Origin: Cytophagales bacterium
Lineage (GTDB): Bacteria > Bacteroidota > Bacteroidia > Cytophagales > UBA9547
Direction: 5' to 3'
Assembly (NCBI GenBank): GCA_014376535.1
Contig: JACMRH010000315.1
Span: 1-39,468 of the forward strand
DNA: 39,468 nucleotides
The position numbers and the translations under genes were made by a program. This document shows positions 1 through 39,468 of the stretch, piece after piece. Every line of letters begins with the position of its first letter. Positions within the stretch are counted from its first letter, which is position 1. The notes under the pieces were generated by a model that was not told where the DNA came from, did no database searches, and saw only the letters and a program-made list of their open reading frames with translations.

Positions 1-2
1 CT

Positions 3-287
3 AGCGAGAACAATGGTCCTTCAAAAGCAGAACTAGCTGAAATGGCCAATTTTGTAAAAACCCTGAATGTTTATCCAAACCCTAGTGTTGGCGAAATGAT
101 CGTTGACCTGAACGTTTCCACAGATGCGACTGTAGTTTTGGTAGATATGTTTGGTAAAGTAGCTGCTGAAAAACAAGTTTTTGCAGGTAGTAACTCTTTT
201 AAATTTGATGGATCAAACTTGCCAAAGGGAATTTATATTGTTAAGGTTCTTGGAACAGAATTAAGCAAATCTGTTTTGATAAAGTAG
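3..287 (+). CDS. C-terminal part of a T9SS type A sorting domain protein (5' end outside window)
   Basis: Frame is open upstream of the listed ATG (SENNGPSKAELAEMANFVKTLNVYPNPSVGEMIV...). It ends ...GIYIVKVLGTELSKSVLIK, a typical T9SS CTD with the VYPNP motif. Confidence 0.85.
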   Translation, partial: SENNGPSKAELAEMANFVKTLNVYPNPSVGEMIVDLNVSTDATVVLVDMFGKVAAEKQVFAGSNSFKFDGSNLPKGIYIVKVLGTELSKSVLIK

Positions 288-308
288 ATTCTTTAAAGTT
301 AGCAATGA

Positions 309-336
309 GGCCAGGGTCAAACCTGGCCTTTTTTTT
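309..336 (+). terminator. Rho-independent terminator
   Basis: GGCCAGG-gtcaaa-CCTGGCC perfect 7-bp stem followed by T8. Confidence 0.9.
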
Positions 337-501
337 GTGACTATTATGTTGTTCTTTTAGGTATGAAGTTTTATAATTAACGGATAATTTTTCTAAGTAT
401 TAAGATTTGTGTAATCTGGTACATAATGTGTAGATTTGATTTTATTTTGCTTATCGTTTACCATATTGAAGTAAAACAGATTAACAGTTAATTTTATAAG
501 A

Positions 502-1593
502 TTGCTTTTAAAAAGATTTATATCGATTTTTTTCTGTTTGTCAGGTTTCTATTTGGCTAATGGCCAAACTCACATGCTGATTGGTTCTGCAAGCGACATC
601 GCAACTGTGGGTAATGATTATTATTCCTGGTCAATAGGAGAGGTGATCGTATTCAATGATGATAACAGGCCTGAATTCATGGCGCAATCCATGCAGTCTT
701 ATATAAATCCTCCTAAGGAAGATTGTTTTACAATTAATGTTTCAAGTGCTAATTCAGTATTATGTACCGATGTTAATAGTTTAACAACAACCCTTACTTA
801 CAGTATTTCTAAGTTGCCTTTAACCAAATACGATACTGTACAATGGTATTTTGGTGAAAATGAAACCGGGGTGTATTCTAAAATTGTGGGTGCTACCGAC
901 ACCACTAATAAAATTTACAAACCTTATTTTCCAGGATATTATAAGCTATGTGCTGTAAGTAATGCACTGAATTGTAAAATTTGTTCAGGTCCGGTACCAG
1001 TTAAACTATCCAATACTATAGGTAATCCATATATAATTCCAGATGGATCACCAGCTAAAATACTGACATTCGTTTATAGTCCTGGTCCTGATATAACAGT
1101 TCAATGGTATGCTTACATTCCTGTTCTCAAGAAATATTTATTAATAGTGGGAGCGAATCAACCAGTTTTAAAAGTAAGGTATGACGGGGATTATATGGCA
1201 ATGGTGTTGTATGGCAATGATTGTAAATTAAGTGCTGCATCAGGAGTTTCCGGTTACAACAAACCACTATACAGGGCAACAGATACTAAAATTGACGGTA
1301 ACAACATTTATATTCCCGAGGAAACTGCTTACGCACATTCTGCTTTAAAAGTATTCCCTAATCCGGCTATCAATTCATTCACAATCCAATATGAATCTTC
1401 TAGTGAATTAGTTTCTAAGGCTCAGTTATATTCAAGTACAGGATTATCAGTAAAGGAAATAAAATTTAACGAAGGTGATAACTGGTCCAAAACAGCGATT
1501 GTGAATGCTGAAGATTTAAGTGCCGGTGTATATTTCCTCAAAATAAACGAAGGTGACAGGCAAATGGTAGAAAAAGTCGTTCTGCAGAAATAA
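502..1593 (+). CDS. Secreted protein with two Ig-like segments and T9SS C-terminal sorting domain (TTG start)
   Basis: Signal peptide MLLKRFISIFFCLSGFYLANGQ; C-terminus LKVFPNPAINSFTIQYESS...LSAGVYFLKINEGDRQMVEKVVLQK. Confidence 0.8.
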   Translation: MLLKRFISIFFCLSGFYLANGQTHMLIGSASDIATVGNDYYSWSIGEVIVFNDDNRPEFMAQSMQSYINPPKEDCFTINVSSANSVLCTDVNSLTTTLTYSISKLPLTKYDTVQWYFGENETGVYSKIVGATDTTNKIYKPYFPGYYKLCAVSNALNCKICSGPVPVKLSNTIGNPYIIPDGSPAKILTFVYSPGPDITVQWYAYIPVLKKYLLIVGANQPVLKVRYDGDYMAMVLYGNDCKLSAASGVSGYNKPLYRATDTKIDGNNIYIPEETAYAHSALKVFPNPAINSFTIQYESSSELVSKAQLYSSTGLSVKEIKFNEGDNWSKTAIVNAEDLSAGVYFLKINEGDRQMVEKVVLQK

Positions 1594-2523
1594 TTGGGAT
1601 TATTTAAATCAAATATCGGTCCGTATATCCTGCTTTTGGCGGGTTTAAGCTTGTTGCATAATTCCTGCAAACCTAAAAAACAGGAGATACCACCTTATGT
1701 AAGTGTTACTTTGGAAGTGAAGGATGAGAATAAACAGCCTGTACCTTCTGCTATAGCTTATCTGTATAACAGTACTGAAGCATATGCTGCTGCATATGCG
1801 AAGAGCTTACAGGGAATCTATGATGGCGCAGGCAGTATGCTAACAGGCTATGTTTTAAATGGTCAGCTGATTTTTCCTCAAATACCTTCTAATCAGCCAT
1901 ACTGGATCCTGATACATGACGATAGTCAAACCTTTAAACTTGACGGAGGGGATACAACAAATATTAAAATCCACCTCGACAATACCGGGGCAAATTATTT
2001 CATTGACAAATATCAAAATGGGACAAATATTTTAGCCAATATCAAATTAGAACCTGTGAATGCTTTAATTAAATTTTCGTCTATTGGTGCCGGTCCATTT
2101 ACTGTTGATGTTCAAAATAAGTACCCGTTTAGTTCAGCAACTCTTCCTGGATATTATGAGGTGAGAAAAGGTTCTGTACCTTATTTTGTAAGAGATAACA
2201 TGTGTATCTGGAATGGTGAAGTAAATGCAAAAGGAGGAGTTTTAACTACCGAACCTTTGGGTAAATGCAGTTATGCAGGTATTAGCTTTGAATATAAAGG
2301 CACTTTAGTGTCTGATACAATTTTTATTTATCTGGGACAAAATAAATCAACTCCAGTGGCTGTGTTATTACCATCTAAGCTGATCGATACAGCTTATGTA
2401 GGTACCTCACCTTATTATACATATTTCGCAGAAAATAAACACGGTCAGAAATGTGTTTGGGAGGGCCGAATTTCTCCGGTGAACAACAAAGTAACAAATG
2501 AAACTTTATTTGGATGTAAGTAG
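1594..2523 (+). CDS. Predicted lipoprotein with internal cysteine-bounded repeat (TTG start directly after preceding stop)
   Basis: N-terminus ILLLAGLSLLHNSC resembles an SPII lipobox. The start codon abuts the upstream stop (TAA-TTG). Confidence 0.65.
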   Translation: MGLFKSNIGPYILLLAGLSLLHNSCKPKKQEIPPYVSVTLEVKDENKQPVPSAIAYLYNSTEAYAAAYAKSLQGIYDGAGSMLTGYVLNGQLIFPQIPSNQPYWILIHDDSQTFKLDGGDTTNIKIHLDNTGANYFIDKYQNGTNILANIKLEPVNALIKFSSIGAGPFTVDVQNKYPFSSATLPGYYEVRKGSVPYFVRDNMCIWNGEVNAKGGVLTTEPLGKCSYAGISFEYKGTLVSDTIFIYLGQNKSTPVAVLLPSKLIDTAYVGTSPYYTYFAENKHGQKCVWEGRISPVNNKVTNETLFGCK

Positions 2524-2693
2524 CAATTTTTTGCCTTATTGACCATCCTCTTTACTTTTTACTTTTTAAACGATTAAAGCTCCGATTATTTCTGTATTAA
2601 ACTAAAATGATCTGATATCATTCGACCTAATTGAGAAGAAAGCTTGACTTGTTAAATTCTTGAATGTAGGTTGCCGTTCTTAAAAACACATCA

Positions 2694-2894
2694 ATGCCAT
2701 ACGTCAATATCAAGGTCACGAAAGAAGGTGTAACCAAAGACCAAAAAAGCCAGCTTATCGAAGGTGTTACAAAACTACTTCAAGACGTTTTAGGTAAAAA
2801 TCCGGCAACTACTTTTGTCATTACTGACGAAGTTGAAACTGATAATTGGGGAATAGCCGGTGAACAGGTTTCTGAAAGAAGAAAAAAGCAATAA
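2694..2894 (+). CDS. 4-oxalocrotonate tautomerase family protein
   Basis: 66 aa, MPYVNIKVTKEGVTKDQKSQLIEGVTKLLQDVLGK; N-terminal Pro after Met as in the tautomerase superfamily. Confidence 0.85.
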   Translation: MPYVNIKVTKEGVTKDQKSQLIEGVTKLLQDVLGKNPATTFVITDEVETDNWGIAGEQVSERRKKQ

Positions 2895-2900
2895 TGTAAT

Positions 2901-3269
2901 CTAGGATTTAGTCTTTATTAATCCAGTTTTATATAAACTTAGAGCATCATTGATTACCAATTTGATGTCTTCCATTGGTAAATCTTCATTTGGATCAATT
3001 AACATAATCTTCATTCTGGATCTGTTTTCTTTCAATAGAAATGGAAAATCCAATCTATTGCCTTCAACTATACCTATATAAGGCTGTTTGAATTTTTTAT
3101 GCTTCCATAAGTAAGCGAACATTTTTCCTTTGTAGCAAAAAAACGGCAATTTATACTTCCATTCTTCTTTTATATCTGCATCACAGGACAAGATGATGCT
3201 CCTCAAAGCAAGCAGACAGCTTTTTGTGGGTTCAGGTTGTTCCAGATAATATAATTCTATTGGTTTCAA
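2901..3269 (-). CDS. DUF1801 domain protein
   Basis: ADIKEEWKYKLPFFCYKGKMFAYLW...YIGIVEGNRL pattern of DUF1801/YdhG-like proteins. Confidence 0.65.
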   Translation of the reverse strand: MKPIELYYLEQPEPTKSCLLALRSIILSCDADIKEEWKYKLPFFCYKGKMFAYLWKHKKFKQPYIGIVEGNRLDFPFLLKENRSRMKIMLIDPNEDLPMEDIKLVINDALSLYKTGLIKTKS

Positions 3270-3322
3270 TAGCTTACCTTTTAATATTGGAATTGATTTT
3301 TAAAGATAAAGATTCAAGTGCA

Positions 3323-3349
3323 TTGCTTCACAAATACATCCTATATTTG
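3323..3349 (+). promoter_or_regulatory. Putative Bacteroidetes-type promoter for gldA
   Basis: TTG (3323-3325) and TATATTTG (3342-3349), matching the TAnnTTTG -7 consensus, just upstream of the gldA ATG. Spacing is slightly short. Confidence 0.4.
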
Positions 3350-3363
3350 CACACTTTTATACC

Positions 3364-4269
3364 ATGTCTGTCTCAGTTAACAATTTAAGCAAGCAATACG
3401 GAAAGCAATTAGTTGTTGATGATATTTCATTTCTGGCAGAAAAAGGCAAAATAACAGGTTTTCTTGGCCCAAATGGTGCCGGCAAAAGCACGACAATGAA
3501 AATTGCCACCTGTTTTATTCCTGCAACAAACGGGACTGTTGAAATTGAAGGATTGAACGTAAATAACAATCCAATTGAAATAAAAAGGAAAATTGGTTAC
3601 CTGCCTGAACATAATCCTTTATACCTGGATATGTATGTGCTTGAATCATTAGAGTTTACTGCTTCGTTATACGGCCAGAGAAATAACAAGGCAAGAATAG
3701 CTTCTGTTATTGAACAGGTCGGATTAGGAAAGGAACAAGGAAAGAAAGTAGGTCAACTCTCAAAAGGTTACAGACAAAGGGTCGGTTTAGCACAAGCTAT
3801 CATTCATGATCCTGAAGTACTTATTTTAGATGAACCACTTACTGGTCTGGATCCCAACCAGATAGTAGAAATAAGATCCTTAATTAAGGATCTTGGAAAG
3901 AATAAAACTGTGATTTTTTCAACACACATCATGCAGGAAGTTCAGTACTTGTGCGATAAAGTTATAATTATCAATAAAGGAAAAATCGTAGCAGATAAGT
4001 CCTTAAGTGATTTGCAGTTAAGTGATGATAATTCTAAGATCGTATTGGTTGAATTTGGAAAGAGTTTTGATAGCCAATCATTAAATTCTTTAAAAGGAGT
4101 TATCAGTGTGATAACTCAATCTATAACTCATGCAAAGATCACTTATTCACCTGAACACGATATTCGACCGGATCTTTTTAACTGGGCACAACAAAACAAC
4201 AATGCTATTCTAAGCCTTAGAGCCCAAGAAGAGTCTCTCGAAACCATTTTTCAAAAGCTTACATCTTAG
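3364..4269 (+). CDS. gldA: Gliding motility-associated ABC transporter ATP-binding protein GldA
   Basis: Walker A GPNGAGKST, signature LSKGYRQRVGLAQA, Walker B VLILDEP; followed by gldF and gldG. Confidence 0.88.
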   Translation: MSVSVNNLSKQYGKQLVVDDISFLAEKGKITGFLGPNGAGKSTTMKIATCFIPATNGTVEIEGLNVNNNPIEIKRKIGYLPEHNPLYLDMYVLESLEFTASLYGQRNNKARIASVIEQVGLGKEQGKKVGQLSKGYRQRVGLAQAIIHDPEVLILDEPLTGLDPNQIVEIRSLIKDLGKNKTVIFSTHIMQEVQYLCDKVIIINKGKIVADKSLSDLQLSDDNSKIVLVEFGKSFDSQSLNSLKGVISVITQSITHAKITYSPEHDIRPDLFNWAQQNNNAILSLRAQEESLETIFQKLTS

Positions 4270-4275
4270 TGTTAA

Positions 4276-5007
4276 ATGTTTTCAATCTTAAAAAAAGAAA
4301 TTAACAGCTTTCTGTTTTCCCTGATCGGGTTTATAGTAGTTCTTGTATTTTTGGTAACCAATGGATTGTTTATCTGGGTGTTACCTGATACAAATTTATT
4401 TGATAATGGGTTTGCAACACTTGATACTTTCTTTAACATAGCCCCATTTCTTTTCCTGTTTTTGGTACCTGCGATCACCATGAAATCTTTTGCTGAAGAA
4501 AGAAAAAGTGGAACAATTGAGTTGTTATTTACAAAGCCTATAAACGATATTGAAATTGTTTTAGGTAAGTATTTTGCTTGTGTATTGTTGGTGCTAATTT
4601 CCCTTTTGCCAACCCTGATTTATTATGTCTCGGTTTATAATTTGGGCAATCCAATTGGAAATATTGATTCTGCAGGCTTTTTTGGGTCTTTTCTCGGGCT
4701 TTTTCTATTAGGGTCTGTGTTCGTGTCAATTGGAATCTTTTGTTCATCACTTACTGATAATCAAATAGTAGCATTTATTTTATCTCTTATTATTTCTTAT
4801 CTTTTCTATCAGGGATTTGATCTATTGTCTGGCATTGCAGAAAAGGGAAGTCTTACTATCTTGATAAGTCAATTTGGGATCCAATACCATTACCTGTCAT
4901 TTAGCAAAGGCCTGGTTGATTCAAGAGACCTGATCTATTTCATTTCCATAATTTTGTTTTTTGTTTTTGCCACAAGGCTGAAACTGGAAAGCAGAAACTG
5001 GCAATAG
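4276..5007 (+). CDS. gldF: Gliding motility-associated ABC transporter permease GldF
   Basis: Multi-TM ABC-2 type permease (PAITMKSFAEERKSGTIELLFTKPI) between gldA and gldG. Confidence 0.88.
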   Translation: MFSILKKEINSFLFSLIGFIVVLVFLVTNGLFIWVLPDTNLFDNGFATLDTFFNIAPFLFLFLVPAITMKSFAEERKSGTIELLFTKPINDIEIVLGKYFACVLLVLISLLPTLIYYVSVYNLGNPIGNIDSAGFFGSFLGLFLLGSVFVSIGIFCSSLTDNQIVAFILSLIISYLFYQGFDLLSGIAEKGSLTILISQFGIQYHYLSFSKGLVDSRDLIYFISIILFFVFATRLKLESRNWQ

Positions 5008-5026
5008 AATGCTTTAAGAAATTAAA

Positions 5027-6691
5027 ATGCACCTTAAGAAAAGTTTAAAAAGTGTTTTTCTTTTAATACTAATCCTGATTGTCCTTCAGGTGATCTCTTA
5101 TAATTACTTTTTTCGGATTGACCTTACAGAAGATAAAAGACATACTATATCTCCTGCCACAAAGGCAGTTTTACGAGAACTGAAAGAGGCAGTATTGATT
5201 AAAGTTTATTTAGAAGGCGAGCTCCCAGCGGGATTCCGACAGCTAAAAACGTCTATCCTCGAAACCCTCAATGAATTTCAGGTTTATGGAAAAGCAAATA
5301 TTCAATTTGAATTTATTGACCCTGAATTAATTACAGATAATAAAAATAAGAATGAGTTTATGATATCAATGGCTGAAAAAGGGATTCAGCCAACCAATAT
5401 TTTTATAAAGGAGCAAGGACAAAAAATTGAAAAATTGATTTTTCCTGGTGCTACAATCTCTTATCTGGGTAAAGAAAGAGGAGTGATGCTTTTGAAAGGT
5501 AGTTCATCAACAGAACCTACAGAAATTCTAAATCAATCAGCAGAAAATATAGAGTATGAATTAGTTTCAGCCATTAAAAGCCTTTCAACAGATAAGAGAA
5601 AGAGGATAGCCATTTTAACGGGCCATGGTGAACCAGAGAGTGTAATGTTCTCTGATCTTGCTTCTACTTTAAAAGAAAGTTATGAGGTCAAAAGATTAGA
5701 TATTACCAAAACAGATTGGATCAGAAATTATGATGCAATTATTTTGGCACAACCTACCCAATTGTTTAATGAAGGCGATATCCTAAAAATTGATCAGTTT
5801 ATAATGCGCGGTGGTAAGGCAATGTTCCTAATCGATCCTATTCGTATAAAACTTGACAGCATGGGTAGCCGTGGCACTTTTATATTCCCCTATGAATTAG
5901 GGCTTGACGACATGCTATTTAAATATGGCATCAGGTTAAATAAAAACTTAATTCAGGACCTTTATTGTACTAAAATACCCATGACCGTGGGAAATCTTGG
6001 AGACAAACCTCGTATTGAACTCGTTCCCTGGACATTCTTTCCATTATTAAACAATTACACCAAACATCCTTTAACAAAGTCTCTTGATGCTGTTCAGGCT
6101 AAGTTCCTAAGTTCTTTGGATACTGTTAAAGCTGTAGGAATACGAAAGACTCCCATATTATCTACTTCAGAATATACCAAAATCACTTCAGTTTTAGGCA
6201 ATGTTGATTTAAACCAAATGAGGAATGATCCGAATCCTAAGAATTTTATAGGGGGAAGTAAAACTATTTGCTATTTGCTTGAAGGCAAATTTAAATCCGT
6301 ATTTGCCGGAAGGCCAGGTGAAAAGCCACAAGGATTTATGCCTGAAGGAATTCCAGGAGCTATTTTAGTAATGTCTGATGGAGATGTAGCCTTGAATGAT
6401 TTAAATCCAAAAAGCAAAGAACCATTGCCTTTAGGGTTTGATCCATATCAAAGAAGAACTTATTCAAATAAAGATTTTCTTGTGAATAGTCTAAACTATA
6501 TGCTTGATGAAAATGGACTTATAGGTGTTAAAAACAAAGAATTGGCATTAAGGCCACTGGACAAAGCTAAAGTAAAGGAACAACGATTAAAATACCAGGT
6601 AATTAATGTTATAGCTCCTTCTTTAGCAGCTTTAATTTTTTGGGTATCGCTGGGGTATTTCAGAAAGAGAAAGATGACAAAAGTTCTTTAA
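5027..6691 (+). CDS. gldG: Gliding motility-associated ABC transporter substrate-binding protein GldG
   Basis: RIDLTEDKRHTISPATKAVLREL N-terminal motif, C-terminal TM helix, operon context. Confidence 0.88.
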   Translation: MHLKKSLKSVFLLILILIVLQVISYNYFFRIDLTEDKRHTISPATKAVLRELKEAVLIKVYLEGELPAGFRQLKTSILETLNEFQVYGKANIQFEFIDPELITDNKNKNEFMISMAEKGIQPTNIFIKEQGQKIEKLIFPGATISYLGKERGVMLLKGSSSTEPTEILNQSAENIEYELVSAIKSLSTDKRKRIAILTGHGEPESVMFSDLASTLKESYEVKRLDITKTDWIRNYDAIILAQPTQLFNEGDILKIDQFIMRGGKAMFLIDPIRIKLDSMGSRGTFIFPYELGLDDMLFKYGIRLNKNLIQDLYCTKIPMTVGNLGDKPRIELVPWTFFPLLNNYTKHPLTKSLDAVQAKFLSSLDTVKAVGIRKTPILSTSEYTKITSVLGNVDLNQMRNDPNPKNFIGGSKTICYLLEGKFKSVFAGRPGEKPQGFMPEGIPGAILVMSDGDVALNDLNPKSKEPLPLGFDPYQRRTYSNKDFLVNSLNYMLDENGLIGVKNKELALRPLDKAKVKEQRLKYQVINVIAPSLAALIFWVSLGYFRKRKMTKVL

Positions 6692-6707
6692 TCTTAGTTT
6701 AAAGAAC
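6683..6707. terminator. Stem-loop shared by convergent gldG and chrA 3' ends
   Basis: GTTCTTTAA-tcttagt-TTAAAGAAC, perfect 9-bp inverted repeat covering both stop codons; no strong T-tract. Confidence 0.4.
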
Positions 6708-7874
6708 AAAGCCAGCAACAAGACCTCCTAAAATAATAATAGGATGAGGTATTACATCCCAAAGCAATAATAATAAGGTAACAAACACTACGATGTAATT
6801 TAGTGGGTCAGGAGGTACCTGGTAAAACATGGCAATTGCCGAAGATATTACAAGCCCTGAACTTACACCATTTATACCTTCCAAAGATGCTTTAATTCCC
6901 CGATACCTCTTTAAGCTAGTCCAAAATCTGATTACAAAGAATATCAGAAACGTTCCTGGCAAAAATATTCCTGCCGCAGAAATAAAGGCCCCAAGCAACT
7001 GCCCAGACAATCCCTGGTCGCGGAAGATTAGAACCCCGATATAAGAACAAAATGAGAAAACTGGTCCTGGAACTGCCTGTGCCAATGAATAACCTGAGAA
7101 AAACTCCTGTGCTGTCAGTAAGTGTTTAAACTCAACAAATTCCTTATACATAAGTGGAATAAGCACCTGCCCACCACCAAAAATCAGGCTGCCGTTACGG
7201 TAAAAGTTTTCAAAAACCCTAAAGTAAAGTGAATGTGTTATCGCACCCAAGCCAGCCGCTACAATAAACACTCCTATGAACAAGTAAAAATTAGCCCATT
7301 CTATTTTAACAGGAATTTTATCTTCAACTGGTTGATTTTGGTAGTTAATAGCAGTAATCAATCCCCCTGCCAGCAAGAGTAATGGCAAAATCCATGGTGT
7401 ACCATAAATGTATGATATAAAGGAAGATACGACCATAAGAGTTACGCCAATTCTTGTTGTAACAACTTTGCTACTTATCATATATGCTGCATATGCCACA
7501 AACCCTATTGCCATTGGTTGTATATATCGCGTGAATTGCATAGAGATATTATGGTCCTCAAGGAAAGTGACAAATATTGCCGCTGTTGTCATTATTGTTA
7601 GAGCTGGTAAGCACCAGATAAGCAAAGTTGCATATGCTAGTTTGGCACCTCCAACCCTAAATCCTATTGCCGTAATCGTTTGTGTTGAAGTAGGTCCGGG
7701 CAATATTTGGCATAAGGCATTTAATTCAAATAATTCTTCTTCAGTAATATAATTACGCTTTTGCACCATAATCTTAAGGAGCATGGCAATATGTGCTTGT
7801 GGGCCTCCGAAAGCAGTTACAGCAAGAAAAAATACATCACGTAAAAATATTAAGTATCGCTTTCGTATAAACAC
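6699..7874 (-). CDS. chrA: ChrA family chromate transporter
   Basis: Two-half architecture with FGGPQAHIAML and FGGGQVLIPLM motifs plus LPGPTSTQ / VPGPVFSF. Confidence 0.85.
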   Translation of the reverse strand: MFIRKRYLIFLRDVFFLAVTAFGGPQAHIAMLLKIMVQKRNYITEEELFELNALCQILPGPTSTQTITAIGFRVGGAKLAYATLLIWCLPALTIMTTAAIFVTFLEDHNISMQFTRYIQPMAIGFVAYAAYMISSKVVTTRIGVTLMVVSSFISYIYGTPWILPLLLLAGGLITAINYQNQPVEDKIPVKIEWANFYLFIGVFIVAAGLGAITHSLYFRVFENFYRNGSLIFGGGQVLIPLMYKEFVEFKHLLTAQEFFSGYSLAQAVPGPVFSFCSYIGVLIFRDQGLSGQLLGAFISAAGIFLPGTFLIFFVIRFWTSLKRYRGIKASLEGINGVSSGLVISSAIAMFYQVPPDPLNYIVVFVTLLLLLWDVIPHPIIILGGLVAGFVL

Positions 7875-8145
7875 AATGTTATGAAAATTTATGATCTATT
7901 ATTAGGATAAATAATAATGATTTTACTTAAGTTTAAAGTTAAGAACGAATTTTTTATATAAAACTTAGAATGTTGCCAATTAAGGTCGAATTAATACTTT
8001 CCTGTTTTAATTACCTTAGGTTCAAAACATTAAACGTATGATTGACGCCTTTTGAAATAGAATATTCACACCCGTGTTTATTAATAGCATATGTACATAG
8101 ATTACAATTTGAACTAGGCTTTGTTTTGTTTTACTTTGCAACTTA

Positions 8146-8835
8146 ATGATAGCAAAATCCACCCATAAACTGGTATTAGTTCCAACTCCAATAGGCAACC
8201 TTGAAGACATTACTTTGAGAGCTATTAGAACTTTACAAGAAGCAGACCTTATTTTGGCTGAAGATACCAGAACTTCCGGAATACTGCTTAAACATTTGAA
8301 AATCAGTAGACCACTTCAAAGTTATCATGTTCATAACGAACATAAAACAGTTATTTCAATTATTGATAAAATAGAGAAAGGACAAAAAGTCGCCCTGATT
8401 TCTGATGCCGGTACTCCCGCAATTTCTGATCCAGGGTTCCTTTTGGTAAGAGAATGTTTAAAGCAAGGTATAGAAGTAGAGTGTTTACCAGGCCCAACAG
8501 CATTTGTTCCTGCATTAGTAAATTCAGGATTGCCCTGCGATAGTTTTGTTTTTGAAGGGTTTCTACCACAAAAAAAAGGAAGACAAACCATGATTGAAGG
8601 TTTGAAAGATGAAACCCGAACAATGGTTTTTTACGAGTCACCATACAGGGTGGTAAAGGCTTTAGAACAATTTATAGAACATTTTGGTCCAGACAGAAAA
8701 GTTTCTCTTTCCAGGGAATTGTCAAAATTATATGAAGAAACCATAAGAGGATCTTTAACTGAAGCACTTGCACACTTCAAACTTAAAGAACCGAAAGGTG
8801 AATTTGTAATAGTGGTGGCCGGGAAAAGTACTTAG
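8146..8835 (+). CDS. rsmI: 16S rRNA (cytidine(1402)-2'-O)-methyltransferase
   Basis: LVLVPTPIGNLEDITLRAIRTLQEADLILAEDTRTSGILLKHL...ISDAGTPAISDPGF. Confidence 0.95.
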   Translation: MIAKSTHKLVLVPTPIGNLEDITLRAIRTLQEADLILAEDTRTSGILLKHLKISRPLQSYHVHNEHKTVISIIDKIEKGQKVALISDAGTPAISDPGFLLVRECLKQGIEVECLPGPTAFVPALVNSGLPCDSFVFEGFLPQKKGRQTMIEGLKDETRTMVFYESPYRVVKALEQFIEHFGPDRKVSLSRELSKLYEETIRGSLTEALAHFKLKEPKGEFVIVVAGKST

Positions 8836-8922
8836 TACATAGTATTTAGTCCTTAGAATTTACATCAAAAATTATTGAATAGGGAACAGTACTAAGTACT
8901 AAGTACCAAATACTTAATACTA
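8827..8922. repeat. Heptameric repeat island: two oppositely oriented degenerate clusters
   Basis: AGTACTT AGTACAT AGTATTT AGTCCTT AGAATTT (8827-8861) and AGTACTA AGTACTA AGTACCA AATACTT AATACTA (8888-8922). Confidence 0.8.
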
Positions 8923-8927
8923 ATTAA

Positions 8928-9566
8928 ATGGAAATCAACCCGGTAATAATTTTTGGCTCTAAGGAGATAGGCCAGATAGCTTTAGAAATTTGTAACAGTA
9001 ATGAACTTCTAGTGTTTTGCTTGCTAGATGATGACAAAAAAGAACAAAAAAAGGAATACGGACTTGTCACGGTAATGGGAGGAACTGACGATGAAGAATA
9101 TTTAAAGTTAATAGGCAAAAAATGTGACGCTTTTATAGCTGTAGATAACTTAAAAGAAAGAAGGTTCCTGGCCGAAATGCTTGAAGAGGAAAAAAAAGTT
9201 AAACCTGTTACTATTTTGCATAAGCAGGTAGTACTATCAGAATCTGCAAAACTTGGTGATGGAACTTTAATTAATGCTGGTTCGGTTATTGGAACCAATG
9301 CGATTGTGGGTGATAATTGTATCATTCAAAATAGGGTAGTAGTTGAAGCCTTCGCAGAAATACAGGACTTTGTACACCTTTGTTCCGGGGTTATTGTTGG
9401 ACAGGGAGCCGTAGTTGAAGAAGGTGCATTTATTGGAACTGGAGCTATAATTGTACCAGGTATTCGTGTAGGAAAAAATTCAAGAGTAGGGGCGGGATCA
9501 TTAGTTGCAGCAAATGTAAAAGCCGGAAAAACAGTTTTTGGAAACCCTGCAACAGAAGTAAAATAA
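8928..9566 (+). CDS. NeuD/PglD-like sugar O-acyltransferase (left-handed beta-helix)
   Basis: N-terminal nucleotide-binding-like fold (VIIFGSKEIGQIALEIC) then hexapeptide repeats ending GNPATEVK. Confidence 0.8.
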   Translation: MEINPVIIFGSKEIGQIALEICNSNELLVFCLLDDDKKEQKKEYGLVTVMGGTDDEEYLKLIGKKCDAFIAVDNLKERRFLAEMLEEEKKVKPVTILHKQVVLSESAKLGDGTLINAGSVIGTNAIVGDNCIIQNRVVVEAFAEIQDFVHLCSGVIVGQGAVVEEGAFIGTGAIIVPGIRVGKNSRVGAGSLVAANVKAGKTVFGNPATEVK

Positions 9567-9573
9567 TTTTAAT

Positions 9574-9601
9574 AATTCATAATTCATAATTCATAATTCA
9601 T
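9574..9601 (+). repeat. Perfect heptamer tandem repeat (AATTCAT)x4
   Basis: aattcat aattcat aattcat aattcat, ending 3 nt before the FKBP start codon. Confidence 0.95.
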
Positions 9602-9604
9602 AAC

Positions 9605-10222
9605 ATGTTTGCAACTGATAAAGAGAACGTTAGCTATGCGATAGGAAATAGCATTGGACACAATTTTTTGTCCCAGGGAATTGATGTTGATCCTGAAATA
9701 GTGGCAATGGCCATTAAACATGTACTTACAGATTCTGAGTTGGCCCTGACTGATGAAGAAATGGATGACACAATGAGGATGTTTCAACAAATGATGCAGG
9801 AAAAGGAAGGTGAACAAAAATCTAAAGGTGGCGAAGAAAACCGTGCTGCTGGAAAAGCTTTCTTAACTGATAATCAAAGAAATGAAGGCATAATTACTAC
9901 TCCAAGTGGTTTACAATACCAGGTTATAAAAGAAGGTTCAGGACCTAAACCTAATTTAACAGATGAGGTTACAACACATTATCACGGTACACTTATCAAT
10001 GGAAAAGTTTTTGATAGTTCGGTAAAAAGAGGTCAACCAGCAAGTTTTCCGGTAAATGGTGTTATAGCAGGTTGGACAGAAGCTTTACAATTGATGCCAA
10101 CAGGTTCAAAATGGAAGCTTTTCATTCCTTCTGAATTGGCTTATGGCGAAAGAGGAGCAGGTGCAGATATCGGACCAGGAACTACTTTGATTTTTGAAGT
10201 TGAATTGCTGGCAATTAGATAG
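9605..10222 (+). CDS. FKBP-type peptidyl-prolyl cis-trans isomerase (FKBP22/FklB-like)
   Basis: FKBP N-terminal dimerisation-like region then GLQYQVIKEGSG...VTTHYHGTLINGKVFDSS...YGERGAGADIGPGTTLIFEVELL. Confidence 0.92.
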   Translation: MFATDKENVSYAIGNSIGHNFLSQGIDVDPEIVAMAIKHVLTDSELALTDEEMDDTMRMFQQMMQEKEGEQKSKGGEENRAAGKAFLTDNQRNEGIITTPSGLQYQVIKEGSGPKPNLTDEVTTHYHGTLINGKVFDSSVKRGQPASFPVNGVIAGWTEALQLMPTGSKWKLFIPSELAYGERGAGADIGPGTTLIFEVELLAIR

Positions 10223-10225
10223 TTA

Positions 10226-10259
10226 AAAGGGCCTGTGAAATAACTTTCACAGGCCCTTT
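10226..10259. terminator. Bidirectional terminator
   Basis: AAAGGGCCTGTGAAA-taac-TTTCACAGGCCCTTT, perfect 15-bp stem. Confidence 0.88.
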
Positions 10260-10263
10260 AACC

Positions 10264-10386
10264 TTATTTTGCACCTAGTTTGCCAACGTTTTTAAAATCC
10301 GCTTCGATGGAACTAGTAGCAGAGCCAGATGAATTAAAAGCTGTTTCCGTTGCAGTGTAATTGAACAAATTGTTGAAAATACGTTG
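10264..10386 (-). pseudogene. Orphan 40-codon open segment ending in TAA; possible gene remnant or small ORF
   Basis: Minus-strand translation QRIFNNLFNYTATETAFNSSGSATSSIEADFKNVGKLGAK*; in-frame TAG just upstream, no ATG. Confidence 0.35.
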
Positions 10387-10406
10387 CTATTTTTTTTATC
10401 TATAGA

Positions 10407-11396
10407 CTATTTTGCGCTGGTCTTTTTAAGTACTACACTATTTTTTTCAACCATTTCCTTTTTTATGAATTTACCAGATTCTGTAAGCTGGGAATTTGTC
10501 CAGCCTCCTTCTCCACTGGCACCTGGTGTTAATATTGAGGCAGCTTCTTCCTTGTCTGCAACAGACCAGTTACACCAGCTTATTTTATATTTGTCGAGGA
10601 ACCTAAACCATAGTTTAGATTCTTCAAGGTCTAAAGAGCCATTGCCGGATGCATCGCAGGTTCCAAATTCGGATACGAATAAAGCAACACCTTTGTCCAT
10701 AGCTGCTTTAGCTTCATCTCTCAACCATTGTTTATGTGTGGCTGCATAATAATGCAGAGTATAAACCACGTTCGGATCTTTAATTGGATTTGAAGCCGCC
10801 TCATTTACTAATTGTGACCATTGTCTGGTGCCGCAAATGATGATATTATCAGGGTCGTATTTTCTTATCTCTTTAATTACCAGTTCTTCATAAGGTTTAA
10901 TATCCTTTTCCCAGGAAACATCTTTTAGTGGTTCATTGAAAAGTTCATAAAGTACGTTCGGTGATTTGCCGTATTTCAATGCCATTTCACCAAAAAACTT
11001 CCTGGCCTCATCAGGGTTTATATGAGCCTCATGGCTATGGTAATCTATGATAACGTACATTCCTAATGCAATAGCTGCATCTACTACCTGGATAATTTTC
11101 TTTTTTTCAGTTTCAGGATTAGTTAAATAACCTCCCATCTCAACCCCCATAGCCGCACGTATAATAGTGCATTTCCAATCGTCTTGCAGCCATTTGATTG
11201 CATCCTCATTATAATATTGACCCATCCATTGGCTCCAGAATAAAGACATTCCCCTTAGCTGCACTGTATCTCCATATTGGCTTTTAATATAATTACCTTT
11301 TACAGATAGTTGACCGTATTTATCAACAATGCGGTTTTGTGCATTTAAGGAATTTGCACTTAAAAAAATAAGTGAAGCAATAAAGTGTTTTTTCAT
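10407..11396 (-). CDS. GH5 family endoglucanase (cellulase), secreted, no CBM or T9SS CTD
   Basis: Signal peptide MKKHFIASLIFLSANSLNAQ; VIIDYHSHEA, VLYELFNEPL, VYTLHYYAATH, LFVSEFGTCDASG motifs of GH5. Confidence 0.93.
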   Translation of the reverse strand: MKKHFIASLIFLSANSLNAQNRIVDKYGQLSVKGNYIKSQYGDTVQLRGMSLFWSQWMGQYYNEDAIKWLQDDWKCTIIRAAMGVEMGGYLTNPETEKKKIIQVVDAAIALGMYVIIDYHSHEAHINPDEARKFFGEMALKYGKSPNVLYELFNEPLKDVSWEKDIKPYEELVIKEIRKYDPDNIIICGTRQWSQLVNEAASNPIKDPNVVYTLHYYAATHKQWLRDEAKAAMDKGVALFVSEFGTCDASGNGSLDLEESKLWFRFLDKYKISWCNWSVADKEEAASILTPGASGEGGWTNSQLTESGKFIKKEMVEKNSVVLKKTSAK

Positions 11397-11771
11397 TAGT
11401 TAGATTTTAGATTTGATGCAATGTTAACAAATTTTTTGCATCAGTACATTGAATAGGTTTAGGGTAAGGATTCAAAATGTATTTCCTTCTTATTCCTTGC
11501 TTTCAACTCAGTAATTCCGTGAACATTGTCAACAATCTTATTACAGGATAAAGGTCAAAATCTATCCTTTTACATGGTCGTGAAAGCTTTTAAACAGGTA
11601 TTCTTTATTGATTAATTTCCATTGCAATAATTTGTCCCCTGAGTATTGGGTGAAAATTAGAACATAGTTAAAATTGCAAAATGAGTGTTTATGAATCCTG
11701 AAGTGAGATACGGGCTTCAGTTTACTTTATTCAAATATAATTAAACCAAAAGTCTGGTAACTTTTTTTGCC

Positions 11772-11930
11772 TTATTTCCTTTTTTTGCTTTTGAAAGGCT
11801 TATCTATTTTACCTTCATTACTCAATGATGGACAAGTATCACATCCCTTTTTGGTTTGTGAATTAGGCTTTGAAGATTTGCAACTTGCAATGAAAACAGT
11901 CATAATCACCGCAATAATTAAGTTTTTCAT
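11772..11930 (-). CDS. Small (52 aa) predicted lipoprotein, absent from supplied ORF track
   Basis: Manual translation MKNLIIAVIMTVFIASCKSSKPNSQTKKGCDTCPSLSNEGKIDKPFKSKKRK*; SPII lipobox FIASC; 21 bp downstream of the rluA-like gene on the same strand. Confidence 0.72.
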   Translation of the reverse strand: MKNLIIAVIMTVFIASCKSSKPNSQTKKGCDTCPSLSNEGKIDKPFKSKKRK

Positions 11931-11951
11931 TTTTAGTATAGATAAGTAAAA

Positions 11952-12671
11952 CTAAGAATTTTTACGAAGTTGTTTTATTAAAGCATCCATATCTTTAGAG
12001 TAGGGAGCTTCAGTATAAAGTGGAGTGCCATCTAAAGCAAAAAAGCCCATGGAAAAGGCATGTAATGCAACTCTGCTGATCAAAGGCTTTTCGTCAGTAT
12101 CTTGTTTAAGGTTAAACTTCTTTTTTATTTCTGAAAGGTAAATATCCGTTCCTCCATATTGATGATCAGCAACGATAGGAAATTTTAAATAGGTTAAATG
12201 CACCCGGATCTGATGCATCCGGCCGGTAATTGGCTCACATTGAATCAGACTGTGTTTTTTGAAAACTTCAAGTGTATTGAATATGGTTTGTGCCTCCTTA
12301 CCCTCTGTTCTGTCTATCCTAACCACTCCTGCATTTAATGTATGAAGAGGAGCATCAATTGTAACTTCTTTTAGATCAGCAACTCCAGTAACTAAGGCAT
12401 GATAAACCTTATTTACTTCCCTGTGTTCCAATTGCATAGCCAAATGCCGGTAGGATTCAGGGTTTTTAGCTAAAACCAATATTCCGGATGTTTCTTTGTC
12501 TAACCGGTGACAAGCCTGAGCATCTGGCCAATACTCTTTTGCTAACCGTAAAATGCCTTTTACTGTTTGATCCCGATCATCCAGAGTAGGAATTCCATAA
12601 GGTTTATTGATAATAATATAATCCTGATCTTCTCTTAAAATACTTTCTTTAAAATTATAACTCTTAGCCAA
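11952..12671 (-). CDS. RluA family pseudouridine synthase
   Basis: IINKPYGIPT...ACHRLDKETSGILVLAKN...QCEPITGRMHQIRVHL. Confidence 0.92.
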   Translation of the reverse strand: MAKSYNFKESILREDQDYIIINKPYGIPTLDDRDQTVKGILRLAKEYWPDAQACHRLDKETSGILVLAKNPESYRHLAMQLEHREVNKVYHALVTGVADLKEVTIDAPLHTLNAGVVRIDRTEGKEAQTIFNTLEVFKKHSLIQCEPITGRMHQIRVHLTYLKFPIVADHQYGGTDIYLSEIKKKFNLKQDTDEKPLISRVALHAFSMGFFALDGTPLYTEAPYSKDMDALIKQLRKNS

Positions 12672-13704
12672 TGTTGCTTGTTTTTAATTTGAATGCGAAA
12701 ATTGTGCCTTTGCCAATCTTGCTGGTAACAGAAACCTTCGAACTGTGTGATTCTATTACTTTTTGAACAATAGAAAGTCCCAAACCAGTTCCTCCTTTTT
12801 CTTTTGATCTGCTTTTTTCAACCCTGTAAAACCTGTCGAAAACCCTCGCTATATGTTCAGGGGCTATTCCGGGCCCATCATCTTTAATAGTAACATGTAC
12901 ATGGTCTTTGTCTTTATCCAGGCCCACCCTTACTTCTCCTTTGTCATTACCATATTTTATGGCATTATCAACTAGGTTTATAAATGCTTGTTTAATTCTG
13001 AAAGGATCTGCTAAAACAATGATATGATTTTGGGCTGCATCTAATATAAGTTTTATTTCCTTTTCTTCTGCTTTGTCCTCAAGTTGCTCAAAAATCTCTT
13101 TTATCATTAGGTTCAAATCAAATGTTTCCATTATCATTTTTAACTCACCTGTTTCCATTTGAGAAAGTAATATTATGTCCTGGACTAATGCTTCCAGTCC
13201 ATCAAGGTTTTTGGCAGCTTTCCTTAAGAATTTTTCTCTGTTGACTTTGTCATTTATTGCACCGTCAAGAAGTGTGTGTATAAATCCTTGTGCAGAAAAA
13301 ATAGGAGTTTTAAGTTCATGTGATACATCAGCAAGAAATTCTCTTCTGTAATTTTCCAGCTTTTTCAACTCATCAATTTCTTCTTCTTTCCTTGATACAA
13401 AATTGAAAAGCTCCTGGTTAATTTTACTATAATGATCGCCACCCGTGTTTTTAATTTTTTTTACAAATTGCTTAAAATCTTTCTTTTTAAGCTTTTCGAG
13501 CATTTTATAAAGCTTGTTGATCTCTCTTAAAATGACAAATTCAAGTGTGAGGAAGATAAAAAGAAACGCCGTAAAAAAAGTAACAAGTGTTGTAGATAGA
13601 ATGGCCCTGATAGAAAGTATGTCTAAAAAGGCCAGATATCCTGCCATTATTATGGCAATTATTGCTGCAAGGATTATTCCTGCAATACGAGAATTGAAAA
13701 ACAT
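12664..13704 (-). CDS. PhoR-like sensor histidine kinase
   Basis: Two N-terminal TM helices, H-box FLADVSHELKTPIFSAQG, N-box NLVDNAIKYG, GTGLGLSIVQKV. Confidence 0.93.
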   Translation of the reverse strand: MFFNSRIAGIILAAIIAIIMAGYLAFLDILSIRAILSTTLVTFFTAFLFIFLTLEFVILREINKLYKMLEKLKKKDFKQFVKKIKNTGGDHYSKINQELFNFVSRKEEEIDELKKLENYRREFLADVSHELKTPIFSAQGFIHTLLDGAINDKVNREKFLRKAAKNLDGLEALVQDIILLSQMETGELKMIMETFDLNLMIKEIFEQLEDKAEEKEIKLILDAAQNHIIVLADPFRIKQAFINLVDNAIKYGNDKGEVRVGLDKDKDHVHVTIKDDGPGIAPEHIARVFDRFYRVEKSRSKEKGGTGLGLSIVQKVIESHSSKVSVTSKIGKGTIFAFKLKTSNIG

Positions 13705-13759
13705 TTCCCGAATTTACGATTCAGTTTGTCAATACTAAGTTATTTGGAAACTTTGTTGG

Positions 13760-14458
13760 TTAGACTGCAGTCGGATCGAACTTATATCCGACACCTTTTA
13801 CGGTTTTTATAAAATCTTCACCTACCTTTTCCCGTACTTTTCTAATATGAACATCTACCGTTCTCGCTAAAACATAAACATCTGTACCCCAAATATTTTG
13901 AAGCAATTCGTCCCTGTTAAATACTTTGTTAGGATTCTGGGCTAGAAAATGAAGTAGTTCAAACTCCTTTTTAGGTAAAATTATAGCCTTTTGATTTACA
14001 GTAACAGTATAGCTCTGTTTGTCTATCATCAAACTCCCGATTTCAATCCTTTTAGACTCTTTTGACGATTTTTTGGTTTCTCTTCTTAAAATTGCCCCAA
14101 TTCTGCTGAGTAAGGCCCTCGGTTTTATAGGTTTAGAAATATAATCATCTGCACCGGCATCAAAAGCAGCAACCTCAGAATATTCTTCAGACCTGGCAGT
14201 TAAAAATAGGATATGGGTTTCAACTAACGCCGTATTTTCTCTTAAAATACGGCATGTTTCAACACCATCCATACCTGGCATCATTATATCTAATAAAATC
14301 AGGTTAGGAAGAAAAAGTGTTGCAATATCAATTGCTTTTTGACCATTATTAGCCGTTTTTACATCATATCCTTCTTTTTCAAGATTGTATTGTAAAAGTT
14401 CCAGAATATCAGTATCATCATCTACTACAAGAACTTTATTTGTTTTAGTTTTACTCAT
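13760..14458 (-). CDS. OmpR/PhoB family response regulator
   Basis: Receiver (VLVVDDDTDILELL, LILLDIMMPGMDG) plus winged-helix C-terminus (VDVHIRKVREKVG...VKGVGYKF). Start taken at MSKTKTNK rather than the longest ORF start at 14503. Confidence 0.93.
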   Translation of the reverse strand: MSKTKTNKVLVVDDDTDILELLQYNLEKEGYDVKTANNGQKAIDIATLFLPNLILLDIMMPGMDGVETCRILRENTALVETHILFLTARSEEYSEVAAFDAGADDYISKPIKPRALLSRIGAILRRETKKSSKESKRIEIGSLMIDKQSYTVTVNQKAIILPKKEFELLHFLAQNPNKVFNRDELLQNIWGTDVYVLARTVDVHIRKVREKVGEDFIKTVKGVGYKFDPTAV

Positions 14459-14499
14459 AACCTTGTTTTTTAAGTAGTGATAATATTTAGTGTTTAATT

Positions 14500-15834
14500 T
14501 CAATTAGTACCCAGCAATTTTTCCAACATTTCATCCAAAGCTGGTCCTCTAAGGTTTTTGCCTACTATTTTGCCATCTTTTCCGACAAGAAACGTGGCAG
14601 GTATGCCAGTAACCTGGTAAACTTTGTTTACACTTGTTTCCCATCCTTTCAAATCAGAAACATGCGTCCACGTTAAATGGTCTTTCTTGATAGCAGCAAG
14701 CCATTTGTCTTTGCTATTATCAAGTGACACACTATAGATTGTGAATCCTTTGTCTTTGTATTTTTTATAAGCTCTTACAACATTAGGATTTTCCATTCTG
14801 CAAGGACCACACCATGATGCCCAAAAATCAATTAAAACCACTTTACCTTTAAATGACTCTAAGGATACAGTTTTTCCTAAGGTGTCTTTCATTATAATAT
14901 TAGGAGCATCATCGCCAACATCCGGTGCATCTTGTTTAAGTTGTGGGAATAATGCCTTGGCATATCTTGAATTTGGATATTCGGCTTTATATTGAGTTTT
15001 TATCTGCTTATTTAATGGAGATGTAAACTGATTGAATAAGACTAAAATGCTCATTAAGGTAACCTCTCTGTTAGGGCTGCCATATGGCATTTTTAAAAGC
15101 AAATCATTTACTGCAGATGCTAAGGCCTGCTCTTGTGGTTGCACATATAATTGGAAATAAGTTTTGATTTTATTTGACAGCATATCTCCCTTAGTCAATT
15201 CAGGATCTGTCAAGTCAGCCTTTGTAAAATAATTCCCAGCTTTTACAGTATCTGCAGAAATATAGGATCCAGCGACTTTTGCAGTAAATGTGGAAGGATT
15301 CTTTGCCTCTAAATTTGAATAACTTTTATTGCGAGATTTCAAAAGGCTGTCATATCTCAATCGTAATTCACTTACAATCTTATTATATTGGTCAGGATTT
15401 GTTTCAGCCATACCAGCAGTTTGGTCAAATTGCTTTTGTAATGCTGTTACCTTACTTGCAAAACTTCCGGAAATCCCAAGATATTCCTTAAATAAGATAT
15501 TTTCTTCAGAATTTTTGATTTTAAAGTTTTTAACATATCCGGGCAATTGTCCAGATACTTCTAAATCTTCATTACCAATAACTATTATTATAGCACTGTC
15601 AGGATTAAAACCTAGTTTATATAACCCCCTGTAACTTATTTTTTCAAATTGAAAATTTCCGTTTTTGTTAACATTGGCAGAATCGTACATTACTAAAACA
15701 TCACCAAAAAACTCATATAAATATATTTTCTTTGAAGTGTTATTCTTAATGGTACCTTTTAAGCTCGCAGCAAACGAGGTGCTGAGGGCCAACATAGATA
15801 AAAAGTAAAAAGTAAATGATTTTATAAGGCTCAT
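14500..15834 (-). CDS. TlpA-like thiol:disulfide oxidoreductase with DUF4369-like N-terminus
   Basis: Signal peptide; DFWASWCGPCRMENPNVV thioredoxin active site; N-terminal LKGTIKNNTSKKIYLYEF. Confidence 0.9.
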   Translation of the reverse strand: MSLIKSFTFYFLSMLALSTSFAASLKGTIKNNTSKKIYLYEFFGDVLVMYDSANVNKNGNFQFEKISYRGLYKLGFNPDSAIIIVIGNEDLEVSGQLPGYVKNFKIKNSEENILFKEYLGISGSFASKVTALQKQFDQTAGMAETNPDQYNKIVSELRLRYDSLLKSRNKSYSNLEAKNPSTFTAKVAGSYISADTVKAGNYFTKADLTDPELTKGDMLSNKIKTYFQLYVQPQEQALASAVNDLLLKMPYGSPNREVTLMSILVLFNQFTSPLNKQIKTQYKAEYPNSRYAKALFPQLKQDAPDVGDDAPNIIMKDTLGKTVSLESFKGKVVLIDFWASWCGPCRMENPNVVRAYKKYKDKGFTIYSVSLDNSKDKWLAAIKKDHLTWTHVSDLKGWETSVNKVYQVTGIPATFLVGKDGKIVGKNLRGPALDEMLEKLLGTN

Positions 15835-16114
15835 TTTTTAAATCGTTTAAAATTAAGCATAAATTAAACGCTTATTCGCCGCTTAACCAAAATACAACAT
15901 TGGCTTAACCTTGGGAAAAAACAGTTTAATAAAAAATCGATTAGTTTAAACAAAATTCTAATTTATAAGTTATAACTTGGTTCCATAAATATTTGTAAAT
16001 ATAAGTTTGAGCCTTCTGCATGATATTCCAAATAAAAAATATCTTTGTGGCAATTACTTTTATATTAAAACTCCATAATAAGAATAAGTTTTAAATGAGT
16101 CATTTTAAAAGCTA

Positions 16115-16666
16115 ATGGGGGAAATTGTAAAAGGTGCTTTTATATCTGAACCAGAATTAATTGACCAGTTATTATCCCGGTCAAAAGGAGCCTTAGAATA
16201 TCTTTACGATAGATACTCTTCCTCACTTTACGGGATTATTTATAAAATAGTATCCCACGAAGCTGTAGCGGAAGAAGTATTACAAGACACTTTTATAAAA
16301 GTTTGGGACAAAGTAGGAGATTACGATAAAGCAAAAGGTCGTTTGTTTACCTGGATGCTTAACATTGCGCGAAACCTGGCTATAGATAAACTAAGGTCAA
16401 AAGAATTTTCACAAATGGGCAAAACCGATCATGGGTTTATGCACGTAAGTATCGAAGACAACAGCAAAGGAAACAAAGTTGTAGACGGTATTGGAATGGA
16501 TAACGTCTTGGCTCAGTTACAGCATGACCAAAGAATTCTTATTGAAATGATGTATTTTCAAGGATATTCTCAGTCTGAAATTTCTGATAAACTAGATATT
16601 CCACTTGGTACAGTCAAAACACGAGTTCGCGCTGGTATGTTGAAACTTAGGGAAATACTTAAATGA
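16115..16666 (+). CDS. ECF-type RNA polymerase sigma factor
   Basis: Sigma2 (EEVLQDTFIKVWDKVGDYD...FTWMLNIARNLAIDKLRS) and Sigma4 (EMMYFQGYSQSEISDKLDIPLGTVKTRVRAGM). Confidence 0.95.
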   Translation: MGEIVKGAFISEPELIDQLLSRSKGALEYLYDRYSSSLYGIIYKIVSHEAVAEEVLQDTFIKVWDKVGDYDKAKGRLFTWMLNIARNLAIDKLRSKEFSQMGKTDHGFMHVSIEDNSKGNKVVDGIGMDNVLAQLQHDQRILIEMMYFQGYSQSEISDKLDIPLGTVKTRVRAGMLKLREILK

Positions 16667-17481
16667 ACGTAAACGAATATATTGAATCAGGAATACTAGA
16701 TGTTTATGTTCTGGGAGGTCTTTCTCCAGAAGAAATTACGGAAGTAGAGGCATTTGCGACGAAATTTCCTGAAATCGGCAAAGAAATAGATTCTATTCGT
16801 TCAACAATAGAAGAAATGTCTTCTGTTGATTCTATTGCTCCATCATATCTTAACAAACAAAAACTATTTAACAAAATAGACCTTTTGCCTGCTGCCCAAG
16901 AAAAGGTTCCAACAAGTAAAACTATCAAATTTGATATAAAACCTTCACGGAATATTAATTTTGTATACTTTGCTATTGCTGCATCGTGGTTATTAACATT
17001 GCTTTCTGGCTATTTTGCTTTTCATTATAGAAATCAATGGTTAGATAGTGAAAACAAAATTTTAGCCCTTCAGAATGAGAATAAAGATTTAGCTACGAAT
17101 TTCAGTGTGACTAAAAGTAGTTACCAGGCTGCATCAAATCAATTAGCCGCAATTAACGATTCAAGCTTGAAAATGATCACATTAAAAGCATTGCCTGGTC
17201 GTCCTGCTGTTTTTGCTAAAATATTATGGAGTAAATCTAAACATCAGGTTTTATTAAGTTCTCTATCTTTACCTAAAGCACCTGAGGGCAAACAATATCA
17301 GTTATGGGCTATTGTAGATGGAAAACCTGTTGATGCTGGTGTGATTTCTACAAAGGATACACAACAACTTTCAAGAATGAAAGACATTTCTAATCCTAGT
17401 GCTTTTGCAGTGACATTGGAAAAAAGTGGTGGAAGTGAAGTTCCAACTATGGAAGAAATGTATGTTATAGGTAGAATTTAA
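16663..17481 (+). CDS. RskA-family anti-sigma factor
   Basis: Single TM (FVYFAIAASWLLTLLSGYFAF) and C-terminal VLLSSLSLPKAPEGKQYQLWAIVDGKPVDAGVIS; ATGA overlap with the sigma gene. Confidence 0.92.
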   Translation: MNVNEYIESGILDVYVLGGLSPEEITEVEAFATKFPEIGKEIDSIRSTIEEMSSVDSIAPSYLNKQKLFNKIDLLPAAQEKVPTSKTIKFDIKPSRNINFVYFAIAASWLLTLLSGYFAFHYRNQWLDSENKILALQNENKDLATNFSVTKSSYQAASNQLAAINDSSLKMITLKALPGRPAVFAKILWSKSKHQVLLSSLSLPKAPEGKQYQLWAIVDGKPVDAGVISTKDTQQLSRMKDISNPSAFAVTLEKSGGSEVPTMEEMYVIGRI

Positions 17482-18050
17482 ACGATCTTCCTGACTACTC
17501 CATCTGACAAATTATAAAAAGACTTTTCTTCAGTACACATTGCCTGGTTATCTTGGTCAAATATTAGTTTGTGGCCATACTCACTTACCCATCCGGTTTG
17601 TTTTCCAGGATTTCCTATTACAAGAGAGTAAGGTTTAACATCCTTTGTAATTACTGATCCAGCCCCAATTAAAGCATATGCGCCAATTGTAATTCCACAT
17701 AAAATTGTAGAGTTAGCTCCAATTGAAGCACCTTTTTTTATGTATGTTTTTTTATATTGGTTTTTCCTTGGAATTGCACTTCTTGGATTTAATATATTTG
17801 TAAACACTGCTGATGGTCCAATGAAAACATCATCTTCGCATATAACCCCGGTATAAACTGAAACATTGTTTTGAATCTTTACATTATTACCTAAAACAAC
17901 CTCAGGTGATACAACACAATTCTGTCCAATATTGCATTTTTCACCAATAATGCAGTTTTCCATAATATGTGAAAAGTGCCAGATTTTGGTATTGGCTCCG
18001 ATCGAACAGTTCTGATCTATAATAGCGGAAGGGTGTGCTGTGTAAATCAA
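17478..18050 (-). CDS. Left-handed beta-helix acetyltransferase (WbpD/WlbB-like)
   Basis: YTAHPSAIIDQNCSIGANTKIWHFSHIMENCIIGEKCNIGQN...IGNPGKQTGWVSEYG. Confidence 0.85.
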   Translation of the reverse strand: MIYTAHPSAIIDQNCSIGANTKIWHFSHIMENCIIGEKCNIGQNCVVSPEVVLGNNVKIQNNVSVYTGVICEDDVFIGPSAVFTNILNPRSAIPRKNQYKKTYIKKGASIGANSTILCGITIGAYALIGAGSVITKDVKPYSLVIGNPGKQTGWVSEYGHKLIFDQDNQAMCTEEKSFYNLSDGVVRKIV

Positions 18051-18105
18051 AATACTGAATAGCTGCTCTATTGTTGATATAAAAATATTGTTTAATAAAA
18101 AGGAA

Positions 18106-18134
18106 ATATAGGGTGCTATGTAAGCACCCTATAT
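18106..18134 (-). terminator. Terminator downstream of hpf
   Basis: ATATAGGGTGCT-atgta-AGCACCCTATAT perfect 12-bp stem, followed on the minus strand by TTCCTTTTTATT. Confidence 0.8.
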
Positions 18135-18137
18135 AAA

Positions 18138-18440
18138 TTATCGTTGAGCCAAAGCTTTATCTTTGTGTTTTTTGATCTGTTTTTCTAAAGCTTCTACGCC
18201 TATATCTGTTGCGGCCTCGAAAGTCCTAGCTTTTTCTTTTACAAATAACTCTCCACCGGGTATATTCAACTTTATTTCAACAATTTTATTATCTTCCGCT
18301 TCACCATTTTGAAGTTTTAAAAATACTTCTCCATCAGTAATACGGTCATAAAATGTATGTAACTTATTTGTTTTCTTTTCAATATAATCAAGTAATTTTT
18401 GATCTGCGGTAAAATGAATTGAATGAATTTGAAGTTTCAT
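18138..18440 (-). CDS. hpf: Ribosome hibernation promoting factor / RaiA family
   Basis: MKLQIHSIHFTADQKLLDYIEKKTNKLHTFYDRITDGEVFLKL...; start chosen at internal ATG. Confidence 0.88.
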   Translation of the reverse strand: MKLQIHSIHFTADQKLLDYIEKKTNKLHTFYDRITDGEVFLKLQNGEAEDNKIVEIKLNIPGGELFVKEKARTFEAATDIGVEALEKQIKKHKDKALAQR

Positions 18441-18660
18441 GACGACAAAATTTAAAGTGAACAATAGTATGCCTCTAATTCAGACATGGATAAATTTAAC
18501 GTTTATTATATATTGTTGTTGTTTTATAATGTCTTTTTTTAAAACAAATTATAATTTTATAATGGTGGAAAATGGTTAGGGATTACGTATGTACAACAAT
18601 ATGGTGCAAACGTGGTATACAATTAGTAATTTTACTTTCGTAATTAAGGGTAACATAACA

Positions 18661-19617
18661 ATGCATTTTAAACCTATACTGTTTTTAATAATTTTCTCAT
18701 TACATATTTTGTGCCAAGCACAACCAGCCCCAGGGAATGATATGAATATTCCATATTTGGTAACGTTTGGAAAGGAAAGCGATACTAAGTGGGGAGACCA
18801 TGATTTTGTACAAACTTTTTTTGTGGAAGTTCCAGTCAATATCGGACAGCCATTCTACATCAGAATATTTGATCCTGAAGTTGGTGGTAAAATAGATGAA
18901 GCAAAAAATCATTTTAATACGCAAACAAGATTTAGCATTTATGGAGGCAAAGGAGCTGTTTCCGGTGTTGATGCCACAAAAGATTTGCCCGTGGGATCGA
19001 AACATACAGGAACTATCTTAAAAACAAAGGTTTTTTCGGTGGACCCCAAAACTGATGGTCAATGGTATTCATTTGGCCCTTTTAATCCCACTGAAGGAGA
19101 ATTAAATACAACAGAATATAATGGTTACATTTTTAAAATAGTGGCAGAAGGAATTTCAGGGGATGATGGAAACCTTTATAAATATTTCATAAGTTCTTCA
19201 GGGAGTGAGAATTCTGCCTTGGAAGGAGCCAATATCTTTACTTATGAGTATACTTTTCGGTTGTTTGATGAAATAGGTTCTATTTCACACATTTATCCAT
19301 TTGTAACCGATGATGTTGTTGCTGTTCACATTAAAACATTTGATTTAGATGACGACAGTTACATGAGATTGGTTTCGGTAGCTAAAAGAGGTGAGCAGAT
19401 TAAGGGTAGTAAGGAAGACCTTTGGGAAACAAGTATTCATAACATTGTTAAAGAAGAAAAAAAGACTTCCCTGGACATACAGATTATCAAGTCGAAAACC
19501 AAATCTAATAATAATATGGTTATGAGTATTACTAACCAATATGGGAAAAACATACCTTTTTACAATATACCAATTGGTGGCATACCAAAATATAAATACA
19601 CTATTAAAGTTAAATAA
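18661..19617 (+). CDS. Uncharacterised secreted protein co-transcribed with sensor kinase
   Basis: Signal peptide MHFKPILFLIIFSLHILCQA then PYLVTFGKESDTKWGDHDFVQTFFVEVPVNIGQPFYIRIFDPEVGGKIDE...; overlaps the next ATG (TAATG). Confidence 0.8.
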   Translation: MHFKPILFLIIFSLHILCQAQPAPGNDMNIPYLVTFGKESDTKWGDHDFVQTFFVEVPVNIGQPFYIRIFDPEVGGKIDEAKNHFNTQTRFSIYGGKGAVSGVDATKDLPVGSKHTGTILKTKVFSVDPKTDGQWYSFGPFNPTEGELNTTEYNGYIFKIVAEGISGDDGNLYKYFISSSGSENSALEGANIFTYEYTFRLFDEIGSISHIYPFVTDDVVAVHIKTFDLDDDSYMRLVSVAKRGEQIKGSKEDLWETSIHNIVKEEKKTSLDIQIIKSKTKSNNNMVMSITNQYGKNIPFYNIPIGGIPKYKYTIKVK

Positions 19618-22600
19618 TGAGGATACTTTCCTTAGGTGTAATTATATTTATTTTATGTGTTAAGGCACTTGCAAATGACTATCAGATAACCGTTTATACA
19701 CGGCATCAAGGGTTGCCTCAGGATTATGTTTATACTTTGTTGCAAGACCAAAAGAACTATTTATGGGTTGGAACAGGAAATGGTCTGGTAAAATTTGACG
19801 GAAAAACATTTTTACATTATAAAACCAGTAGTGGATTAAAGGAAGATTTTATAACCGCTTCATGTATCACTCCTTTTGGTGAAAGGATTTTTTCTCATTT
19901 CGGAGGAAATATTTCATCATTTTATAATGGCCAATTCAAATCTTACACCACTAAAAAGGTTACAACCGCAAGTATTACCAATATCATTTTTAGAAACAAT
20001 TTTCTTTGGGTTGGAACAAAAGAAGGTGAAGTTATGGCTATTCATAACCATAATAAATCTATTAAGAAGTGGCTTTTAGGGCAATACGAATCTGTTGAGT
20101 TTATTGATTCAACAAAAAATGCTTCTAATATCTTAGTTGCAACTGAGGCACTTATCTATTTATTAGAATACAATTCTACTAACAAAACTGAAAAAATTAC
20201 AAAATACCGGGTTCCAGATGGCAGTGGGATTAAAAGCATTTCCAGGTTAAATTCCCGTAAATGGTTGGTCGCTTCACAGGATAACAATATTTATATTCTA
20301 GAGGATTCTGAAAATGGTTTAAAATTTAGCAACCTCTCTATGAGTAAGTTTTCTGCCAATATTGGTTTTATACATAGCACCGGGAATAATAGGTTTTGGC
20401 TTACGAATGACGATGGTCTTTGGACCGAATATAAATATTTTCAAAACAATGCCATCCAAATTAGTACTGTAAAATTGCCTGCAAATTTTTCCCATATGGT
20501 TCCCAACTTAATGTTTGAGGATAATGAGGGTAATGTTTGGATAGGAACTTTTGGAAGTGGTTTAATAAAATTATCAATTAAAAGAAGCATTTTCTATTCT
20601 TTAGGGCCTCAATCTGAAACGAAAGTTAACTCAGTATTAATGTCCTCTTCAAATGACATCTTGCTCGGCACAAATCATGGAATATACCAATCAACACCTA
20701 ATCTTGGCAAGTTTTCTCTTAGGAATGTAAAATTAAATGATGGGGTAGTATCTATTTGTGAAGTAACTAAGAATGAATTTATCATTGCCACTGAAAACTC
20801 TGTTGTTTATCGATGGGATCCCTCTAATGACAAACTTATTAGCTGGACAATTCCAATTAGCGGACAAGATAAGGTAAAACAAATTGTTCGGGATAGGGAT
20901 AATAATATTTGGATAGCTACCTCATCAGGAGCAATTTTATTTGATGTTAAAAGAAAACAGTTTAGGATTTTTACTATGGAGGACGGCATGGCACATAACT
21001 ATGTCTATTGTGTTTTTCCTGATTCTCACGGCAGGGTATGGTTTGGAACACATAAATCTGGTTTATCTTATTATAATGGCAAAAAAATTATAACACTTCA
21101 ATCACCTTTAGATAATTCCGGTTTAGATATAAACTGCTTCTCTGAAGACAATAACGGTAATGTTTGGGTGGGTACTTCAGGTCAAGGATTATTCCTGATA
21201 GATAAACAGGATAAGTTTATAAAATTCATTTCTACAGCTGATGGGCTTTTATCAGATTACATTTATTTCTTTCAAAAAGACCTACAAGGAGCAACATGGG
21301 TAGGTCATAAAAATGGGTTAGAAAGAATAATAACCAATCCTCATAACAATGCTGTTATATCAGATTATTCTCAATACATAGCAGAAAAGGAATTAACACA
21401 AGCCACTTACCAAACTAAAGAGAGTAGTAACATATGGATAGGAGGGTTAAATGTGTGTATCCGATTCGATGTTAGTCCTGAAAATAAGTCTCCTATTGGA
21501 TCCTATGTTGATATATCAGATTTGAAACTTAATTATGACAATATAAACTGGAGTGAACGCGGCAAAATAAAATATCAAAATGAAATTCCAGATAATCTCA
21601 TTTTTAAACATAATGAAAACCTGCTAACCTTTACTTTTAATGGTATTTCATTTTCTTACAATGAAAAACTCCGGTACCAATATAAATTATCTGGATTTGA
21701 TGATAATTGGTCTCTTTTAACAGAACAGAATTTTGTAACTTATAATAAGCTGCCTCCTGGTTCATATACATTTTTAGTTAAATCACGAAATTATGCAGGT
21801 ATTTGGAGCTCTCAACCTACATCTTTGCACTTTCAAATTACACCACCATATTGGGAAACATGGTGGTTCAGAATTTTATTCTTCCTGATTTTAATTATTT
21901 CTGTTTATCTCTTTATTAAAATTCGAACTTCTACATTAAGGAAAAGAAACCAGGCCCTTGAGATTGAGAAAAATAAACTGGAAAATGAAATTAAAGAAAG
22001 AAAGCTTGTTGAAAGTAAACTGTTAAAAAGTGAGTTGAGCCTTACTAATACCAACCAGGAACTTAGCACACTTATTTACAGAGCTTCTCATGATTTAAGA
22101 GGACCGGTTTCTACTATTTCAGGTTTAGTTAATGTAGCCCACTTACATATTGCAGATAAAGAATCTTTGAATTTCTTCGATATGATCAATACATCCGTGG
22201 CCAGGCTTGATCAGATTTTAAAAAAGCTATTCTTAGTATCAGAAATAAAACAAAACGATATTATACCTGAAATATTCAGCATAAGAAATTCCTTAGAAAC
22301 AGTTATTTCCAGTTTTAAAAGTGAAATAAAGGAAAAGAATTTTAAAATAGTTTATAAAGGGGAGGACTTGAATTTTTGTTCAGATAAAAAGTTATTTGAA
22401 ACTATAGTCAAAAATATTGTTGATAATTCATTTACTTATAATCGAAAATCAGATCCTGAATTAATTGTTCAGATTACCAGGATAGAAGATTCTGTATTGA
22501 TAAACTTTTGGGACAATGGAAAAGGTATTAAATCAGAACACCAGATTAAAATATTCGACATGTTTTACAAAGCGAGTGATCTTTCTAAAGGAAATGGCTT

Positions 22601-22721
22601 AGGTTTGTATATTGCAAAAAATGCCATTCAATTGCTGAAAGGAGAGATATCAGTAAGCAGCAAAGAGAATGAGTTTACACAAATAAATGTTTCTATTCCC
22701 GAATATCAAAAAAAGAGTTGA
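19617..22721 (+). CDS. Sensor histidine kinase with two-component-regulator propeller, Y_Y_Y domain, TM and HisKA/HATPase
   Basis: Repeated LWVGTGNGL / VWIGTFGSGL / VWFGTHKSGL blades, Y_Y_Y (RYQYKLSGFDDNW...NYAGIWS), TM, YRASHDLRGPVS, NIVDNSFTYN, GNGLGLYIAKN. Confidence 0.93.
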   Translation: MRILSLGVIIFILCVKALANDYQITVYTRHQGLPQDYVYTLLQDQKNYLWVGTGNGLVKFDGKTFLHYKTSSGLKEDFITASCITPFGERIFSHFGGNISSFYNGQFKSYTTKKVTTASITNIIFRNNFLWVGTKEGEVMAIHNHNKSIKKWLLGQYESVEFIDSTKNASNILVATEALIYLLEYNSTNKTEKITKYRVPDGSGIKSISRLNSRKWLVASQDNNIYILEDSENGLKFSNLSMSKFSANIGFIHSTGNNRFWLTNDDGLWTEYKYFQNNAIQISTVKLPANFSHMVPNLMFEDNEGNVWIGTFGSGLIKLSIKRSIFYSLGPQSETKVNSVLMSSSNDILLGTNHGIYQSTPNLGKFSLRNVKLNDGVVSICEVTKNEFIIATENSVVYRWDPSNDKLISWTIPISGQDKVKQIVRDRDNNIWIATSSGAILFDVKRKQFRIFTMEDGMAHNYVYCVFPDSHGRVWFGTHKSGLSYYNGKKIITLQSPLDNSGLDINCFSEDNNGNVWVGTSGQGLFLIDKQDKFIKFISTADGLLSDYIYFFQKDLQGATWVGHKNGLERIITNPHNNAVISDYSQYIAEKELTQATYQTKESSNIWIGGLNVCIRFDVSPENKSPIGSYVDISDLKLNYDNINWSERGKIKYQNEIPDNLIFKHNENLLTFTFNGISFSYNEKLRYQYKLSGFDDNWSLLTEQNFVTYNKLPPGSYTFLVKSRNYAGIWSSQPTSLHFQITPPYWETWWFRILFFLILIISVYLFIKIRTSTLRKRNQALEIEKNKLENEIKERKLVESKLLKSELSLTNTNQELSTLIYRASHDLRGPVSTISGLVNVAHLHIADKESLNFFDMINTSVARLDQILKKLFLVSEIKQNDIIPEIFSIRNSLETVISSFKSEIKEKNFKIVYKGEDLNFCSDKKLFETIVKNIVDNSFTYNRKSDPELIVQITRIEDSVLINFWDNGKGIKSEHQIKIFDMFYKASDLSKGNGLGLYIAKNAIQLLKGEISVSSKENEFTQINVSIPEYQKKS

Positions 22722-22723
22722 GT

Positions 22724-23164
22724 ATGCATATGAATGAAATGAATGTGGCTTTAACAGAGCTGATAGACAAAAGGAACCATTTGGCTACATTGAGTTATTC
22801 CGACACAAAATACGATGAACTGGAAGAGGTTTTACATGAGCTAGAAGATGATTTTCTTGATGAATATGGAGAATACATGGACAAAGTGCTAACTCAGGTT
22901 CACGAGAAAAATTTTCCAGAATCAGATGTACTATCTCCTATAGCTTATCTGGCTAAAAAATATGCTGTTAAGAATACTCATCCTGATGGTACTGTTGAAT
23001 ATAACATCCCAGCCAAAGATGGTGTTTGGGTTGAAGCTTATGCTTATCCAAATAAAGACATCAGACTTATATTGCTCGCCAACCCTCCTAGATTAGTCAT
23101 GCATTTTGATAAGGGGATACAAAAAGAAGTTTGGAATGCAGATAAAGACCATGTTGTAAGTTGA
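22724..23164 (+). CDS. Conserved hypothetical small acidic protein
   Basis: About 146 aa, YDELEEVLHELEDDFLDEYGEYMDKVL...; immediately after the kinase stop. Confidence 0.75.
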   Translation: MHMNEMNVALTELIDKRNHLATLSYSDTKYDELEEVLHELEDDFLDEYGEYMDKVLTQVHEKNFPESDVLSPIAYLAKKYAVKNTHPDGTVEYNIPAKDGVWVEAYAYPNKDIRLILLANPPRLVMHFDKGIQKEVWNADKDHVVS

Positions 23165-23167
23165 AAA

Positions 23168-24304
23168 TCAAGATAGCCTGTTTTTAAAATTTTCATAATC
23201 GAATTTTTTAAGCAGGCTAAACCCCCCATTAGTTTTTATAATTCCAATTGAGGGGTGGGGAACACCATTAAAAGTACTGGTTTTTACCATAGTGTAATGG
23301 ATCATATCTTCAAAAATGACAGCATCACCTATTTGTAAATCATTTTTGAAACACCAATCTCCCATATAGTCTCCTGACAGACAAGTATTTCCACCTAATC
23401 TATATGGTTTGTTGATTCCGTCCGGCTCAAATGCTTCTCTTACTTTAGGCTTATAAGGCATTTCCAGACAATCGGGCATGTGTGCTGTGAAAGATACGTC
23501 CAGCATAGCTGTTGTTATTCCATGGTTTTCAACTATATCCAATACTTTAGAATATAAAAAACCAGTCTGCCATGCAAAAGCGCTTCCAGGTTCAAGAATT
23601 ATATTAACACTATATTTTTTCTTAAAATCCACCAATAGCTTTATAAGATGTTCTATATCATAACCTTGCTTAGTCATTAAATGACCTCCTCCCATATTCA
23701 CCCATTTGATTTGAGGTAAAAACTTTCCAAATCTTTCAGTAAATGCTGCCAGGGTTTTTTCTAAATCATAGGAGTTTGATTCGCAAAGCGCATGAAAATG
23801 TAAACCTTCAACGCCTTCCGGTAGCTTATCCCCAAATTTATCACAAGTAATACCTAATCTGCTTCCAGGTTCACATGGATTATACAAATCTGTTTCAACT
23901 TCTGAATATTCTGGATTAACTCTCAGACCAATAGATACCTTGCGTCCTGAATTTTTGATTATTGGATAGAATAAATTGTATTGACTGAGTGAATTAAATG
24001 TAATGTGACTGCTTTTTTCAATTATTTCATGAATTTCACTTTCAGAATATACAGGGGCATAAGTATGAGAAAGGGTTTTCATCTCTTCAAAACATAATTT
24101 TACTTCATGAAGTGAACTTGCAGTTGCACCATTTATATATTCTCTAATAATGGGAAATACACCCCACATTGAAAAGCCTTTAAAGGCCAGTATAATATCA
24201 ATATTTGCCCTTTCTTTAACAGACTTAATTAATTCAAGGTTTTTTCTTAATAATTGTTCTTCAAGAACATAGCATGGAGAAGGAATAGATTTGTAATTTT
24301 CCAT
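23168..24304 (-). CDS. nspC: Carboxynorspermidine decarboxylase
   Basis: PSPCYVLEEQLLRKNLELI, LHFHALCESNSYDLEKTL, WVNMGGGHLMT, LEPGSAFAWQTGFL; PLP fold III decarboxylase. Confidence 0.92.
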   Translation of the reverse strand: MENYKSIPSPCYVLEEQLLRKNLELIKSVKERANIDIILAFKGFSMWGVFPIIREYINGATASSLHEVKLCFEEMKTLSHTYAPVYSESEIHEIIEKSSHITFNSLSQYNLFYPIIKNSGRKVSIGLRVNPEYSEVETDLYNPCEPGSRLGITCDKFGDKLPEGVEGLHFHALCESNSYDLEKTLAAFTERFGKFLPQIKWVNMGGGHLMTKQGYDIEHLIKLLVDFKKKYSVNIILEPGSAFAWQTGFLYSKVLDIVENHGITTAMLDVSFTAHMPDCLEMPYKPKVREAFEPDGINKPYRLGGNTCLSGDYMGDWCFKNDLQIGDAVIFEDMIHYTMVKTSTFNGVPHPSIGIIKTNGGFSLLKKFDYENFKNRLS

Positions 24305-24400
24305 AAAATAAAGTAGGCAACAAAATTACTTGCATATCGGGATTAATGATGTTATTAATCTTTTTTTTAGTTCTTTCGTATCAAAACTTAACATAAGAAT

Positions 24401-25198
24401 ATGGCAGAACCTTTGTTAAAAGTTGAAACAATGGCTGATTACGCTGCAAAAGGCGAATCACCAGAAATATTATTTTGGGTAGGTTGTGCAGGATCTTTTG
24501 ACGATAGGGCCAAACGGGTCACATTGTCTATTGTAAAGATACTGAACCATTTAAATATAAAGTTTGCGGTTTTAGGAACAGAAGAAAGCTGTTCTGGTGA
24601 TCCCGCAAGAAGGGCTGGAAATGAATTTTTATTTCAAATGCAGGCTATTTCTAATATTCAGGTGTTAAACATGTATGCTGTTAAAAAAATAGTAACTGCA
24701 TGTCCGCATTGTTTTAATACACTTAAAAATGAATATCCGGATTTAGGTGGTAATTATGAAGTTATTCACCACTCTCAACTTCTACAAAATTTAATTGATG
24801 ATGGTTCTTTAAAAATAAGTGGAAACGAAGCTTACAAAGGAACAAAAATTACATTTCATGATTCTTGCTACCTGGGAAGGGCAAATAGCGTGTACGATGC
24901 TCCAAGGGTTGTTATACAAGCACTAGATGCTGATCTTGTAGAAATGAAAAGAAGTAAAAGTAAAGGCTTATGTTGTGGGGCTGGTGGTGCCCAAATGTTT
25001 AAAGAACCTGAAAAGGGTAATAAGGAGATAAATATTGAAAGAACTGAAGAAGCCTTGGCGACCGGGGCCAATATAATTGCAGTTGGTTGTCCGTTTTGCC
25101 TGACAATGATGCAGGATGGAATTAAAAATAAAGAGAAAGAGTCAGAAGTGGGAGTATTTGATTTTTCTGAACTTGTTATAAAAGGATTAGGGATATAA
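24401..25198 (+). CDS. (Fe-S)-binding CCG-domain protein (heterodisulfide reductase subunit B-like)
   Basis: FWVGCAGSFD, GTEESCSGDPARRAGNE, ACPHCFNTLKNEYP, FHDSCYLGR, GLCCGAGGAQMF, VGCPFCLTMMQDG. Confidence 0.9.
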   Translation: MAEPLLKVETMADYAAKGESPEILFWVGCAGSFDDRAKRVTLSIVKILNHLNIKFAVLGTEESCSGDPARRAGNEFLFQMQAISNIQVLNMYAVKKIVTACPHCFNTLKNEYPDLGGNYEVIHHSQLLQNLIDDGSLKISGNEAYKGTKITFHDSCYLGRANSVYDAPRVVIQALDADLVEMKRSKSKGLCCGAGGAQMFKEPEKGNKEINIERTEEALATGANIIAVGCPFCLTMMQDGIKNKEKESEVGVFDFSELVIKGLGI

Positions 25199-25232
25199 AA
25201 ACAAAAGGACTTACAAGAAGTCCTTTTGTTTT
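25199..25232 (+). terminator. Rho-independent terminator
   Basis: AAACAAAAGGACTT-acaag-AAGTCCTTTTGTTT, 14-bp stem with T-rich 3' arm. Confidence 0.85.
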
Positions 25233-25248
25233 AAAGAAATATAATTAA

Positions 25249-25578
25249 TTAAGCTTGTGATTTAAATGTTGCAAAGTGCACATCTTTCACATTAAGCATT
25301 GATTCGTATAATTTCAGGTTGTTTAAAGAATAGTAAATATTTTTACCATCTCTTCTTATTTTAAGAATTCCAAGATTTCTCATTCCACTTAAGTGATGTG
25401 AAACAAGAGATTGCTCACATTTTACTTTACGACAAATATCGTTTACGTTCATCTCTCCATTTTTGTACAAAAGGTGAAGAACAGTAATACGTGTTTTGTT
25501 AGCTACCGCCTTGAAAACTATGGTAAGTTTCAACGCTTCTTCCGATTCAGCTACACTTAATTGGGCAGTGGTTTTCAT
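25249..25578 (-). CDS. ArsR family winged-helix regulator
   Basis: VFKAVANKTRITVLHLLYKNGEMNVNDICRKVKCEQSLVSHHLSGMRNLGILKIRRDGKNIYYSL. Confidence 0.92.
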   Translation of the reverse strand: MKTTAQLSVAESEEALKLTIVFKAVANKTRITVLHLLYKNGEMNVNDICRKVKCEQSLVSHHLSGMRNLGILKIRRDGKNIYYSLNNLKLYESMLNVKDVHFATFKSQA

Positions 25579-25863
25579 TTTATTTGTTTTATGTGGGTAA
25601 ACTATTTGTAAAATAACCTTACAAAGATAAATACTTGATTTTAAATCTTTTCATAGTTAACAACTCAATTAAAGGTTTTTAATTAGAGGTTAACCCTTAT
25701 TTTATATTTTTTTATTGTTTTTAAGATTTAAATCACTTTATTTTTTATGCTTGTAGTAAATTATTTAAGATATTAAGTTAATATATAATTATTTATTATA
25801 CAGTATATTACATAACGCAATTATCTTATATTTTTATAATTGAAATTGTATAATATATTAAAC

Positions 25864-26979
25864 TTAATTTATTGAAAAAGGTTGTGGACTAAAACATAAA
25901 AAAAACACTACAAGAGAAAACCATCCCAATAATTTTCTTGTATTATCAATTTTTACTACTTCTGCTTGTGGGTGGTTCACTCCAAGGAACCTTCCAATTA
26001 CAAATCCGAAAAACAACCAATTGTGGTATCCTTCAACAGAAGGAAATAATAGAACCAGTAAGAATTGTAAACTAGCGATTACCACTGCAGCTAATAGCCT
26101 GTTTTTTTTGTCTTCAAAAGAACTATTCAATGCCGAGTAGAGGAAAAGAAGATATAAAGGAAGGGTAATAATCATTTCTTCAAATAGGATTAGAGGATTT
26201 AAAATTCCAATTCCAGCAAAAGAGATAAATAATATAAATAGGCCTTTAGAGATAAGAGCATGCTTTTTATGTCCAACCAATCCATATAAAATATGACCAC
26301 CATCTAATTGTCCTATAGGCAACAGGTTCATTGATGTAAAAAACAATGAAAGATAGCCTGCAAATAATATGGGGTGGTGCATTAATTCATAATGCGGTGG
26401 GATCAAGGAAGGATCAGCCACAAATTTTTCAAATAAGGTGAACAATAAATTATCTCCTAAATAGATTACTTCCCAGTTTGATGGTAATTTGTTTACATAA
26501 TCATGACCATATTGAAGAAACTCAGGAAAAATGGTAAAAATATATTCTTTAGATGGCAGGTGAGTAAACCCGTAAAATAAGACAATAAGTGCTGCAACAA
26601 AACCAGCCAAAGGTCCTGCGATTCCAATATCAAAATATTGTTTGTTTGTTAAATCTCTGGTTTTGATCCTTATAAATGCTCCCATTGTTCCAATACTGAG
26701 AAACAGACCTGTCCAGAATGGGATATAATATGGTAATGAAACATCCACTTTATGTTTTTTGGCGACGAAATAATGACCAAATTCATGAACAGTTAAAATA
26801 CCAAGAAATGGTATGGAAAAATACAATCCTTTTAAGATTTTATCCCAGTTAAGCCATTGGACGCTGTTATCAAAAATTAACCTGCCAAACTGCCATTCAG
26901 TTCCAGCAAGAGTAGTAGTAATAATTGTGACAATAAATAGGGATAATTGAATTATAAGAGTTTTGGTTTCTTGTTTCAT
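25864..26979 (-). CDS. Site-2 protease family (M50) membrane metalloprotease
   Basis: LTVHEFGHYFVAKKH zinc motif and NLLPIGQLDGGHI; multi-TM. Confidence 0.92.
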   Translation of the reverse strand: MKQETKTLIIQLSLFIVTIITTTLAGTEWQFGRLIFDNSVQWLNWDKILKGLYFSIPFLGILTVHEFGHYFVAKKHKVDVSLPYYIPFWTGLFLSIGTMGAFIRIKTRDLTNKQYFDIGIAGPLAGFVAALIVLFYGFTHLPSKEYIFTIFPEFLQYGHDYVNKLPSNWEVIYLGDNLLFTLFEKFVADPSLIPPHYELMHHPILFAGYLSLFFTSMNLLPIGQLDGGHILYGLVGHKKHALISKGLFILFISFAGIGILNPLILFEEMIITLPLYLLFLYSALNSSFEDKKNRLLAAVVIASLQFLLVLLFPSVEGYHNWLFFGFVIGRFLGVNHPQAEVVKIDNTRKLLGWFSLVVFFLCFSPQPFSIN

Positions 26980-27133
26980 TCCTGGAATTTCAACAAAAGT
27001 ACTATCTCATTAGTATTTTAACTATTCTTAAATAATTTACGGGTAATTACCTAATTTCGTAAATTACATGTCGTCAACTTAGCCTTTGACACACTCCCGT
27101 GCCATATTTAGAATTAAGTGTTAAAGAATTTTC

Positions 27134-29773
27134 ATGATAAACGTTGAAAAGGAGAGGGTTTTAAGGGCCAAGAGAAATAGAGAGTGGAAGAAATGGGGTC
27201 CTTATATATCTGAACGTCAGTGGGGTACCGTCCGGGAAGATTATAGTTTATATGGTACTGCCTGGGAATATTTTCCTCATGACCATGCAAGAAGCAGGGC
27301 TTATCGATGGGGTGAAGACGGGATTATGGGTATTTGCGATTCCATGCAATACTTATGTTTTGCTGTTGGAATGTGGAATGGTAAAGATGCCCTCATTAAA
27401 GAAAGGCTATTTGGTCTTACCGGCAATCAGGGTAACCATGGAGAGGATGTGAAGGAGTATTATTACTACCTGGATTCCACACCTACTCATTCTTACATGA
27501 AGATGTTGTATAAATATCCTCAAAAAGAATATCCCTACGACGAAATAGTTAAAGAAAATGCAAAACGTGGACGAAAAGATCCTGAGTATGATCTAATTGA
27601 TACAGGGGTATTTGACGGCAACAAATACTTCGATGTTTATACTGAATATGCAAAAGAAGATGCGGAAGACATTTGCATTAAAATAACTGTAATTAACAGG
27701 GGGCCTGATAAGAGTACAATCCATTTACTTCCAACTGTTTGGTTTAGAAATATTTGGGCCTGGTCACAGGATACATATAGGCCTGGAATGCAGGCAAGTA
27801 AAAATACGGGAGTAGTAAATATTGAACATAAAGATCTTGGTGGGTATAATCTTTATTACGAGGGAAAGCCTGACCTTTTATTCTGTGAAAACGATACTAA
27901 CCATGTACGAATCTATGGACATAAGAAAAATGCCGGATATGTAAAAGATGGTGTAAATAACTATTTGATAGATGGTGAAAAAGCCGCTGTAAATCCTGCA
28001 TTAAAAGGGACTAAATGTACTTTACATTATAAACTGACAATTCCCGCCGGAGAGCAGAAAACTATTCATATCAGGATGTCTGATAAATCTATAGTTGAGC
28101 CTTTTGAAGAGTTTAATCAGGTAATGTCTGCCCGGAAATTGGAGTGCGACATTTACTATGATGAGCTTCAGAAAAATATAACTTCAGAAGACGAGCGTAA
28201 TATTATGCGCCAGGCATTAGCGGGCATGCTAATAACCAAGCAGTTCTATTTTTATGATGTAGATGTTTGGATTAAAGGCGACGCATTATCTGCTCCGCCA
28301 ACAGAAAGGGTGTATGGAAGAAATACACATTGGAAGCATATTAAAAACATGGAAATTATTTCCATGCCAGATAAATGGGAATATCCATGGTATGCAGCCT
28401 GGGATTTAGCATTTCATTGCATCCCTTTAGCTATTGTCGATGCTGATTATGCAAAAAGACAGTTGATTCTGTTTTTAAGAGAATGGTATATGCACCCAAA
28501 CGGGCAGATACCAGCCTATGAGTGGCATTTTGGAGATGTAAATCCACCCGTTCATGCCTGGGCGTGCTGGAGGGTCTATGAAATTGAAAAAGACCAGAAT
28601 AAAGGAATTGGCGATGTAAATTTCCTCGAAAGGGTATTTCATAAATTGCTTTTAAACTTCACCTGGTGGGTGAATAGGAAAGATAGCGAAGGAAAAAACA
28701 TTTTTGAAGGTGGATTTCTTGGTTTAGATAATATTGGAGTTTTTGATAGAAGTCATGCTTTGCCAAAAGGTGGAAGACTTGAGCAGGCCGATGCAACAGG
28801 CTGGATGGCTATGTATTCTCTTAACATGCTCCGAATCTCAATTGAATTAGCGAAATTCAATTCAGCCTATGAAGATGTAGCATCAAAATTCCTTGAACAC
28901 TTTTTACTGATTGCAGGTGCTATAGCCAACTTCAGCGGAAGTGATTTGAATTTATGGGACGAAAAGGACGACTTTTTCTATGATGTGCTTCACACAGCAG
29001 ATGCTGGATTGCAACATTTGAAAATACGGTCCATGGTAGGACTAATACCTTTGTATGCTATCGAAACACTTGAACCTGAAGTTTTGGATCGACTCCCTCA
29101 TTTCAAACGTCGAATGGAATGGTTTTTCAGTTATAGACCTGAATATAAGCAACTTATCTCCATGTGGAAAAGGCCTGGTTCAGGCATCAGACGAAGATTT
29201 TCCGTTTTAAAAGGTACCAGGTTGATAAAGGTTTTGAAAAGAATGCTAGATGAATCTGAATTTCTGGGTGAATATGGAATAAGGGCTTTATCAAAATATC
29301 ACAAAGAAAATCCTTATACTTTTGAGACAGAACATGAAAAACTAACAGTAAGTTATCAACCGGCAGAATCTGATTCCGGAATGTTTGGAGGTAATTCTAA
29401 TTGGAGAGGTCCAATATGGTTTCCAGTTAATTACTTATTGATAGAGTCATTATACAAGTTCCATAACTATTATGGTGATGAATTTACAATTGAACATCCC
29501 ACAGGTTCTGGTAAAATGATGTCCTTGAAAGAAGTTGCAGATGAATTGAGTAACAGACTTATTAATATATTTAAAAAGGATTCAAAAGGAAACAGACCAG
29601 TTTACGGCACAAGAGAAAAAACTCAAACTGACCCTCATTTCAAAGACCATATTTTATTTTATGAATTCTTTAACGGTGATACTGGGGAAGGGGTAGGAGC
29701 AAGTCACCAAACGGGCTGGACTGGATTAGTGGCAGATCTGATATTTAAAAAGTACAACAATAAATATTATTAG
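27134..29773 (+). CDS. GH63-like glucosidase
   Basis: ERQWGTVREDYSLYGTAWEYFPHDHARSRAYRWGEDGIMGICD..., MWKRPGSGIRRRFSVLKGTRL, NWRGPIWFPVNYLLIESL. Confidence 0.88.
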   Translation: MINVEKERVLRAKRNREWKKWGPYISERQWGTVREDYSLYGTAWEYFPHDHARSRAYRWGEDGIMGICDSMQYLCFAVGMWNGKDALIKERLFGLTGNQGNHGEDVKEYYYYLDSTPTHSYMKMLYKYPQKEYPYDEIVKENAKRGRKDPEYDLIDTGVFDGNKYFDVYTEYAKEDAEDICIKITVINRGPDKSTIHLLPTVWFRNIWAWSQDTYRPGMQASKNTGVVNIEHKDLGGYNLYYEGKPDLLFCENDTNHVRIYGHKKNAGYVKDGVNNYLIDGEKAAVNPALKGTKCTLHYKLTIPAGEQKTIHIRMSDKSIVEPFEEFNQVMSARKLECDIYYDELQKNITSEDERNIMRQALAGMLITKQFYFYDVDVWIKGDALSAPPTERVYGRNTHWKHIKNMEIISMPDKWEYPWYAAWDLAFHCIPLAIVDADYAKRQLILFLREWYMHPNGQIPAYEWHFGDVNPPVHAWACWRVYEIEKDQNKGIGDVNFLERVFHKLLLNFTWWVNRKDSEGKNIFEGGFLGLDNIGVFDRSHALPKGGRLEQADATGWMAMYSLNMLRISIELAKFNSAYEDVASKFLEHFLLIAGAIANFSGSDLNLWDEKDDFFYDVLHTADAGLQHLKIRSMVGLIPLYAIETLEPEVLDRLPHFKRRMEWFFSYRPEYKQLISMWKRPGSGIRRRFSVLKGTRLIKVLKRMLDESEFLGEYGIRALSKYHKENPYTFETEHEKLTVSYQPAESDSGMFGGNSNWRGPIWFPVNYLLIESLYKFHNYYGDEFTIEHPTGSGKMMSLKEVADELSNRLINIFKKDSKGNRPVYGTREKTQTDPHFKDHILFYEFFNGDTGEGVGASHQTGWTGLVADLIFKKYNNKYY

Positions 29774-29793
29774 AATTAGTTATTTAAAAACGA

Positions 29794-29822
29794 AAGCGTG
29801 GCATTTGACACGCTTTTTTTTT
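29794..29822 (+). terminator. Rho-independent terminator
   Basis: AAGCGTG-gcatttga-CACGCTT followed by a T run. Confidence 0.85.
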
Positions 29823-29912
29823 GAGAATTAATCGAACATTTGAATCTAAGAGTGCTTAAATATTTAAAATAATTTGTAATTTAAATAAGTTAACATACTA
29901 AAGTAACTTCAC

Positions 29913-30329
29913 ATGTCTAACCAAAGATATCCAATTCCACCGTTTACCTTAGAAACTGCAAAGCAAAAAGTTCAGGCCGCAGAAGATGCCTGGAATTCTA
30001 AAGATGCAGATAGAGTGAGCCTTGCATATACCTTTGATACTGAATGGCGTAACCGATCTGAATTTCTAAAAGGCCGCGAAGAAGTTAAAGCCTTTCTAAT
30101 TCGTAAATGGGACAGAGAGCAGGATTATAAGCTTAAAAAAGAATTGTGGACCTTTTCTGAAAACAGAATTGGAGTAAGATTTGAATATGAATGGCATGAC
30201 CATTCAGGCCAATGGTTTAGGTCTTACGGAAATGAAATGTGGGAATTCGACGAAAACGGATATATGGACAAACGATATGCCAGTATAAATGATTTGGCCA
30301 TAAAGGAAGTAGATAGAAGGGTGTTTTAG
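29913..30329 (+). CDS. DUF1348 / SnoaL-like NTF2-fold protein
   Basis: [64 protein letters not shown]. Confidence 0.92.
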
Positions 30330-30428
30330 GCAGAAGGGTAATGGCTTTTAGGTAATAGCAAATACTAGACAATTGCTTTTTGTTATTTATGGAGTAATAC
30401 TAAAGATATTCATCTTCCAGGCTGTATT

Positions 30429-30456
30429 CGCAACTCACAACCCAAAACTCACAACT
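30429..30456. repeat. Heptameric degenerate tandem repeat (CACAACT-like x4)
   Basis: CGCAACT CACAACC CAAAACT CACAACT. Confidence 0.8.
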
Positions 30457-30459
30457 GAA

Positions 30460-31386
30460 TTAGATATTCATTAAAGATTCACGTCTTCTCATTTTGCCAG
30501 CAGGAATCCCGAACATCATTTTGAAGCGACGGCAGAAATAGGCAGTGTCTTTGTAACCAACCTGTTTGCCAATTTCCCTGATGCTGTATTTGGTGGTTCT
30601 CAATAAATGAACTGCCATCTCCATTCTTTGATATTCTATATAATCCTGAGGATTTATTCCAGTCAGCATTTTAAAGTACTGTCCTACATAATCTTCAGAA
30701 ACATTTGCCACATCAGCTAATACAGCGTTTGACAAATCGCCACTCAAATGGTTTTTGATAAAAGTAAAAATGTCAATAAGACGAGGATCTTTGAAATAAT
30801 TACTGTTGGTTGCAAGCTGTTCTACAAATAAACGTTTGTCAAGAATAAACCTGATAATCTCAATCACAATCATTTCAGCAAAAAGCTTGATAAAGCGTTC
30901 TTTACCAACTTTATTGCCCATATTTTCTGTAATTAGGTCAATTATAAGTTGCGCTAATTTTTCGTCTCCTTGGACAACAAATGGAGGAATATCAAGTGAA
31001 GTGAAAAAGTTAACAGAATCAAATACTTTAGCTTCAAGACTTAGGTATGTGTAGCTTTCCTGATCCTGCCCAACAATTAATTGTGGGTTCCTGTTTGTAT
31101 TTATGTATTTTTCTTTGTTATTAATGAAATCTTCATTTTTCAATTTAATAGTTGTTCCGCTTCCATAAGTTATAGGAACCAGTTTACCTGCTGGAATGAA
31201 AAGAACATCACCTTCTTTTACTTTTTCACTTTCTTTACCAAAAGTTATTTCACCTTTATGTAATAAAACGACAAGATTTTCAACATCATAAAAGTTTTCT
31301 ATTGTGTGGGTCTTTAAAATTTTAATATTTTTAGATCTTAAGTACCTAACACTTAGCGATTCAATTATTTTATTGTAGTCTTCCAT
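30460..31386 (-). CDS. AraC family transcriptional regulator with cupin-like N-terminus
   Basis: C-terminal HTH_18: VSEDYVGQYFKMLTGINPQDYIEYQRMEMAVHLLRTTKYSIREIGKQVGYKDTAYFCRRFKMMFGIPAGKMRRR. Confidence 0.93.
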   Translation of the reverse strand: MEDYNKIIESLSVRYLRSKNIKILKTHTIENFYDVENLVVLLHKGEITFGKESEKVKEGDVLFIPAGKLVPITYGSGTTIKLKNEDFINNKEKYINTNRNPQLIVGQDQESYTYLSLEAKVFDSVNFFTSLDIPPFVVQGDEKLAQLIIDLITENMGNKVGKERFIKLFAEMIVIEIIRFILDKRLFVEQLATNSNYFKDPRLIDIFTFIKNHLSGDLSNAVLADVANVSEDYVGQYFKMLTGINPQDYIEYQRMEMAVHLLRTTKYSIREIGKQVGYKDTAYFCRRFKMMFGIPAGKMRRRESLMNI

Positions 31387-31719
31387 TTTAAAATACTATT
31401 TAGCTGTTGTATAGATAATTTAGGTTTAGGCAGTTATCCATATATTACAAATATATTTAAACGAAATTGGAATAAAAAAGGAAATTGCATTATTTTTATT
31501 TGAAAAGGTAATATGATTTTGTTTGTTTTTTTAATCTTTACTAAAATTCGTTTTTTGTATCTAAGAATAGTTAAATTCTTATCTAAAAACAACATCATAA
31601 TTCTCATTTAAAAATTCCTCATTCAATCATTCTTAAGTATTTCGAAGGAATTTTTGCTCAATAATTAAGAATTCTCTTCACATACAGGTAAAAATCTTAC
31701 CCAAAACCGAATTATAGAT

Positions 31720-31727
31720 TAAATTTG
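31720..31727 (+). promoter_or_regulatory. Putative -7 element (TAnnTTTG) upstream of secA
   Basis: TAAATTTG 24 nt before the secA ATG; no convincing -33 box. Confidence 0.3.
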
Positions 31728-31750
31728 CAATCCTTTTCAGATCTACAAAA

Positions 31751-34700
31751 ATGTTAAAAATTATTACAGGCGGAATAGCCAAGCTGTTTGGATCTAAGTC
31801 AGACAGAGATATCAAAGAAGTGTTGCCAATTGTTGAAAAAGTAAAAGCTGAGTATGCGAAACTTCAGTCTATAAGTGATGATGAGTTAAGAAATCAAACA
31901 GCCATTATCAAAGGGATAATCAGCCAAAAATTATCTGTAATTGACAATAGATTATTAGAATTAAAAAACAAGCTTGACGATTCTAAATTAGATGTAGCGG
32001 CAAAAGAGGCAATTTTTAGTGAAACTGATAAGTTAGAAATTGACAGAAATAAACAACTTGAAGTAGTGTTAATGGAAGTTTTGCCGCTTGCTTTTGCAAC
32101 TGTAAAAGAAACTGCAAAGCGATGGAAGGAAAACCATAAACTGACAGTAAAAACTACAGATCACGATAAATATATCGCAGGAAGAAGAACTGGTGTTGAA
32201 ATAATTGGAGATACCGCTATTTGGCACAATAAGTGGAAAGCAACCAGTACTGAAGTGACCTGGGATATGGTGCATTATGATGTTCAAATACTTGGTGGAG
32301 TTGTACTTCATCAGGGGAAAATTTCTGAAATGGCTACAGGAGAGGGAAAAACTCTTGTTGCTACTTTACCTGCCTTTTTAAATGCCTTAGCCAGCCGTGG
32401 TGTTCACATTGTAACTGTAAATGACTACCTGGCCAAACGAGACAGCGAATGGATGGGTCCGCTGTTTGAATTCCATGGTTTGAAAGTGGATTGTATAGAC
32501 AAGCATGAACCTAATACTCAAGAAAGGAAAAACGCTTATCTGGCTGATATAACTTACGGTACCAATAATGAGTTTGGCTTTGATTATTTGAGAGATAACA
32601 TGGCTAAAAGTGTTGAAGAACTCGTTCAACGTAAACACCATTATGCCATGGTGGATGAGGTTGACTCAGTTTTAATAGATGACGCACGTACACCTTTAAT
32701 AATTGCCGGACCTGTACCGAAAGGAGATGAGCACGAGTTTTATGATTTGAAACCCCGAGTTTTAAAACTTGTGGATGCACAAAAAAAACTAACAGCAGAT
32801 TATTTAAACGCAGCAAAAAAAGGTCTGACAGAAAAATCTGATGATAAAGAAGCTGCGTTATCATTATTCAGATCTTATCGTGGATTGCCTAAAAGCAAGC
32901 CTCTCATTAAGTATTTAAGTGAAGGCGGCGTAAAAGTTACTTTACAGAAAACTGAAAATTTCTATCTCCAGGACAATTCAAAGGAAATGCCAAAAGCTGA
33001 TGAACCTTTGTATTTTACCATTGATGAAAAGCACAATAGCATTGAATTAACTGACAAAGGAATTGATTTAATCACCAATGAAGGTGAAGATCCTCATTTC
33101 TTTATTCTCCCTGACTTATCAACCTCACTTGCTAAAGTAGAGAAAGACATGTCCTTGAATACAGAACAGAAATTCGAAAAGAAAGAACAAGTTATTGCAG
33201 ACTACACTATTAAAACCCAAAGGATCCACACAGTTCAGCAATTATTAAAAGCCTATACATTATTTGAGAAGGATGTCGAATACATAGTTGTAGACAATAA
33301 AGTAAAGATTGTTGATGAGCAGACAGGTCGTGTTATGGAAGGTCGTCGTTATTCAGATGGACTGCACCAGGCTATTGAGGCGAAAGAAAATGTAAAAATT
33401 GAAGACGCTACTCAAACCTATGCTACAGTAACTTTGCAGAATTATTTCAGGATGTACCACAAACTGGCTGGTATGACAGGTACTGCAGAGACTGAAGCTG
33501 GTGAATTCTGGGAAATTTATAAGCTTGATGTAGTTGTAATCCCAACTAACACAAAAGCGTCTAGAAAAGATGAACAGGACAAGGTTTTCAGGACAACGAG
33601 AGAGAAGTTTAATGCTGTCGCTGAAGAAATAGTTGAATTAACAGGAAAAGGAAGACCTGTTCTTGTTGGAACTACTTCTGTTGAAATTTCAGAGCTTTTA
33701 AGCCGTATGTTAAAAATGCGGAATATTAAGCATAACGTGCTGAATGCCAAGCAACATCAGAAAGAAGCAGATATTGTAGCAGAAGCTGGAAAACCCGGAA
33801 CTGTCACTATTGCAACTAACATGGCTGGACGTGGTACAGACATAAAGTTAACTCCTGAGTCAAGAGCTGCCGGTGGACTTGCCATTATAGGGACAGAAAG
33901 ACATGAATCAAGAAGGGTAGACAGACAGTTAAGAGGTCGTTCTGGTCGTCAGGGAGATCCGGGAACAAGTCAGTTCTTTGTTTCTCTTGAGGATAACTTA
34001 ATGAGGCTTTTTGGTTCAGAAAGAATTGCCAGTCTGATGGTTAGAATGGGTATTGAGGATGGAGAAGTGATTCAGCATAGTATGGTGACTAACTCTATTG
34101 AACGTGCCCAGAAAAAAGTTGAAGAGAACAACTTTGGAATGCGTAAGCGTTTGCTTGAGTATGACGACGTGATGAATTCTCAACGTGAAGTTGTGTACAG
34201 AAGAAGAAGAAATGCACTTTATGGTGACAGGTTGCAAATTGATGTTCTGAACATGATCTATGATTCCTGTGAAAACATCATTGCATCTTATCATGCAGGA
34301 GGGAAAGGGGAGTATGAGGCAATGTTGCTTAATACTATTACTATACTGGGTGTGGAACCTCCTTTTTCAGAAGAAGAATTTGTTAAATTCAAAGCTGATC
34401 AGTTAACTGAAAAATTATACAGTGCAGCTTTAGAACATTATAATCATAAAAACAAGAATCTAATAGACCACACATTTCCTCTTTTTAAAGATTTGTATAA
34501 TCACAGAAGAGATGTAATTGAAAATGTAGTGATTCCGGTAGGAGATGGGATAAAACAGATGAACATTGTAACTCCTCTGATTAAAACTCATGATACTGAT
34601 GGTAAGGAGTTAATTACAAATATTGAAAAGTATTCAAGTTTAGCATTTATTGACGATGCCTGGAAAGAGCATTTAAGAGATATGGATGATTTGAAACAGT

Positions 34701-35125
34701 CTGTTCAAAATGCTGTTTATGAGCAAAAGGATCCATTGCTTATTTACAAAATGGAGTCTTTTAATCTTTTCAAAGGATTTATTGGAAAGTTGAATGAGGA
34801 AACTGTTCAGTTTTTGACCAGAAGTAAAGTAATGTCAGATGAAGCTCCTGTTCCACAGCAAGCGGTAAGAATTCCTGAGCGTCCACAAAGACAGAATTAT
34901 TCTGAAACCAAAGAAGAGATAAGGTCAGTTTTAAGTTCACTTGAAAGACCAGAGACATTAGAAGCTGAGCGGCCTAAACTGGTACCATTGACTTCACAGA
35001 AAATTGCAAATAGAAATGATAAAGTATCTGTACAATATATGGATGGTACAGTGAAAAAGGATGTGAAATTTAAACAGGTAGAGGAAGATATTCAGAACAA
35101 TCGCTGCATACTTCTGGAATCATAA
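31751..35125 (+). CDS. secA: Preprotein translocase subunit SecA
   Basis: MATGEGKTLVATLPAFLNAL, VDEVDSVLIDDARTPLIIAGP, TNMAGRGTDIKL, RQLRGRSGRQGDPG; 1124 aa. Confidence 0.98.
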   Translation: MLKIITGGIAKLFGSKSDRDIKEVLPIVEKVKAEYAKLQSISDDELRNQTAIIKGIISQKLSVIDNRLLELKNKLDDSKLDVAAKEAIFSETDKLEIDRNKQLEVVLMEVLPLAFATVKETAKRWKENHKLTVKTTDHDKYIAGRRTGVEIIGDTAIWHNKWKATSTEVTWDMVHYDVQILGGVVLHQGKISEMATGEGKTLVATLPAFLNALASRGVHIVTVNDYLAKRDSEWMGPLFEFHGLKVDCIDKHEPNTQERKNAYLADITYGTNNEFGFDYLRDNMAKSVEELVQRKHHYAMVDEVDSVLIDDARTPLIIAGPVPKGDEHEFYDLKPRVLKLVDAQKKLTADYLNAAKKGLTEKSDDKEAALSLFRSYRGLPKSKPLIKYLSEGGVKVTLQKTENFYLQDNSKEMPKADEPLYFTIDEKHNSIELTDKGIDLITNEGEDPHFFILPDLSTSLAKVEKDMSLNTEQKFEKKEQVIADYTIKTQRIHTVQQLLKAYTLFEKDVEYIVVDNKVKIVDEQTGRVMEGRRYSDGLHQAIEAKENVKIEDATQTYATVTLQNYFRMYHKLAGMTGTAETEAGEFWEIYKLDVVVIPTNTKASRKDEQDKVFRTTREKFNAVAEEIVELTGKGRPVLVGTTSVEISELLSRMLKMRNIKHNVLNAKQHQKEADIVAEAGKPGTVTIATNMAGRGTDIKLTPESRAAGGLAIIGTERHESRRVDRQLRGRSGRQGDPGTSQFFVSLEDNLMRLFGSERIASLMVRMGIEDGEVIQHSMVTNSIERAQKKVEENNFGMRKRLLEYDDVMNSQREVVYRRRRNALYGDRLQIDVLNMIYDSCENIIASYHAGGKGEYEAMLLNTITILGVEPPFSEEEFVKFKADQLTEKLYSAALEHYNHKNKNLIDHTFPLFKDLYNHRRDVIENVVIPVGDGIKQMNIVTPLIKTHDTDGKELITNIEKYSSLAFIDDAWKEHLRDMDDLKQSVQNAVYEQKDPLLIYKMESFNLFKGFIGKLNEETVQFLTRSKVMSDEAPVPQQAVRIPERPQRQNYSETKEEIRSVLSSLERPETLEAERPKLVPLTSQKIANRNDKVSVQYMDGTVKKDVKFKQVEEDIQNNRCILLES

Positions 35126-35126
35126 T

Positions 35127-35645
35127 ATGCTAAGTAAAAAGGTTTATCTTAATCTAGGTGCTTTTGTGATCTTGATCATATCAGCACCCATATTTGCCCA
35201 GCAAGTGGTAAAACCTGCCGGTGATGATCCTGATATTGCCATGTATCGGATTAGATTTAAACCAGAACTTCCATTTGCAAAAACGGCAGATACTATACAA
35301 AATGTCGCTTCTAAGGTTTTTATTGAGCCTAAAGAAGACGTTACCAAAAAACTGAACAGATCATTAGATTCCGTTTACGTAAAAAATAAGCAGATCAAAT
35401 ATTCTCAGGGATACCGTATTCTGGTTTATTCAGGAACAGATAAGGTTGAAATGAGTGAAATAAGACAAAAGGTGTATAAGCAATTTAGGGACATTGAATT
35501 ATACACTCAATTCAAAGCACCAGATTATAGGATCACGTTCGGTGATTATATTGACAAAATCCAGGCACACAATGTGCTGGTAAAAATACTTCCTTCAATT
35601 CCTGGTGCTTTGATTATTCAAGACCAGATAAATATACATAAGTAA
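35127..35645 (+). CDS. Secreted SPOR-domain-like protein
   Basis: Signal peptide ending APIFAQ; C-terminal QGYRILVYSGTDKVEMSEIRQKVYKQF...YRITFGDYIDKIQAHNVLVKI resembles SPOR; 1-nt gap after secA. Confidence 0.7.
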   Translation: MLSKKVYLNLGAFVILIISAPIFAQQVVKPAGDDPDIAMYRIRFKPELPFAKTADTIQNVASKVFIEPKEDVTKKLNRSLDSVYVKNKQIKYSQGYRILVYSGTDKVEMSEIRQKVYKQFRDIELYTQFKAPDYRITFGDYIDKIQAHNVLVKILPSIPGALIIQDQINIHK

Positions 35646-35716
35646 AAGCCTTTATTTATTGTAGCATCAATTGTGTATATTCCAATTTATACACGAATAG
35701 ATTTTAAATTAATTGA

Positions 35717-36406
35717 TCAAAACAAATCACCTTGTGTCGCAACATTCTCATGCTTATAAGGAATTATTAAATTTTCGTCATTAAATCCAGGCTTATTTAT
35801 CCGGTTTGAGACTGTATAAAAATTTAACATACTCTCCGAATATTGTGTAATAATTTCTATGGCTTCTTTTCCATTAATATCGGAATCCAACCAAAGGCTT
35901 TCTTGTTCAGGTGATAATATTGCTGGCATTCTATGGTGAATAAAACTTAGTTTGGAGTTAGGTTCCATGGTTATCAGGGAAAAACTTAACACATTAGTAT
36001 CTTCATTTGTTTCATAAATTCCCGCAAAGGCAAATAACTCTCCATTATTTATTTGAACGTAATAGGGAATCTTAATTTTACCAATAGTTTTCCATTCGTA
36101 ATAACCATCCGCAATTACAATGCATCGTTGGTTTTCAATAGGACCTTTAAAGGATTTTGTTGTCAAAATTCCTTCTAATGTCGCATTGACAAAAGAAGCT
36201 TGAGAAGCCAGGTTTAAGGACCAGGCAGGGACTAATCCCCACTTCGCATTTATGATTGTTTGAGTTTTCTTGTTTGTAACAATTGGTAGTAAGCTGGAAG
36301 GGCAAGCATTATAATTGGGTTCAAATTGCATACCCGGATCCGCATAAGATTTAAACCGTTTTTCAATTTCTGCTTTTGTTGATTTGAGTGTATATCTTCC
36401 GCACAT
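35717..36406 (-). CDS. SOS response-associated peptidase (YedK/HMCES, SRAP family)
   Basis: MCGRYTLKSTKAEIEKRF with catalytic Cys2, NYNACPSSLLPIV, WGLVPAW, FVNATLEGI, RCIVIADGYYEWK, HHRMPAIL. Confidence 0.95.
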   Translation of the reverse strand: MCGRYTLKSTKAEIEKRFKSYADPGMQFEPNYNACPSSLLPIVTNKKTQTIINAKWGLVPAWSLNLASQASFVNATLEGILTTKSFKGPIENQRCIVIADGYYEWKTIGKIKIPYYVQINNGELFAFAGIYETNEDTNVLSFSLITMEPNSKLSFIHHRMPAILSPEQESLWLDSDINGKEAIEIITQYSESMLNFYTVSNRINKPGFNDENLIIPYKHENVATQGDLF

Positions 36407-36557
36407 AAAAATGATTGCAAAACAACTTTAAAGTAAGTTATGGAATATTTAAAGTAGGAAAGCCAAATTTAAAAGCCTCATAAAATAGACTATCTTTTAC
36501 TTTTTAAATCTCTAAAGATTATATCAATTTATAAATCTATTTCATCATAAAATTTAA

Positions 36558-37716
36558 TTGTCAAAAATAATAGTTACTGTAATATTTTCAATTTTAATCA
36601 TACATAATTTTCAATCCTTAGCTCAATCTTATCAATACAAAGCCTAGTGGGGATTGCGGGGAGATGGTGTTGAGCAATTCAAAGACCCGTATGGCTTGGC
36701 GATAGAAAAAAATGGGAATGTTAATACCGCTGATCTTTCATCAAACAGGGTAATCAAATTCTCACCAAATGGTACTTTCATTTCAACCGAAGCTGGATTA
36801 GGTAGTGGAATTGGGAAACTTAACCGTCCGCATCAAATTTCTTTTGACTCATCAGGTGGATTATATGTTGCTGATAATTATAATCACAGGATTCAAAGAT
36901 TAGGGGTTAAACGAATACAATTTGGCCAATATGTTACTGGAAATGGGCAATTTAGTAACTCAACTGGTATTACTGTGGACAAAAGTCAGAATATTTATGT
37001 TGTTGATTTTAATAATTGCAGAATTCAAAAATTCAATAGTTCTCGGATGTATTTAAAACAGTGGGGGGCAAGAGGTTCAGGCAATGGACAGTTTAATGAA
37101 CCTATGAACGTAACTACAGATAACCTTGGCAATGTTTATGTAACAGATAGCAAAAATAGCAGAGTGCTAAAATTTGATAGTTCTGGTATTTTTATTTCCA
37201 AATGGGGTTCAATTGGATCTGGAAATGGGCAATTTAATCTTCCAATAGGTATTGCGGTTGATTCCAGTAACAATGTTTTCGTTGTGGATTCGAAAAATTC
37301 AAGAATTCAAAAGTTTTCAAGCTCTTGTGCTTACTTAACCCAATTTGGAAGCTTTGGTTCCTGAAATGCAGAATTTTCAACTCCCTAAGAAGTTGCTGTT
37401 AACTCTAATGGAGATGTTTATGTTATGGATAATTTGAATTTTAGGGTTGAGATATTTGAAACTACTCCTATTATTACCTTTATAAATAACAATTATGCAA
37501 CAGAAAACTCTGCTGAGATGATTTCGTTTTCAACTGAAATAGTTACAAATACTAAAGAAACCACTGATATTTCCATATGTGATTTAACAGGAAAAATTAT
37601 GTTTTTTGGAAGAACTACCAGGTCAATAAAATATACCCATAAATCAGACCAGAATATTTTTGGTTAAAACAATAAATGAGGCAGGAGCGAAGGTTCAAAA
37701 AGAAATTGTTCAATAA
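36558..37716 (+). pseudogene. NHL-repeat secreted T9SS protein, disrupted by three in-frame stops and one frameshift
   Basis: One frame from 36558 (signal peptide SKIIVTVIFSILIIHNFQSLAQ) is interrupted by TAG 36645-36647, TGA 37362-37364 and TAA 37386-37388. T9SS tail FLVKTINEAGAKVQKEIVQ* (to 37716) is in a shifted frame. The ORF-track entries 36654..37364 and 37425..37667 are fragments of it. Confidence 0.88.
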
Positions 37717-37731
37717 ATCAGCTAAACATCT

Positions 37732-39468
37732 TTAAATTGTATTATCAATTTCGATGATAAATGTTGATCCATTATCCTCGTTAGGATTAAACGTTATACT
37801 TCCGTTTATTTTTTTAAGAGACATCTTAACAATATAAAGGCCTAAACCACTTCCTGTTACACCTTCTTTTACCCCTTCTCTAAAAAACATATTGAATACA
37901 TTTGCTTGATTAGATTTAGAAATTCCGACTCCATTGTCAGAAAATTGAATCATTGCATTAAGCTTATCAATTTCAATCCTGATATTTAATTTGGCATCCT
38001 TAATATCTTGCCTCTGGTACTTAATCGCATTTTCAACTATATTTAAAAATACCGAATAAATTATAGGTTGGTAAGAATAAAATGCCTCCTTTTGATGTAT
38101 TTCGGTTTGTATCGTTATTTTTTCAAAGTCTGGCATATAACGCAAACTTTCCGTTACACTCGATATTAATGCCTGAAAATCAATTACTGACAAGTTTTCA
38201 TGATCATATTTCTGTACACTGTTAAGCTGAACAAAATCTGAAGTTATCTTGTCCAGGTTTTTGGCACTGCTTTGAATAAGTTTAAAATACTTATCACGAT
38301 CGGTTTCATCCAGTATTCCTAAATAAGCTAATCCTAAAATAGATTTTAAAGGACCTTTTATATCATGAGAAAGCCTGTAAAAGAGGGTATCTAACTCATT
38401 CACCTTTTCATTAATAATATTATTCTGAATTTGTAAAACGCTGGTTCGTTCATTCACTTTTTCTTCCAATAATTTATTCATTTTTTCAGTCAGCGATTTT
38501 TCCTGTATCATTCGTCGCAGCCATGATCCTAATGCTAATGACAGAAAGAGAATTTCAACTATAGCTCCGAAATTCAAAGAATAAGCAGTGAAAATATTGG
38601 ATTCTACAATGCATGCAACACGTAATGAATTGATAATAAATGCACAAAGCAAAACAGAAAAGCCTATGGTAAAATATAAGGCTGGTTTAAATCCTCTTCT
38701 GTACGAATGAATTGCAGATAAATAGGCCACAATAAAAGGAATGTAATCGTAATACATCAATATTGAAACGAAGAAATCATTATCATCTTCGATGAAAACA
38801 GTTGTTAGTCTTAGCAAGATCCAGATCATCATTCCTTTCCAAACAATTGGAGATTTCCTTCTTACTTCTAAAAATTCACAGAAGTAAAAAGTGTATGGTA
38901 TCAGCATAACTAATCTTGAAATCACAATTGAGTGGGAATTTATTATCGGAAAATCAGGCCAGATGTATTGAAATCCTGTTCCATCCTGGCACATAAAGAA
39001 AATTCCGAAACCTGTTAAAAAGAGTGAATAATACAGAAAAACAATCTTTCTGAAAGACAAGAGCATAAAAAGGCTGAACATGGCAACAATGCCTATCATG
39101 CCATAAAAAATACCTAGTAAATAATATTCACCTATTGCGTAAGATGTAAAAACATCAAATCTGCGTATGAAAATTTCAAAACTAGCATGTTGCTTCGTTT
39201 TAATCCTAAAATAGCAAGTAAGTGTATCGGAAGAATAGGGTAGGAGAAACTCAAAATTTTTGTGACCGATTGGCCTTTTTTGAAAATGATAAGTATCGCC
39301 TTGATTAGATTCAATAAAACCACTGTCAGTTTTCAGGTATAATGAAATGTGGTTTATCCTGAAATTAAATGATTCAATAAGCCATTGCTGCCTCCAATGA
39401 GTTTTATTAATAATTTTGAATTTATACCAATAAGCAGAATTGCGGTTTGTATTTCTTAACATGTTCTC
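37732..39468 (-). CDS. 7TMR-DISM sensor histidine kinase (5' end outside window)
   Basis: N-terminal DISMED2-like (YWYKFKIINKTHWRQQWLIESF), seven TM region, YRLSHDIKGPLKSILG, NIVENAIKYQ, GSGLGLYIVKM; frame still open at the window edge. Confidence 0.88.
   Translation of the reverse strand, partial: ENMLRNTNRNSAYWYKFKIINKTHWRQQWLIESFNFRINHISLYLKTDSGFIESNQGDTYHFQKRPIGHKNFEFLLPYSSDTLTCYFRIKTKQHASFEIFIRRFDVFTSYAIGEYYLLGIFYGMIGIVAMFSLFMLLSFRKIVFLYYSLFLTGFGIFFMCQDGTGFQYIWPDFPIINSHSIVISRLVMLIPYTFYFCEFLEVRRKSPIVWKGMMIWILLRLTTVFIEDDNDFFVSILMYYDYIPFIVAYLSAIHSYRRGFKPALYFTIGFSVLLCAFIINSLRVACIVESNIFTAYSLNFGAIVEILFLSLALGSWLRRMIQEKSLTEKMNKLLEEKVNERTSVLQIQNNIINEKVNELDTLFYRLSHDIKGPLKSILGLAYLGILDETDRDKYFKLIQSSAKNLDKITSDFVQLNSVQKYDHENLSVIDFQALISSVTESLRYMPDFEKITIQTEIHQKEAFYSYQPIIYSVFLNIVENAIKYQRQDIKDAKLNIRIEIDKLNAMIQFSDNGVGISKSNQANVFNMFFREGVKEGVTGSGLGLYIVKMSLKKINGSITFNPNEDNGSTFIIEIDNTI

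Follow-up and report, generated by a model that had tools for sequence, protein, structure and literature searches.

The window analysed here, a 39,468-nucleotide stretch of contig JACMRH010000315.1 from a Cytophagales bacterium, carries three consecutive forward-strand genes (Table 1) that a sequence-only reading of the DNA had taken for one coupled module. All three open reading frames lie where that reading had placed them. The TAATG junction at 19615-19619 is seen in the sequence, the TAA of gene 1 (19615-19617) overlapping the ATG of the kinase gene (19617-19619), and the kinase TGA (22719-22721) is separated from the ATG of gene 3 at 22724 by two bases, not the three nucleotides counted earlier. 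An alternative in-frame ATG at 18589 would give gene 1 a longer open reading frame; we set the start at 18661 because the signal peptide and the homologues fit that position. A Pfam search finds Reg_prop, Y_Y_Y, HisKA (E 5e-5, under the curated cut-off) and HATPase_c matches in the 1034-aa kinase and no receiver or HTH domain, which bears out its earlier description as a periplasmic propeller/Y_Y_Y sensor. The scanned flanking genes (upstream, an ECF sigma factor, an RskA-like protein, a hexapeptide protein and S30AE; downstream, NspC and a CCG-domain protein) include no response regulator, again as first read.

Table 1. Genes and sensor features at the locus (positions in the window).
Feature	Position	Strand	Description
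Gene 1, 318 aa	18661..19617	+	Secreted; Sec signal, no lipobox, no T9SS CTD
Sensor histidine kinase, 1034 aa	19617..22721	+	Signal sequence, Reg_prop propellers, Y_Y_Y, one membrane segment, HisKA, HATPase_c
Sensor Y_Y_Y domain	21651..21839	+	Residues 679-741
Sensor membrane segment, predicted	21864..21929	+	About residues 750-771; from sequence reading; W750/F751 conserved
Sensor HisKA	22065..22250	+	Residues 817-878; H-box SHDLRGP
Sensor HATPase_c	22383..22703	+	Residues 923-1029; N and G boxes intact
Gene 3, 146 aa	22724..23164	+	Conserved alpha+beta protein; outside the module

Gene 1 belongs to an undescribed family of Bacteroidota, as judged from sequence comparison. Pfam yields nothing for it at E<1, NCBIfam nothing meaningful, and a profile search of the PDB a best E of 0.31, which is chance level; the earlier impression of a secreted protein without a recognisable family thus stands. 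With one genome searched per species, 46 gene 1 loci were recovered; a gene 1 profile run against 395 genomes drawn evenly from the class matched 54 places in 49 of them. Forty-two aligned members share 44-59% identity with the window protein; 46 columns of the alignment are invariant, and the acidic motifs GDDD, FDPD..GG..DE, GDDGNLYKY and FDWDNDG are conserved. A signal sequence is present at the N-terminus of gene 1, which is likely a soluble periplasmic protein because a lipobox is absent in 41 of the 42 members and no T9SS C-terminal signal domain, whether type A or CHU_C, is found on it in the Pfam search, which is empty at E<1.

We find that gene 1 and a propeller sensor form a genuine, widely conserved gene pair, linked far above chance. 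We counted neighbourhoods over 98 non-redundant gene 1 loci, with identical loci entered once and the window left out. A Reg_prop/Y_Y_Y sensor is the next same-strand gene in 82 of them, at a median gap of 3 nt and with many 4-nt or 1-nt overlaps; this adjacency was not built into the search, since the queries were gene 1 alone. In the class draw by itself the sensor follows gene 1 at 39 of 50 loci, with two more cut by a contig end. The linked sensors also cluster on a FastTree tree of 105 propeller regions (76 linked, 29 unlinked; some branches are long), where the "linked" label requires 3 changes against a mean of 25.5 in label shuffles, none of 500 shuffles reaching a value that low. The pairwise identities of gene 1 correlate with those of the sensor (r 0.86; 0 of 1000 permutations), an agreement of trees and distances that co-inheritance in an operon would partly produce by itself. 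The suggestion that the secreted protein is a co-sensor or modulator fits this pairing.

In most relatives the linked pair belongs to a larger operon. The gene immediately preceding gene 1 has PD40 and PKD domains and resembles PorE in 62 of the 98 loci; 37 of these 62 proteins are at least 600 aa long, and Pfam finds an OmpA domain in several. About one third of gene 1 loci have no recognisable PorE-like neighbour. PorP/SprF is present in 45 loci, directly upstream of the PD40/PKD gene in every one, and a CHU_C (type B CTD) protein, detected with a profile, lies directly upstream of PorP in 43 of the 45, the other two being cut by contig ends. Pfam confirmed CHU_C, PorP_SprF and PD40/PKD/OmpA in the exemplar loci. 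Since these genes are found in order before gene 1, the usual operon runs T9SS surface protein, PorP, PorE-like protein, gene 1, sensor. The presence of a T9SS cannot itself discriminate, because PorP occurs in 387 of 395 genomes, and this made PorP useless as a phylogenetic-profile test. The genes that recur around gene 1 are T9SS genes and not polysaccharide loci.

The first three genes of this operon have the same order as the known PG1035-PorP-PorE and Fjoh_3952-3951-3950 systems. Biochemical work in P. gingivalis has shown PG1035, a type B protein, in a complex with PorP and PorE (PMC9143113), and the PorE/type B/SprF operons of F. johnsoniae have been proposed to encode static, wall-anchored surface complexes (PMC12618676). 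The operon described here adds two genes, gene 1 and a transmembrane sensor. Its PorE-like proteins share the layout of PorE, but PKD replaces the other middle domain and TPR is absent from most of them, relative to the description in PMC9143113; unlike PorE, they often lack OmpA as well. The word "sensor" does not occur in PMC9143113, nor "kinase" in PMC12618676, and no publication turned up when the literature was searched for T9SS together with SpoIIE and PKD, or for propeller sensors together with SpoIIE.

Bacteroidota commonly carry Reg_prop/Y_Y_Y sensors, and the window's genome has other sensors as well. On these grounds the window could hold an ordinary regulator in the style of polysaccharide utilisation next to an unrelated secreted protein, with no special coupling between them. 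We regard this as very improbable, given the 82 of 98 adjacencies and the clustering of linked sensors by label, a sensor without receiver or AraC domain, and the recurrence of T9SS genes in place of polysaccharide loci. The hybrid two-component systems (HTCS) of Bacteroidota do have periplasmic Reg_prop propellers, Y_Y_Y, HisKA and HATPase_c in common with the window sensor. They differ in that the window sensor carries neither receiver nor AraC-type HTH in its chain, and in that gene-1-linked sensors are paired with a dedicated gene for a secreted protein and sit in a T9SS surface-protein context.

The output domain of the sensor is not constant. Among the 82 linked sensors, 68 have SpoIIE, 4 have HisKA/HATPase and 10 are partial or have no output domain. 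A HisKA/HATPase output is used by the window, by the sister genus and by one further locus; the kinase of the sequence-only reading is thus an exception, most linked sensors carrying a SpoIIE phosphatase. On the propeller tree the kinase-type sensor of locus L012 nests inside the SpoIIE sensors; outputs have therefore been exchanged at least once. Two sensors (L028, from Marinoscillum furvescens, and L136) stop after the membrane part, the first near a response regulator and the second near a His_kinase/LytTR pair. Across all loci, duplicates included, sequence searches found a SiaC-type gene (PF09345) in 13 and the SiaB-like DUF6272 in 6; in about a dozen loci such genes lie after the sensor or beside gene 1, several of them directly after the sensor. 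SiaC phosphorylation in Pseudomonas aeruginosa is set by SiaA and SiaB, which control biofilm formation (PMC7647112). Most linked sensors share the SpoIIE/PP2C output of the SiaABC(D) system, and some loci add SiaC and DUF6272. The input here is instead a Reg_prop/Y_Y_Y double-propeller region, no SiaD was identified, and the window member has a histidine kinase in place of SpoIIE/PP2C. The two-propeller architecture is also that of PorZ of the T9SS, and one linked sensor has a weak match to the PorZ propeller (E 1e-5, below the cut-off). PorZ lies at the cell surface and passes A-LPS on to PorU (PMC8545088), whereas the linked proteins are membrane sensors with cytoplasmic output domains.

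The window itself contains neither PorP nor PorE, and no PorP or PKD match lies directly upstream of gene 1. A second contig of the same genome (C274) carries a CHU_C tail, PorP and a PorE-like gene, and neither gene 1 nor the sensor. Three sister-genus loci (L007-L009) have the full five-gene operon with a kinase-type sensor, and the PorE-like protein of C274 is 42% identical to that of the sister genus over its length (625 bits); the next-best match reaches 34% over a part (148 bits). This genome has about 30 PorP-like matches, and at 19 other PorP loci sampled no propeller sensor follows PorP as far as the contigs run. The operon is thus split, with the surface protein, PorP and PorE-like genes on C274 and gene 1 and the sensor in the window. 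Because this MAG is fragmented (551 contigs, 5.55% contamination), the split can be taken as firm only to the extent that the two parts are not adjacent on these contigs.

Gene 1 is the common element of a PorE-like context and a sensor context. At 16 of the 98 loci, about one in seven, there is no sensor, and 11 of these 16 retain the upstream PorE-like/PKD gene; at 29 loci gene 1 has the sensor and no PorE-like neighbour. Moreover, mean pairwise identity is 50% for gene 1 and 28% for the sensor, and gene 1, being far more conserved, may therefore have a conserved job of its own. The 11 sensor-less loci and this difference in conservation are what one would expect if gene 1 helped to build or assemble the PorP-PorE surface complex, for instance as a periplasmic plug, a chaperone or an extra tether, with the sensor regulating expression of the complex and making no contact with gene 1; likewise, no gene 1-sensor fusion is seen in the 54 places, where open frames run up to 407 aa. 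This is the main rival to the reading we propose. It is weakened by the 29 loci with a sensor and no PorE-like neighbour, by the window, where gene 1 stays beside the sensor although the PorE-like operon is elsewhere, and by the separate clustering of linked sensors on the propeller tree, and we consider it unlikely.

A different role for gene 1 could be read from its residues and fold. Acidic residues D46, D48, D71, D79, E80, D169, D228, D230 and D232 are invariant or nearly so. Structure prediction for 18661-19617, proposed with the first reading, gave a confident model (pLDDT 87.1, pTM 0.84) that is almost all beta with many strands, probably forming two beta-sandwich domains, and that matches no solved fold well. 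The double beta-sandwich ectodomain was dropped as an assignment, Foldseek TM-scores being only about 0.2. The many conserved acidic residues, the all-beta prediction and the weak likeness to such ectodomains would suit a soluble ligand-binding co-sensor (for example, of calcium or a glycan) that hands its ligand to the propeller sensor, the T9SS complex being only the regulated output. Gene 1 matches no binding-protein family, however, and TM-scores this low identify no fold; we hold this explanation to be quite improbable.

Based on these data, we propose, at about an even chance, that a T9SS surface complex signals through gene 1 and the sensor, with gene 1 as the soluble periplasmic coupler. 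A coupler explains both contexts, because gene 1 occurs with the PorE-like gene only (11 loci) and with the sensor only (29 loci). PorP/SprF would act as the shuttle and anchor of the type B CTD protein and the PorE-like protein as its tether to peptidoglycan. Gene 1, in the periplasm, would sense the state of the complex of surface protein, PorP and PorE; candidate states are that export is completed, that the surface protein is engaged or that the tether is strained. It would then bind the periplasmic propeller/Y_Y_Y region of the sensor and so switch the cytoplasmic output, usually a SpoIIE/PP2C phosphatase in a partner switch like that of SiaA/SiaB/SiaC and, in the window's genus and the sister genus, a histidine kinase that would have its response regulator encoded elsewhere. 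More tentatively, and with somewhat less than an even chance, Bacteroidota may use an undescribed kind of trans-envelope signalling in which a T9SS surface protein held by PorP and PorE reports its export or engagement through gene 1 to a propeller sensor whose outputs are interchangeable (SpoIIE with SiaB/SiaC, a histidine kinase, or none in the chain).

To our knowledge, type B T9SS surface proteins with PorP-PorE anchors are present in many copies per genome and mostly have no known purpose. If our proposal is right, a dedicated sensor in the operon would be the first handle on how a PorP-PorE surface complex is monitored and might open a way into surface sensing in Bacteroidota, and a conserved family outside Pfam and NCBIfam coverage would gain a function. 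The linked sensors also show one input module with interchangeable output domains.

Finally, gene 3 is a real, conserved gene that lies outside the module. Of 59 relatives, 35 have a homologue of it and 6 have one of gene 1. The gene is widespread in the order, almost all of its carriers have no gene 1 nearby, and outside the genus it sits in unrelated neighbourhoods. The order kinase-gene 3 is repeated only in one congener, whose contig ends inside the kinase. With its linkage confined to the genus, gene 3 was ruled out as a module part, and the three-gene module first suggested shrinks to the gene 1-sensor pair. The sequence-only reading thus survives in its pair and its undescribed family and fails for the small acidic protein, the T9SS operon being outside what that reader saw. 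The 146-aa product had been noted as lacking a known family, in agreement with an NCBIfam search without meaningful matches and a confidently predicted structure (pLDDT 90.6, alpha+beta) with no match in the PDB. Its position beside the kinase is that of a chance neighbour or a genus-specific insertion.

Gene 3 (window 22724-23164) is an undescribed small protein in its own right: its alpha+beta fold is confidently predicted (pLDDT 90.6), neither Pfam nor the PDB yields a match, and 35 of 59 relatives keep it (alignment A3). In the window's own genome the operon usual in relatives is split, and neither gene 1, which encodes the secreted protein, nor its propeller sensor was found beside the CHU_C tail, PorP and PorE-like genes on contig C274.

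Neighbours of the gene 1/sensor pair and the other part of the split operon
Feature	Position	Context
ECF sigma factor, overlapping RskA-like anti-sigma gene	window 16115-17481	upstream of the pair
Carboxynorspermidine decarboxylase (NspC equivalog)	window 23168-24304	strand opposite to the adjoining gene 3
CHU_C tail, PorP and PorE-like gene	L183:3150-7059	contig C274 of the window's genome

At two loci (L016:2172-3524 and L151:4797-6152), gene 1 is followed by no propeller sensor and is directly adjoined by a SiaC-type gene, which connects gene 1 with Sia-type signalling even in the sensor's absence. Upstream of related Reg_prop sensors that lack gene 1, other partners recur (L196-L206, L210; L207, L209, L211-L215; L200, L208), namely secreted CarboxypepD_reg-like, caspase-domain/TPR or CHAT/TPR proteins, and the sensors paired with CHAT/TPR proteins have kinase output. 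Each Reg_prop sensor clade may have a dedicated partner of its own.

Over at least two frames, the sensor is split at L048:9992-14146 and L120:2796-5998, and gene 1 at L050:3286-4246 and L052:5423-6330; these breaks are frameshifts or assembly errors. In one genome (G358:C11:83940-89489), gene 1 is directly followed by a tandem pair of propeller sensors.
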